This document shows positions 1-64,000 of a DNA stretch of 64,000 nucleotides, in pieces. The stretch is from positions 3,368,001-3,432,000 of the forward strand of contig NZ_JBBOUI010000001.1 in assembly GCF_038005985.1 (NCBI RefSeq), read 5' to 3'. Under the pieces are notes generated by a model. The model worked only from the letters and a program-made list of their open reading frames with translations. It was not told the DNA's origin and searched no databases. The stretch's first letter is position 1. Each line of letters starts with the position of its first letter. Source of the stretch: Solibacillus sp. FSL R7-0682. Its GTDB lineage: Bacteria > Bacillota > Bacilli > Bacillales_A > Planococcaceae. Position numbers and translations under genes: made by a program.

Positions 1-3000
1 ATTGGAGCTACAGTAACACCTGTTGCTGCAAATTGTGCAGTAAATGTTCCATCCCCTAAGCCAGCTGCTGCTGTTAAAGTTAATTCTTCAACTTGCTCAG
101 TACCAGCAGTTCCTAATGAAGGAGTTGCTGTAGTACCTGTTGCTGCCACTAATACTAATGGGTTAGTTGCTGCTACTAAAGTAGTTTTAGCATCATCTAG
201 AGTAATAGTTTCAGACACTACAATAGATCCAGTAGTTTTAGTTAAACGATCAGCACTTGCTAATGCTGGAGTATAAACTACTTTACCAATATCAGATGTA
301 ATAGTAGTACCTGCTGCTACAGTAAATGTATGAGTTGCAGAAGAAGGTGTACCAGCCGAAGTTAAAGTAGTTTCATTTGCATCAACTACACCATCTTTAT
401 CAAGGTCGAACCAGAATTGAGAATCATCAGCAAATGTTACAGCTTCACTAAATGTTACAACGATAGTTGTTGGTGATGTAACTTCAGCTTTAGAGATTAA
501 GCCTCCTGCTACTGGTGGAACAACTGGTGCAGCACCCGCTTCAAGAACGTTGAATGTTAATTTTCCATCAGCATCTTTAGTAACTGCTACACGAACATAT
601 TCATTACTTAATAATGTTTCAAATGCAGCTTTAGAGATCTTCGAACCTTTTTCTTGGTATTCTTTAGCATCAGCATAGCTATATACATTTGTACCAATAG
701 TTAAAGTATCGTTAGCTGTATTCTTACTTGCAACTACACCTGTTGTTTCACCTGTTGCAAATTGAGTGAATTTAACAGTTGCTGCTTTAGAAGGTAGGAC
801 ATTTCTTGAACCTAAAATGTCAATTTCTACTGTTGTTGCCGAATCAGCAGTGAACTCTACTACTGCTCTACCATTTGCATCAGATGTAGTTTCGAATGTA
901 TAAGTTCTACCTACATTTTTAGTACCACCTTGTACTTTTAACTCACCAAATGTTGTAGATAATTCGAATGTAACATCATATTTTTTACCAGTTCCATATG
1001 CGAATCCGTTTTGATCCACTGATTGATAAACTGCATATGCTGTTTTACCAGCTTGTAATGATGCTACTTCAGCACCAAACTCAGCATTTAATACTTTAAT
1101 AACTGCTTCTTTTACTTCTGCTTCTGTGAAGTAAGTAGTTTCTGCTTCAACTTGAATATCTTTTTTATCAAGTGCTGTATCTGCACCAGTTTTACCGTCA
1201 GTGTTTAAGAATACAGTTGGTGTTACATAAGATTTTTTACCTTTACCAATAACACGGAATGAAGCTTTACCTTCTTTTCCTGCTACTTTAATTGCATATA
1301 CTCCATCTTTTTTAATGTCGTATACTTTGCCGTCAATAATAACTTGGCTAGCACCATCGAATTTCGGGAATGTTACATAAGCTGTAGTTCCTGCATCAGC
1401 TAATTCACCTGTTTTAGTTTTAACTGTCACTTCGTACTCACGACCACCATAACCGAAATCATTTTCTTCGTCAATTTCAGTTCCAGCAGCTGGTAATACG
1501 CCTGCTTCAGCAGCATCTTCAGTTCCTAATGCTTTTACAGCAAGTTCAAGTTTATCATTTTGCTCGAATTTAACTGTAGCAGCTTTGTCTTGAAGAAGTA
1601 ATTTGCCGTATGCAGGGTTTAATTTTTTAACCTTGTCTTGAGCTTTATCAAGTTTGTCAGTGTCTAAATCACCGATAGTAGCTTCATAAACAATTGGAGT
1701 TACAGAATCATCTGATCCAGTTAAGATTAATGAACCTTTACCATTTTTGTCTAATTCAATAGCTACGTATTGAGCAGCACCAGTTGATAATTCGTATGGA
1801 GTAAGTCCTTTACTTCCAGTATATGGTGTATAGTTTCCTTTTTCGTCAACAGAACCAACTGCACTTGTTACAACAACACCATCAGCAACTTTGTTAGATT
1901 TAACTCCTAAGTTTTCTTCAAACGTTACAAATACTACTGAGTTTTTAGCACCAGTGATTTCGTATGTTTTCTTAGAACCGTTAGCTACTGATTTGTCTTC
2001 TTTAGCTTCTTTAATAGTTAATTGAGCAGCATTAGCCCAGTAAACTCTAGCATTATCTTTAACGCTTGATTTGCTTGTAGCGTAAGCTACTACTTCATCA
2101 ATTCCGTTATAGTAACGAGTATAAGAGTAAGTTGCTACACCTTTATCGTTAGTTAATGCTTCAACTTCGATTTTAGCGTTTGTAGACTTATCGTTAACGA
2201 TATTGAATGTTACAGGAATACCTGCTTTAGATTGACCTTCTGCAACTGTTACTTCAGCAGTTAAAGTTACTTCTTTCCCGATAACACCTTGTTGAGAAGC
2301 AACAACTGTTTTAACAGCAGTTGGAATTACTGAAGCAACACCTGTGAATTTACCAACTTCTTCACCATCTAAAGATAAAGTATAAGTTGTTCCAGCAGTT
2401 TGTGCAGCAGTAGTTAATACTACAGTTGTGTTATCAGTTTGTTTTACTACTTTACCAGTAATTTCTAGACCTTCAATTTTGAAGTCTAAAGAAGCTAAGT
2501 CAGTTACTGGCTCTTCGAATGTTACTTCTACAGTAGTATTGTTAATTGCTTTAATTGCACCTGATACTGGAGCTTCTACGCCCTCAGTACGAGAGTACAT
2601 TACAGCGAAGTCTTGGCGAGTGATTGGTGCGTTTGGATTTAATTTACCGTTGTCACCTTTGATTACGCCGTTAGCTACAGCGATTTCTAAAGCTTCTTGA
2701 GCCCAAGCTTTAACAGATGCTGAATCTGAGAATTGAGATAGGCTAGCAGAACCTTCTAAACCGAAAGCATCAACTAAGATGATTGCAGCTTCAGAACGAG
2801 TTAAGTTACCTGATGGGTTGAACTTACCAGCGCCTTGACCTTGGAAAATACCGTTGTTAACAGCAGCGTTGATTGCATCGTAGTACCAAGCGCCTGCTTT
2901 AACGTCAGTGAAGTTGATTGAACCAGTAGACTCTAATTCTAAAGCGTTTACTAAGATAGTAGCTGCTTCAGCACGAGTAACTGATTTACGTGGGTTGAAG

Positions 3001-3188
3001 TTACCCTTTTCATCACCTTGGATCACACCGCGGTCTACTAAATCTTGTACCGCTTCTTGTGCGTATGATGAAATTGTATTGAAGTCATTAATTTGAGCAG
3101 CTGATGCTACCGGAACGATTGCAGATGCTACTAAAGCAGCAGTTGCAGTTGTCGCGAATAATTTACGACCTTTGTTTGTTTTTGCCAT
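1..3188 (-). CDS. S-layer protein with three SLH domains, C-terminus outside window
   Basis: Exported surface-layer protein held to the wall's secondary polysaccharide by SLH domains. The frame is open from the ATG at 3188 to the window edge, 1,062 codons with no stop. Residues 1-30 are a signal peptide: lysine-rich start, alanine-rich core, VASA before the likely cut. SLH domains lie at about 33-85, 91-145 and 152-202, with motifs TRAE (71-74), TRSE (130-133) and TRQD (190-193). From about 205 the sequence is rich in Thr, Val and Ala and reads as repeated Ig-like modules; I saw no cysteine, as is usual for S-layer proteins. AGGAGG stands 10 bases before ATG. It diverges from tagA/flippase/csaB, the genes expected to make its anchor. 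The family call is certain; which S-layer paralogue this is cannot be told. Confidence 0.95.
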   Translation of the reverse strand, partial: MAKTNKGRKLFATTATAALVASAIVPVASAAQINDFNTISSYAQEAVQDLVDRGVIQGDEKGNFNPRKSVTRAEAATILVNALELESTGSINFTDVKAGAWYYDAINAAVNNGIFQGQGAGKFNPSGNLTRSEAAIILVDAFGLEGSASLSQFSDSASVKAWAQEALEIAVANGVIKGDNGKLNPNAPITRQDFAVMYSRTEGVEAPVSGAIKAINNTTVEVTFEEPVTDLASLDFKIEGLEITGKVVKQTDNTTVVLTTAAQTAGTTYTLSLDGEEVGKFTGVASVIPTAVKTVVASQQGVIGKEVTLTAEVTVAEGQSKAGIPVTFNIVNDKSTNAKIEVEALTNDKGVATYSYTRYYNGIDEVVAYATSKSSVKDNARVYWANAAQLTIKEAKEDKSVANGSKKTYEITGAKNSVVFVTFEENLGVKSNKVADGVVVTSAVGSVDEKGNYTPYTGSKGLTPYELSTGAAQYVAIELDKNGKGSLILTGSDDSVTPIVYEATIGDLDTDKLDKAQDKVKKLNPAYGKLLLQDKAATVKFEQNDKLELAVKALGTEDAAEAGVLPAAGTEIDEENDFGYGGREYEVTVKTKTGELADAGTTAYVTFPKFDGASQVIIDGKVYDIKKDGVYAIKVAGKEGKASFRVIGKGKKSYVTPTVFLNTDGKTGADTALDKKDIQVEAETTYFTEAEVKEAVIKVLNAEFGAEVASLQAGKTAYAVYQSVDQNGFAYGTGKKYDVTFELSTTFGELKVQGGTKNVGRTYTFETTSDANGRAVVEFTADSATTVEIDILGSRNVLPSKAATVKFTQFATGETTGVVASKNTANDTLTIGTNVYSYADAKEYQEKGSKISKAAFETLLSNEYVRVAVTKDADGKLTFNVLEAGAAPVVPPVAGGLISKAEVTSPTTIVVTFSEAVTFADDSQFWFDLDKDGVVDANETTLTSAGTPSSATHTFTVAAGTTITSDIGKVVYTPALASADRLTKTTGSIVVSETITLDDAKTTLVAATNPLVLVAATGTTATPSLGTAGTEQVEELTLTAAAGLGDGTFTAQFAATGVTVAP

Positions 3189-3972
3189 TTAATTTCTTCC
3201 TCCTAAATTACCTTTTTATCCAGTTTATACTAGCCTAATGCATATTTTCTATGTAATGACGCATTTTAGCTACTTTAAACATCTTGATAAAAGGGTTTTT
3301 TTCCTAAATGCACATTAATTGGTATTGCAGTTTCAATTTAGCACATTTAATTACTTCAATAATATACCATCTATTAATTTAGAAAACAAGGATATATTTG
3401 AATAATTATTAAATTCGAATTTTCCAAGGTAAATAAAAACCCTATATACCCTCGAATCCCTTATAATGGGATACATGTAACAATTATATAGTATGTAAGC
3501 GATTATTTCATTATTACTTATGTAAAATAATAGGCTAAAAATCGCGTTTTACATACAAAAAGTGGAGTTTATATACATAATAAACCAATATATTGTTACA
3601 TTTGTAAATTCGAATATTTTTTTCTAAACTATTAATACGCATTATCTATCCACAATTTTTTTCATAATTTTCCCTTAAAAATTCCACAATAAGGGCATAA
3701 AAGTTACAAAATTAGTAATTTAAGTTTTAATTATGTAACTTGCAAGAATATTTATATTTGAATAGTTTTAGTTTTCTTACAATTCGATTACAGTTTTATT
3801 TCAATCATTAAATCCATTTCTTTTGTACCACTTAGAACTTTTTTTCATCCGTTTCGTCAAAACAGAAGTTGTCGTCCGTTTCTTTCCCTACGAAATTAAC
3901 TTCCATCCATACTTTTGTGGTATTATTAGGTGGCATAAAACGCTCTTATATAGAAAGGTTGTCAAAGAAATT
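3189..3972. other. AT-rich divergent intergenic region, S-layer/tagA
   Basis: 784 bases without a credible gene. It must hold the promoters of both the S-layer gene and the tagA operon, but I found no convincing -35/-10 pair. Two perfect 8-bp inverted pairs share a TGTAAC core: TGTAACAA at 3476-3483 with TTGTTACA at 3593-3600, and AAGTTACA at 3701-3708 with TGTAACTT at 3734-3741. The 11-base direct repeat TAAATTCGAAT occurs at 3410-3420 and 3605-3615. A long, stable leader is common for S-layer mRNAs, so part of this is probably transcribed. Confidence 0.6.
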
Positions 3973-4704
3973 ATGAAACATGTCAAGATTATGGGGGTTC
4001 CCTTCTTACATATAAATCAGCAAAACTTTGTGAAGCTACTCGTCGATCGAGTAGTGCAAAAGGAAAAAACATTTGTCATTACAGCTAATCCAGAAATCGT
4101 TATGCGTGCGAATGAGGACGCAGAGCTTATGCGCTATATTAATGAAGCTTCCTATATATGTGCGGATGGCATCGGAGTCGTGAAGGCTGCATCGATTTTA
4201 GGTGAAGATTTACCAGGACGCGTCACTGGCTATGATACGATGATGGAGCTTTTAAAGATTGGACAGGAAAAACGTTTTAAAGTGTATTTATTAGGCGCAC
4301 AAAAAGAAACGCTCGATTTGACCGTCGCCAATATTAAGCGCGATTTTCCAAACGTCGAGATTGTCGGGCATCACGACGGCTTCTTCGATTGGGACAACAA
4401 CTCTATCGCAGAAGAAGCAGCCGCGCTCAAGCCAGATTTAATCTTTGTCGCATTAGGTGTGCCACGCCAAGAAAAGTGGATTTCCGAAAATAAGGATAAG
4501 TTCGAATACGGTGTGTTCATGGGGATCGGTGGTTCGTTTGATGTCATCGCTGGTACCGTAAAACGCGCACCTGCTATTTGGCAAAAGCTGAATTTAGAAT
4601 GGTTTTATCGCCTATTAAATCAGCCGAGCCGCTTTATACGTATGTTAGTTCTTCCTAAGTTTGCGCTAAAAGTCTTTGCGATGAAGCTTAAAGGACGGAA
4701 TTAG
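3973..4704 (+). CDS. tagA: WecG/TagA/CpsF-family glycosyltransferase
   Basis: Probable N-acetylmannosaminyl transferase acting on an undecaprenyl-PP-GlcNAc acceptor at the inner membrane face, the step that completes the linkage disaccharide of teichoic acid-like and secondary wall polymers. Family motifs are ITANPEIV (residues 36-43), CADGIG (63-68) and GVPRQEKW. Asp65 in ADG is at the position of the catalytic Asp reported for TagA. I chose ATG 3973 (243 residues, normal family length); the frame stays open 50 codons upstream from a TTG, but that stretch is unlike the family. The Shine-Dalgarno is weak (AAAGG, 14 bases away). Three bases separate it from the flippase gene. MnaA, encoded at 33544-34662, makes the likely donor UDP-ManNAc. 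Whether the product is teichoic acid or SLH-binding polymer is inferred from context. Confidence 0.88.
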   Translation: MKHVKIMGVPFLHINQQNFVKLLVDRVVQKEKTFVITANPEIVMRANEDAELMRYINEASYICADGIGVVKAASILGEDLPGRVTGYDTMMELLKIGQEKRFKVYLLGAQKETLDLTVANIKRDFPNVEIVGHHDGFFDWDNNSIAEEAAALKPDLIFVALGVPRQEKWISENKDKFEYGVFMGIGGSFDVIAGTVKRAPAIWQKLNLEWFYRLLNQPSRFIRMLVLPKFALKVFAMKLKGRN

Positions 4705-4707
4705 CGT

Positions 4708-7700
4708 ATGAGTCAATCCACATTAGTAAAAAGTACGCTTATTTTAACGATTGCTACATTGCTTTCTAAAATTTTAGGTAGTATATTCCGCGTCCCCCTA
4801 CAAAACATTGCCGGGGATGAAGTACTTGGAATTTTTAGCCTTGTTTACCCGGTTTATATGGTTGCCCTTTACTTATCCGTGGCAGGTATTCCACTAGCCA
4901 TTTCGAAACTCATTGCGGAAGCAAACACACGAAATACGCCGCAGCAAGTAAAGAAAATTTACTTAACAGCAAGTATATTAGCCATTTGCTTCGGACTATT
5001 TAGCTTTACGATCATTTTTAGCTTCTCTCATTTACTGGCAGAAGCGCTTGGTGGTCCTTCGACTCGCTTTGCACTAATCATTGTTGCATTGACACTATTA
5101 GTTGCACCATATATGGCCGTTTATCGAGGCTTTTTCCAAGGCTACGGAGATATGAAACCAACTGCTGTGTCACAAGTATTAGAGCAACTTATTCGTGCAG
5201 TGTTAATTATCGTTGCCGCTTATGTGCTCGTGAAAATGGAGCTATCAACAGAGATGATCGCAGGGGGCGTCATGATTGGCTCCGTATTAGGAGCACTTGC
5301 TTCCCTTATTTACCTGCGTTTGAAATATCGTCGTTCTACTTTGAAGGTCGTATCCAGTGAAAAATATACGAAGCAAGATTTTTCATCCTGGAGCGGTACT
5401 ATTTTAAAAATCTCCATTCCAATTGCGATTGGTTCTGTGACGATGGCATTATTCAACTTTGTCGATTCATTCACCGTAACGTATGCATTAAAGCAAATTG
5501 GTGTGACAGCTCAGCAGGAAATTAACTATTTATACGGCTTATACGGTCGTGGAGTAACACTTGTTCAAATTACGACTGTATTTGCCTCTTCGATAATATT
5601 GCCGCTCGTTCCATTAATTACGTCGAAGCTGGCACAAAAGGATGAAAACGGTACACGCTCTGTCATTGAACAAACGTACCGCATGACCCATTTAATTACA
5701 TGGCCAGCCGCAATGGGCTTACTTGCGCTAACATTGCCATTAAACTTAGCCCTTTATACAAACTTAGAAGGTAGCTCGATGCTGGCAATTATTAACGCGA
5801 GTGCGGTATTTACCTCTCTTACCCTTGTTAGTACGGGTGTGTTGCAAGGGATGAATTTAGCACGCTTAGGTGCCTTCATTATTGTAGGTGGGGTGCTACT
5901 AAAAATTGTATTGAATATTATTTTAATTGACCGACTCGGATTAGATGGTGCAGCTTGGTCGACATTGATTGTGTATGCAGTCGTATTTTTAGTGAATACT
6001 TTCTTTATTTTACGTTCAATGCGCTTCTCTGCATTCAATGGAATCACATTCAAAATAATACTTTCTTCTATTATAATGGGTGTAATTGTCGGCCTTCCGA
6101 CACTGTGGCTGGATGTAGCAAACTGGGGCAGACTTTTAGCACTTGGCTATTCCCTTGTCGCGATTGTCATAGGTGGCGCTGTTTATTTCGGCCTGCTATG
6201 GCTTAGCGGTGCAATCCATCCAGATGATTTAAAACGTATCCCTGTCATCGGGAAAAAAGTGAAAATTAAAGAGAGGGAGACGAGAAACCCAATGAAAATC
6301 AAACAATCTTGGCTTTGGGCAATTATTGTCCTACTTTTGCTAGCCTCGTCTACGGGCTTAATTAACCGTTGGAAGGCAGAGCAAAGTAATGATCGCTATG
6401 AAATTATTATCCCATATGAGGAAATTTTAACTACGTCAATGGAAAGCGACTTAACTGTCGATGAAATACTTGCGACATTGAAGGAAGCAGGATTAACGAC
6501 AGTTAGTTTAAACCCACTACAATTAAAAGATTTAGAGAAACAAAACATCGTTACAATTTTTGAAGAAGATCAATTAGCTGCACAGCTTCGCTTTACACAA
6601 TACCGCGATGCAGTAGATGTGAGTAAGCCTGGGTACTACATTTCAGTGCCTGAGGATGCGTATTACCAACGCTTTATAACCGATACAATCGAAGTGGAAG
6701 AAATCACAATTGGGGATGAGCCATTCTACTTCTTACCAAGCTCTAATGAGTTATATGACATTGAAACACCAATTGGCTATGATGAAACAGCGCTTGAAGC
6801 GATTGCACGCCAAGATTTATTGCACGTATTCCGTGTAACAAATGCGATCAATGAAGAAGTGAATGGCAAAATTGTAAATCAATTAGTTGCAATGAAAAAT
6901 GATCGTACAGCGGGTCTTTTAGGTGCAGGTACGGAGGCGCTTGGTTTCGGACAAACTTCCCAAGGAAAATTTGTGCAGAAGCTATCATCTGCCGGCTATT
7001 ACTTCTATGCAATTGAAGGAAATGCATTAAAAGGTGAACAAACGATTGCTCGTCAAACAGCGTATGATTCCATTCGTTTACACAGTATGGATATTAATCG
7101 TGAAACAACTTTAACGAAGCAAATCATGGTAGACCGTACAGTACGTGCGGTAAAGGAACGTAACATTAAATCGATCTTCTATCATATTAAAACAATCGAT
7201 AATCCGACAGATAACTTAGAGCTTGCTGTTGATTATTTAACAGACGTCCAAAAACGTATGCCTGATTCCTATCAGTTAGGTGCCCCTTCTACATTTGATA
7301 AAGTAGATGTCCCAGCTTGGTCGAAGGCACTTATTTTATTAGCGGGTGTCATCTTTACGTATGTCATGTTCGGCATATTGAAATGTAATCCGTTGCGTAT
7401 TGTAGCAGCTGCATTCATGTTGTTACTTGCGGCAGCTTATTTCTTACTTGATCGTATCTTATTTATTCAAGCATTTGCTTTAATCATTGCAGTATTAACA
7501 CCAATTTATTCGGTTATGTCTACAGCAAAAGGCTCTAATAATATTGGTAAAATTGCTGTTCAATATGTAAAGGCGGTAGCAATTAGCTTAGTCGGAATTG
7601 TGATTGTGATTGCACTCTTAAATGGCAATGGCTTTATGACAGGCTTCGAGGCATTCCGCGGCGTAAAGCTTGTATACATTATTCCAATCGCTGGTGTCAC

Positions 7701-8208
7701 TGTGTTAGTGATTATGTCGATTTATAATATTTTCGAAAACGGCTATAAGCATGCCCTTTCACGCTCTGTGAAGGTATTAAATAAAGAGGTACGCTACTGG
7801 CATTTAGTATTATTCGTTCTTGTGGCGGCGGTAGGTTTATTCTATATTAGCCGTACAGGTAACTCAGGTTCAGTTAGTACGATGGAGTTATCATTCCGTC
7901 AATGGTTAGAGGATATTTTATATATCCGTCCACGTACAAAGGAATTTTTAATCGGTTTCCCACTATTTATCGTGGCACTTTATGCGATGAGCATTAACCG
8001 TAAATTAGGTAACATTTTATTAATTCCAGGAGTTATGGGCTTCCTATCGATTATGAATACATTCACGCATTTACACATTCCAATCGCTGTATCTCTATTA
8101 CGTACGGTATATAGCGTTGTATTAGGATTCATCGTTGGTTTAGTATTTATCGTGATTTTCAAATTACTTTATAAATTAGTATTGAAAGCTATTGCGAGGT
8201 GGGCATAA
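4708..8208 (+). CDS. MOP-family polysaccharide flippase fused in frame to DUF5693 membrane protein
   Basis: One uninterrupted 1,166-codon frame. Residues 1 to about 515 are a 14-helix polysaccharide/lipid-linked oligosaccharide exporter of the SpoVB/MurJ-like MOP family. From Met529 (ATG at 6292) a second protein begins: one transmembrane helix, an extracytoplasmic region to about residue 868, then roughly eight transmembrane helices. I recognise the second half as DUF5693, a family of unknown function that is normally a separate gene beside csaB. AGAGGGAG lies 12-17 bases before ATG 6292, so the downstream part could also start on its own. Its stop overlaps the csaB start (TAATG). Likely role: flipping, and perhaps transferring, secondary wall polysaccharide. 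The joining is seen directly; whether a single polypeptide is made is unknown. Confidence 0.88.
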   Translation: MSQSTLVKSTLILTIATLLSKILGSIFRVPLQNIAGDEVLGIFSLVYPVYMVALYLSVAGIPLAISKLIAEANTRNTPQQVKKIYLTASILAICFGLFSFTIIFSFSHLLAEALGGPSTRFALIIVALTLLVAPYMAVYRGFFQGYGDMKPTAVSQVLEQLIRAVLIIVAAYVLVKMELSTEMIAGGVMIGSVLGALASLIYLRLKYRRSTLKVVSSEKYTKQDFSSWSGTILKISIPIAIGSVTMALFNFVDSFTVTYALKQIGVTAQQEINYLYGLYGRGVTLVQITTVFASSIILPLVPLITSKLAQKDENGTRSVIEQTYRMTHLITWPAAMGLLALTLPLNLALYTNLEGSSMLAIINASAVFTSLTLVSTGVLQGMNLARLGAFIIVGGVLLKIVLNIILIDRLGLDGAAWSTLIVYAVVFLVNTFFILRSMRFSAFNGITFKIILSSIIMGVIVGLPTLWLDVANWGRLLALGYSLVAIVIGGAVYFGLLWLSGAIHPDDLKRIPVIGKKVKIKERETRNPMKIKQSWLWAIIVLLLLASSTGLINRWKAEQSNDRYEIIIPYEEILTTSMESDLTVDEILATLKEAGLTTVSLNPLQLKDLEKQNIVTIFEEDQLAAQLRFTQYRDAVDVSKPGYYISVPEDAYYQRFITDTIEVEEITIGDEPFYFLPSSNELYDIETPIGYDETALEAIARQDLLHVFRVTNAINEEVNGKIVNQLVAMKNDRTAGLLGAGTEALGFGQTSQGKFVQKLSSAGYYFYAIEGNALKGEQTIARQTAYDSIRLHSMDINRETTLTKQIMVDRTVRAVKERNIKSIFYHIKTIDNPTDNLELAVDYLTDVQKRMPDSYQLGAPSTFDKVDVPAWSKALILLAGVIFTYVMFGILKCNPLRIVAAAFMLLLAAAYFLLDRILFIQAFALIIAVLTPIYSVMSTAKGSNNIGKIAVQYVKAVAISLVGIVIVIALLNGNGFMTGFEAFRGVKLVYIIPIAGVTVLVIMSIYNIFENGYKHALSRSVKVLNKEVRYWHLVLFVLVAAVGLFYISRTGNSGSVSTMELSFRQWLEDILYIRPRTKEFLIGFPLFIVALYAMSINRKLGNILLIPGVMGFLSIMNTFTHLHIPIAVSLLRTVYSVVLGFIVGLVFIVIFKLLYKLVLKAIARWA

Positions 8209-9281
8209 TGCATATCGTTCTTTCAGGCTATTATGGCTTTGAAAATGTTGGCGATGAGGCAATTTTACTGTCGATTATTACCGCGCTCCGTAAAGCAAAG
8301 CCCGAGGTAGAAATTACTGTACTATCGAATAATCCAGCAAGTACAGCAAAAACATATGGTGTACAAGCAGTCAATCGTTGGAAGCTAAAAGAGGTTTCTG
8401 CTGTGTTAAAGCAAGCAGATGGTCTCATTAGCGGCGGCGGTAGTCTCCTGCAGGATCAAACGGGGATGAAGTCAATCCCCTACTACTGCGGCATTATCCG
8501 TATCGCGAAATTTCACAAAAAACCTGTCTTTGTCTATGCACAAGGAATGGGGCCAATTCATAAGTCAATGAGTCAATTCATTACGAAAAACACCTTGAAT
8601 AAGGTTGAGCAAATTACGATTCGTGATGAAGCATCAAAGCAGCTCCTAGTTGATATCGGTGTGAACAAATCAATGACCGTAGTACCAGATCCAGTAATTG
8701 GTCTAGATGCTTCTGCGTTTCGTAGCGAATGGCTAGAGCGTCAAGCGTTTGAAAGCGGGTATATTTCTGTGAGTGTTCGTGATTGGCCTTCGGAAGTAAA
8801 TTTCAAGCAGAAAATTGTAGAAAGCTTAGATTTACTAGCACGCTCAGGTCATAACATCGTCTTCATCCCAATGCATGATGAGCATGATGAAAAAGCTTCA
8901 TTTGAATTGGCGAACATGATGTCAGAAAAGAGTCTTGTCGCACCAGGCAATTTATCTATTGAGGAAAAGATTACAGTTATTGGTCAGTCTGATTTATTAA
9001 TCGGCATGCGCCTACACTCTTTAATTTTCTCAGCCATTCAAGCAACACCGTTCATCGCGATTTCCTATGACCCAAAAATCGATGCCTTTGCAACGATTGC
9101 CAACCAACCAAACATCGGGCATGTGGAAAAGGACGACTGGAACGGCGAGCAGCTGTTTGATAAAGCTGTCGATATGCTAGCCGAACGCTCTTCAATTGAG
9201 CAAGCGCTACGCGAGCAAGTCATGACTTTACAATCGGACGCACAAAATACCGCGCTGATGGCAATTGACACGTTTAAATAA
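8208..9281 (+). CDS. csaB: CsaB polysaccharide pyruvyl transferase
   Basis: Adds ketal pyruvate to the secondary cell-wall polysaccharide; the pyruvylated sugar is what SLH domains bind. The N-terminus has the family signature SGYYGFENVGDEAIL; further motifs are SGGGSLLQD, YAQGMGP and the C-terminal GMRLHSL. The start is ATG 8208, sharing a base with the upstream stop (TAATG) and preceded by GAGGTGG; a GTG three codons earlier is inside that Shine-Dalgarno. 357 residues is the usual length. Its place in one operon with tagA and the flippase, divergent from an SLH S-layer gene, fits S-layer anchoring. A terminator follows at 9294-9344. Confidence 0.95.
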   Translation: MHIVLSGYYGFENVGDEAILLSIITALRKAKPEVEITVLSNNPASTAKTYGVQAVNRWKLKEVSAVLKQADGLISGGGSLLQDQTGMKSIPYYCGIIRIAKFHKKPVFVYAQGMGPIHKSMSQFITKNTLNKVEQITIRDEASKQLLVDIGVNKSMTVVPDPVIGLDASAFRSEWLERQAFESGYISVSVRDWPSEVNFKQKIVESLDLLARSGHNIVFIPMHDEHDEKASFELANMMSEKSLVAPGNLSIEEKITVIGQSDLLIGMRLHSLIFSAIQATPFIAISYDPKIDAFATIANQPNIGHVEKDDWNGEQLFDKAVDMLAERSSIEQALREQVMTLQSDAQNTALMAIDTFK

Positions 9282-9293
9282 TTTTTAGTAAAG

Positions 9294-9344
9294 ACACATT
9301 TTGTGCTAGTTCTTTTTTGAGCTAGTGCAACGTGTGTTTTTTTT
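9294..9344 (+). terminator. Terminator of tagA-flippase-csaB operon
   Basis: Imperfect stem pairing 9294-9309 with 9322-9337 (CTAG core, ACACA/TGTGT base, some G-U pairs), followed by eight T residues, just after csaB. Confidence 0.7.
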
Positions 9345-9829
9345 GTTGGTGAAATGGTGTGTTATTTGGGATGGTCGCATGGGATTCGATAATAAATTGG
9401 GGTTATGGGTGACATGGGGATTCGGTGTTGAAATGTGTTGAATCATGGGATTGTACTTGAGACTCAGGTGGGAGCTGGATTGTGAAATAAAGATTGGTGT
9501 ACGACCGGGGCTTGATAATAATCTAGAGTTCCCGATGTCGGTGTTGTGTTTTGTCCATTAACAGCTGTAATTGTTCTCTTAACTCTTGAGTTTTGTCGGA
9601 TTAAATCCTCTGTTGTCGATTAAAAATGCCCTTTTGTCCTATTCTTTTTAAACTTTGGACATTATCCTTTGTTCTTTGGCTATTATCTCCTCTGTTTTGT
9701 CCTTTACTCTGAATATTTTGTCCATTATCTTCCTCTTGTTGCAGCTTTAACTTTCAAAATGTAATTAATCGGCTGCTTTGTGAGCAAATATAGCCAGACA
9801 TCGCCAAAATCTTCACTCGCTTCCCCGTA
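9345..9829. other. Gene-free spacer containing degenerate repeats
   Basis: No credible coding frame on either strand. The left part (9360-9460) is G-rich and repeats CATGGGATT-like words at 9378, 9413 and 9444. The right part is the 21-base periodic array listed separately. Nothing here resembles a promoter for csaB or for the leftward gene at 9933. Confidence 0.6.
9549..9757. repeat. Degenerate tandem array, 21-base period, about 9-10 units
   Basis: Units begin at 9549, 9570, 9591, 9611, 9632, 9653, 9674, 9695 and 9716, with a weak tenth at 9737. Spacing is 21 bases except one unit of 20. The shared core is TTTTGTCCATTATC; best copies are 9549, 9716 and, with TTTGGAC or TTTGGCT variants, 9653 and 9674. 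Frames are broken by the 20-base unit and by stops, so it does not look coding. A T-tract recurs every two helical turns. Confidence 0.75.
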
Positions 9830-9869
9830 AAAAAAAAAACAGCCCAAACGAGTCTATTCGTTTGGGGCT
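9830..9869 (-). terminator. Terminator of the IDEAL-domain gene
   Basis: AGCCCAAACGA (9841-9851) pairs with TCGTTTGGGGCT (9858-9869); read leftward it is followed by a run of ten or more T. Confidence 0.85.
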
Positions 9870-9932
9870 ACTGTGTTGGCTTTATTTGTATTGAGTAAAG
9901 TCGGCACAGGTCTTGGTTAAGACGGGAGACAA

Positions 9933-10412
9933 TCACGATGCATATCCTCCAGTGAATTTTGCTTTTGCGATCATTAAATCATGGAATAATGCTTCGTTGC
10001 GCTCTGCTAAGGCATTATCGATTAAACGGGCTAAATTTTCTTCTTCTAACACACGGACAAGACCTTCCACTTCTTCATTGAACTCGTATGTCACCTCTGA
10101 CTTCACTGGCTTTACATGTGTCGAGACGTTTTCAATAATTGGCATTAAATGCTCATGGACGTTTGATACAAGCAATAATTGATACAATGGTAAGCGTACG
10201 AAGCGATTGCCACGTTGGAAGACAAATACTTCAGATAAGTTTTCAACCTGCATTGTATTTAAATCCACAATCATTTCCTTTCCCTCAATCGGAATGAAGT
10301 GGAAAATTTCTTCGTCCTTCGTAATCGAAAAGTATTGATACGCAAAGACCAAGCGTAATTTTGTCCCTGAAATTTTTGTATAAAATGGTTTCATAAATTG
10401 CACTTGAATCAT
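9933..10412 (-). CDS. IDEAL-domain protein of unknown function
   Basis: 159 residues, soluble, no signal peptide. The C-terminal 35 residues (LARLIDNALAERN and following) match the short IDEAL domain found at the C-terminus of several Bacillales proteins such as YpiB and in ComK-related contexts. The N-terminal 120 residues, beginning MIQVQFMKPFYTK, have no feature I recognise; they are rich in aromatic and beta-branched residues and probably fold as beta-sheet. GGGGAGGAA precedes the ATG at good spacing and a clear terminator follows, so it is a single-gene unit. A role as a protein-protein adaptor would be in line with the domain but is a guess. Confidence 0.75.
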   Translation of the reverse strand: MIQVQFMKPFYTKISGTKLRLVFAYQYFSITKDEEIFHFIPIEGKEMIVDLNTMQVENLSEVFVFQRGNRFVRLPLYQLLLVSNVHEHLMPIIENVSTHVKPVKSEVTYEFNEEVEGLVRVLEEENLARLIDNALAERNEALFHDLMIAKAKFTGGYAS

Positions 10413-10832
10413 TGTAATTCCTCCCCTAATTTAATCTTTTCAGCACTTCCCCTTTAACAACCCAAAAGACCCGTTTCCTTCAGACAGTAACGTTCATTGA
10501 TCATCGAACAGGTGGAACATGCGAACAAGAGCAAATTCCATCAAATCTTATTTGCTTATAGTTTCCCCATACTTTCCCCGTTTCAAACTTCCAAATCAAA
10601 CCACTTTTTATAAGGATGAATTTCCACATTTACGCTATAACCCCTCTGAACAAGAAGTACAATCAACTAACTGTCCCATAATGGTAATAATCCGTGTGTT
10701 AACGTCGAATTATGACTTTCATCTGGCGAGCTTCACGACTTCCTGTTTGTCATCCAAACTCATTATGTTTCGCTTTATATCGTTTCGTATTATAATGAAA
10801 GGAACGACTTTTTTTGATGAGGAGGGCTGACG
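10413..10832. other. Divergent intergenic region, IDEAL gene / ywqB
   Basis: 420 bases holding the promoters of both flanking genes. TATAAT at 10791-10796 lies 22 bases before the GAGGAGGG ribosome-binding site of ywqB and is its likely -10; the -35 is poor. GAAC is repeated three times at 9-10 base steps around 10505-10530. A 103-codon rightward frame inside it (10519-10830) has no Shine-Dalgarno and atypical composition, and I do not accept it. Confidence 0.5.
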
Positions 10833-12407
10833 ATGAGCTTTACGTTTGTTGAGGTAAGCCGCATCCACCAGGAATTTATAGGAAATACTTTAAATACATT
10901 TGAACAACAACTACATCCTTCTTCTAAAGAGGATTCGGAGCTTGTGACACGCGCGATGTTTTCTGTGCGAAATCAAGCGGTGAAATTGCACAATTATTCG
11001 GCATTTAATCAAACGTTAACGTGTCAAATTCAAGATGTACGTATTGCGGAAGTGGTGATTCAATTCCCACGTAAACATATTAGCTGTAGCTGTCCGCAAA
11101 AAAATATTTGTCGACATCAGCTGGCGGTGATTTTTAAGCTTTCGCAATATTTCATTTCGCTACAGGAATGGGCAACGAAATGGCGTTCAAAAAAGACTAT
11201 TCCCTTACAAACATTAGCGGCGCAGCGTAGTCCTGAAAACTGGCAACGAATGGCGGATGAAGTATTAAATTATACATTTAAGGATAAGCGTCCCATTGAA
11301 AGCTTTTTATTACCTTCGCTTGTCGATAATTCAAGATTAAAACTTCAGCGTCAACGCCCGTTTGAACGGGAATGGCAAAGTTTGTTTGATTTATTTATGG
11401 AAGTGGCTATGCTGAAACGGCTTTATGAGCATGCTATTGAAACAAATATGTCGCTCGATAATAATTATTTTGGCTTCTATTTAGACAATACATTCGACCG
11501 AATGTGGCAAGCGCTTGATGAAATTGTTGGAAAGCCGCGCCTCTTTGCAGCAGAGCCGTTTTTTGATGCATTGCAGGAAAATGTTCGGGCAGTAGCAATA
11601 ATGGAAAAAGGTGCCCCACATCATCGATTTATGTTTTACTTAAAGTTTTGGTCAATGCTTTTTACGGATACGAAGCGAATGGCAAAGGAGCTTATAACTA
11701 TTGATGCCATTCATTCGTTACAATCAGATATTGATTTAACGACATTAAAGATGATTTTTTATATTCTACTTGATACAACAGCTTCGCTGACACAAGCAGT
11801 GGAAGAAATACAATTAGACAATTTAGAAGCATTTATAGTACTTGCTCAGTTTGCGCTTGATCAGGATAAAACAAGCTATGGAGAGCTGATTTTAAAGAAG
11901 GCTTTACCTCTCATACAGCCATATATTCAAAATTATTTAACACCGGTTCGCCGTCAGAAGTTTACGCGTCTACTAAATCAAATTTATGGTCAAATTGCCT
12001 TATCTGAAGACGAGGAACTAGCACTGTATGCGTCTTTCGGTAAATATGGCATTGATTCCTTTTCTGACTATTTACTGCGAAATAAGCGCTATACAGATTG
12101 GGTGGCATTACACCAGTTGCATCCTTCCTCCATCTCCTATTTGGATCAAAGTGGATTGAAGGAAGTCGTGGCAAATGCGCCAGAAGCAACATTACCGCTA
12201 TATCATTTTTATGCGATGGATGAAATACAGCAAAAGTCGCGTCAAAATTATAAACAGGCGGTACGTATTTGGCGTGCAATGAAGTCGGCTTCGAAAAAAG
12301 CTGGTAAATTGGACTATTTCACGTCATATATAGAAACCGTACAGCAGCAATATAAACGACTACGTGCCTTACAGGAAGAAATTAATAAAAGCAATTTATT
12401 TGTGTAA
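10833..12407 (+). CDS. ywqB: SWIM zinc-finger protein, partner of SNF2 helicase
   Basis: 524 residues. A SWIM zinc-binding motif CxCx5CxH is formed by Cys85, Cys87, Cys93 and His95, inside FPRKHISCSCPQ. The rest is helical with no enzymatic motif I know. SWIM domains bind DNA or protein. In B. subtilis ywqB neighbours ywqA, and here the same pair is kept, 59 bases apart on one transcript. GAGGAGGG stands seven bases before the ATG. The likely job is to work with the SNF2 ATPase on DNA or stalled protein-DNA complexes, but no function is established for this pair that I can name. Confidence 0.85.
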   Translation: MSFTFVEVSRIHQEFIGNTLNTFEQQLHPSSKEDSELVTRAMFSVRNQAVKLHNYSAFNQTLTCQIQDVRIAEVVIQFPRKHISCSCPQKNICRHQLAVIFKLSQYFISLQEWATKWRSKKTIPLQTLAAQRSPENWQRMADEVLNYTFKDKRPIESFLLPSLVDNSRLKLQRQRPFEREWQSLFDLFMEVAMLKRLYEHAIETNMSLDNNYFGFYLDNTFDRMWQALDEIVGKPRLFAAEPFFDALQENVRAVAIMEKGAPHHRFMFYLKFWSMLFTDTKRMAKELITIDAIHSLQSDIDLTTLKMIFYILLDTTASLTQAVEEIQLDNLEAFIVLAQFALDQDKTSYGELILKKALPLIQPYIQNYLTPVRRQKFTRLLNQIYGQIALSEDEELALYASFGKYGIDSFSDYLLRNKRYTDWVALHQLHPSSISYLDQSGLKEVVANAPEATLPLYHFYAMDEIQQKSRQNYKQAVRIWRAMKSASKKAGKLDYFTSYIETVQQQYKRLRALQEEINKSNLFV

Positions 12408-12431
12408 TACAAAAATATCATTCATGCAAAT

Positions 12432-12466
12432 GGAGGTGAAATTGCGTTACTTGACGCAACTTTAGG
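12432..12466 (+). promoter_or_regulatory. Structured ribosome-binding region of ywqA
   Basis: The only strong Shine-Dalgarno before ywqA is GGAGGTGA at 12432-12439, 28 bases from the ATG. Between them TTGCGT (12442-12447) and ACGCAA (12454-12459) form a perfect hairpin with a six-base loop. Folding it shortens the gap to about ten unpaired bases. An in-frame stop (TGA, 12452-12454) rules out a start upstream. Confidence 0.65.
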
Positions 12467-15220
12467 ATGCACACTTTACTAAATACAAAATCCCCTTTTT
12501 TAAAAATTATTCGCGTCAAAATTTCTGAATTACGTCCGGGTTACTATCGCCTAACAGCTTATAACAGCAATGATTTAATCATTCCCACTGCAAGCTGGAC
12601 CCCGACGTTATTTTTTAATTATGAGCCAAATTTTTATGGATTGACGACGTCATTAGAAGAGCGCGATTTAATACTTTCTAGTGCAGAGCTAATGGACGTG
12701 CTGTCTCCTACTTTTAAACATCCATTTCTTGACTTTGAAGCGATGGATGCTGGGACAAATCAAGCGTTTCATGCGATCCAACAAGCATTGCCTGCATGGA
12801 ATTCCTCTTCTTTATGGCAGCACGCTCACATTTCAGAAGATCACTTTACCTTTGAGCAACCGCTATTACAGCATGCCGTCGAACAAAAACTCGCAGCTGC
12901 TGGACTTACAATAGAGGAAGCGCTCTCTCTCGTACCGTATTTTCAAAACGGTGGCTGGCCTATGCAAACATCACATTCATTTGATGGTGTTAAACTATCC
13001 TTCCGTTTAAGTGAGCCAGAGGAAGATAAAGAGCACTGGATATTAGAAACCGTTTTAACGGGTGCAGGGTCCGTTAAGCACTGGACACCGGCCGCAAATA
13101 AACGAAAATTGCCAATTGTAGAAGCATTACCGAAAAAGTGGTTTACGATTGCACACGATATTGAGCAAGTGCAACTTCAAATGATGGATTTAATTCAATT
13201 AGATGCTAGTGCCTCGAACTTTATTCGTGTGGAATTTTCAGACGCACAAGTGCGAGAATTTTTACGTCAAGATTTGGCGAAATTACAAGCAATGGGCTTC
13301 GACGTTATCCTACCCGCTTGGCTAAAAGAGTTAAAGCAGTCGAAAATGCGCGTACGCGTAAGTGCAAACAATCAATCTTCGCGAAGTGTGGCAGGTATGG
13401 ATGATATTTTGACATTCAAATGGCAGTTTTCAATGAATGGTGAGGAAATTTCTGCAGAGCAATTTCGAAAGCTTGTTGAGGAAAAGCGTGAATTTGTACG
13501 TGTTGGGGCTGAGTGGTTCCGAATTGATGCGGATTGGCTAAATGAAATGCGTGAGCTCATGGATCAAGCCGATGAAGAAAATTGGACTGTACGTGATCTA
13601 TTATTCCGTGAGCTACCAGAGACATTATCGGTTCCTTACGAGGATGATGATTTGGATGACGCTGAGCGTGATGATCCGTTATTTGCCTTTGAAATGCAGC
13701 AATCTCTTGCTGCTTATGTCGAACAGCTACAAAACAAAAAGGGGCTGCCTCCTGTAAGTGTACCGACAAAGCTCCATGCCCAGCTACGCCCTTATCAACA
13801 AGAGGGCTTTGAATGGCTCGTATTTATGCGGGAGCAAAAGTTTGGTGCTTGTTTAGCCGACGATATGGGGCTTGGCAAAACGATTCAGCTCATTACGTAT
13901 ATACTGCATACTGTTCAAACATTACAAGAACAGAAGCCTTCACTTATTGTATGCCCAACATCGGTAGTCGGTAACTGGCAAAAGGAATTATTGCGCTTCG
14001 CTCCCGATTTAGAAGTGTACACGCATTACGGTGCACGTCGTTTAAAAGGTGAAGAATTAACTAATTATTTATCAACAAAACGTCCTCACATTGTGCTATC
14101 AACCTATGGGACTGTAACACAGGATGCTGATGATTTACAACCGGTTGAATGGTCAACCATTGCTCTAGATGAGGCGCAAAACATTAAAAATATGCAAACG
14201 ATGCAGTCGCGTGCCATTCGTAAACTGAATGGTATTCACCATATCGCGCTAACCGGGACCCCGGTAGAAAACCGTCTATCCGAGCTTTGGGCGATTTTTG
14301 ACTTTATTCATAAAGGCTATTTAGGAAGCTTTGGTAAGTTTTCAGAGCAGTATATTTTTCCGATTGAGCGCGATGAATCCGAATCGCATAAGCGTATATT
14401 GCGTATGAAAATTCGTCCGTTTTTATTACGTCGTTCAAAGCGTGATCCGGAATTACAGCTGAATTTGCCTGATAAACAAGAGTCTCAAGAATACTGTGCA
14501 CTTACGACCGAGCAGGCCGCATTATATGAAGGCTATATTCAAGATACGTTGTCTCAACTTGAGGAAATTTCCGGCTTCGAGAAAAAGGGTAAAATTTTAA
14601 AAATGCTCAATAAATTGAAACAGCTATGTAATCATCCGGCGCTTTATTTAAAAGAACCATTCGACGATGCGCAATCAATGATGAATCGTTCTGTAAAATT
14701 AAAGCGTATTCTTGAAATTACGAAGGAAATTATTAATAATGGTGAACAATGTCTAATTTTCACACAGTATATCGGAATGGGCAAGTTAATTCAGCATTGT
14801 TTGGCTGAACTATATGATGTGGATGCACCATTCTTAACGGGGAGTATGCCAAAACAACAGCGAGATCGCTTAGTCGATGCTTTTCAGGCTGGCGAGTTCC
14901 CTGTATTCCTCTTGTCGCTTAAGGCGGGCGGAACTGGACTTAATTTAACGGCAGCCAACCATGTACTTCATGCCGATCGTTGGTGGAATCCTGCAGTGGA
15001 AAACCAGGCAACAGACAGGGCTTATCGTATCGGACAAACACAATTTGTTCAAGTGCATAAGTTTATAACGATTGGAACGGTCGAGGAAAAAATTGATAAA
15101 ATGATTACTTTGAAATCTGCATTATCTGAGGAACTCATTCAATCAAGTAAATGGTTGACTGAATTAGATGATACAGAACTAATGGATTTGATGCTGCTTG
15201 ATACGGCGAAGATCAAATAA
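12467..15220 (+). CDS. ywqA: SNF2-family DEAD/DEAH-box helicase
   Basis: 917-residue DNA-dependent ATPase. The N-terminal 430 residues are the bacterial SNF2-associated region. The ATPase core begins at about 440: motif I DDMGLGKT (about 464-471), motif II DEAQ (about 566-569), motif III LTGTP, then the C-terminal helicase half with FTQYIGMG, SLKAGGTGLN and motif VI DRAYRIGQ (about 850-857). All catalytic motifs look intact. The start is fixed by an upstream in-frame stop. It is cotranscribed with the SWIM protein and closed by a strong terminator at 15231-15267. SNF2 proteins translocate on double-stranded DNA to move or strip proteins; the bacterial target is not known. Confidence 0.93.
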   Translation: MHTLLNTKSPFLKIIRVKISELRPGYYRLTAYNSNDLIIPTASWTPTLFFNYEPNFYGLTTSLEERDLILSSAELMDVLSPTFKHPFLDFEAMDAGTNQAFHAIQQALPAWNSSSLWQHAHISEDHFTFEQPLLQHAVEQKLAAAGLTIEEALSLVPYFQNGGWPMQTSHSFDGVKLSFRLSEPEEDKEHWILETVLTGAGSVKHWTPAANKRKLPIVEALPKKWFTIAHDIEQVQLQMMDLIQLDASASNFIRVEFSDAQVREFLRQDLAKLQAMGFDVILPAWLKELKQSKMRVRVSANNQSSRSVAGMDDILTFKWQFSMNGEEISAEQFRKLVEEKREFVRVGAEWFRIDADWLNEMRELMDQADEENWTVRDLLFRELPETLSVPYEDDDLDDAERDDPLFAFEMQQSLAAYVEQLQNKKGLPPVSVPTKLHAQLRPYQQEGFEWLVFMREQKFGACLADDMGLGKTIQLITYILHTVQTLQEQKPSLIVCPTSVVGNWQKELLRFAPDLEVYTHYGARRLKGEELTNYLSTKRPHIVLSTYGTVTQDADDLQPVEWSTIALDEAQNIKNMQTMQSRAIRKLNGIHHIALTGTPVENRLSELWAIFDFIHKGYLGSFGKFSEQYIFPIERDESESHKRILRMKIRPFLLRRSKRDPELQLNLPDKQESQEYCALTTEQAALYEGYIQDTLSQLEEISGFEKKGKILKMLNKLKQLCNHPALYLKEPFDDAQSMMNRSVKLKRILEITKEIINNGEQCLIFTQYIGMGKLIQHCLAELYDVDAPFLTGSMPKQQRDRLVDAFQAGEFPVFLLSLKAGGTGLNLTAANHVLHADRWWNPAVENQATDRAYRIGQTQFVQVHKFITIGTVEEKIDKMITLKSALSEELIQSSKWLTELDDTELMDLMLLDTAKIK

Positions 15221-15230
15221 TGTAAAAAAG

Positions 15231-15267
15231 AAGAGTCTACTTTAACGCCATGAAGTAGACTCTTTTT
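15231..15267. terminator. Bidirectional terminator, ywqA / ssbB
   Basis: Perfect 12-bp stem AAGAGTCTACTT (15231-15242) with AAGTAGACTCTT (15253-15264), T-run on both strands. Confidence 0.9.
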
Positions 15268-15308
15268 GCTTACTTCATCACTACTATATTCAATTGTGTT
15301 GGATTGGG

Positions 15309-15340
15309 TTTGCTTTACGCGCTCGAATTCGTAAAGCAAA
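15309..15340. repeat. Perfect 11-bp inverted repeat
   Basis: TTTGCTTTACG (15309-15319) and CGTAAAGCAAA (15330-15340) flank a ten-base loop, downstream of ssbB. There is no T-run, so it is not a plain terminator; it may protect the ssbB 3' end or be a protein site. Confidence 0.5.
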
Positions 15341-15455
15341 GAAAATGAATGGTTCCTACTGCGCGGTCAAACAGCAGATTTTTCACTTCACCTCCAGGAT
15401 TCGATTAGTTAAGTGGGGGATTTGCTTTGTATGAATTGACTACTTGCTAAAACAG

Positions 15456-15869
15456 TTACACCTGTACGAGTGGCAGTGGATCCTCAACTTCGGGTAGCAT
15501 AAAATCTACTGGTATTGGTTTTTCCTGCTCAATGCGATCGACTACACCTGGAGATTTTAATGCATAAAATCGGACATCCTCTATAACAATTTCCGTTGTA
15601 TATACCTTTTGGTTGTCTCGATTTAAGTACGAACGAGTTTGAATTCGACCATTTACGCCAACTAAGGATCCTTTCCCGCAATATTTGACGATATGCTCTG
15701 CCATTTTCCCATTAGCTACGCAAAAAATGAAATCCGCATCAATGGTTCCTTGGCTATTTTTAAAGCTACGATTAATCGCAAGGACAAAGTTTGTATGATG
15801 CCGTTCCTCTGACAGCTGCTTCAGTACTGGGTCCTTTGTAATTCTACCGACGAGTCCGACTTGGTTCAT
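15456..15869 (-). CDS. ssbB: Single-stranded DNA-binding protein, SsbB type
   Basis: 137-residue OB-fold protein. Residues 1-105 carry the SSB core: MNQVGLVGRITKDP, NFVLAINRSFKN, ADFIFCVANGK and VGVNGRIQTRSY. The C-terminus ends in EVEDPLPLVQV and lacks the DDDLPF-type acidic tip of the replicative SSB. That, its size and its position beside ywpF identify the B. subtilis YwpH/SsbB lineage, which protects incoming DNA during transformation. AGGGAGGT lies seven bases before the ATG. The gene diverges from ywpF across 257 bases containing ComK-like A/T boxes (see findings). Competence in this organism is not shown. Confidence 0.88.
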   Translation of the reverse strand: MNQVGLVGRITKDPVLKQLSEERHHTNFVLAINRSFKNSQGTIDADFIFCVANGKMAEHIVKYCGKGSLVGVNGRIQTRSYLNRDNQKVYTTEIVIEDVRFYALKSPGVVDRIEQEKPIPVDFMLPEVEDPLPLVQV

Positions 15870-15933
15870 TGCTCTACCTCCCTTCTTTTTGAGATGACTT
15901 CATCATAATCGAGGGAGTTTTATTTTAGCAAAA

Positions 15934-15964
15934 GCCGAAAAATGACTAATCGGGACTTTTCGGC
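15934..15964. repeat. Perfect 8-bp inverted repeat in ssbB/ywpF control region
   Basis: GCCGAAAA (15934-15941) and TTTTCGGC (15957-15964), 15-base loop, between the divergent genes ssbB and ywpF. Possible operator or hairpin. Confidence 0.5.
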
Positions 15965-16126
15965 ATTAAAAAATGATTTTCCGCAGATTTTTTATAAAAG
16001 TCAATTTATGTATAAATTATGCAACAAGGCTGGTTTTATGTCGAAAACTTGCTGTGGCATTTTAACAGTTTCGCTATTTTACTATGTTATACTTAAGAAT
16101 AAGAATGGTGCGGGGGTGCAATAAAT

Positions 16127-16594
16127 TTGAAAACCTTTAAAATGCTTTCTTTTGATTTATTTTTAGATGGAGAAAATAAAAATTTCCCTTTAATCGATGG
16201 CATTATTATTAATCAGGAAAATAGCCATCAAACTTGGGTTTTAGAAGTCTACACAGCATCTGAATACCGTGAAGTTTTTAATGATTATATTGTCTCTGGA
16301 GAATTACTTGAGGCGCGAGCGGTCATTTCTTTACCTGACAATGAGCCGGCTCCCTTTTCTGTTGTCGTCCACTCTTTGACGGATATCGGTGACAAGATTT
16401 CGGTTCTCTTAAAAGGGCGTTTGAAGGCACAACGTAAAAAATATGCTGAGCAATTGCTATCTAACTTACTCAAAAATGGCTTGCGTAATGATGAATTGCT
16501 TGAAGCTTTTGAAAAGGGTATGCGGGAGCGCCCATCCTTAAAAGAACGTAATGAAAAGCTTGAAAATTTACAAGGTAGCGACAAATTAACGTGA
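16127..16594 (+). CDS. ywpF: YwpF-like protein
   Basis: 155 residues matching the YwpF family of Bacillales: MKTFKMLSFDLF at the N-terminus, a mixed alpha/beta body, and a charged helical C-terminus from about residue 100. Function unknown; YwpF has been linked to virulence traits in staphylococci, but I cannot infer a mechanism from sequence. The start is TTG 16127, supported by GGGGGTG eight bases upstream; the next ATG is five codons on and too far from that site. Placed as in B. subtilis next to ssbB. A terminator follows at 16651. Confidence 0.85.
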   Translation: MKTFKMLSFDLFLDGENKNFPLIDGIIINQENSHQTWVLEVYTASEYREVFNDYIVSGELLEARAVISLPDNEPAPFSVVVHSLTDIGDKISVLLKGRLKAQRKKYAEQLLSNLLKNGLRNDELLEAFEKGMRERPSLKERNEKLENLQGSDKLT

Positions 16595-16650
16595 AACGGT
16601 GGAATGGAACTCACCCTTTCACTGTATAATTTGTCCTTTTTCTTTTATAG

Positions 16651-16696
16651 AAAAAAGGAGCGAACTCAAAACAAGTTTTGTGTTTGCTCCTTTTCT
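16651..16696. terminator. Bidirectional terminator, ywpF / lipoprotein gene
   Basis: AAAAGGAGC (from 16653) pairs with GCTCCTTTT (16686-16694); additional inner pairing of CAAAAC/GTTTTG; T-runs on both strands. Confidence 0.8.
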
Positions 16697-16700
16697 CATA

Positions 16701-17069
16701 TTAATGGTTATCTACATTATCTTTATCATTTCGATCTTTTTTGTCCTCGATAATGTCTTCTGTGTTAACGGACGGAGCACCTGGAGCGGTTACACCATTA
16801 TCAACATTTGGCCCACTTGTACCATTTGGTCTGTTGAGGTCGTTGTTAATTGTCCCCTCATTTATTTGACCATTTCCATTACGAGGCGCATTCGGATCTA
16901 CCGCATCAATTGTGTCATCGACTGCATCACGTGTGTCATCCATGACATCATTCACACCATTTTCTACATCTCGTACTGGTGTGGCAGCATTATCTTTGTT
17001 GTCATTCCAGTTACACCCTGCTAATAACGAAAGTGATAAGATGGCAACAAAAAGCGTTGATTTCTTCAT
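16701..17069 (-). CDS. Small acidic asparagine/aspartate-rich lipoprotein
   Basis: 122 residues from ATG 17069; the frame extends 15 codons upstream but GGAGGG is seven bases before 17069 and the signal sequence begins there. MKKSTLFVAIL is followed by the lipobox LAGC, so Cys19 should be lipidated and the protein anchored outside the membrane. The mature part is low-complexity, with repeated DAVDD/DTIDAV and Asn-Gly-rich segments, and looks intrinsically disordered. No family recognised. A spacer or spore-coat-like role is conceivable but unsupported. Confidence 0.8.
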   Translation of the reverse strand: MKKSTLFVAILSLSLLAGCNWNDNKDNAATPVRDVENGVNDVMDDTRDAVDDTIDAVDPNAPRNGNGQINEGTINNDLNRPNGTSGPNVDNGVTAPGAPSVNTEDIIEDKKDRNDKDNVDNH

Positions 17070-17171
17070 AAAAAAATCCCTCCTTTCAGATATGCGATCA
17101 AAGTCAATCACCAAAAGTGATCGTACATAGATTGCCCGGGAAAGGAAGGATCTATCCTAAATAAAAATGTG

Positions 17172-17555
17172 TTATTTTAATTTATCTTTTAAGAGTTGTT
17201 CAACATAAGCGGCTTCTGCTTTGCAATCAAATTGGTAGTTTGTACCTAACTTTTTTTGCAGCTTTGCGATTTCTTTCTTTTGCTTTTCTGTTGGCTCTTC
17301 ATTTAAAATTTTTGAAATGACCTCATCAATTTTTTTGGCAATTTCTTCATGGAACTCAGTGCTCAATAAAACATCTTGAGGTACTTTATCGATCCAAGCA
17401 GCATTATCTTTGAAATAACTTTGCCAGCTCGCCATAAAATCTTCCATAGAGAATTTAGTCTCATCCCAACCAATGCTCGCTAAATACGCTTCAAACGATG
17501 TCGAGATTGATCGTGTAATACTAATTTTTACGCCTGAAGACAGTTGTTTATACAT
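17172..17555 (-). CDS. Conserved-looking hypothetical protein, 127 residues
   Basis: Predicted helical cytosolic protein, lysine and glutamate rich, with a coiled-coil-like C-terminal third (EKQKKEIAKLQKKLG). No motif recognised. AGGAGGT lies ten bases before the ATG, codon use matches its neighbours and there is no overlap with other genes, so I take it as real. It stands alone between the lipoprotein gene and fabZ, in the same direction. No function can be assigned. Confidence 0.75.
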   Translation of the reverse strand: MYKQLSSGVKISITRSISTSFEAYLASIGWDETKFSMEDFMASWQSYFKDNAAWIDKVPQDVLLSTEFHEEIAKKIDEVISKILNEEPTEKQKKEIAKLQKKLGTNYQFDCKAEAAYVEQLLKDKLK

Positions 17556-17665
17556 CTATTTTAGAACCTCCTACGTTTAAAGCCAAACTTCGCTCATTGT
17601 TCCTAGACAAAGATTTTATTCAACCTTTATATTTTATAATCTTTACGATAGAATTGCAAATCAGG

Positions 17666-18100
17666 TCATTTTGGTTGTTCTGGACCGATTGCAAATAAAA
17701 TTTCACATTCACAAACTAACTCGCCATCCACTGTCGCTAAGCCACGTCCTTTTCCCATTTGCCCACGTAGCTTAATAAACTCAACTTCAAGCTTTAACTG
17801 ATCTCCAGGCACAACTTGTCGTTTAAATCGACAATTATCAACACCCGTTAAAAAAACAAGTCGTCCTTTATAATCTGGTGCATTTAATAAAGCAACTCCG
17901 CCTACTTGTGCAAGTGCTTCAACGATTAAAACTCCTGGCATTACAGGATAGCCTGGGAAATGCCCCTTAAAAAATTCTTCATTAATGGAAACATTTTTTA
18001 TACCAACTGCGCGTTTTCCTTCCTCGATCTCTAATATGCGATCAACGAATAAAAATGGATAGCGATGTGGTAATACTCCTTGAATTTGCTCTGCGTTCAT
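17666..18100 (-). CDS. fabZ: 3-hydroxyacyl-ACP dehydratase FabZ
   Basis: Dehydrates 3-hydroxyacyl-ACP to trans-2-enoyl-ACP in fatty-acid elongation. 144 residues, normal length. The hot-dog fold signature [20 protein letters not shown] contains the catalytic pair His47 and Glu61. AGGGGAGA precedes the ATG. As in B. subtilis it lies downstream of flhO/flhP with only a small membrane protein between, though a weak terminator at 18248 suggests separate transcription. Confidence 0.96.
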
Positions 18101-18247
18101 GAAAATCTCCCCTTTGTTTGATGCATTGACCCGTTTTAAACGGATATTACCTGATTGGTGAAATATAACTACAGGATATAGAAATCCGTATTTATTTTAA
18201 TTTCCCTTTATGTATATTTGCTTAATTAGACTAAATATAAAGCTAGT

Positions 18248-18276
18248 AAAAGCGCCTTTTTTAAAAAGACGCTTTA
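18248..18276 (-). terminator. Probable terminator after the EpuA-like gene
   Basis: AAAGCG (18248-18253) pairs with CGCTTT (18270-18275), extended by A-run/T-run pairing inside; only a short T-run follows. Confidence 0.55.
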
Positions 18277-18280
18277 CTTT

Positions 18281-18562
18281 TTATTTACCACTCATAATAT
18301 CGAGTATATGTTGCCATGTACTCCACTTTAGCGCATCACCGGCTTCACCATCACCAATAAAACTGTAACCTATAGTTAGCCCCACTGCCGCCACAACAAA
18401 AAATAAAATGGCAACGAGAATGACGCGAAGCCAAATGGGAATGAGACGAAGCTGGACCCAGCGAATAGGCTGATCCGTTTTCGGCTCTTCCTTTATGCTA
18501 CGTCTTTTCTTAACAGGTGTTGGATCTGGCTGCACCGCTCGTCTATCAGACTCATTTGTCAT
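18281..18562 (-). CDS. EpuA-family small membrane protein (often mislabelled RNA polymerase beta subunit)
   Basis: 93 residues: a charged, proline-containing cytosolic N-terminus (1-40), one transmembrane helix at about 43-67, and a short outer tail ending STWQHILDIMSGK. The IRW-x-LRLIPIWLR segment and the GDG...STWQHI tail match the EpuA family, whose members are commonly annotated 'DNA-directed RNA polymerase subunit beta' with no evidence for polymerase function. GGGAGAAAG precedes the ATG. It follows flhP by 29 bases and is probably in that operon. Function unknown. Confidence 0.82.
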   Translation of the reverse strand: MTNESDRRAVQPDPTPVKKRRSIKEEPKTDQPIRWVQLRLIPIWLRVILVAILFFVVAAVGLTIGYSFIGDGEAGDALKWSTWQHILDIMSGK

Positions 18563-18591
18563 AACTCTTTCTCCCTTTTAAAGCCTGTTCG

Positions 18592-19431
18592 TTAGCGAAT
18601 GCCGTTAATTAATCCAAGCATTTGATCTGCAATTGAAATTGCACGCGTATTGAATTGGTAAGAACGCTGTGCTTGAATTAAGTTTGTCATTTCTTTTGAT
18701 ACGTCAACATTCGACATTTCTAACGCACCTTTTTGAATGCCAACTTGACGATTTGCCCCTTGTAAATTCGTTAAAATCTCTGCCTCTGTATAGCCTAATT
18801 CCTCTAGGTTTTCAGGTAAGCCAATATATGTACCACCTTGCAAGTTTTCCATAATTTGCGGCTTTTGTAATGACGTAATCCCTAATTGGAAGTTCTGTGT
18901 TTGACCGTTTGGATAGTTCACTACAAGTGTACCATCTGTACTCATAGTAAATTGTTGTACATTATCTGGGAATGTAATCGGCTGCCCGTTTGCGTCCGCT
19001 ACTTGATAGCCGTCACTGTTCACTAGTGTAACAATTCCAGGCTCAGTTGGTGTAACATAAAAGCTACCGTTACGCGTATATGCCATACGCTCCTGCCCTG
19101 CTTCATCACGCATTAATACGTTAAAATATTGATTTTTAGTTGTTAAAGCAAAATCTAAATCACGTTCTGTCATTTGAATCGAGCCTTGTGTTTGGTTCGA
19201 TTGAATTTGACCGATTTGAGCACCAACACCATAACGAATTCCTACTGGTGTTTGACGTAGTGTTTTGTCATATTTATCGTTTTCAAATTGCTGGTACAGC
19301 ATTTCTGTGAAGTTTGCTTGTTGCGCCTTATAGCCATGTGTATTGCTATTGGCGATATTTGAACCAATTGAATCTAGTTGGTGTTGAATTTGTGACAATG
19401 TATTTGTCGCAGTAACCATTGTACGTAACAT
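18592..19431 (-). CDS. flhP: Flagellar basal-body rod protein FlhP
   Basis: 279-residue FlgG/FlgF-class axial protein of the distal rod. The N-terminal helix carries the family pattern IGSNIANSNTHGYKA and the C-terminus the matching VDVSKEMTNLIQAQRSYQFN, the two ends that form the coiled coil of rod/hook proteins. Paired with flhO 92 bases upstream, in the order mbl-flhO-flhP as in B. subtilis. AGGAGGTACG precedes the ATG. There are no other flagellar genes in the window, so motility depends on loci elsewhere. Confidence 0.93.
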   Translation of the reverse strand: MLRTMVTATNTLSQIQHQLDSIGSNIANSNTHGYKAQQANFTEMLYQQFENDKYDKTLRQTPVGIRYGVGAQIGQIQSNQTQGSIQMTERDLDFALTTKNQYFNVLMRDEAGQERMAYTRNGSFYVTPTEPGIVTLVNSDGYQVADANGQPITFPDNVQQFTMSTDGTLVVNYPNGQTQNFQLGITSLQKPQIMENLQGGTYIGLPENLEELGYTEAEILTNLQGANRQVGIQKGALEMSNVDVSKEMTNLIQAQRSYQFNTRAISIADQMLGLINGIR

Positions 19432-19523
19432 GTTCGTACCTCCTATTATACGGTGAATAGCCTATTGAAAACAATTGAATGCAACGTACGTGATTATACA
19501 TAGTGCACTTAACAATTTAAGCT

Positions 19524-20363
19524 TTAGACACGTCCGATTTCATTTACAGCCTTGTCCATACTCTTATCATACGCCTGTAATACTTTTTGATTCGCTTCGA
19601 ATGCACGATACGCAGTCATTAAGTCTGTCATTGCTTTAGCAGAGTCAACATTCGAGCCTTCTAAGTATTGCTGCTGCATTGAAAACTGTACGCCAGCTTG
19701 TCCGTATGCAGATGGTAATGCAACACCATCAAGTGTATTGAAAAGACCATTGTCACGCTTTACAAGTACGTCAGGGTTTGCAGAGAATGCTACCCCTAAT
19801 GTTCCAACTTGCACATCGTTTTCATCAAAAATCGCACCTTCTGGAGTAATACGAATATTATCATTTGTAAATTGTAGACGCTCTCCAGTTGAATCGAGTA
19901 CATATAAGCCTTGTGGATTCACTAAGTTCCCTTGACCATCAAGTGTAAAGTTACCATTGCGCGTATACGCTTCTGTACCATTTTCGTTTTCAAGACGGAA
20001 GAAAATTGCACCAGAATTTCCTGAAGCAGCATCAATTGGTAATGTACGATCAATTAACGCTACGTCTGTTGTTAACCCTGTTGAATAAATTTGCCCTTGA
20101 GTTTGGTTCGGAAGCGTTTCTTGTAAATATACACCCGCATTTAACGAACCTACTGTATTTAACTTTTTTAAAGCAAAGCCGTTTTCTGTCGGAATCGTTG
20201 TCGAACTCACTGCTGACATTAACATGTCTGGAAATGAACGAATAGTCGTTTGATCTGATTTAAAACCTGGTGTTTTGGCATTCGCCATGTTGTTTGTTAA
20301 AATTTCTGTCTTACGTTGCTGTGCAACCATTCCTGTTGCAACCGTATAAAAACCTTTAAACAT
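19524..20363 (-). CDS. flhO: Flagellar basal-body rod protein FlhO
   Basis: 279 residues from ATG 20363. GTG three codons earlier (20372) is part of the AGGTGA ribosome-binding site and is rejected. FlgG-class N-terminus MFKGFYTVATGM with ILTNNMANAKTPGFK, and C-terminal NVDSAKAMTDLMTAYRAFEA. Like FlhP it should form the distal rod; the pair is a duplication with different central domains. It lies 77 bases downstream of mbl with no terminator visible between. Confidence 0.92.
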   Translation of the reverse strand: MFKGFYTVATGMVAQQRKTEILTNNMANAKTPGFKSDQTTIRSFPDMLMSAVSSTTIPTENGFALKKLNTVGSLNAGVYLQETLPNQTQGQIYSTGLTTDVALIDRTLPIDAASGNSGAIFFRLENENGTEAYTRNGNFTLDGQGNLVNPQGLYVLDSTGERLQFTNDNIRITPEGAIFDENDVQVGTLGVAFSANPDVLVKRDNGLFNTLDGVALPSAYGQAGVQFSMQQQYLEGSNVDSAKAMTDLMTAYRAFEANQKVLQAYDKSMDKAVNEIGRV

Positions 20364-20440
20364 CGATTTCACCTCGAATAAATTATATTTATATAATATC
20401 GGTAGGTTTTACTCAAATATTAGCTATTTGTAACGAGTGA

Positions 20441-21436
20441 CTACTTTATCCCTACAGCACGGTCGATATTATCTAGCATAATACCAGTTCCTAGTGCTAC
20501 ACAATTCATCGGATTTTCTGCGATAAATACCGGTACCTTTAACTCTTCGATTAAAAGCTGATCCATTCCATGTAATAATGCACCGCCACCTGTAATAATT
20601 ACCCCTCGGTCAATAATATCTGCAGATAATTCAGGTGGCGTTTTTTCTAATACATTTTTGGCCGCTTGAACAATCATGCCAACTGATTCACGGAGTGCAT
20701 GCTCAATCTCATCAGAATTGATTTCAATTGTACGAGGTAAGCCTGTCACCATATCACGACCACGTATCTCCATAGATTCGTTACGTCCTCCAGGGAATAC
20801 TGTGCCGATTGTTATTTTAATACTTTCTGATGTACGCTCACCAATTAGGAGCTTGTATTCTTTCTTTATGTATTGCAAGATGTCATTATCGAATACGTCA
20901 CCTGCGACCTTGATTGATTCACTTGTTACAATATCCCCCATTGACAATACCGCTACATCTGTTGTTCCGCCACCAATATCTACTACCATATTGCCGCTTG
21001 GCTGGAAAATGTCCATACCCGCTCCGATTGCTGCCACTTTTGGCTCTTCTTCTAAGTATACTTTTTTGCCACCTGATTTTTCAGCTGCTTCACGAATAGC
21101 TTTTTGCTCTACACTTGTAATATTTGTCGGACAGCAAATTAAAATGCGTGGCTTGGATAAAAAGCCTTTTACATCTAGCTTATTGATGAAATGCTTTAAC
21201 ATTGCCTCTGTAACGTCAAAGTCAGCGATTACCCCATCCTTTAATGGGCGAATCGCGATAATGTTGCCTGGTGTACGTCCCACCATTTGACGCGCCTCTT
21301 CACCTACAGCTAGTACTTTATTTGTTTTTTTATCAATTGCCACTACTGACGGTTCATTTAGAACAATGCCTTTTCCTTTAACGTGGATCAACACATTTGC
21401 AGTTCCTAAATCGATTCCAATATCTTTAGAAAACAT
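20441..21436 (-). CDS. mbl: MreB-like cell-shape actin Mbl
   Basis: 331-residue bacterial actin that directs sidewall peptidoglycan synthesis at the inner membrane. Phosphate-1 motif GIDLGTANVLIH at 7-18, phosphate-2 DIGGGTTDVAVLS and adenosine motif ITGGGALLHGMD are intact. Position between spoIIID and flhO is that of mbl in B. subtilis, distinguishing it from mreB (next to mreCD) and mreBH. GGAAGGAGAA stands ten bases before the ATG. A strong spoIIID terminator upstream implies its own promoter in 21437-21681. Confidence 0.94.
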   Translation of the reverse strand: MFSKDIGIDLGTANVLIHVKGKGIVLNEPSVVAIDKKTNKVLAVGEEARQMVGRTPGNIIAIRPLKDGVIADFDVTEAMLKHFINKLDVKGFLSKPRILICCPTNITSVEQKAIREAAEKSGGKKVYLEEEPKVAAIGAGMDIFQPSGNMVVDIGGGTTDVAVLSMGDIVTSESIKVAGDVFDNDILQYIKKEYKLLIGERTSESIKITIGTVFPGGRNESMEIRGRDMVTGLPRTIEINSDEIEHALRESVGMIVQAAKNVLEKTPPELSADIIDRGVIITGGGALLHGMDQLLIEELKVPVFIAENPMNCVALGTGIMLDNIDRAVGIK

Positions 21437-21681
21437 GTTTGTTTATTCTCCTTCCACCGATTCCAACATGTATACGTATCCTATACTACTTTATCTTATT
21501 TATTTTATCATAAAGGGTAGTGAATTACATCTAAATTTATGGCAAGTAATTTCCTTTAATAGGTATTTTATTGGAAAAATTTTATGAAATGTCGTCTATT
21601 GAAAAGCACAAGTTAATAATAACATTATGCGCTAGTCCTCTTCTTGATTCTTTCGAGCAAGCTCTTACTTTCATATAGCTC

Positions 21682-21727
21682 AAAAAAGCATTTAGAATGC
21701 TGATTTGCGCAATCTAAATGCTTTTTT
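21682..21727 (-). terminator. spoIIID terminator reaching into its last codons
   Basis: Perfect 15-bp stem AAAAAAGCATTTAGA (21682-21696) with TCTAAATGCTTTTTT (21713-21727). The right arm contains the last four codons and stop of spoIIID. Confidence 0.92.
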
Positions 21728-21980
21728 GAAATTGCTTGGAAATCCACTTCTTTCGTGTCGCTTCACCTCCACGCAAATGGCGAATCGATTTATTGTACGC
21801 TAACACTTGCTGAACTTGATAGGCGAGTGGTTCATTCACTTGTCTTAATCGTTCTGTCAAATCTTTGTGTACTGTGCTTTTAGAAAAACCAGTCATTTTA
21901 GCAAGTGCACGCACCGTTTCTCCGGTCTCTATCAACAGTTCTCCCAATCGAACGCAACGATGCCGAATATGTTCGTGCAC
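21714..21980 (-). CDS. spoIIID: Sporulation transcription factor SpoIIID
   Basis: Small DNA-binding protein that adjusts sigma-E regulated genes in the mother cell. 88 residues from GTG 21980 (GGAGAGGGAG about six bases before); the frame runs 13 codons further upstream but those do not match the family. Helix-turn-helix VRALAKMTGFSKSTVHKDL, then the basic IRHLRGGEATRKKW used for minor-groove contacts. Divergence from B. subtilis is high outside these parts. Two overlapping hairpins lie upstream at 22028-22078. Confidence 0.93.
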   Translation of the reverse strand: MHEHIRHRCVRLGELLIETGETVRALAKMTGFSKSTVHKDLTERLRQVNEPLAYQVQQVLAYNKSIRHLRGGEATRKKWISKQFQKSI

Positions 21981-22027
21981 AATCTCTCCCTCTCCACCGA
22001 GTATAAAAAAGCAATTCAATAAGGCCC

Positions 22028-22078
22028 GATAGGTGAAATCTCACTATCTGTGTGGGATTTTAAATCCCCCACTGATAG
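22028..22078 (-). promoter_or_regulatory. Overlapping, mutually exclusive hairpins upstream of spoIIID
   Basis: GATAGGTGA (22028-22036) can pair with TCACTATC (22041-22048), or CTATC (22044-22048) can pair with GATAG (22074-22078), which encloses GTGGGATTT/AAATCCCCCAC (22052-22072). The CTATC segment is shared, so the two folds compete. No T-run. Position is between spoIIQ and spoIIID. Confidence 0.45.
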
Positions 22079-22144
22079 AAGTTTCCCTTTATGCTTCACC
22101 TTATGATTCAATTGCTTTGTTTATTCGAAGGATTTCGAGATCAT

Positions 22145-22792
22145 TTAAAATGATAAATATTTTCTTGGGTTGACAACGACACCTTGTTCTAATACTTCAA
22201 AGTGTAAGTGAATACCTACTGCAGGATTTGCCTCATTTTCCTGCGAAGTGGCAATTTGCTCACCTTGTGATACTTGGTCGCCTTCTTTAACAAGAATGTC
22301 GGCTACCGAGTGATAACGAGTTTGCATACCGTTTGGATGATTAATTGTAATCGTATTGCCTGTGAAATCATCCATTTTCACTTCTGCGACTTCTCCACTC
22401 ATCGCTGCGACTACCTCAAAAGGTTCGCTATTAATCGCAATCGATAAGCCTGTAGACATTGTATACACTTGGTTAAACACGACTAATGCATTTTCACGTG
22501 ATGCTTCGTCAGCACTTACATCATAATAATCCTGCAAAATCGCAACTTCATTTAAAAACTCTTCTTTAAAAGGATACTTCAACGATTCTTCCTTCGTTGA
22601 CGTAGAAATTAAGTTTTGTCCCTGTGAAGATGCTTCTTCCGGAACAGCTTCCTCTTGCTGACTTTCATATACTTGATTAAAACTTAAAATAACTGCCACA
22701 ATCATCAATGCCATGCCACTATAAACGACTGGCCAAAACCATGGTCGCTGCATGACCGGCTTTTGAGAAGGTTTTTGTTTATCTTCTCTCAT
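22145..22792 (-). CDS. spoIIQ: Forespore protein SpoIIQ with degenerate LytM domain
   Basis: Membrane-anchored forespore half of the SpoIIQ-SpoIIIAH channel across the intermembrane space. Transmembrane helix at about 20-42, then a linker and an M23/LytM fold at about 105-205. The zinc-ligand segment reads MSTGLSIA, so the His and Asp of active LytM enzymes are lost, while the later HLHFEV is kept; B. subtilis SpoIIQ is likewise inactive. I prefer ATG 22792, six bases after GAGGTG; the earlier GTG and ATG overlap that site. A sigma-F-like promoter lies at 22811-22840. Confidence 0.92.
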   Translation of the reverse strand: MREDKQKPSQKPVMQRPWFWPVVYSGMALMIVAVILSFNQVYESQQEEAVPEEASSQGQNLISTSTKEESLKYPFKEEFLNEVAILQDYYDVSADEASRENALVVFNQVYTMSTGLSIAINSEPFEVVAAMSGEVAEVKMDDFTGNTITINHPNGMQTRYHSVADILVKEGDQVSQGEQIATSQENEANPAVGIHLHFEVLEQGVVVNPRKYLSF

Positions 22793-22810
22793 TTTCATCA
22801 CCTCAAATGG

Positions 22811-22840
22811 AAGTGTAGACCGGTTTGAGAAAATTTAAAC
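22811..22840 (-). promoter_or_regulatory. Candidate sigma-F promoter of spoIIQ
   Basis: Leftward: GTTTA (22836-22840) as -35, 15-base spacer, GTCTACACTT (22811-22820) as -10. Consensus is GYATA-N15-GGNRAYAMTR; the fit is fair, with the second G of the -10 missing. Confidence 0.45.
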
Positions 22841-22860
22841 ACCTTCATTAGAAGATTTTT

Positions 22861-23766
22861 CTATTTTGTACAAAAATTCATTTTTTCTAGCTTTGTTCCT
22901 GGGTAGTAATGCGCTAAAATTTGTTCTGCTGTTTGTCCATTTTGGGCCATCGTGTCTGCTCCGTACTGGCTCATTCCAACTCCGTGCCCAAAGCCCAATG
23001 TCGTCACACTCACCCCTTGTGTCGACCATTTCCAAGTAAAATTAGTAGAGCGTAAATTTAACTGCTCCCTAAAGTCTCTTCCAGACCACTTCTTTCCATT
23101 TATTTCGATTTCTTCTACGCGATTTGAATCATTACGAATAATTTTTGCGTTTTGATAATGCTTAGAATTAAAGCTTTGCTTTAGAAGTTGATTGAGTTCT
23201 TTAAAAGTAAATAAAACTTGTTCTGCAGGGCGTTGCTCGGGTGAGAAAACAGCTTGAAGATACGGTATGTTACTTCCGCTATAATTTTCGGCAGATTCTG
23301 TTTGTTTAATAGAGGTAGAGTGGAACATTGCTGTTATAAGTTGTCCTTCATACATTAATACTTGATTGTCCGTTTCTTTCACAGCTTGTGCTAATTTATT
23401 TTCGTTTGCTGCAAAAGCCGTTTTCCATTTTTGTTGGCGTGTTTCGGCCGTATTAAATACTTGATGCGCTGTAGTTGATTGGATTTCTTTCTTACCAGTA
23501 TCCGTTTGCTTTAATGCATATGTTCGAGCAGCAATAGCCTGTGCCTTCAAAGCTTCCTCATGAAAACTTACTGGCATTTCTCCAGCAAGTACACCAATTA
23601 AATAGTCATTTAGCTCAACTTCTTGCCCGTTGACTTTTATCGTTAATGTACAACTTTCAACTGGAGGAGCAACGATGGAGGATTGTTCTTCATTACTTCT
23701 CAAAAAATACAGTGGCAACAAAAATAGTAATAAACATAGTAGTAAACATATAATCAATTTTTTCAT
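22861..23766 (-). CDS. spoIID: Stage II sporulation protein D (lytic transglycosylase)
   Basis: Mother-cell membrane enzyme that cleaves denuded glycan strands during engulfment with SpoIIM and SpoIIP. 301 residues. Leucine-rich transmembrane segment at 4-22; the SpoIID domain follows, with YLIGVLAGEMP holding the catalytic Glu, then KAQAIAARTYAL and, near the end, GFGHGVGMSQYGA. Upstream murAA is separated by 135 bases and a terminator. The ATG at 23766 has no Shine-Dalgarno; a sigma-E-like -10 ends only about ten bases before it. No alternative start upstream in frame. Confidence 0.93.
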   Translation of the reverse strand: MKKLIICLLLCLLLFLLPLYFLRSNEEQSSIVAPPVESCTLTIKVNGQEVELNDYLIGVLAGEMPVSFHEEALKAQAIAARTYALKQTDTGKKEIQSTTAHQVFNTAETRQQKWKTAFAANENKLAQAVKETDNQVLMYEGQLITAMFHSTSIKQTESAENYSGSNIPYLQAVFSPEQRPAEQVLFTFKELNQLLKQSFNSKHYQNAKIIRNDSNRVEEIEINGKKWSGRDFREQLNLRSTNFTWKWSTQGVSVTTLGFGHGVGMSQYGADTMAQNGQTAEQILAHYYPGTKLEKMNFCTK

Positions 23767-23775
23767 ATCACAATG

Positions 23776-23805
23776 TATGTATGATTTTTTTAAACATGCA
23801 TATGA
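23776..23805 (-). promoter_or_regulatory. Candidate sigma-E promoter of spoIID
   Basis: Leftward: TCATATG (23799-23805), 15-base spacer, CATACATA (23776-23783), resembling KMATATT and CATACANT. The transcript would start within a few bases of the spoIID ATG. Confidence 0.5.
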
Positions 23806-23853
23806 TAGTAAAAAGTAAATGTTCCCTTATAGCAGGCAATCTATTAACTAATG

Positions 23854-23890
23854 AAAAAAGCATTCGGAAAAATAACCTTCCCCGAATGCT
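23854..23890 (-). terminator. murAA terminator
   Basis: AGCATTCGG (23859-23867) pairs with CCGAATGCT (23882-23890); leftward it ends in a six-T run. Confidence 0.88.
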
Positions 23891-23901
23891 CATCTATCAA
23901 A

Positions 23902-25203
23902 TTATGCAGTTACGATTTTTTCTTCTACAACTTTATCTTCTGTTTCAACACGTTCGATGTTTGCACCTAGTGCAGCTAATTTTTTATGGAAGTCCACATA
24001 GCCACGATCTAAATGGTGTAGCTTTGTAACACGTGTTACACCGTTTGAAACTAAACCAGTAAGAATAAGTGCAGCTGCGGCGCGTAAATCAGTAGCCGAT
24101 ACTTCTGCGCCTTGTAACGATTTACCGCCTTCAATAAATACAGAGCGACCTTCAATTTTCGCATCAGCGTTCATACGTCGGAATTCTTCCACGTGCATAA
24201 AGCGATTTTCAAAAACAGTTTCTGTAATTATACTCGTACCTTCCGCCGTTAACATTAAAGCCATCAATTGGGATTGCATATCTGTCGGGAAACCAGGGTG
24301 TGGCATTGTCTTAATATCCACAGCTTTTAGTGGGTCATTTGCGCGCACACGAATGCCTTCTTCTTCTTCCGTCACTTCAATACCCATTTCTCGCATTTTT
24401 GCGATTACGGCTGTCAAATGCTCTGGAACCGCATTTTCAATGAATACATCCCCACGAGTAATCGCTGCTGCGACCATGAACGTTCCTGCTTCAATACGGT
24501 CTGGAATAATATAATGCTCGCAACCTTTTAACTCTTCTACACCTTCAATACGAATTGTGTCCGTACCTGCACCAAATACTCGGCCACCCATTCCATTAAT
24601 GAAGTTTGCTAAATCTACTATTTCAGGCTCTTTCGCTGCATTCTCAATAATTGTCGTTCCTTTTGCTAATGCTGCTGCCGTCATAATATTTTCAGTAGCA
24701 CCTACACTTGGGAAATCTAAGTAAATCTCTGCACCTTTTAAATCGCCGTTTACTTTAGCTTCTACGTAGCCATGACCAAATGAAATCTCCGCTCCCATTG
24801 CTTCAAAGCCTTTTAAGTGTAGCTCGATTGGACGTGATCCAATTGCACAGCCTCCTGGTAATGCTACGCGAGCAAACCCATTACGTGCTAAAAGTGAACC
24901 CATTACTAAAATCGAGGCACGCATTTTGCTTACAAACTCAAATTGCGCTTCACTTGAAAGCTTCATTGAAGTATCGATAATCATTTCATTTTGATCTACT
25001 TTATAATCAACAATTGCATTTAAGCTTTTTAAAACTTCGCCAATAGTACTTACATCTGCTAAGTTTGGTACATCTTTTATTATATTTTTATCTTTTGAAG
25101 CTAATAGAGAAGCAGCTAAAATTGGTAATACAGCATTTTTGGCACCTTCAACGCGTACCGTTCCTTTTAGCGTCTGACCCCCAGTAACAATAATTCTCTC
25201 CAC
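23902..25203 (-). CDS. murAA: UDP-N-acetylglucosamine 1-carboxyvinyltransferase (MurAA)
   Basis: First committed step of peptidoglycan synthesis: enolpyruvyl transfer from PEP to UDP-GlcNAc. 433 residues, EPSP-synthase fold. Substrate motif [12 protein letters not shown] at 20-31; the PEP-binding, fosfomycin-targeted cysteine is Cys119 in [13 protein letters not shown]. The C-terminus carries about 15 extra acidic/valine residues. Context (ywzB upstream, spoIID downstream) is that of murAA in B. subtilis. A second copy sits at 50684-51961. GGAGGGACG precedes the ATG. The 364-base upstream region has an unusual mini-ORF. Confidence 0.96.
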
Positions 25204-25494
25204 AATTCGTCCCTCCGAATTCGATTCTCATATACAAATTTATAAGTTCGTTTACTTTATTTTAAATTTCATTTGACTTCAATTTTCACACACAAAAATC
25301 ATCTTACATTGTATGGGGCAGTTATTCAAGCACCCAAATCACTATTTTAATCTAAATTCGCAGAAATGGCTATTAATTTATAATACGCAGCAGAACAATT
25401 TAGTGTGAATAGATAGAAATTCGTAGAAAAATATCTTCCTAGGTTACTACCCACATTAAGCAAGTTTACAAACATATAATATTTCCTAGGAAAT

Positions 25495-25546
25495 TTTAAT
25501 TTTTATAGAGAAAAACAAGCCATTGTTCCCTCCTATAAAAATTAAA
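25495..25546 (-). repeat. 14-bp perfect inverted repeat upstream of murAA
   Basis: TTTAATTTTTATAG (25495-25508) and CTATAAAAATTAAA (25533-25546), with a 24-base loop that holds a Shine-Dalgarno and a mini-ORF read leftward. Confidence 0.7.
25503..25523 (-). CDS. Possible six-codon leader peptide (MACFSL)
   Basis: Read leftward, AGGAGGG (25528-25534) is followed after four bases by ATG (25523) and a frame of six codons ending in TAA at 25503-25505, coding for MACFSL. The Shine-Dalgarno is as good as any in the window. The frame lies in the loop and left arm of a 14-bp inverted repeat, between ywzB and murAA. It may be a leader peptide, a regulatory translation event or chance. Confidence 0.35.
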   Translation of the reverse strand: MACFSL

Positions 25547-25567
25547 TTAGTAATCAATAATATGCAG

Positions 25568-25819
25568 TCAATTGAAAATAAAGGGGATAGTTTGGGACCA
25601 GGTCAAAAAATTAACAAAAAAATCTGCTACTGTAGAACCAAGCACAATACTCATTATAATATAAAATAATTTAATTTGGAACGTTTTTCCTTTTTTAAAC
25701 AACTGTTCAATTCTTAATCCTTGTAGGGCATAAAATGATATCCCAATAAATATGATATATGCGGATATGTTCATTATTGCCTGTTGAGCTGCTTGTGCAT
25801 ATAAATCCAATGCCATCAT
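25568..25819 (-). CDS. ywzB: DUF1146-family membrane protein YwzB
   Basis: 83 residues with two transmembrane helices (about 15-35 and 48-70) and a basic loop (FKKGKTFQIK) between. DUF1146 proteins are short, conserved in Bacillales and always close to the atp operon and murAA, as here; function unknown. Two consecutive ATGs (25819, 25816) follow GAAGGG with almost no gap, so the exact start is unsure. The atp terminator at 25837-25867 separates it from atpC, so it is expressed by read-through or from a promoter I cannot see. Confidence 0.85.
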   Translation of the reverse strand: MMALDLYAQAAQQAIMNISAYIIFIGISFYALQGLRIEQLFKKGKTFQIKLFYIIMSIVLGSTVADFFVNFLTWSQTIPFIFN

Positions 25820-25836
25820 CCCTTCTTCATACTTAT

Positions 25837-25867
25837 TAAAAAAGCGGGCAGATTGCTCTGCCCGCTT
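25837..25867 (-). terminator. atp operon terminator
   Basis: Perfect 11-bp stem AAGCGGGCAGA (25842-25852) with TCTGCCCGCTT (25857-25867), four-base loop, T-run leftward. Confidence 0.95.
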
Positions 25868-25876
25868 AAAATCAAA

Positions 25877-26299
<423 letters not shown>

Positions 26300-26307
26300 T
26301 CAGCTAA

Positions 26308-28656
<2,349 letters not shown>

Positions 28657-28736
28657 TTATCAAGTTCTTATCGACCAAAAAAGAGTTGTCCAGCCTTTCA
28701 CGCAAACTTGGCTTTACGTGAAAAGCTGTTCAATTC

Positions 28737-30251
<1,515 letters not shown>

Positions 30252-30274
30252 TCACCTCTCACATTTCTTAAAAT

Positions 30275-30811
30275 TTAGCCGACTAATACACGTTTTAAGC
30301 CTTCTAGCTTAGAAGCTACAGTGCTGTCAAAAATATAGTTGCCGATTTGAACGCGTACGCCACCAATTAATGACGCATCGATAATGTTTGTAATGTTAAG
30401 TTGCTCTTTACCCACTAATTTAGCAAATGCGGCAGAAACTTCTGCACGTTCTTCAGCTGTTAATTCGCGAGTAGAGTATACTTTTGCATCTGCAGTGCCT
30501 TGGGCAGCAGCTGCTAATGCTTGGAACTGATCAGCTACAGCCGTTAATTCATTTAAACGTTTCTTTTCAATTAAGAATTGAATCATGTTTACAACGATTG
30601 GTTGAGCGCCAGATAAAATTTGAGCAACAAGCTCTTTCTTGCGGTCAGAAGAGATTTTTGGAGCACTAAGTAATGCAAAAAACTCATCGTTTGAAGCTAA
30701 TACCTTTTTAAGCTCTTGTAAATCTGAACCTACTTCAGCAAGAATGTTTTGTTGTTGTGCTGACTCGAAAATTGCTTGTGCATAACGATTTGCTACAGTC
30801 GATTGACTCAT
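30275..30811 (-). CDS. atpH: ATP synthase F1 subunit delta
   Basis: 178-residue stator subunit joining alpha to the b dimer. C-terminal signature [20 protein letters not shown]. Its ATG overlaps the atpF stop (ATGA), indicating translational coupling of the two stator proteins. Confidence 0.97.
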
Positions 30812-31326
30812 TTCGCTTCGCCTGCCTTCGCAATCGTTTCTTTAATTAATGCGCTATTGTCTGCTTCAGAAATTTCTTTCCCAAGAACTTTAGACGCAGC
30901 AAGTACTGATAATGAAACGACTTCTTCACGAACAGCCGCAATTGCTTTCTCTTTTTCTGCTTCGATATCACGAACTGCAGACTCTTTTAAACGATTGGCT
31001 TCAGTGCGAGCAGCTGAAACGATTTCTTCGCGAGTTGCTTCGCCTTGCTTTTTAGCACCTTCAATAATTGATTGTGCTTCTGTACGAGCTTCTTTCAGAA
31101 GACTCTTTTGTTCTTCTAATAGTGCTTTTGTTTCTTTCTTAGCTTTTTCAGCTGCATCAATACCGTTGGCAACTAATTCTTCACGTTCTTGCATGATGCC
31201 CATTAATGGACCCCAAGCGAACTTTTTAAGAAGGATCATTAAAACTAAGAAGATAACTAGTGTAGCGATGATGTCGCCAGTGTTGAATTTTTCAGCACCA
31301 GCTCCTAGTACTAGATAATCTAACAC
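30808..31326 (-). CDS. atpF: ATP synthase Fo subunit b
   Basis: 172-residue peripheral stalk: one transmembrane helix (about 18-38) then a long, highly charged coiled coil. GTG start at 31326 with GGGAGTG eight bases before. 175 bases and a hairpin separate it from atpE. Confidence 0.97.
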
Positions 31327-31440
31327 GATTGTTTCACTCCCTTCAAGAGCTTTGAGATCTTAAATAATCTATATTGTGTAACTCTTTACTTTCATGTTAA
31401 AAATTGCAAAATAAGGGTATACCTTGATTTATACAAAAGT

Positions 31441-31479
31441 AATGGCGAAGGCTTTTATTAAGAAGTCTACTTCGCCATT
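31441..31479 (-). promoter_or_regulatory. Intercistronic hairpin between atpE and atpF
   Basis: Perfect 10-bp stem AATGGCGAAG (31441-31450) with CTTCGCCATT (31470-31479), beginning 23 bases after the atpE stop. Leftward it is followed only by ACTTTTG, so it is at most a leaky terminator. Confidence 0.65.
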
Positions 31480-31501
31480 GGAAATAATAATCGTTTATCG
31501 A

Positions 31502-31762
<261 letters not shown>

Positions 31763-31800
31763 TCAAATTACCGCACTGCTATGAATACGGAAATTTATAA

Positions 31801-32929
<1,129 letters not shown>

Positions 32930-33251
32930 TGGCAATTAATCTCCTGAAACATTTTTCGAGTAAAGAAAGTGTTCATCGACCATTAAGTGAATTTTAATCA
33001 TAGTAAATGCACTACAAAAATTAGAGGCCGTTACAAGTACTAAATAATAGTAACGATAGAGTTACTCCATAGTTACCATTTAATCCATACTTCTAAATGA
33101 CTCTTAATCTTTACGGACTTTAATCCAGACGCATAAAAACGTTGCAAATTGACAAGTTTTGTTTGAACTGTCAATCTAGTAGAAACTTGATATAACAAGC
33201 GTTTCAACGTCTTTAGACTAGACGAAACCCTTATCATTCTTACCCTTTGTA

Positions 33252-33280
33252 AGCATACAATAGGGGGTTTTTGATGTCAA
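33252..33280 (-). promoter_or_regulatory. Candidate sigma-A promoter of the atp operon
   Basis: Leftward TTGACA (33275-33280), 17-base spacer, TATGCT (33252-33257). Perfect -35, 4/6 -10, optimal spacing. Confidence 0.55.
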
Positions 33281-33357
33281 TTAGTAATGAGAAAAAACTT
33301 GACAGCGTTGATTTCCTTGTCAAATTGTTGACAAATTTGTGTACATATATTCACTAA
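33274..33357 (+). CDS. Possible 27-residue peptide
   Basis: ATG preceded by AGGGGG six bases upstream opens a 27-codon frame starting MSISNEKKLDSVDF and ending TAA at 33357. It is antisense to the atp leader and its start overlaps the proposed atp -35. The Shine-Dalgarno is good, but length is too short to judge coding. No family recognised. Confidence 0.3.
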   Translation: MSISNEKKLDSVDFLVKLLTNLCTYIH

Positions 33358-33543
33358 ATCTACTCTAAGTTTTTTCATATTAACAAAAATCCGCTATCTC
33401 ATGCACATTTCTTGTTTTCCCATTATTTGGTTTAATAAAAAAATTTTTTTTAGCATTTTAATAGCGAATTTCTATCTTGACATCTATTAACGTAAAGTAC
33501 GTCCCACTTATTTCTAAATCGGTACTTTTAGATGCGTTATTTG

Positions 33544-34662
33544 TTATTGTTTATTTGCAAATTTTAACAACGCTTCTACGATACGTTGAGAGGCGAATCC
33601 GTCCCCGTATGGGTTGGATGCATGAGCCATTGCCTCATATGCTGCTTTATCTGTTAATAATTCCTTCGCCATTGTATAAATAACATTCTCATCTGTACCA
33701 GCTAACTTTAAAGTACCCGCAGCAATACCTTCTGGTCGCTCAGTTGTATCACGTAAAACAAGAACTGGCTTCCCTAATGAAGGTGCTTCTTCTTGTACGC
33801 CACCTGAATCCGTTAAAATCATAAATGAACGTGCTGCAAAGTTGTGGAAATCGAATACTTCTAATGGTTCGATTAAATGTACACGTGGGTTGTCCCCTAA
33901 AATTTCATTTGCGACTTCACGAACAGCTGGATTCATGTGTACTGGATAGACAACCTGAATATCATCATGCTCTGCTAACAAGCGCATTATAGCACGGAAC
34001 ATGTTGCGCATTGGTTCACCTAAATTTTCACGACGGTGGGCAGTTAACAAAATCATGCGATCTGTGCCTATTTTTTCTAGCACCGAATGTGTATATTCTT
34101 TACTAACTGTCGTTTTTAATGCATCAATCGCCGTATTTCCCGTAACAAAAATTGCCTCATCTAATTTATTTTCCTTTAGTAGGTTTTCACGAGACTGTTC
34201 TGTTGGGGCAAAATGAAGGTCAGCCATTACGCCTGTAAGCTGGCGGTTCATTTCTTCTGGGTATGGCGAATATTTTTTACCAGTACGAAGCCCTGCTTCC
34301 ACGTGGCCGATTGCGATTTGATTGTAAAATGCAGCTAAACTTCCGATAAATGTTGTAGCTGTATCTCCGTGTACTAAAACGATGTCCGGCTTTGCTTCTT
34401 TCATGACACGATCTAGACCAATTAATGCATTTGTAGCTACATCCACCAATGTTTGACGATCCTTCATAATGTTTAAGTCGTAATCAGGTTGAATTTTAAA
34501 TGTTTCTAACACTTGGTCTAGCATTTGGCGATGCTGAGCAGTTACTGTCACGATTGATTCAATTTGATCTGTATACTTTTGCAATTCTATTACGAGTGGT
34601 GCCATTTTAATGGCTTCCGGGCGTGTCCCAAAAATCGTCATTACTTTGTATTTTTTCGTCAT
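33544..34662 (-). CDS. mnaA: UDP-N-acetylglucosamine 2-epimerase
   Basis: Interconverts UDP-GlcNAc and UDP-ManNAc, the donor used by TagA-type transferases for wall-polymer linkage units and secondary wall polysaccharide. 372 residues, two Rossmann domains: FGTRPEAIKMAPL near the N-terminus, HVEAGLRTG in the middle, LTDSGGVQEEAP in the C-terminal half. Leftward, after upp; no terminator between it and the atp region is clear. Functional link to the surface block at 4-9 kb is inference. Confidence 0.95.
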   Translation of the reverse strand: MTKKYKVMTIFGTRPEAIKMAPLVIELQKYTDQIESIVTVTAQHRQMLDQVLETFKIQPDYDLNIMKDRQTLVDVATNALIGLDRVMKEAKPDIVLVHGDTATTFIGSLAAFYNQIAIGHVEAGLRTGKKYSPYPEEMNRQLTGVMADLHFAPTEQSRENLLKENKLDEAIFVTGNTAIDALKTTVSKEYTHSVLEKIGTDRMILLTAHRRENLGEPMRNMFRAIMRLLAEHDDIQVVYPVHMNPAVREVANEILGDNPRVHLIEPLEVFDFHNFAARSFMILTDSGGVQEEAPSLGKPVLVLRDTTERPEGIAAGTLKLAGTDENVIYTMAKELLTDKAAYEAMAHASNPYGDGFASQRIVEALLKFANKQ

Positions 34663-34698
34663 TTTAATTGTCCTTTCTAATAAAGCATTTCATTTCTA

Positions 34699-34732
34699 AG
34701 AAAAACGCCCGCAGCTAGATGATACGGGCGTT
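34699..34732 (-). terminator. upp terminator
   Basis: AACGCCCG (34704-34711) pairs with CGGGCGTT (34725-34732); T-run leftward. Confidence 0.88.
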
Positions 34733-34741
34733 AATACTCTA

Positions 34742-35482
<741 letters not shown>

Positions 35483-35501
35483 CTACATTGCCCCATATAA
35501 A

Positions 35502-37643
35502 TTATGGATTTTTCCTTTGTTCATCTAATAAGTTTGATGCTTCTTCAATTGGCAGTGGCCTCGAATAATGGTAGCCCTGTACAACATCGCATTTGAGCTG
35601 TTTTAATATTATAGCCTGTTCGAGCGTTTCTACCCCTTCTGCAACTACAATCATATCTAACATGTGCGCAATTTGGATAATCGATTTAACAATTGTTTGT
35701 GTTGCAAGTTCATCAATTTTTTGTGAGAAACTTTGATCAATTTTTATTTCATTGAAAGAGAATTTCTGTAAATAGCTTAATGAAGAATAGCCAATCCCAA
35801 AATCATCAACACTTGTAGAAATACCCAAAGCCCGTAACTTATACAAAATAGCTCGCGCTCGCTCAAAATCAAATAGCCCCATATTTTCCGTTATTTCAAT
35901 AATGATAAAACTTGGATCGGCGTAATACGTTTGAATAAGTTCCTTGAGCGTCGGAATAAACAATGGATGATAAAAATGATCTGGTGAAATGTTGACTGCA
36001 ATCGGTATGCTTCGTTTCCCTTCATATTGGCGTTGTTGTTGCCATTTTAATACTTTCTCAAAAATTTGTAGCTCGAGTTCACGAATAAGGCCCGCATTTT
36101 CTGCAATCGGAATAAATTCAGCTGGAGAAACGAAGCCGAGCTCTGGTGAAATCCAGCGGGCGAGAGCTTCCATACTTAAAATTCGTCCTCGCCGTAGTTC
36201 AAATTTCGGTTGAAAATATACTGTTATGTCATTTTTACGGATTGCTTGTTTAAAATGGTTTAAAATACTTAATTCCCGCTCTATATCTTGGTCTGCCCGT
36301 TTTAAATGATAAGTTGTTTGCGTACCATGAATTATCTTGGACTTCGTGAGTGCACTTTCTGCAAAGCGAATTGAATCGTGGCATTGACTCGTTTCTTCAA
36401 GAGGTGCAATACCAGCCTTTAAAGTAATATACACCTGCTGTCCTTCAATTAAAAATGGTTCATTAATATGATCAATAATAGAGTTTTTATTTTTTATAAT
36501 CGATTGAAATTCAATTGGTGAATACATAATTAATGCCGAGCTTGTAAAGCGTGCGATGTCACTATTTTCACTTGAAGATACCATTTTGAGACGTTTCCCT
36601 AGCTCTTTAAGTAATTCTTCCCCAGCTGGCCGTCCATATAGCTCAACAATTTTTGAGAATTCACCGGGTTCTATAATTTTTATTACACCATTTTTTCGCT
36701 CTTCACGGTATCGTTTAATCATTTTTAAAAATTGCATATAACTTGGCAAATTCGTTGAAGGATCTGTATATGTTAGCCGCTCAATTTGCTGCTCATGCAT
36801 TTCAACTTTATAAATTAATTTTACAATTCGACTTAGTTTTTCATAAAAATCTAAATCAGACACATCTCCTTGACGCGCTAATACATCATATATAACAAAA
36901 TAGCCAATAGGTTCATCATTTGACGAATAGACCGGTATAAATCGACAGGATGCTGCATGATGTTGTACCGCATATAAAAAGGTTTCATTATGTATGGCTA
37001 ATTGTGACAAAGACGACCATTCTAACATTTTACGCCTTGTTAATAATTGCTGATGGTAATTCCGTTCTTCCTCTGAAAGAACTCGAGGTTCCCTATTTCC
37101 TTGAATGTTAAAACGGGCAGAAGGAATAAGAACAATCTCTTGTTTTTTTAAATATGTAAAGGTTGTATAAGTATGAAGCAAGTAATCTATCTCACTACAA
37201 ATTTCTCGCATCTTGCCTTCAAAGCAACCGTCTTCTTGCATGATAATGGCATTAATATTATTAACAAAATTCAATTCTGATTCAATCAGCTGGGTTTTTA
37301 GGGACCTTTCTATTACTAAAAGGAAAGTATTACTTTCAAGCGCGATACTTTGAATCACTACAAAGCTTCTCCCATTTAGCATTACTTCAATCGGTCCAGT
37401 AAAGTTGTTTGTTACAATCGACATTAATTGCGCATGCTTTTCTTGGTTACCTTGTAAGTACACGCTATCTAAAAAATTATTTGGAAGTTGATTCGGTTCA
37501 AATATTTTTTTAAAGATAATATTATAATCTAATATTTTAAAAGTCGAATCAATAATGACAAAGCTTCTTTGTTGCTGTATTCCAATATTTTTTATCCTAT
37601 AAATTCGTGATATATCAGTTTGTTTTACAATACTTTCATCCAT
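35502..37643 (-). CDS. PAS/GGDEF-like/EAL signalling protein, c-di-GMP phosphodiesterase
   Basis: 713 residues. PAS-like domain at about 15-135, a second sensory region to about 280, a diguanylate-cyclase fold at about 290-420, and an EAL domain at about 440-705. The GGDEF site reads FTSSALIMYS, so cyclase activity is lost and the domain is probably regulatory. EAL catalytic motifs are intact: MEALARW, EITEN, DDFGIGYSS, KIDQSF, VAEGVET and QGYHYSRPLP, so it should hydrolyse c-di-GMP. No transmembrane segment seen. Single gene between upp and glyA, a spot where B. subtilis has none, so probably a lineage-specific insertion. It may favour motility over surface attachment. Confidence 0.9.
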   Translation of the reverse strand: MDESIVKQTDISRIYRIKNIGIQQQRSFVIIDSTFKILDYNIIFKKIFEPNQLPNNFLDSVYLQGNQEKHAQLMSIVTNNFTGPIEVMLNGRSFVVIQSIALESNTFLLVIERSLKTQLIESELNFVNNINAIIMQEDGCFEGKMREICSEIDYLLHTYTTFTYLKKQEIVLIPSARFNIQGNREPRVLSEEERNYHQQLLTRRKMLEWSSLSQLAIHNETFLYAVQHHAASCRFIPVYSSNDEPIGYFVIYDVLARQGDVSDLDFYEKLSRIVKLIYKVEMHEQQIERLTYTDPSTNLPSYMQFLKMIKRYREERKNGVIKIIEPGEFSKIVELYGRPAGEELLKELGKRLKMVSSSENSDIARFTSSALIMYSPIEFQSIIKNKNSIIDHINEPFLIEGQQVYITLKAGIAPLEETSQCHDSIRFAESALTKSKIIHGTQTTYHLKRADQDIERELSILNHFKQAIRKNDITVYFQPKFELRRGRILSMEALARWISPELGFVSPAEFIPIAENAGLIRELELQIFEKVLKWQQQRQYEGKRSIPIAVNISPDHFYHPLFIPTLKELIQTYYADPSFIIIEITENMGLFDFERARAILYKLRALGISTSVDDFGIGYSSLSYLQKFSFNEIKIDQSFSQKIDELATQTIVKSIIQIAHMLDMIVVAEGVETLEQAIILKQLKCDVVQGYHYSRPLPIEEASNLLDEQRKNP

Positions 37644-37776
37644 TTATCTACCACCTACTATGATTAATTGACTACGTATTTATAACTATATAACTATAGC
37701 TATCATAATCTAAATAGTAGAAATAATTCAACATACTATATAATATTATTCAGAAAATTCTATAAACATTTAATGT

Positions 37777-37816
37777 AAAAATATCCCCTTGCCATAACTC
37801 GTTGACAAGGGGATAT
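37777..37816 (-). terminator. glyA terminator
   Basis: ATATCCCCTTG (37781-37791) pairs with CAAGGGGATAT (37806-37816); T-run leftward. Confidence 0.9.
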
Positions 37817-37834
37817 GATTAGTTACCTATAGAA

Positions 37835-39079
37835 TTAAGCGTATAAAGGATACTTTGCAGTTAACGCATCTACACGTTTGCGTGCTTCTTCTTTTGTCGC
37901 TGCATCTTCTGGGTTTTTAAGAACTAATGCAATAATTTTACCTACTTCAATTGCATCTTCTTCTTTGAAGCCACGAGATGTGATAGCAGCTGTACCTACA
38001 CGAACACCTGAAGTAACGAATGGTTTTTCTGTATCGTAAGGAATTGTGTTTTTGTTCGTAGTAATTGCTACTTCATCTAATAAGTGCTCTGCTACTTTAC
38101 CTGTTAAGCCTAATGATTTGACGTTTAATAGTAATAAATGGTTGTCTGTACCGCCTGAAACGATTTCCACGCCTTCTTTAATTAAGCTATCTGCTAATGC
38201 TGCTGCATTTAATTTGATTTGTTTTGCGTAGTCTTTGAATTCTGGTTGTAATGCTTCGCCAAATGCTACTGCTTTTGCAGCGATCACGTGCATTAATGGA
38301 CCACCTTGAATTCCTGGGAATACAGATTTATTTAATTCTTTTTCCCATTTTTCGTCATTTGTTAAAATCATCCCACCACGTGGTCCACGTAATGTTTTGT
38401 GTGTTGTTGTTGTTACGAAGTCTGCATATGGAACTGGGTTCATATGCTCACCTGCAGCAACAAGCCCTGCGATGTGTGCCATGTCGACCATGAAGTAAGC
38501 GCCCACTTCATCTGCAATTTCACGGAATTTTGCAAAGTCAATTGCACGTGGATAAGCTGAAGCACCTGCAACGATTAATTTTGGTTTTGCTTCTAATGCT
38601 TTTTGGCGAACATCTTCATAATCGATTACATTTGTATCTTCTGTTACACCGTACTCTACGAAGTTGTAAAGAATACCAGAGAAGTTTACTGGTGAACCGT
38701 GTGTTAAGTGTCCACCATGAGATAGGTTCATCCCAAGAACTGTATCACCTGGTTGTAAAATTGTGTGGTAAACAGCCATATTTGCTTGTGCACCTGAGTG
38801 AGGTTGAACATTTACATAAGCTGCACCGAATAATTCTTTTGCACGGTCACGCGCGATATCTTCTACAACGTCTACATGCTCACAGCCGCCGTAGTATCGT
38901 TTACCTGGGTAACCTTCAGCATATTTATTTGTAAGGTATGAACCTTGTGCTTCCATTACTGCTTCTGATACAAAGTTCTCAGATGCAATAAGTTCGATGT
39001 TTGTGTTTTGACGTTTTTTCTCTAGTAAAATTGCGTCTAATATTGCCTTGTCTTGACCTGCTAATTTTTCAAATGCCAT
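37835..39079 (-). CDS. glyA: Serine hydroxymethyltransferase
   Basis: PLP enzyme converting serine and tetrahydrofolate to glycine and methylene-THF. 414 residues from ATG 39079, eight bases after GGGGG; an ATG two codons earlier is too close. PLP lysine in [15 protein letters not shown]-terminal substrate loop [12 protein letters not shown]. Follows ywlG by 59 bases, which include a short hairpin TCCGATAATTCGGA. Confidence 0.97.
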
Positions 39080-39138
39080 TCTCATATCCCCCTAAATATT
39101 GTTCCGAATTATCGGAGCTTCCTATTCAAAATAATGAT

Positions 39139-39684
39139 TTACTTATATTGCGCACGTACGCCGCCGATAAGCTTTGGACGTGTTGTAGCTAATGTAATCA
39201 CTGCGTTACCTAATTGTTTAATTGATGTACGAATCGGAACAGCGACATTTTTTAAATGCATGCCAATTAATGTTTGACCGATATCGATGCCTGCATGGGC
39301 TTTAATCGATTCAACGACGACAGGCTCCTTCATCTGTGTATAAGCATACGCGGACATAGACCCGCCTGCAGTATTTACTGGTACTACAGATACGGGCTCT
39401 AAATGGTACTTTTTAGCGGCAGCAGCTTCAATCGTAAGTGCACGATTTATATGCTCGCAGCCTTGAAAAACTAAATAAAGCTTATGTTTTTGCGCAAATT
39501 TTGAAAATTCTTCATATAGAACTTGCGCTACATCGAGTGCACCAGCTGTTCCGATTTTTTCACCCATGACTTCGGAAGTAGAGCAGCCGACTACAAATAA
39601 CTGATTTTCGGTAAACTTCACTTGCTGTTCAAATTCCTGTAACGCTTGCGCCAAGTTTTTTTGTACATCATGTAAGTTCATCAT
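39139..39684 (-). CDS. ywlG: YwlG family protein (TIGR01440)
   Basis: 181 residues, conserved alpha/beta protein of unknown function always found between rpiB and glyA in Bacillales. Recognisable stretches: VGCSTSEVMGEKIG, GCEHINRAL and AHAGIDIGQTLIGMH. Six bases after rpiB, so translationally linked. No transmembrane segment. Two ATG codons in tandem make the first residue ambiguous. Confidence 0.9.
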   Translation of the reverse strand: MMNLHDVQKNLAQALQEFEQQVKFTENQLFVVGCSTSEVMGEKIGTAGALDVAQVLYEEFSKFAQKHKLYLVFQGCEHINRALTIEAAAAKKYHLEPVSVVPVNTAGGSMSAYAYTQMKEPVVVESIKAHAGIDIGQTLIGMHLKNVAVPIRTSIKQLGNAVITLATTRPKLIGGVRAQYK

Positions 39685-39690
39685 CTTCAG

Positions 39691-40128
39691 TTACCCTTCG
39701 ATTTCAGAAATTTTTTCGACACGGCGTGTGTGACGTCCGCCTTCGAATTCAGTGTTTAACCATGTTGTAACAATTTCACGTGCAAGTCCTGGACCAATTA
39801 CGCGCTCACCCATCGCTAAAATGTTTGAGTCATTATGACAACGTGTTGCTTTTGCTGAAAATACATCATGTACTAATGCACAACGGATGCCTTTAAATTT
39901 GTTTGCTGCAATAGAAATCCCAATACCTGTACCACAAATTAAAATACCACGGTCAAATTCACCTGCTGCAACACGCTCCGCAACTGGGCGTGCATAATCT
40001 GGATAATCCACAGAATCATTTGTTGTTGGTCCAAAATCTTCATAGCTAATGGATAGTTCGTCTAATAGCGCCATAATTTCTTTACGTAAATTATTGCCAC
40101 CATGATCGGAAGAAATCGCAATTTTCAA
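39691..40128 (-). CDS. rpiB: Ribose-5-phosphate isomerase B
   Basis: Interconverts ribose-5-phosphate and ribulose-5-phosphate. 145 residues, RpiB/LacAB fold: SDHGGNNLRKEI at the N-terminus, catalytic Cys in ILICGTGIGISIAANK, and RHTRRVEKI near the end. In B. subtilis this is ywlF. First gene of the rpiB-ywlG unit; a 260-base gap with a terminator separates it from the chemoreceptor gene. Confidence 0.95.
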   Translation of the reverse strand: MKIAISSDHGGNNLRKEIMALLDELSISYEDFGPTTNDSVDYPDYARPVAERVAAGEFDRGILICGTGIGISIAANKFKGIRCALVHDVFSAKATRCHNDSNILAMGERVIGPGLAREIVTTWLNTEFEGGRHTRRVEKISEIEG

Positions 40129-40320
40129 GTGGGGTCCCTCTTTTCATTTATATTCAACAACAGTGTACCATTTATCTCACCATAATGACACGTATTTTAA
40201 GCGACGATTTTTGATTTTATGTATAAAACACGAATATTCTAGCTTACAAATACATAATCGTTAGTTTTTTAAGTAAATTTAACAAGCTTATGTAAAGGAT
40301 TATACGTGATTTCATCATTA

Positions 40321-40358
40321 AAAAATACCATTTTTCTAATCAGAAAAATGGTATTTTA
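40321..40358. terminator. Terminator of the chemoreceptor gene
   Basis: Perfect 16-bp stem AAAATACCATTTTTCT (40322-40337) with AGAAAAATGGTATTTT (40342-40357), four-base loop; symmetric, so it could act both ways. Confidence 0.92.
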
Positions 40359-40390
40359 GTATATTGTATTTAGCAGCTTAGCATTGCATT

Positions 40391-41683
40391 TTACTTTGTT
40401 CGGTCAAACTGTTGGATCATTTTGTATAACTCAGCTGATTGTTGTTTTAAATCGCTTGATAATGCTTCTACTTGTTTAATCGCATACGATTGTTGAGATG
40501 AAGCTGCACTTACTTCTTGTGCGCTTGCTGATGTTTGCTCTGCAATTGCAGCAACCTCTTGTGATTGACGAGATGTATGCTCAATATTTTTCATTTGCTG
40601 GTCGACTAATTGTGAAATATTTACGACATCATCTGCCATTTCATAAACAGATTTCGACATCCCTTCTACTGCAGTTGTCGTCTCTGACACGCGTGAAGAT
40701 TCGTTTACAGCAAACGCAACTTGCTCATTCATTTGTCTTACTACAACAGCTACATTTTGTTGCATTGTTTGAATGAGTTTAGTAATGCCTTGCACTGCAT
40801 TTGCACTTTCGTCCGCTAAACCTCTTACTTCCTCTGCGACAACAGCAAATCCTTTCCCATGCTCACCTGCACGAGCTGCTTCAATTGATGCATTTAATGC
40901 TAATAAATTCGTTTGCCCAGCAATATCTCCTACTAAACCAATAATGTGTTCAATTTGCTCTGCATTTTTTTCTAGTTCTTGGATATTACCTAACGCATCC
41001 TCATTATCTTGGGCGATTTTTTGTATGCTATGTACAACACCATTAATTGCTTCCGTTGTCGATGATAAATTTGTTAAAAGCTCTTTTGATCGATTTGCTG
41101 AAATTAATGCTTTATTATTTACTTCCGAAGCTAATACTCTTACCTCCTCGATAGCTTCTGCCGTTTCTTGAATTGCCTTTGCAGAAGACTCAGCTCCTAA
41201 TGAAATATGTGAAATATTACTTGTAATTTGCTCTGCATTTTCCGTTACAGTCGAACTTTGATCTGAAAGCTTAACAATCGTATGATCTGTCGTTTTATAA
41301 TTGTCTTCAATTCCATCGACCATTTTGCGTAAATTCTGAACCATCGCTTGGAATGCCTCTGCAACAGTACGAATTTCATCATTCGTTTTTGGCATGTCAA
41401 CATCTTTACCAATTTTCCCTTGGGCAACTTCATTGGCTGACTTCTCCAATAATTGCAATGGTCGTATAATAATTAAGCTAAAAATAGCTGCTAGTGCACA
41501 TGACCAAAAGATCCCAAGTGCATATGTAATAATCTGAAATACACTACTGCTTATCGTTTCGAAAAACATTGGCTGTATATACTGTATAAACACATAGCTA
41601 CACGTATAAGTAACAGCCGCTAATATCCCAACAAACAGTACAAGTTTTCTGCGTAAATTAAATAACTTTTTTTCTGAATTCAT
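40391..41683 (-). CDS. Methyl-accepting chemotaxis protein without periplasmic sensor domain
   Basis: 430 residues. Two transmembrane helices (about 14-33 and 47-70) separated by only a dozen residues, so there is no extracellular ligand domain. HAMP at about 70-125, then the cytosolic coiled-coil signalling domain with the kinase-binding tip [18 protein letters not shown]. It may sense membrane state, cytosolic signals or partner proteins. Its ATG follows the ywlE stop directly (TAGATG), so translation is coupled to an arginine phosphatase gene, an arrangement absent from B. subtilis. A strong terminator follows. Confidence 0.92.
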
Positions 41684-42133
41684 CTAGTTCGTATCCTCCA
41701 TCTTTAATTTCTTTTCTAGTTCTGTTATTGCTTCATTTAGTTCTTCAAAGGTTTGTTGATATACAGTAAGATTTCCTCCATAGGGATCTTGTATATCCTG
41801 ATGTATGTTAGATAGAGCATACTCGTTTAATGTAAAAACTTTGTCTCGCCCTTCCTCCATTACTTGTAACACCATTTCTTTGTGGGCAGCTGTCATCGTT
41901 AAAATTAAATCTGCCCATTTTGCATCGTCTTGATTAAATGTAGAAGAAACGTGATCATGTTTAATATTTTGTTCGTCTAATACTGTCTTTGCATTGAGCG
42001 ACATTGCACTTCCTTCATAGGCATATATTCCTGCTGAACGTACCTCCACATTTTTTAAATTCCTACTTTTTAAAATTGCTTCAGCCATAGGACTTCTACA
42101 AGTATTGCCCGTACAAATAAAATAAATATTCAT
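41684..42133 (-). CDS. ywlE: Protein-arginine-phosphate phosphatase YwlE
   Basis: 149 residues from ATG 42133 (AGAGGA upstream); the longer frame beginning at 42172 overlaps mntP and is rejected. Low-molecular-weight phosphatase loop CTGNTCRS with Cys7 and Arg13; Thr11 is the residue that gives B. subtilis YwlE its phospho-arginine specificity, at the same number. General acid Asp in the DPYGG loop. It reverses McsB marks that feed proteins to ClpCP. Sits 32 bases after mntP and abuts the chemoreceptor start. Confidence 0.95.
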   Translation of the reverse strand: MNIYFICTGNTCRSPMAEAILKSRNLKNVEVRSAGIYAYEGSAMSLNAKTVLDEQNIKHDHVSSTFNQDDAKWADLILTMTAAHKEMVLQVMEEGRDKVFTLNEYALSNIHQDIQDPYGGNLTVYQQTFEELNEAITELEKKLKMEDTN

Positions 42134-42165
42134 CAATACCACTTCCTCTATATTACATTTTACCA

Positions 42166-42663
42166 TTACCATTTTAATAGTAAAATACTCATTATTACCA
42201 ATACAATTCCTGCAGTTCTTTTAAAAATGTAACTTTTTAAAAGAACTGATCGTTGTGCCACTATAAGTGCTAAGTATGACAAAACAAATGTCGAAAGTCC
42301 TGCACTTATAATAAATACAGATTTTTGTAAATTTAGCATACCAAAAGAAAGACTAACTGAAAAGGTGTCGATACTTGCTAATATTGCAATAATTGGTAAA
42401 GAATATGCTGGAAATTCAGTATTTTTTGCGGATAAAAGTAATTGTAGTCCTACAAAAAACAATAAAATTGAAGAAATGCCTGTTGTCCAGCCTGAAAACA
42501 TGGCCGATAGCCATTCACCAAATTGAAACCCAATGAGTGGGAAAAAGGCATGGAGTAAGGCTGTCCATAGTGCTAATAATAATTTTGCTCGTACGTTTGA
42601 TGTCAGTAAATATAAAGCGACAACATCAAACGACATTAGAATACCGGTAATAATTTCTTGCAC
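42166..42663 (-). CDS. mntP: MntP-family manganese efflux pump
   Basis: 165 residues, six hydrophobic helices in two repeats, each with an Asp (MSFDVVALYLL near residue 10-20; ASIDTFSVSLSFG near 95-107) as in MntP/DUF204 exporters. GTG start at 42663 with AGAGGAG four bases before. Position matches B. subtilis ywlD. No manganese riboswitch is visible upstream. Confidence 0.87.
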   Translation of the reverse strand: MQEIITGILMSFDVVALYLLTSNVRAKLLLALWTALLHAFFPLIGFQFGEWLSAMFSGWTTGISSILLFFVGLQLLLSAKNTEFPAYSLPIIAILASIDTFSVSLSFGMLNLQKSVFIISAGLSTFVLSYLALIVAQRSVLLKSYIFKRTAGIVLVIMSILLLKW

Positions 42664-42785
42664 ACTTCTCCTCTTTTCGCTGGAACATTGTTGTAATTTA
42701 TGCGTAAAAATTATCGTTTATCCATTCTTATCATTGTTTTTTCATTCGTAACGCAAAAATAGGTTCCTATTTTTAGAAAAAACAT

Positions 42786-42820
42786 AAAAAAGCTGAACTA
42801 CACATTCACTGTAGCTCAGC
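42786..42820 (-). terminator. ywlC terminator
   Basis: GCTGAACTACA (42792-42802) pairs with TGTAGCTCAGC (42810-42820) with one mismatch; six-T run leftward. Confidence 0.82.
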
Positions 42821-42857
42821 CTTATTCGAAAAACATTATCCCTTTTTTAGAAAAAAC

Positions 42858-43889
42858 TTATTTATACCAATTACCGCCTGCCGCTTTTTCTAGACGATTC
42901 ATAACTGCCCGTCCAACTCCTTGTTGGGATGTTGTAGTTGCTAAAATAACGGTTGCGTCCGTTTTATCACACGCTCTGAGTGCATCATATAGTAACGCGC
43001 TCATTTGTTCGATATCATTGGCATCACCAAATGATAAGTAAGTATCTACTTCAATATCGTTAAAATGCACGGGTGCTAACAATGCAACTTTATGCTGTTG
43101 TTGTTGTAATTGGTTAATCGCTCGTTCGATCAACGCTCGTTCCGGTTCAATTAAGTAGACTGGTGCATTTGGTGCATAATGCGTATATTTCATTCCAGGC
43201 GCTTTCGGTGTTGACTCGATTTTTTGCTGCTCAAAATTAGGTTCTAAAACAGGCCCAATTACTTCTTCGAGCATTTCCTTTGTAACCCCACCAGGTCGTA
43301 AAATTACAGGTGGTGTTATCGTCACATCTAAAACTGTTGACTCTACACCAATCCCTGTCATTCCGCCATCTAAAATACACGGTATGCTGCCTGCCAAATC
43401 TTCATAAACATGGCTTGCTTTCGTTGGACTTGGCTTGCCACTTCGATTGGCACTTGGAGCAGCGATCGGCTTTTGAATTGTTTGTAATAGTTGTAAAGCC
43501 ACAGCATGATTTGGCATGCGCACGCCCACCGTTGTTAAGCCTGCTGTGACACTTGGTGCTAATAGATTTGGCTTTGCCTCCAAAATAAGTGTTAATGGTC
43601 CTGGCCAAAACGCATCCATACATTTTTTCGCCACTTCCGGGATTCCTTCTGTATACAACGTAACTTCTTCAACAGTTCCGATATGTACAATTAATGGATT
43701 GTCTGAAGGTCTTTGTTTTGCAGCAAAGATTTTTTGGACTGCTTGTTCATCTGTTGCCACTGCGCCAAGACCATAAACCGTTTCAGTAGGAAAAGCGACA
43801 ACTTCTCCATTATTCAAATAATCCACAGCTTGTGTATAATTTTCAGAATTATCCACATTTTCATTCACCTTTAACTGAATCGTCTTCAT
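42858..43889 (-). CDS. ywlC: Threonylcarbamoyl-AMP synthase (Sua5/YwlC)
   Basis: Makes threonylcarbamoyl-AMP for the t6A37 modification of ANN-decoding tRNAs. 343 residues from ATG 43889, with AAGGAGGA before it; 15 upstream codons in frame are not conserved. YrdC-like domain (FPTETVYGLGA, KQRPSDNPLIVHI, SANRSGKPSPT) then linker PKAPGMKYTHYAPNAP and the C-terminal Sua5 domain, so it is the long form. Confidence 0.95.
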   Translation of the reverse strand: MKTIQLKVNENVDNSENYTQAVDYLNNGEVVAFPTETVYGLGAVATDEQAVQKIFAAKQRPSDNPLIVHIGTVEEVTLYTEGIPEVAKKCMDAFWPGPLTLILEAKPNLLAPSVTAGLTTVGVRMPNHAVALQLLQTIQKPIAAPSANRSGKPSPTKASHVYEDLAGSIPCILDGGMTGIGVESTVLDVTITPPVILRPGGVTKEMLEEVIGPVLEPNFEQQKIESTPKAPGMKYTHYAPNAPVYLIEPERALIERAINQLQQQQHKVALLAPVHFNDIEVDTYLSFGDANDIEQMSALLYDALRACDKTDATVILATTTSQQGVGRAVMNRLEKAAGGNWYK

Positions 43890-43973
43890 TTCAGGTTCCT
43901 CCTTCTTGTGATTATTTGTCCTGTTTATCCACAATCTATTATGAATTAGTGCATCTGTGTATAATTTTCTATA

Positions 43974-44537
43974 TTAAGTTTGGGTTTTTTTCTGTTTCTT
44001 TTTCTTCCACCAATCATAAAGAAATGATGGTGGTTTTTCTTTTTTCGATTCTTCTGGCGGGTTACAAAGTGTTGGGAACACGCCACAAAACCAATTTTCT
44101 CCGCGCCCATTGCCTATAATATAAACAACTGAATTGTATTTATTTTGCGGATAAAAATGATGATTCTGCATTTTTGGTGGGAATAAGTTATCCCCTGTTT
44201 GCATCTTAATGTTCACATGTGAATAATTTTTCTGAATATCTTGATAAATCCGTTCATAGCTGTGGATATCCTCCAGCTTTTCATTGTTTGTTAAAATAAA
44301 GCTCTGAATATTTTCAACAATTTCATGTTTTAATTGTTGATCTTTCGTAGAAGAGCTATTTGCAATAACACGAATTTTTACTTGCTCGTTCGATGCGGTT
44401 TGCATTGTTCGAACGTCCTCTACAAAATTAGGTACTAATAAAATCGCGCCATATAATACTAGTAAACTTGCGAACAATTGAAGAGTTGCAATTACTAGAG
44501 AATTATTCTTCTTTTGAATCTCGTAATCATTTAACAT
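43974..44537 (-). CDS. spoIIR: Stage II sporulation protein R
   Basis: Forespore-made signal protein that crosses to the intermembrane space and triggers SpoIIGA to activate sigma-E. 187 residues from ATG 44537, eight bases after AAGGGGG. N-terminal hydrophobic segment at about 14-34; SpoIIR domain with KIRVIANSSSTKDQQLKHEI and ENWFCGVFPTLC. The C-terminus ends in a basic Lys-rich tail. Its ribosome-binding site is buried in a 13-bp hairpin whose other arm lies within a sigma-F promoter (separate entries). prmC lies 44 bases upstream. Confidence 0.94.
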   Translation of the reverse strand: MLNDYEIQKKNNSLVIATLQLFASLLVLYGAILLVPNFVEDVRTMQTASNEQVKIRVIANSSSTKDQQLKHEIVENIQSFILTNNEKLEDIHSYERIYQDIQKNYSHVNIKMQTGDNLFPPKMQNHHFYPQNKYNSVVYIIGNGRGENWFCGVFPTLCNPPEESKKEKPPSFLYDWWKKKKQKKTQT

Positions 44538-44540
44538 ATT

Positions 44541-44578
44541 GATTCCCCCTTGCAAACTATTGTTAGCAAGAGGGAATC
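44541..44578 (-). promoter_or_regulatory. Hairpin sequestering the spoIIR ribosome-binding site
   Basis: Leftward GATTCCCTCTTGC (44566-44578) pairs with GCAAGGGGGAATC (44541-44553) over 13 bp with one G-U pair and a 12-base loop. The right arm is the Shine-Dalgarno of spoIIR. No T-run follows, so it is not a terminator. Confidence 0.8.
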
Positions 44579-44587
44579 ATTTTATTC
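44558..44587 (-). promoter_or_regulatory. Candidate sigma-F promoter of spoIIR
   Basis: Leftward GAATA (44583-44587, 4/5 to GYATA), 15-base spacer, GCTAACAATA (44558-44567, 9/10 to GGNRAYAMTR). The -35 overlaps the prmC stop codon. Transcription would begin near 44551, excluding the left arm of the hairpin. Confidence 0.72.
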
Positions 44588-45445
44588 ACTAATTTCACAA
44601 AAAACAATACGATCTTTTCCATTAATATCTTTTACTATTGATATTTTCGCTTTCGGAAAACTTTGCTTGAACAAGTTTGCCACCGCTTCGCCTTGTGTAT
44701 AGCCGATTTCAAGTCCGATTAATGCAGGGGTTTTCATCATAGGTGGTAACTGCTCGGCAAGCTTACGATATAAAATCAAGCCCTCCTCATCTGCAAATAA
44801 AGCACTATGTGGCTCATGGGCTACGACAACATCAGACATCTCCTTCATCTCTTCAAATGCAATATAAGGTGGGTTGGATAATACAACATCCCAAGTTTCT
44901 TCTTTTATTGGAGCTGTTAAATCACCTAATTTAAATGTGATTTCTGCTTGTAATTGCTCAGCATTACGCTTCGCAGTTTGTAGCGCTACCTCTGACAAAT
45001 CTGTTGCGGTCACATTTGCTTCTGGCCATTCGTGCTTCATCGTAATCGCAATTGCTCCACTTCCCGTGCCGATATCTGCAAGCTTTAGCACCTTTTTACT
45101 ACCGAATAATTTTGTCATTCGCTCGATTGCACCAACGATTAATTCTTCCGTTTCCGGTCGTGGAATTAATACGGATTCATCGACTAGGAACGTTCGTCCA
45201 TAAAATTCTTCCTGCCCTGTAATGTATTGTACAGGTATGCCTTTTACATGCTGCTGTATATAGGATTGGAACACTCTACCTTTATCTTCTGGTAATGTGT
45301 CGTGCATACGCATCATTAACCCGGAATAATTCGTCTGTAAAATATGCTGAAGTAATAATCTTGCAGCATTCCCTTCGCGACCATTTTCCTCTAAAAAAGA
45401 AGAAGCCCCATTAAGGGCCTCAAAAATTGTTTTATGCATTTTCAT
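44582..45445 (-). CDS. prmC: Peptide chain release factor N5-glutamine methyltransferase
   Basis: Methylates the Gln of the GGQ motif in release factors. 287 residues; N-terminal helical RF-binding domain (1-90), SAM motif [12 protein letters not shown], catalytic NPPY. Start ATG 45445 overlaps the prfA end by 14 bases, so the enzyme is coupled to its substrate. Its stop lies inside the spoIIR promoter. Confidence 0.96.
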
Positions 45446-46508
45446 TTAAGTTGGCAAGTCGTGTTGCTTGCTCATCTAAAATTAGTGCATCGATAATTTC
45501 ATCCAGCTTACCTTCTACGATTTGGTCTAATTTTTGAATTGTTAAACCAATACGGTGATCTGTTACACGGTTTTGTGGATAGTTATACGTACGGATACGT
45601 TCAGAACGGTCGCCTGTTCCTACTGCCGATTTACGTGTTGAATCGATTTCTGCTTGTGCTTCTTCACGGTGTTTTTCTGCTACACGAGCTACTAAAATTT
45701 TCATCGCTTTCTCACGGTTTTTAATTTGAGAGCGCTCATCTTGCATCGATACAACAACACCTGTTGGTAAGTGGGTCATACGTACTGCAGACATCGTTGT
45801 ATTTACCGACTGACCACCGGCACCAGAAGATGCGAATGTGTCAACACGGATATCTTTTTCGTGAATTTCTACTTCTTCTACATGTACTTCTGGTAAACAT
45901 GCTACCGTTGCTGTTGAAGTGTGAATACGGCCTTGTGACTCTGTCGCAGGGACACGTTGTACACGGTGAGCACCGTTTTCATATTTAAACTTCGAGTAAG
46001 CTCCTTGTCCATTAATCATTAAGATTACTTCTTTAAAGCCCCCAGCTGGGTTCGCTGACGCTTCCATGACATCAATTTTCCAGCCTTGCGCTTCAGCGTA
46101 ACGAGTGTACATACGGAATAGGTCACCTGCAAAAATATTCGCTTCGTCCCCACCAGCAGCACCACGAATCTCCATAATAACGTTTTTTGAATCGTTCGGG
46201 TCCTTAGGTATTAGTAAAATGCGTAAGCGCTCTTCTAAATCTGGAATTTGTTTATTTAAATCATTAAACTCTTCCTTCATCATTTCAAGCATATCTGCAT
46301 CTTTTTCTATTTCCATTAATTCGCGTGTATCTGCTAATTGCTCTTTCACTGATTTGTATTCGCGGTATACTTCAACCATGTCTTGAATATCTGATTGCTC
46401 TTTTGAATACTCACGTAATTTTTTTGAATCACTAACGATTTCTGGATCACTTAGTAATTCATTTAATCTTTCATAACGGTCTTCAACCGCCTGTAAACGA
46501 TCAAACAT
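45432..46508 (-). CDS. prfA: Peptide chain release factor 1
   Basis: Terminates translation at UAA and UAG. 358 residues; codon-reading tripeptide PAT in VPATESQG and the hydrolytic GGQ in [11 protein letters not shown]-terminal coiled-coil domain 1. GAGGTGAAA precedes the ATG. First gene of prfA-prmC; read-through from here would reach spoIIR. Confidence 0.97.
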
Positions 46509-46659
46509 CTATTTCACCTCTATATTTATTTTCAAATATGATTTATTTTTTGTATTATGCCAAAAATCTACCTACATTAGTATAAAGAATTAACGCTTCT
46601 GTTGCTACATATATGCAAAAAGTTTCTTAAAATAAAATCAATACTATCCAATCGAACTT

Positions 46660-47232
46660 TTAAAGCGGTGGGTTGCTATGGCATTTACGACAAACCGGAT
46701 AGTAATGATCATTACCTCCAATTTGGATTTGATCCCCTGCTCGAACAGGCTTTTTATGTTCATCGACGCGTAAATTCATCGTTGCCTTTTTATGACAGAA
46801 CCAGCAAATCGTTTTCATTTCTTCTATTTTGTCCGCATAAATCAACATGTAACGGCTTCCTTCAAACAATTCATTTTGGAAATCATTTTTTAATCCAAAG
46901 CCCATTACCGGAATATTTAACTCGTCGACAATTTGAGTTAGTTGAAGAACATGCTGCTTTGATAAAAATTGTACTTCATCTACTAGTACACAATATAGCT
47001 TTTCTGGATGCTGTTTAACAATTTCAAATATATTTGTGTCTTGAAATATTGCAGTAGCTGGTCGACGTAAACCAATACGACTTGAAATAATTCCAACCTC
47101 ATCCCGCGTATCAACTCCTGATGTGAAAATTAATACAGGTTTATTTTGTTCTTCATAGTTATGGGCAACTTTTAAAATTTCAATTGATTTTCCACTATTC
47201 ATTGCTCCGTGCTTATAAAATAACTGCGCCAT
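46660..47232 (-). CDS. tdk: Thymidine kinase
   Basis: Phosphorylates thymidine in salvage. 190 residues from ATG 47232 (GAGGA before); eight upstream codons rejected. P-loop [15 protein letters not shown], lasso region and a zinc site from ICWFCHKKA plus VCRKCH. Type II (TK1-like) enzyme. Stands between two terminators upstream and prfA downstream. Confidence 0.96.
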
Positions 47233-47335
47233 TATCTTATTCCTCATTTCTAACAATTGATCGATACATCTACTACGTAATTGTATCCTTCAAAAATTTT
47301 ACTTCTTTCATTTGAAAAAAGTAAAATATCGAAGA

Positions 47336-47363
47336 AAAAACCTTGAGTGAATGACTCAAGGTT
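47336..47363 (-). terminator. Second terminator downstream of rpmE
   Basis: AACCTTGAGT (47339-47348) pairs with ACTCAAGGTT (47354-47363), five-base loop, T-run leftward. With 47536-47567 it makes a double block before tdk. Confidence 0.82.
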
Positions 47364-47535
47364 AACCATTTATACACTTCTTTTATCTTAGCTAGTTTTA
47401 ATCAATTCGTCTAGGTTGACATTTGTCCGAATAACATTAATTACTCGTTATTTTAGTTGTTACTACCACGCATAATCGTTTACTAGTTTGGACAGAGAAG
47501 TATAAAGAGTGGAACATATAGTACACGGTAAAATT

Positions 47536-47567
47536 AAAAAACCTACTTCCAACAACTTGGAAGTAGG
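47536..47567 (-). terminator. rpmE terminator
   Basis: Perfect 11-bp stem CCTACTTCCAA (47542-47552) with TTGGAAGTAGG (47557-47567), T-run leftward. Confidence 0.95.
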
Positions 47568-47575
47568 CAGCGGTA

Positions 47576-47776
47576 TTACTTGATACCGTATTTTTTGTTG
47601 AAACGATCAACACGTCCGTCAGCAGACGCGAATTTTTGACGACCTGTGTAGAATGGGTGACATTCGTTACAGAACTCGACAACGATTTTTTCTTTAACTG
47701 AACCAGTTTCGAAAGTGTTACCGCATGAGCACACTACTGTTGCAGTTTTGTAATCTGGGTGGATACCTTGTTTCAT
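47576..47776 (-). CDS. rpmE: 50S ribosomal protein L31, zinc form
   Basis: 66 residues. Zinc cysteines in VVCSCGN and [12 protein letters not shown], so this is the Zn-binding RpmE, not the Cys-less RpmE2 made in zinc starvation. GAGGAGAAAACG precedes the ATG. A long structured leader lies upstream. Confidence 0.97.
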
Positions 47777-47910
47777 ATTCGTTTTCTCCTCTCGCCCTGA
47801 ACCATCCGGAACAGAGTTATTTCGAACTGCACCTTACATAGCCCGAATATGTCACTGCGGCAAGCGCAATGTTTTGAGGTCAGCTATATATGTGCACGTT
47901 ACATACCTAA
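47777..47910 (-). promoter_or_regulatory. Long rpmE leader, possible L31 autoregulatory RNA
   Basis: About 130 transcribed, gene-free bases between the promoter and rpmE, relatively GC-rich with several self-complementary segments such as GTGCAC and the repeated ATGTAA. L31 leader RNAs are known in Firmicutes; assignment here is by position and length, not by a verified structure. Confidence 0.4.
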
Positions 47911-47913
47911 AGA

Positions 47914-47942
47914 ATTATAGCAAGATTATTTTCTAGTTGCAA
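47914..47942 (-). promoter_or_regulatory. Candidate sigma-A promoter of rpmE
   Basis: Leftward TTGCAA (47937-47942), 17-base spacer, TATAAT (47914-47919). Confidence 0.62.
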
Positions 47943-47974
47943 CTATTTTATTTGGAAAGCTATTTTACTAAATT

Positions 47975-49258
47975 TTATAGTAACCCTTTACCGTTTGTAG
48001 CTTTTTTCATGTCGGTATCAAGCTTTTCGAAAAATTCTTCATTTGATTTTGTTGTGCGCAGTTTGCGTAAGAACTTCTCTGCAAAGTCAGATGAATCGCT
48101 AAATGTTTTGCGAATAGCCCATAATTTATCAAGCTGATCTTTTGGAATAAGTAGCTCTTCTTTACGCGTTCCTGAACGACGAATATCAAGCGCAGGGAAA
48201 ATGCGGCGTTCTGCTAGATTACGGTCTAAATGAAGCTCTAAATTCCCTGTCCCTTTAAATTCTTCATAAATTACTTCATCCATACGGCTACCTGTATCAA
48301 CTAGTGCCGTTGCTAAAATAGTTAAGCTTCCTCCCTCTTCGATGTTACGAGCCGAACCGAAGAAGCGTTTTGGACGGTGGAATGCTGCTGGGTCAATACC
48401 ACCTGAAAGTGTACGGCCACTTGGTGGAATCACTAAGTTATAAGCACGAGCAAGTCGTGTAATCGAATCCATTAAAATGATAACATCACGCTTATGCTCC
48501 ACTAAACGACGTGCGCGCTCTAATACCATCTCTGCCACTTTTACATGGTTTTCTGGTACTTCATCAAATGTTGATGATACAACATCTGCATTGACTGAAC
48601 GTTCAATGTCTGTTACTTCTTCCGGACGCTCATCAATTAATAGGACGATTAATTCCGCTTCAGGATGATTTGTCGTGATCGCATTGGCAATTTCTTTTAA
48701 TAATGATGTTTTACCTGCTTTTGGCGGTGCCACGATTAAACCACGTTGACCAAAACCAACTGGCGCTACTAAATCCATAATACGTGTTGAAAGTTTTGTA
48801 GAGATTGTCTCTAATTTAATTTGACGATCCGGGTATAGTGGCGTTAATGCCGGGAAGTGAACACGTTCTTTCGCTACTTCTGGGTCTTCACCATTCACCG
48901 CATCTACTTGTAAAAGTCCATAGTAACGCTCATTTTCCTTTGGTGGGCGTACTTTACCAGATACTTTATCACCGTTACGTAAATCAAATCGGCGAATTTG
49001 CGATGCTGAAATATAAATATCTTCTTTTGAAGGCGAATAGTTGATAGGACGTAAAAATCCGAAACCATCTGTCGGAATTATCTCAAGTACACCTTCCATA
49101 AAAAAGAAGCCTTCTTGTTCAGAACGTGATTTTAAAATCGCAAAAATCAGTTCTTTTTTTGTAAGCTTGCTGGCATTCGTTAACTTATATTGCTTCGCTA
49201 AAGCATATAATTCCTTTAATGTCATGCTTTCTAATTGAGCAATTGTTAATGCTGTCAT
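47975..49258 (-). CDS. rho: Transcription termination factor Rho
   Basis: 427-residue hexameric RNA translocase. N-terminal Rho-N helix bundle (1-50), OB-fold RNA site ([19 protein letters not shown]), P-loop APPKAGKTS, Walker [18 protein letters not shown]-loop/R-loop region with [23 protein letters not shown] precedes the ATG. The leader at 49293-49370 is strikingly C-rich and G-poor in the mRNA. Confidence 0.97.
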
Positions 49259-49292
49259 ATGTGTTCTCCAGTCTATCTTATATTTTTCTATC

Positions 49293-49370
49293 TTGGGTTT
49301 TGGGTAATAAACGAATAGTGATAGATTTTGAAATTAGAAGAGTTAGGGTTGGTGAAATCTTGCAGAGAGT
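49293..49370 (-). promoter_or_regulatory. Candidate rut site in rho leader
   Basis: By my count the leftward transcript has 24 C and 3 G in these 78 bases, with no evident hairpin. This is the composition Rho loads on, and it lies 35 bases before the rho start. Confidence 0.5.
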
Positions 49371-49377
49371 ATTTGAC

Positions 49378-49440
49378 GCACAGGACGTGCTAATGCCGAC
49401 GCAGTCACACGGATGTGATGCTTTTAGTCAGTTCCCACTG
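49378..49440. repeat. Element of three short stem-loops
   Basis: GCACaggacGTGC (49378-49390), TCACAcggaTGTGA (49405-49418) and CAGTtcccACTG (49429-49440) follow each other at 24-27 base steps; the first two are each led by GACGC. It looks like a compact structured repeat unit rather than unique leader sequence. Confidence 0.5.
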
Positions 49441-49470
49441 CTAGTTAATTTTTACCAATCAGGTTGAAAG

Positions 49471-49494
49471 ATGCCCGGTAAATTAACCGGGCAT
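49471..49494 (-). terminator. Possible glpX terminator
   Basis: ATGCCCGGT (49471-49479) pairs with ACCGGGCAT (49486-49494); leftward only CTTTC follows, so termination may be weak. Confidence 0.5.
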
Positions 49495-49560
49495 TGATTA
49501 TATAATGTTTTAAACTTAAAGATATTTATCTTCTATTTACTAACATTATATAGGAAGTTT

Positions 49561-50526
49561 TTATTTTTGAGAATATGTTGGTTTTTTATCCATACTGTGG
49601 CGACCTTCGATGAAGCGAACTGTTCCTGATTTCGCACGCATTACTACAGAGTGTGTTAATGCATAAGAACCTTTATATTGAACACCACGAAGTAATTCTG
49701 AGTCAGTAACTGCTGTAGCCGCGAAAATAGCGTCATCGCCCTTTACTAAATCATCCATTAATAATACTTTATCTACATCAATACCCATTTTAATACAACG
49801 TGCTAATTGTTCCTCATCTTCAGGAACTAGCTTCGCTTGAAAATCCCCACCTAAGCATTTTAATGCTACTGCTGAGATAACACCTTCTGGGGCACCACCC
49901 ATACCAAACATAATATCGATGCCTGTTTCATCAAATGCTGTGTTAATCGCTGCACCAACATCACCATCTTGAATGAATTTGATTCGAGCACCCGCCTCAC
50001 GAATTTCATCAACAATATGTTGGTGACGTGGGCGGTCTAATAATGTTGCTACTACATCAGAAATATCTTTATTTTTTGCTTTGGCAACCTGTAGTAAGTT
50101 GTAAGTTACGGATGCATTAATATCTACCTTACCAGCTGCTTCTGGTCCAACCGCGATTTTTTCCATGTACATATCTGGCGCATTTAATAAATTTCCTCGA
50201 TCTGCAATGGCAAGTACTGTCATCGCACCGTTCGTACCTTTTGCTACGATATTTGTGCCTTCTAATGGATCTACTGCGATATCAACTTCTGGTCCGCCGT
50301 TACGTAGGCCAAGTTCTTCACCAATATAAAGCATCGGTGCTTCATCCATTTCCCCTTCACCAATTACAACTGTTGCATGCATTGGAATTGTGTCAAACAT
50401 AACGCGCATTGCTGTCGTTGCTGCATCGTCCGCTTCATTTTTCAGTCCGCGTCCCATCCATTTTGCTGATGCAATCGCTGCCGCTTCCGTTACACGTACT
50501 ACTTCCATTGATAAACTACGTTCCAT
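49561..50526 (-). CDS. glpX: Class II fructose-1,6-bisphosphatase GlpX
   Basis: Gluconeogenic phosphatase. 321 residues, inositol-monophosphatase-like fold: [12 protein letters not shown] and DPLEGTNIV hold the metal ligands, and [10 protein letters not shown] follows. AGGAGG lies ten bases before the ATG. In the rho-glpX-murAB order of B. subtilis. Confidence 0.95.
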
Positions 50527-50683
50527 TTTGTGTTTGCCTCCTGTGATTCGCTTAACGCTGAAACTTACAACATACTACATAAAGTTGCTGCAATGATTTG
50601 TATAATAAACTGTTCTATAATAATGAATTAGGTAAATCCAATATATTATAACACATTCATCTATATTATTTCTTATAGTAATT

Positions 50684-51961
50684 TTATGCCTTTTTATTTG
50701 TGTTAATGACTATCGATTCTTTACGAATATCTGCACCAAGCGCACATAACTTCTCTATTAAAGAACTATAGCCGCGCTCAATATGATAAATATCATGAAT
50801 TTCTGTCTCACCTTTTGCTAGTAAGCCAGCTAACACAAGCGCTGCACCTGCCCGTAAATCCGTTGCTGTTACTGTTGACCCTTCCAAAACGGAAGGACCT
50901 TGAATTATGGCTGTATTTCCTTCAACACGAACTTTTCCATTCATTCGTCGAAGCTCGTCAATATGCTTAAATCGAGCAGAATAAATGGTATCCGTCACCT
51001 TTGAAGTTCCTTCAGCCTGTGTTAATAATACGGATAATGGTTGCTGGACATCTGTTGGGATACCAGGATAAACAAGTGTCTTTACATCTACTGCTTGAAG
51101 ATTGTGCTGTTTTGGAATGAAAATACTTTCTTCATTTTCTTCAACAACGACGCCCATTTCACGAAGCTTAGCTGTTACTGCCTCTAAATGAAGTGGTATA
51201 ACATTATCAATGACAACGCCATCGCCAATTGCTGCAGCCATAATCATAAATGTAGAAGCTTCAATACGGTCTGGAATAATTGTATGTTTCGTGCCGCGAA
51301 GCTCTTCTACACCTTCAATTCGAATGACGCTTGTACCAGCCCCTTTAATATTTGCTCCCATATTCGTTAATAACGTAGCAACATCAATGATTTCAGGTTC
51401 CTTTGCGGCATTTTCAATTGTTGTTTTCCCTTTGGCACGGACTGCCGCAAGCATAATATTAATTGTTGCTCCTACGCTTGCTACGTCTAAATAAATTTTG
51501 GCTCCGATTAATTCGTCTGCACGTAAATAAATTGCGCCATGCTCATTTGTAACTTTAGCACCTAACGCTTCAAACCCTTTAATATGTTGGTCAATTGGGC
51601 GAGGGCCTAAGAAGCAACCGCCTGGTAAGCCAATCACTGCCTGTTTAAAACGACCAAGCATTGCACCCATCATGTAATAGGACGCCCGAAGTTTTTTTAC
51701 ATTGCCATTTGGTAAAGGCATTGCAACCATTTTAGATGGGTCGATAATCATTTTACCATTCTCAAACGAAACCTCTCCACCAATTTCTTCAAGTAGTGCC
51801 TTTAACGTCCATGCATCTGAAATTTCTGGAATTCCTCCAATAGTTACAGAAGAATCCGCCAAAATTGATGCAGGAATTAAAGCAACTGCACTATTTTTTG
51901 CACCACTGACTGTTATATTTCCTTGAAGACGATTGCCTCCTCTAATTTTATATACATCCAT
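50684..51961 (-). CDS. murAB: UDP-N-acetylglucosamine 1-carboxyvinyltransferase, second copy (MurAB)
   Basis: 425 residues from ATG 51961, with AGGGAG eight bases before; nine upstream codons rejected. [13 protein letters not shown] at 20-32 and Cys116 in [13 protein letters not shown] show a functional active site. Paralogue of murAA at 23902; two MurA enzymes are usual in low-GC Gram-positives, and this copy's place between tal and glpX identifies MurAB. In B. subtilis only MurAA is essential. Confidence 0.95.
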
Positions 51962-52014
51962 TTTGTGTTCTCCCTTACGATTGGACAAATTTTTACGAAA
52001 TGCTGTGATACTTA

Positions 52015-52665
52015 TTATTTCCCTTCACGCTTCGCCCAATCCGCTAAAAATCCTTCGATTCCTTTGTCTGTTAATGGATGGTTAAACAATTGTTGTAAAA
52101 CTTTGTATGGTGTTGTTGCGATATGTGCCCCTGCTAACGCGGCTTGTGTAATATGTTGTGGGTGACGAATTGATGCTGCAATAATTTCTGTTGGAATTTC
52201 ATGGATTGCAAACATTTCAGCGATTTCACGAATTAATTCTACACCATCTTGACCAATGTCATCTAAACGACCTAAAAATGGTGATACGTATGTTGCACCT
52301 GCGCGAGCCGCAAGTAATGCTTGGTTGGCAGAGAAAATTAAAGTGACATTCGTTTTAATGCCTTTTTCTGAGAAGTGTTTACATGCTTTTAAGCCTTCTG
52401 GAGTCATTGGGAGCTTTACTGTGATGTTTGGGTGAATGGCTGCAAGCTCTTCCCCTTCACGAATCATGCCCTCTGCATCTAAAGAAATAACCTCGCCTGA
52501 TACAGAACCATTTACTAATTCTGCGATTTCACGTAGACGATCATGGAAGTTTACGCCAGATTCCTTTGCTACTAATGACGGATTCGTTGTTACACCTGAT
52601 AAGATACCCCAAGAGTATGCTTCTTTAATCTCATCAAAGTTTGCTGTATCGATAAAAAATTTCAT
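52015..52665 (-). CDS. tal: Transaldolase, TalC/fructose-6-phosphate aldolase type
   Basis: 216-residue TIM-barrel enzyme of the small transaldolase class. Schiff-base Lys84 in [12 protein letters not shown]-terminal [16 protein letters not shown] and [11 protein letters not shown] typical. GGAGG nine bases before ATG. Corresponds to ywjH in B. subtilis and likely shares a transcript with murAB (53-base gap). Transaldolase rather than aldolase activity is inferred from its Bacillales orthologues. Confidence 0.93.
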
Positions 52666-52734
52666 TTGTATGTGCCTCCAAATTGTTTAATATACAAGCT
52701 TTTAATGTAGGATTGACTCTACATAGCTTAGAAA

Positions 52735-52764
52735 AACACATCTCGCCCTAGAAAAGGCGAGATG
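52735..52764 (-). terminator. fba terminator
   Basis: CATCTCGCC (52739-52747) pairs with GGCGAGATG (52756-52764); T-rich leftward. Confidence 0.9.
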
Positions 52765-52785
52765 CTCTATATCCTATTTATCTTA

Positions 52786-53640
52786 TTATGCTTTTTGTGA
52801 GCTACCGAATTCACGCATTTTTCCGATAACTGTTGTTTTAATCGCTTCACGTGCAGGTCCTAAGTATTTACGAGGGTCGTAAGTTTTCTTGTCATTATCT
52901 AAAAACTCACGGATTACTTTTGTTGCTGCAATTTGATTTTCTGTATTTACGTTAATTTTTGCTGTCCCTAAAGAAATTGAACGCTGAATATCCTTTGTTG
53001 GAATTCCAGTGCCGCCATGTAAAACTAAAGGAACATCTGTTAATGTAGAGATTTCTTCCATTTCAGCAAATCCTAAGTTTGGTTCACCTTTGTATGGGCC
53101 GTGAACAGAACCTAACGCTGGTGCTAGGCAATCAATCCCTGTTGCTTCAACAAGGTTTTTACATTCTTGTGGGTCTGCATAGATGATACCGCCAATTACG
53201 CCATCTTCTTCGCCACCAACTGTACCTAATTCTGCTTCTACAGAAACACCTTTAGCATGAGCATAGTCTACAACTTGTTTTGTAATTTCGATGTTTTCAT
53301 CAAATGAATGGTGAGAGGCATCGATCATTACTGAAGTAAAGCCTGCATCGATAGCAGCTTTACATTTTTCAAAGCTTGATCCATGATCTAAATGGATTGC
53401 TACAGGAACAGTAGTGTTCATATCCTTCATTAAGCCTTCAACGATTTTTACAACTGTATAGAAGCCACCCATGTATTTACCTGCGCCCTCAGAGACACCT
53501 AAAATAACTGGTGATTTTTCTTCTTCAGCTGCAGCTAAAATCGCTTGCGTCCACTCTAAATTGTTAATGTTGAATTGACCAACAGCATATCCTTCTGATT
53601 TCGCTTTGATTAACATTTCCTTCATTGAAACTAATGCCAT
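52786..53640 (-). CDS. fba: Class II fructose-bisphosphate aldolase
   Basis: Zinc-dependent glycolytic aldolase, 284 residues. Zinc ligand segment [12 protein letters not shown], catalytic-loop Glu in [13 protein letters not shown], phosphate motif [16 protein letters not shown] precedes the ATG. Upstream of murAB/tal as in B. subtilis (fbaA). Confidence 0.97.
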
Positions 53641-53788
53641 TATAAAAATCCTCCTCGAAGATACATTAATAGTTTGCTACTAGAAAAACATAGTATTTTT
53701 TTATGCTTTTGAAATAGTGTCATTTCTACAGTCAAATTCGCTCTTTTCTAACTTTCAAATTGACAATAAACATTCAAAACAATCATAA

Positions 53789-53817
53789 CAAAAACAGACA
53801 GTATACGCTACTGCCTG
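53789..53817 (-). terminator. spo0F terminator
   Basis: CAGACAGTA (53795-53803) pairs with TACTGCCTG (53809-53817) with one mismatch; TTTTTG leftward. Confidence 0.75.
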
Positions 53818-53830
53818 CCAACCTGTTCGC

Positions 53831-54214
53831 TTATATTTTTTCAGGAACTGTCAATATTTTTTTTACTTCATCACGTACTTCAAAAATATTAAATGGCTTT
53901 GTAAAATACTTAGCAACGCCCAGTGAATTTGCTCGATCAATCATATCTTGCCCCACATAAGCAGTCATCATAAAAACGGGTAAATCTGCATTGTCTTTCT
54001 TTAGATGTGTTAAAATCTCTAGCCCATCCATCCCTGGAATTTTCATATCTAATAACACACAATCTAATGCCGTCGTTTGGGCTATTTTTAACGCATCAAA
54101 TCCATTGGCTGCAAGGTGTGTATTGAATCCTTCTTTTTTGAACACTTCATTTAGAAGAAGCCGGATACCTTGCTGATCATCAACAATTAAAATTTCTTTT
54201 GAATTCAAATACAT
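53831..54214 (-). CDS. spo0F: Sporulation phosphorelay response regulator Spo0F
   Basis: 127-residue single-domain receiver that passes phosphate from sporulation kinases to Spo0B. Acid pocket Asp12-Asp13, phosphoacceptor Asp56 in LLDMKIPGMDG, Thr84 in MMTAY, Lys106 in FTKPF. No output domain. A good sigma-H promoter lies upstream at 54244-54270. Confidence 0.96.
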   Translation of the reverse strand: MYLNSKEILIVDDQQGIRLLLNEVFKKEGFNTHLAANGFDALKIAQTTALDCVLLDMKIPGMDGLEILTHLKKDNADLPVFMMTAYVGQDMIDRANSLGVAKYFTKPFNIFEVRDEVKKILTVPEKI

Positions 54215-54243
54215 TCCCCTTTAGATTTATTCTCAAACATTTA

Positions 54244-54270
54244 ATTCGATTTAAAAGCTAGAACTCCTTC
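54244..54270 (-). promoter_or_regulatory. Sigma-H promoter of spo0F
   Basis: Leftward GAAGGAGTT (54262-54270), 11-base spacer, ATCGAAT (54244-54250), matching RNAGGAWWW and RNNGAAT with one mismatch. Confidence 0.72.
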
Positions 54271-54292
54271 AAAAAATGAGGAATTTGTGATT

Positions 54293-54321
54293 TTGCTTTT
54301 TAGTAATCCCACTTTTATAAT
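54293..54321 (+). promoter_or_regulatory. Candidate sigma-A promoter of ywjG
   Basis: TTGCTT (54293-54298), 17-base spacer, TATAAT (54316-54321), directly before GAGGTGG and the ywjG ATG. Confidence 0.5.
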
Positions 54322-54338
54322 AAACTTGAGGTGGAAAT

Positions 54339-54875
54339 ATGTCTAAAATTTTATCAACTCAACTTGTTGGACTGATTCAACGTATCCAGCAATCTGAGGA
54401 AGAATCTATTGAAGAAAGTGCTCGTCTTCTCGCACAGGCTGCAATTGGACAAGGAACGATCTATTTTGCTTGTTTCGGCGAAATGGAGGGTATTTGTATA
54501 AATGCTGAAATTGGTGCAGATCCATTTTCCAATTTCGCACGTTATACGGACAGTGTAGAACTTATGCCTGCAGATCGTGTCATTATTTTTACACGTAGTG
54601 GTCAAGATGCTGAAGCGCTAACGCTTGCTAAAAAGCTAAATGAAGCTTTCATCCCATTTACTGCCGTTGCAAGCGAGGTTGCGAGCGAGGCCAATGCGTT
54701 AAGCGAACTAGCCTATACGTATATTTCTTTAAAAATTCGTGGGGGCATTTTACCGCATCCTACAAATTTAGGAGAGCGAATCGTGATGCCACATTTAATA
54801 GCCGGTTTGTTCGTATACGAAGCAATCAAATTAGAATTTGATGAAATGATTGCTGATGACGATGAGCTAGAATAA
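54339..54875 (+). CDS. ywjG: DUF2529 family protein YwjG
   Basis: 178 residues, Rossmann/SIS-like alpha-beta protein of unknown function. The middle part (RVIIFTRSGQDAEALTLAKKL) resembles the phosphosugar loop of SIS domains. Conserved in Bacillales between spo0F and pyrG, and the only rightward gene in this stretch. GAGGTGG stands before the ATG. Terminator shared with pyrG downstream. Confidence 0.86.
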   Translation: MSKILSTQLVGLIQRIQQSEEESIEESARLLAQAAIGQGTIYFACFGEMEGICINAEIGADPFSNFARYTDSVELMPADRVIIFTRSGQDAEALTLAKKLNEAFIPFTAVASEVASEANALSELAYTYISLKIRGGILPHPTNLGERIVMPHLIAGLFVYEAIKLEFDEMIADDDELE

Positions 54876-54899
54876 TTATTTATTTCTTTAAAAATCATT

Positions 54900-54950
54900 A
54901 AAAAAGGCTGACCAGTAAGTTTATATATGCTTACAGGTCAGCCTTTTATC
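54900..54950. terminator. Bidirectional terminator, ywjG / pyrG
   Basis: AAAAGGCTGACC (54902-54913) pairs with GGTCAGCCTTTT (54936-54947), GTAAG/CTTAC inside; serves both convergent genes. Confidence 0.93.
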
Positions 54951-54958
54951 TACAATAA

Positions 54959-56563
54959 TTATTTGCGATTATTAAATGCTGCGCCTACGAACTCACGGAA
55001 TAATGGTTGTGGGCGTTGTGGGCGAGAAATTAATTCTGGATGGAATTGACCAGCAACGAAGAATTTTTTCTCTGGTAACTCGATGATTTCCACTAATTTA
55101 TTGTCAGGAGATACGCCTGAGAATACTAAACCTTCTGCTTCCATCGCTTCACGGAATTCATTGTTGAACTCATAGCGGTGACGGTGACGCTCGTACACTA
55201 GCTCTTCGCCATTGTATGCCGCGCGTGCTACTGAGCCTGCTTTTAGTTTACATGGATATAAACCTAGACGTAATGTACCACCTAAATCAACATCCTCTGA
55301 TTGTTCTGGTAAGAAGTCAATAATTGGGTACTTCGTATCTTTATCTAACTCTGTTGAATGAGCACCTTCTAAATTTAATACGTTTCGTGCAAATTCTACT
55401 GTTGCAAGTTGCATCCCTAGGCAAATACCGAAGAATGGCACATCGTTTTCACGAGCATAACGAATTGCTTCGATTTTCCCTTCTACTCCACGGTCACCAA
55501 ATCCACCCGGTACTAAAATACCATCTGCTTGGCCTAATAGTTCTTCTACATTTTCAGCTGTTACATGCTCTGCATTTACCCAATCAATTTCGATATCTGA
55601 GTTGTATACATAACCTGCGTGCTTTAATGCTTCAACTACAGAAATATAAGCATCTTGTAGCTCTACGTATTTACCAACTAACGCGATACGTGTTTTGTTT
55701 TCTAAGTTTTTCACTAAATGTACAAGCTCTTTCCAATCTTCCATAGCCGCTTGTGGCGCGTTAATGCCAAAGTGATCAAGTACGATTTGGTCAAAACCTT
55801 GCGCATGTAAGTTTAAAGGCACTTCATATAAATGCTCTGCATCACGAGATTCAATAATATCTGTAGGGCGAACATCACAGAATAACGCGATTTTTTCTTT
55901 CATATCTTGTGGTACAGGTTGCTCCGTACGTAAAACGATAATGTTTGGTTGAATACCTAAAGAACGTAACTCTTTTACAGAGTGCTGGGTTGGTTTTGTT
56001 TTCATTTCGCCAGCAGCTTTAATGTAAGGCATTAATGTACAGTGAATATACATAACATTTTCATGTCCTAAATCACGACGCATTTGACGAATAGCTTCAA
56101 GGAATGATAACGACTCGAAATCTCCAACGGTACCACCGATTTCAGTAATAACAACATCTGCTGACGTTTCACGTCCAGCACGTTGGACACGATCTTTAAT
56201 TTCATTTGTTACATGAGGAATTACTTGTACTGTTCCGCCGTTATAATCACCACGACGTTCTTTATTTAAAACTGATTGATATACTTTACCAGACGTTACC
56301 GTTGAGTGCTTACCTAAATTGATGTCGATGAAGCGCTCATAGTGACCTAAGTCTAAATCTGCTTCTGCACCGTCATCTGTTACGAATACTTCACCGTGTT
56401 GATAAGGGCTCATCGTACCTGGATCGATGTTTAAATATGGGTCAAATTTTTGGATTGTTACTTCTAATCCACGGTTTTTTAATAAGCGACCTAAAGAAGC
56501 AGCTACAATCCCTTTCCCTAGTGAAGAAACTACCCCACCTGTTACGAAAATATACTTTGTCAT
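54959..56563 (-). CDS. pyrG: CTP synthase
   Basis: Converts UTP, ATP and glutamine to CTP. 534 residues from ATG 56563, eight bases after AGGAGG. N-terminal synthetase domain ([25 protein letters not shown]) and C-terminal class I glutaminase with nucleophile in [11 protein letters not shown]. The leader carries a CTP-responsive attenuator. Confidence 0.97.
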
Positions 56564-56803
56564 ATACAATTCCTCCTCATTACTATAAAAAATAGAAAAA
56601 CATCAATTGTATCGTGAAATACAACCTGATGTCCTATTTGAACAAAACATGTTTATCAATTACGCCTCGCAAAATTTTCGAATTGTAACATCCGCGGAGG
56701 CTTTAACTTCTTTCAGTGTGTTCAAATCCACTTAAAAGTTACTATAAATTGCATTTATTTTCACTTTTTATTAAAAGGATTTGCTGAACATAAGTTAAAA
56801 AAC

Positions 56804-56840
56804 AAAAAACGCTCCTCCTGCATGTTTTGCAGGGGGAGCG
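56804..56840 (-). promoter_or_regulatory. pyrG CTP attenuator (terminator hairpin)
   Basis: Leftward CGCTCCCCCTGCA (56828-56840) pairs with TGCAGGAGGAGCG (56810-56822), one mismatch, five-base loop, then six T. The 5' arm contains the C-run that a reiteratively added poly-G 5' end could capture, preventing termination. Confidence 0.8.
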
Positions 56841-56871
56841 TATAGCTTATACGGTCAATCTCCTTTTAAAA

Positions 56872-56914
56872 GGAGCCCAAGTAAAAGATTATACGGAACT
56901 GAAAAAGAAGTCAA
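56872..56914 (-). promoter_or_regulatory. pyrG promoter with GGGCTCC initiation region
   Basis: Leftward TTGACT (56909-56914), 15-base spacer, TATAAT (56888-56893), then GGGCTCC (56872-56878) as the transcript start. GGGC is the start needed for G slippage when CTP is low. The spacer is short and the GGG nine bases past TATAAT, slightly far. Confidence 0.72.
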
Positions 56915-56943
56915 GTACTTTCAATTCAGAATTGAAAATAGGC

Positions 56944-57510
56944 TTATTTTAAAGGTTCTTCTTCTTCTAATTCTTCGTCTAACTCTTCTTCCTCTTCATC
57001 GTCCTCGATAATGAAGCTATCATCTTCTTCGATTAGTTCTTCGTCGAGATCATCTGAATCGATTTCTTCAATCTCTTCTTCAACGAAATCGATGTCCTCT
57101 TCAACGTCTTCTTCCTCTTCGTCAACGAATTCATCATAATCTTCATCAAATAATACATCTTCTTCTTCAAGATCAATTAAATCGTCATCTTCATCTGCCG
57201 CTTTTGCTTTCTTTTTACGAGACTTAATTGTCGGTGCAGTTTCTTCTTCAATTGTTTCAACTTTGTACCACTCACGTAGGCCCCAGCCATTCTCATGGTT
57301 TAATAAGAAACGACCTTCAACATTTAAGTCTGTATAAAATTGTACTAAGCGAGATTTTAAATCCTCGTCTGAAATACCATTTAATTTTTGGATTTCCTTT
57401 AATAAACCATTTAAAGGCATCGCTTGTTTTTTATCTTCTAAAATAGCATAGGCTAAGTCGATTAACGACTCTTCCGCTAATTGCTCATCTGTCATACCAC
57501 GAAAGTTCAA
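56944..57510 (-). CDS. rpoE: RNA polymerase delta subunit
   Basis: 188 residues. Winged-helix HARE-HTH domain at about 5-85 (LAEESLIDLAYAILED, NENGWGLREW-like), then a long acidic tail of Asp/Glu from about 110 to the end that displaces RNA and speeds recycling. Start is uncertain: TTG 57510 is ten bases after AAAGGA, while GTG 57519 is almost on it and ATG 57495 has no site. Confidence 0.93.
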   Translation of the reverse strand: MNFRGMTDEQLAEESLIDLAYAILEDKKQAMPLNGLLKEIQKLNGISDEDLKSRLVQFYTDLNVEGRFLLNHENGWGLREWYKVETIEEETAPTIKSRKKKAKAADEDDDLIDLEEEDVLFDEDYDEFVDEEEEDVEEDIDFVEEEIEEIDSDDLDEELIEEDDSFIIEDDEEEEELDEELEEEEPLK

Positions 57511-57594
57511 ATCGTGCACGTCCTTTCTTTAATTACATGTCATATCATAAGCATATTACCCATTATATACAAACATACTATAACTATGCTAGCT

Positions 57595-57753
57595 TCATTT
57601 CTTGTTTTTTAATTTTGTTGCTTTTTTATATGCTACATAAAATAAAATAACAGATAAAAGAAGTAGCGGGATTGCTGCTAACTGCTTGTTATAAAGAAAG
57701 AAGGTTGCGATTAGGCAAACTAGAATTAAAATATAATGCATATTTTGTAACAC
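57595..57753 (-). CDS. Small two-helix membrane protein, 52 residues
   Basis: A short gene read leftward from GTG 57753 to TGA at 57595-57597, with AAGGAGGA eight bases before the start. The product begins MLQNMHYILILVCL, spans the membrane about twice (6-21 and 25-43) and ends in a lysine-rich tail (KKATKLKNKK). Between rpoE and icmF, same direction. No family recognised; the good ribosome-binding site and clear membrane pattern support it. Confidence 0.68.
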   Translation of the reverse strand: MLQNMHYILILVCLIATFFLYNKQLAAIPLLLLSVILFYVAYKKATKLKNKK

Positions 57754-57947
57754 CGTATCGCTCCTCCTTCATTTCTTGAATGTGAAATATTTATATTTAA
57801 TGCATCTGTTCTCACTTGTTAGTATATCGAAATTTTTGAGTTACGTGGTAATTTCAGTCGCAATTTCTACATTTTTTGCAAAAACTTCACTTTAGAAGAA
57901 TTTCGTCTCATTAAAGTAGTTAATTTCTACACATTGAAAAACGATTT

Positions 57948-60900
57948 TTACATATTTCGGCGATATTGTCCACCAACTTCATAAAGTGCATGCGTAATTT
58001 GACCAAGACTTGCTACTTTTACTGTTTCCATAAGTTCTTTAAATATATTCCCACCTGTTTTTGCAACTTCTTTTAATCGATGAATGGCTTCTTCCACCTC
58101 TTTAGCATGTGCCTGCTTAAACTTTTCTAAGTTCTCGATTTGTAATTCTTTCTCTTCCTTAGATGCTCGTGCAATTTCCATGTTGTTGATTGCGTCTTCA
58201 GAAGGTGGATTTGGATTTAAATAAGTGTTCACTCCTATAATCGGCAATTCTCCTGAATGCTTTAAGTGCTCGTAATACATTGATTCCTCTTGTATTTTAC
58301 CACGCTGATATTGGGTTTCCATCGCACCAAGCACCCCGCCTCGGTCATTCATGCGATCAAACTCTTCAAGCACCGCATTTTCTACTAATTCGGTAAGCTC
58401 CTCAATAATAAATGCCCCTTGTAATGGATTTTCATTTTTGGATAGACCATGTTCCTTCGTAATAATCATTTGAATCGCCATCGCACGACGTACAGATTCC
58501 TCCGTTGGTGTCGTAATTGCTTCATCGTACGCGTTTGTATGCAATGAGTTGCAGTTGTCTTGCAACGCCATTAATGCTTGAAGTGTCGTACGAATATCAT
58601 TGAAATCAATTTCCTGGGCATGTAAGCTACGGCCAGATGTTTGGATATGATATTTTAATTTTTGTGAGCGTTCGTTTGCTCTATATTTCTCCCGCATTAC
58701 AACAGCCCAAATTCGTCTTGCTACGCGCCCAATAACTGTATACTCTGGATCTAAACCGTTCGAGAAGAAGAAGCTTAAGTTCGGTGCGAAATCATCAATA
58801 TGCATGCCACGACTTAAATAATACTCCACATACGTAAAGCCGTTTGCAAGGGTAAAGGCAAGTTGTGAAATAGGGTTGGCACCCGCTTCTGCAATGTGAT
58901 AACCCGAAATCGATACAGAATAATAATTGCGAACTTGATGGTCAATAAAGTATTGTTGAATATCCCCCATCATTCGTAATGCAAACTCTGTACTAAAAAT
59001 ACATGTATTTTGTCCTTGATCTTCTTTTAAAATATCGGCCTGCACTGTTCCTCGGACGATTTGTAATGTCTTTTCACGTGTTTCTGTAAACTCCTCAACT
59101 GACAATGTTCGACCAAGCTCTTGCTCACGCTTTTGTACTTGCTGATCAATTGCTGTATTCATAAACATCGCTAATATGATCGGCGCAGGACCATTAATCG
59201 TCATCGAAACTGATGTAGATGGGGCACATAAATCAAAGCCCGCATAAAGCTTTTTCATATCATCTAGCGTACAAATACTTACGCCCGACTCTCCAATTTT
59301 CCCGTAAATATCTGGACGAATATGTGGATCCTCACCGTAAAGCGTGACCGAATCGAAAGCTGTCGAAAGTCGCTTTGCATTATCATCTTTTGATAGATAG
59401 TGGAATCGTTTATTCGTACGTTCTGGTGTCCCTTCCCCAGCAAATTGGCGCTTCGGATCTTCACCTTCACGCTTGAATGGGAAAACACCTGCTGTATATG
59501 GAAATTCTCCTGGTACATTTTCTGTATATACCCAGCGTAAAATTTCTCCATAGTCTTTAAAATTTGGTAATGCCACCTTTGGAATTTTTAAGCCAGACAA
59601 GGACTCTGTTTTTAATATTGTTTTAATTTCTTTATCGCGTACTTTCGTAATCAACTCATCGCCTGAATAAGACTCTTTTAATGCTTGCCAGTTGGCTAAA
59701 ATTCGTTTTGATTCTGCTGTCAATGATTCCTTAATGCCAGTAATAAGTGAGTCAATAGAGGTGATTAATGCATCCTCGTTTATGGCTAGTTGCGCTTTTG
59801 TTCCTTCTAACTGATATAGCTTTGTTGCTAGTTCAGCTTGTTGCTCTGCCTTTTTATGATAATGGCGTACTGTTTCCGTAATTTCGCGCAAATAATAACG
59901 GCGGTCATTTGGTATAACGATATTTTGTTTTTGTGTTTTAACGAATTGCTCATAGGAAGTCACCCAATCGAAGCCTAACTTCTCATTAATCTTTGTAATT
60001 AACGCTGCAAATAATGAGTTTGTGCCTAAATCATTAAATTGAGACGCAATTGTTCCATAAACAGGCATTTTCTCGAGTGGCTCCTCCCACAATTCGCGGG
60101 ATCGTTGGAATTGCTTCTGCACTTGACGAAGGGCATCCTCCGAGCCTTTACGTTCAAATTTATTGATTGCAATTAAATCGGCATAATCGATCATATCGAT
60201 TTTTTCAAGCTGCGTAGGTGCTCCAAATTCGCTCGTCATAACATACATGGATAAATCCGTATATTTTGTAATTTCTGCGTCTCCTTGCCCGATTCCACTT
60301 GTTTCTACAAAAATCAAATCAAAGCCTGTCGCACGCACAACATCTAATACGTCACCAATTGAATTTGAGAGCTCTGTGCGAGAACCGCGCGTTGCTAAAC
60401 TGCGCATGTAAACGCGATTATTGAAAATAGCGTTCATACGAATTCGATCCCCTAATAATGCACCGCCCGTTTTTTGCTTCGTTGGATCAACAGACAATAT
60501 GGCAAGCTTTTTATCTGGGAATTCTTGTAGAAATCGGCGAATTAACTCATCCGTTAACGAGGATTTTCCCGCGCCCCCCGTTCCCGTAATTCCGATTATA
60601 GGCGTTTTTTTATTCTTTTTACGTGCAAGCGCTAACATTTCAGTAATTTCTGTATTACCTCCATTTTCAGCTGCAGTAATTAATTTTGCTAAAATTTCTG
60701 GCGTGTCTGTTGTTAATTTTTCTAGAAGTGCTTTGTAATTTCCTTTTAATGTAGAGAAATCAGCGCCTTCCATTTTTTGATTAATCATTCCTTGAAGTCC
60801 AAGTTTGCGACCATCTTCCGGTGAAAATATGCCTGCAATCCCGTATTCATGCAATTCCTTAATTTCGCGTGGCAAAATAACGCCACCGCCACCACCAAAA

Positions 60901-61190
60901 ATTTTAATATGTGGCGCACCTTTTTCACGAAGTAAATCGTACATATATTTAAAATACTCCATATGTCCACCTTGATAAGAAGAAACCGCTACCCCTTGCG
61001 CATCCTCTTGAATCGCTGCATTGACAACCTCTTCAACTGAGCGATTATGCCCTAAATGAATAACCTCTGCACCACTTGCTTGTAAAATTCGACGCATAAT
61101 GTTGATTGATGCATCATGCCCATCAAAAAGACTAGATGCTGTAACGAAACGAACGTGATTTTTCGGTTGATACACTTCTACTTTTCCCAT
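57948..61190 (-). CDS. icmF: Fused isobutyryl-CoA mutase IcmF
   Basis: Adenosylcobalamin enzyme interconverting isobutyryl-CoA and n-butyryl-CoA (and related acyl-CoAs), with its own G-protein chaperone. 1,080 residues, three parts: B12-binding domain 1-140 with cobalt-ligand His25 in DGHDAS; MeaB-like GTPase with P-loop GTGGAGKS at 203-210; catalytic TIM barrel from about 560. AGGGGA precedes the ATG. A terminator-like hairpin ends 18 bases before its start. The neighbours (TetR, two acyl-CoA dehydrogenases) point to branched-chain or fatty acid breakdown. B. subtilis lacks it. Confidence 0.95.
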
Positions 61191-61208
61191 ATTAAAGTCC
61201 CCTTTGTT

Positions 61209-61253
61209 AAAAAAACCGCATAAAGCAAACCTTTCAACAGTTGCTCTACACGG
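61209..61253 (-). terminator. Terminator-like hairpin just ahead of icmF
   Basis: Leftward, the strand opposite 61241-61253 pairs with that opposite 61216-61228 over 13 bp (some G-U), 12-base loop, then seven T ending at 61209. It follows the tetR stop and precedes icmF with no room for a promoter. Confidence 0.7.
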
Positions 61254-61262
61254 CGTTTTTTA

Positions 61263-61898
61263 TTATTCCTCAAACTGCAGTATACCTTGTAAAAACATCG
61301 TTGTTTGCAATTCAATATATTGTTCAATTGTAAAGCGCTTTTGCAGCGCCCATTTGCGAAATGCCCAGCTTTGCCCTTGCACGACGACATGATTGGCTGC
61401 TAAATAAATAGCATCTTCTGAAAGTGACAAATTGCCAGCCTTCACACAATCTTGTAGCATTCGTTCAAAAATAGCGACCATTTCTAACTCTTTGTCTAAA
61501 ATGTAATGCATCGCATCTTTCGGGAGAGATTTTGTTTCCTGATACATAATTGTAAACTCTTCAGGCATTGAATCAATCAGTAAAAAATATTGCTTAATCG
61601 CTTCCTTTAAGCCTTCAATTGTCCCCGTTTCAGATAGAAATTGTGATAGACATTTAGTAACTTCATTAAAAATATTGTCACAAACTAAAAATAAAACATC
61701 CTCTTTTGTTCTAATATATTCATACAACGTACCAATACTAAATCCCGCTGCCTTTGCAAGCTCACGCGTTGTTGCACGGTGGAATCCCTTTTCTTTAAAA
61801 AGCCTTACACCCGCGTCAACAATTTGCTGGCGGCGTTCAATAATTTTATTTTCATCTTTTATTGACGATTCCACATGCAGCTTATCTATTTTAGTCAT
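61263..61898 (-). CDS. TetR-family regulator of the acyl-CoA module
   Basis: 211 residues. N-terminal helix-turn-helix (ATTRELAKAAGFSIGTLYEY, about 41-60) and a helical ligand domain. Its ATG lies three bases after the stop of the acyl-CoA dehydrogenase, so translation is coupled. Placement between acyl-CoA dehydrogenases and icmF resembles FadR-type TetR repressors that sense long-chain acyl-CoA; specificity is inferred only. No operator is visible inside the window. Confidence 0.9.
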   Translation of the reverse strand: MTKIDKLHVESSIKDENKIIERRQQIVDAGVRLFKEKGFHRATTRELAKAAGFSIGTLYEYIRTKEDVLFLVCDNIFNEVTKCLSQFLSETGTIEGLKEAIKQYFLLIDSMPEEFTIMYQETKSLPKDAMHYILDKELEMVAIFERMLQDCVKAGNLSLSEDAIYLAANHVVVQGQSWAFRKWALQKRFTIEQYIELQTTMFLQGILQFEE

Positions 61899-61901
61899 AC
61901 A

Positions 61902-63038
61902 TTACTTCGTCAGCATACGCGAAATTACGAGGCGTTGAATTTCTTGTGTGCCCTCATAAATTTGCGTAATTTTTGCATCACGCATATAGCGCTCTACTGG
62001 ATAGTCCTTCGTGTAGCCGTAACCTCCGAATACTTGAACAGCTTCTGTCGTTACTTTCATCGCTGTATCCCCAGCTAATAATTTTGCCATAGCGGATGCT
62101 TTCCCATATGGTAAATCATTCGATTCTAACCATGCTGCTTGATACGTCAATAAACGAGATGCTTCAATTTCTGTTGCCATATCTGCTAATTTAAAGGATA
62201 CACCCTGGTTTGCTGATATTGGCTTACCGAATTGTACACGCTCTTTTGCATATTCTACTGCTGCATCTAATGCACCTTGTGCAATCCCAACTGCTTGAGC
62301 AGCAATCCCGTTACGCCCACCGTCTAATGTTTTCATTGCGATTATAAAGCCTTGCCCTTCTGCCCCAAGTAAATTTTCTTTTGGTACACGGCAATTATCG
62401 AAAATAATTTCTGTTGTCGGTGATGAACGAATACCTAATTTCTTTTCTTTTTTACCAACTGAGAAGCCTGGGAAGTCCGCTTCTACGATGAATGCAGATG
62501 TACCGTTTTTAGACTCCGGATCTGTTACTGCGAATACAACATAAATGTCTGCTACCCCACCGTTTGTAATGAAAATTTTAGAGCCATTTAAGATGTAATC
62601 CTCTCCATCTTTTACAGCGTACGTTTTCATACCACCAGCGTCACTTCCTGAACCCGGCTCAGTTAAACCGTATGCGCCAATTTTCTTTCCTTCAGCCATT
62701 GGACGTAAATATTTTTGCTTTTGCTCCTCATTACCGAATTTAAAAATTGGCCAGCCAGCTAGTGATGTATGTGCTGATAATGTTACCCCAGTTGATGCAC
62801 ACACGCGGGATAATTCTTCGACAGCGATACAGTAAGCTAAATAATCAAAACCTGCACCACCATATTCTTCTGGCCACGGAATACCTGTTAAGCCAAGCTC
62901 CGCCATTTTATCGAAAATTGTGCGATCGAATTCCTCATGTTCATCACGGTGCTCAGCAGTAGGTGCTACTTCATTTACTGCAAAGTCACGAATCATTTCG
63001 CGTAATTGTTGATGTTCTTCTGATAATTGAAAGTTCAT
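61902..63038 (-). CDS. Acyl-CoA dehydrogenase
   Basis: FAD-dependent oxidation of acyl-CoA to 2-enoyl-CoA. 378 residues: N-terminal helical domain, [13 protein letters not shown] substrate/FAD motif, [21 protein letters not shown] and catalytic Glu in [11 protein letters not shown]. Short-chain/butyryl-type by length and sequence. AAGGGG before the ATG. About 37 bases after a second dehydrogenase. Confidence 0.95.
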
Positions 63039-63074
63039 TTCCCATTTCCCCTTTGATTGTTCTATTTTGTACGA

Positions 63075-64000
63075 TTATCCGAGTACATGCTTTGCGATGA
63101 CAATACGTTGAATTTCACTTGTACCCTCGTATATTTGTGTCACTTTCGCATCACGGAAATAACGCTCTACAGGATAGTCTTCTGTATAGCCATAGCCGCC
63201 AAATATTTGGACCGCTTCGATTGCTGTATCCATCGCTGTTTGTGAAGCAAATAATTTCGCCATTGATGCTTCTTTTCCGCAAGGCAAGCCTTGCGAACGT
63301 AATGACGCCGCATTGTAAACGAGTAATTTAGCCGCTTCTACCGCAGTCGCCATGTCGGCCAATTTAAAGCCTACCCCCTGTTGCTGTGCGATCGGTTTTC
63401 CGAATTGTACACGTTCCTTTGCATAGCCCGTTGCTGCTTCAAGCGCTGCTTCGGCAATTCCTAAACTTTGAGCGGCAATGCCAATACGTCCTACATCTAA
63501 ATTCGCCAGCGCAATTTTAAAGCCGTCTCCTTCTTGCCCTAACAAGTTACTTGCAGGAATATGCATATTTTCAAAAGTTAGCTGCAGCGTTCGTGAGCCA
63601 TGAAGCCCCATTTTTCGCTCATCCTTGCCGATAATGAAGCCTGGTGTCCCCTTCTCTACAATAAAAGCTGAAATGCCTCGGGAACCTGCCTCGGGATTTG
63701 TTGACGCAAACACAATATATACGTCTGCCTCTCCACCGTTAGTAATAAATACTTTGGCACCGTCTAAAATATATTCATCCCCGTCACGAATTGCACGAGT
63801 TTTTAGTGATCCAGCATCACTGCCTGCACTTGGCTCCGTTAAGCAAAAGGCTCCAATATATTCACCGCTCGCAAGCTTTGGAATATACTTTTGCTTTTGT
63901 TCTTCGTTTCCAAAATATAAAATGGGATTTGTTCCAACTGAGGTGTGGACAGATAAAATGACACCGATTACTGCACTGACCTTTGAAAGCTCATGAATAG
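63075..64000 (-). CDS. Acyl-CoA dehydrogenase, N-terminus outside window
   Basis: Open frame from the right edge (codons from base 63998) to TAA at 63075, 307 codons visible. Motifs [35 protein letters not shown] and [11 protein letters not shown] as in the next gene, to which it is a diverged paralogue. No start seen, since the first 70 or so residues lie beyond the window. First visible gene of the leftward acyl-CoA module. Confidence 0.95.

Follow-up and report, generated by a model that had tools for sequence, protein, structure and literature searches.

In Bacillus subtilis, the forespore gene sigG has its own sigma-F promoter and lies behind a gene of another expression programme, spoIIGA-sigE, and a large hairpin is proposed to prevent the translation of transcripts that read through from PspoIIG; transcripts that start at PsigG cannot form it. 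Mearls 2018 credits this hairpin to Masuda 1988 and Sun 1991 (PMC5942855). The same paper also describes a smaller hairpin of five pairs, present in the normal sigG transcript, which occludes the ribosome-binding site (RBS) and has a damping effect rather than acting as a lock. Like sigG, as far as that description goes, spoIIR of Solibacillus is a forespore gene that has a predicted sigma-F promoter of its own and follows a gene from another programme, and its predicted read-through hairpin could not form in a transcript from that promoter. The differences are that prfA-prmC rather than spoIIGA-sigE lie upstream, that the promoter spacer doubles as the left arm of the hairpin, and that the predicted leader measures only ~14 nt. 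With the smaller sigG leader hairpin, the spoIIR hairpin shares the occlusion of an RBS in a sporulation mRNA.

The same one-arm logic operates in the transposase genes of IS10 and IS50, where transcripts that enter from outside fold over the RBS and the transcript that the element itself makes is missing one arm, although there it serves self-restraint of a mobile element rather than developmental timing. Late genes of phage T4 follow it as well, with a long early transcript that is silent and a short late transcript that is translated, as phage temporal control with no involvement of sigma-F. The first-pass annotation of the DNA studied here, which proposed the spoIIR hairpin, named phage late genes as the precedent; the principle was indeed already known, but sigG of B. 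subtilis is the closer case, to judge from its description in PMC5942855. The annotation knew of no such lock for spoIIR, and our literature search by the name spoIIR found none either, although older subscription papers may say more; literature on spoIIR together with prmC yielded nothing. As far as searched, the principle is already published for sigG, and spoIIR would be a further, widespread case.

RESULTS

A predicted hairpin covers the spoIIR ribosome-binding site

We analysed a window of 64,000 nt from the genome of Solibacillus sp. FSL R7-0682. Open reading frames and family matches place prfA, prmC, and spoIIR in this order on the minus strand of the window (Table 1), with 44 nt separating the spoIIR ATG from the stop codon of prmC. 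The spoIIR product matched TIGR02837 with an E value of 1.9e-17 and 63 bits, which is below the model cut-off of 152, and matched PF09551 with 60.6 bits, which is over the cut-off; its start, ML[ND/H]DY, is common to 11 aligned proteins of the genus. Following prmC, the elements are arranged 5' to 3' as the -35 element, the 15-nt spacer, the -10 element, the Shine-Dalgarno sequence (SD), and the ATG.

Table 1. Features of the prfA-prmC-spoIIR locus, in positions of the window
Feature	Position	Strand	Sequence or remark	Basis
prfA (release factor 1)	45432..46508	-		TIGR00019, E 5e-164; ORF
prmC (release factor methyltransferase)	44582..45445	-	directly upstream of spoIIR	TIGR03534, E 5e-81
prmC stop	44582-44584	-	overlapped by the -35 element	
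spoIIR	43974..44537	-	187 aa; ATG 44537-44535	TIGR02837 and PF09551
-35 element of the sigma-F-type promoter	44583..44587	-	GAATA	read-back of the sequence; matrix from 169 loci
Promoter spacer	44568..44582	-	AAATGATTCCCTCTT; 15 nt; holds most of the left arm	read-back; spacer statistics
-10 element	44558..44567	-	GCTAACAATA; first two bases are part of the left arm	read-back; matrix
Left (5') hairpin arm	44566..44578	-	GATTCCCTCTTGC; upstream of the predicted transcription start	folding; read-back
Right (3') hairpin arm	44541..44553	-	GCAAGGGGGAATC; includes the SD	folding; read-back
SD of spoIIR	44545..44551	-	AAGGGGG	read-back
Predicted sigma-F transcription start	44550..44553	-	leader ~13-16 nt	5-8 nt past the -10 element

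The first-pass annotation had described a 13-bp stem that hides the spoIIR SD. The coordinates proved exact on read-back, and the pairing of the two arms over 13 bp was confirmed; the description needs amending in that one of these pairs is G-U and the predicted helix comprises 14 bp plus 3 inner pairs. The read-back and the promoter matrix described below also bore out the placement of the left arm, which is made up of most of the promoter spacer and two bases of the -10 element. Folding of the two transcripts gave the difference that the annotation's reading calls for. The read-through RNA (minus strand, 44640 to 44500) folded at -35.5 kcal/mol (z of -5.9), with 0 of 200 dinucleotide shuffles as good, versus -3.0 kcal/mol for RNAs starting at 44550 or 44553, which does not improve on their shuffles and leaves the SD mostly open in the predictions. 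The energy required to open the spoIIR SD, 21.1 kcal/mol, ranked first in a set of 354 genes from 464 kb of this genome, for which the second-best value was 14.9 and the median 2.7 kcal/mol. In the predicted folds, the hairpin of the long transcript covers the RBS, as expected of a read-through lock of the sigG type. A comparison of positions 44300-44800 with Rfam gave no family at the gathering score (best, 19.7 bits versus 55 required), and a known RNA family was set aside for the spoIIR hairpin.

A predicted sigma-F-type promoter lies between the arms

We started a promoter matrix from a sigma-F-like seed and trained it on the regions upstream of 169 Bacilli spoIIR genes. The outcome was G(A/T)(A/T)TA, 15 nt, G-N-C-N-A-(C/T)-A-(A/C)-T-G, a motif that we take to agree with the sigma-F consensus. 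The promoter score was above the 99th percentile of shuffled upstream regions in 154 of 169 loci and above the 95th in 164 of 169, figures that are optimistic because the matrix was trained on the same loci, and of the 126 loci that entered the matrix, 125 had a 15-nt spacer. Transcription starts were taken from motif distance, at 5 to 8 nt past the -10 element. When the assumed start was varied from 1 to 9 nt past it, the median SD-opening energy stayed low, ranging only between 1.7 and 0.6 kcal/mol in the Planococcaceae and between 2.2 and 1.6 kcal/mol in other Bacilli. The motif is strong and is placed so that the promoter's own transcript would be predicted to begin past the left arm.

If transcription instead started upstream of 44578, the hairpin would be part of the true spoIIR mRNA and could damp or regulate translation in the forespore or sense a ligand or temperature. 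The small RBS hairpin in the B. subtilis PsigG leader, which damps translation 2- to 4-fold (PMC5942855), would be a model for such a role. Against it, the conserved promoter motif sets the start within the hairpin, neither a sigma-70-type promoter nor an Rfam family at its gathering score was detected in 44300-44800, and we consider an in-mRNA role very unlikely.

The predicted lock extends through the Bacilli

In Solibacillus, the SD was paired upstream of the predicted start in 16 of 16 loci, with probabilities of 0.61 to 1.0, and 14 of the 16 beat a promoter-fixed shuffle at 0.05. The annotation had named, as evidence against its reading, close relatives that retain spoIIR but have lost the pairing; none was found among these loci. 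Pairing of the SD upstream of the start with a probability of >0.5 was predicted in 90 of 99 Planococcaceae loci, a set that includes duplicates (L050/L077 and L051/L079; 84 to 89 distinct sequences were used where stated), and in 55 of 70 loci from other Bacilli. Three further duplicates, L047-L049 (of L005, L006, and L012), were left out of the counts, and L103-L123 are outside the analysed set. The spoIIR starts of L076 and L084 were set by hand, and the automatic starts are wrong for L146 and L163; all counts other than the corrected-start check use these automatic starts.

Median probabilities that the SD is unpaired were 0.14 in read-through RNA versus 0.85 in RNA from the sigma-F start for the 99 Planococcaceae loci and 0.22 versus 0.63 for the 70 other Bacilli. 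For 89 distinct Planococcaceae sequences, the median costs of opening the SD and the stretch from the SD to the AUG were 9.9 and 13.8 kcal/mol in read-through RNA and 0.6 and 2.4 kcal/mol from the sigma-F start; for the 70 other Bacilli, they were 7.9 and 12.4 kcal/mol and 1.7 and 4.5 kcal/mol, respectively. The medians of 57 control genes from 30 loci of the class were 3.5 and 7.4 kcal/mol. On these folding predictions, the lock is widespread in the Bacilli, beyond the Planococcaceae.

The nine Planococcaceae loci without SD pairing upstream of the start belong to genera g5 and g2 or are L086. Both genera seemed unlocked by the SD-only metric, and the SD-to-AUG metric revealed re-wired hairpins in which the spacer does not pair with the SD and another helix closes the SD and the start codon (13.0 kcal/mol in g5 and 19.0 kcal/mol in g2). 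Among the other Bacilli, 15 of 70 loci had a pairing probability of 0.5 or less, for example L139, where the hairpin sits 3' of the start, L143, L158, and L177; L189, L191, and L193 were further loci of this kind, and L163 had no RBS lock even with a corrected start.

In this genome, the hairpin begins 3 nt past the prmC stop, as might be expected if it served the prfA-prmC transcript as a 3' end, stability structure, or terminator and its overlap with the RBS were incidental. No U-run follows the stem, and the scan of 44300-44800 found no terminator-like site. Loci with long gaps between prmC and spoIIR also argue against this origin, as the hairpin mostly stays with the spoIIR RBS. It persists across gaps of 184-402 nt, in L046 (402 nt; SD-pairing probability, 1.0) and in L055-57 and L060 (184-358 nt; SD-to-AUG opening, 13.3-13.5 kcal/mol), and across gaps of ~444-870 nt, in L127 (444 nt; 0.80) and L128 (870 nt; 0.93), neither of which is significant by shuffle, and in L146 (~740 nt after start correction; RBS opening, 11.4). 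Two loci are exceptions, L143 (207 nt; SD-pairing probability of only 0.08) and L153 (192 nt, with a doubtful start), in which the hairpin was not seen at spoIIR. We give this origin very little chance, and a terminator or prmC 3' hairpin was rejected as the main reading in view of the scan and the long-gap loci.

The family search left 65 of 250 family genomes without a SpoIIR match. Three g2 genomes carry a weakly matching 173-aa form of SpoIIR (L080-L082); for these, too, the RBS is predicted to be closed in the read-through RNA. One Planococcaceae genome, for which 7% contamination is listed, has two equal-scoring spoIIR matches 3.2 kb apart (G103:C3:729535-729867 and 732747-733079), which perhaps reflect a duplication or an assembly error.

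Arm swaps and compensatory changes point to selection on pairing

RNAalifold found no single consensus structure (0.0) for 84 aligned Planococcaceae sequences. A common consensus fails because the pairing register differs between genera, and we therefore used arm swaps to assess pairing. Across 13 genera, the native arms had a mean energy of -15.8 kcal/mol versus -11.3 kcal/mol (sd 0.88) with permuted right arms, and 0 of 2000 permutations were as low. The corresponding values for the other Bacilli, limited by promoter score and flank limits to 62 of 70 loci, were -25.4 versus -19.7 (sd 0.39), and the lowest of 5000 permutations reached -21.1. Genus g5 behaved differently, its native pairing (-8.7) being less stable than that of chimeras with the g5 right arm (-9.9). 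With GC-matched partners, of which 38 of the 62 loci had at least 5, the native combination was better in 35 of 38 loci, with a mean gain of 5.6 kcal/mol. In a control with 200 ordinary genes out of the 354 from this genome, which used only 60 nt upstream, the gain was just 0.3 kcal/mol.

The first-pass annotation had also named covariation in related Planococcaceae as a check, and compensatory changes are present. We counted them in 28 of the 84 sequences, those of register 15, a group that leans towards structure because it was chosen by pairing and in which related sequences inflate the counts. In this group, 85.7% of cells pair versus 76.3% in shuffles, and 35 cells are doubly changed, where shuffles average 13.6 (sd 3.7); none of the 500 shuffles reaches either value. 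The score was 0.468, and slid partners scored no higher than 0.289. Two further counts were weak: 7 pairs carried at least one double change versus 5.2 in shuffles, and 35 of the 500 shuffles had at least as many; for the count of pair types, 22 of the 500 shuffles did as well. Judged from these alignments and swaps, the pairing is conserved with compensatory change, and even the registers change.

Shuffling of the spacer with the promoter elements fixed was less decisive for single loci. The SD still paired upstream with a mean probability of 0.52-0.54, as it might if a C/T-rich spacer and a G/A-rich SD paired by composition, that is, by chance. A pyrimidine-rich spacer alone pairs with the SD about half the time, and the shuffle is for this reason only moderately significant per locus, with a p value of ≤0.05 in 57 of 99 Planococcaceae loci and 20 of 70 loci from other Bacilli. 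An energy version gave mean z values of -1.78 and -1.76 and p values of ≤0.05 in 36 of 84 and 28 of 65 loci, these z-scores being computed without L153, L158, L175, and L178, which have doubtful starts or promoters, and without L131, the promoter score of which is just below the limit; the z values of g5 and g2 averaged above zero. Chance pairing does not account for the arm swaps, which keep composition and lose 4.5-5.7 kcal/mol (5.6 when GC matched), for doubly changed cells above all 500 shuffles, or for an SD-opening energy at the top of 354 genes. The arm swaps in particular count strongly against chance complementarity of the arms, which we consider extremely improbable.

The dyad overlaps the promoter and could be a DNA operator of a forespore regulator such as RsfA, which modulates sigma-F genes in B. 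subtilis. An operator fits poorly with arm sequences and a pairing register that vary between genera while complementarity is kept. It also fits poorly with the excess of G-U over A-C combinations in registers 15 (67 to 9), 14 (40 to 17), and 12 (17 to 2), which is mostly as a sense RNA would give; register 10 shows no such excess (4 to 5), and the count leans towards structure because the registers were chosen by pairing. We rate an operator as highly unlikely and rejected RsfA or another protein as the explanation, as the dyad holds no conserved binding sequence and the arms diverge between genera.

The upstream neighbour of spoIIR differs outside the Bacilli

A prmC gene lies upstream of spoIIR in 154 of 169 Bacilli loci, and 14 of the 15 loci without a prmC match had only 341-530 nt of upstream DNA. 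The gene is codirectional, belongs to another expression programme, and is separated from spoIIR by no terminator-like site (the terminator scan covered this window). In a survey beyond the Bacilli, spoIIR was found in 103 of 119 genomes, three of which are Bacilli, and we analysed the best-scoring 30 of the 103, all non-Bacilli from other classes of the phylum. None of these 30 loci had prmC upstream, and in 18 the gene immediately upstream was sigG-like, as judged by a C-terminal signature; two of the 18 were checked by family search with 150-residue pieces, and the best match was spore_sigG.

The 18 loci behind a sigG-like gene showed background structure, with median SD and SD-to-AUG opening energies of 3.5 and 5.3 kcal/mol. 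The medians were 8.4 and 12.5 kcal/mol in 65 Bacilli loci (p values of 2e-6 and 1.5e-8 against the 18; same exclusions as for the z-scores), a comparison in which phylogeny and neighbour are confounded, and 6.45 and 9.85 kcal/mol in the other 12 non-Bacilli loci (p values of 0.015 and 0.003). The strongest three of these 12 were L214, behind a Ger(x)C spore germination gene, and L215 and L218, behind genes without a family match. The structure of L214 is strong (11.3) though it follows a spore germination gene, so this locus does not fit a strict neighbour rule and counts against it. The lack of prmC and the background structure behind sigG outside the Bacilli fit a lock directed against prfA-prmC read-through.

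For sigG of Solibacillus itself, we predicted a long hairpin over the SD and the start codon in 16 of 16 genomes (L244-L259), with a loose sigma-F/G promoter pattern inside it in each of the 16. The gene follows a sigma-factor gene of ~250 codons, presumably sigE, and the arrangement resembles, by description, the one given for B. subtilis sigG in PMC5942855.

Other hairpins and leaders in the window

At ~17070-17160 on the minus strand, a hairpin formed by GATCCTTCCTTTC with GAAAGGAGGGATTTT buries an SD and is followed by a T-run and the ATG (17069) of a gene for a small Asp/Asn-rich lipoprotein with no Pfam match. Its SD-opening energy ranked 3 of 354 in this genome. Matches to the lipoprotein occur in 16 of 16 Solibacillus genomes, and the hairpin was plain in 14 of the 16 loci folded (the automatic start was wrong in L278 and L279). 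This hairpin has no Rfam family and could be a lock or an attenuator. The sole Rfam match above the gathering score in the window was an L31-Firmicutes ribosomal protein leader at 47786-47816. At ~15880-15920 on the minus strand, CTCCCTC can base-pair with the SD in front of an SSB-family gene whose ATG is at 15869; this gene ranked 8 of 354.

DISCUSSION

A promoter-straddling translational lock on spoIIR is, in our models, the best explanation for these results, with a probability of about 0.8, and the spoIIR hairpin is real and probably functional. The hairpin, the promoter motif, their geometry, the conservation, the compensatory change, and the neighbour-gene association were all computed. 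From them, we infer where the mRNA begins, that read-through takes place, that translation is silenced, and what the lock would be for.

In the mechanism that we propose, a read-through transcript of prfA-prmC would carry both arms, form the long hairpin over the spoIIR RBS, and go untranslated. In the forespore, sigma-F RNA polymerase would start at the promoter that has the left arm as its -35/-10 spacer, and the resulting mRNA would begin at or just before the SD, lack the left arm, and be translated. Predivisional and mother cells contain pro-sigma-E and SpoIIGA, and SpoIIR would thereby be kept from cells so equipped, both those in which a forespore has still to form and the mother cell. 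Sigma-E was activated in growing B. subtilis engineered for SpoIIR, SpoIIGA, and pro-sigma-E (PMC4703394), which gives a reason to bar SpoIIR from predivisional and mother cells. The annotation's proposal that the hairpin holds off the sigma-E trigger in vegetative cells is supported as to the lock, but the cells at risk would probably be the predivisional and mother cells rather than vegetative cells generally. Ribosomes that end prmC translation 3 nt before the left arm might briefly open the hairpin and weaken the silencing.

We offer a broader rule only tentatively and would sooner doubt than assert it: a forespore gene for an irreversible step would gain and keep a promoter-straddling lock when it lies behind a gene of another programme and would be without one behind a forespore gene. 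The cases under this rule are spoIIR behind prfA-prmC and sigG behind spoIIGA-sigE, with spoIIR behind sigG outside the Bacilli as the converse. Under it, locks would be re-invented with new sequences and registers, so that the target of selection would be the logic rather than an RNA passed down by descent. The reading of the spoIIR hairpin as a lock predicts that lock strength tracks the identity of the upstream gene. The surprising part is the spread through the Bacilli together with the re-invented registers. How a leak of SpoIIR is prevented behind housekeeping genes was apparently never asked in the literature searched; if true, a lock of such breadth would give the SpoIIR/sigma-E checkpoint an additional, translational level of control.
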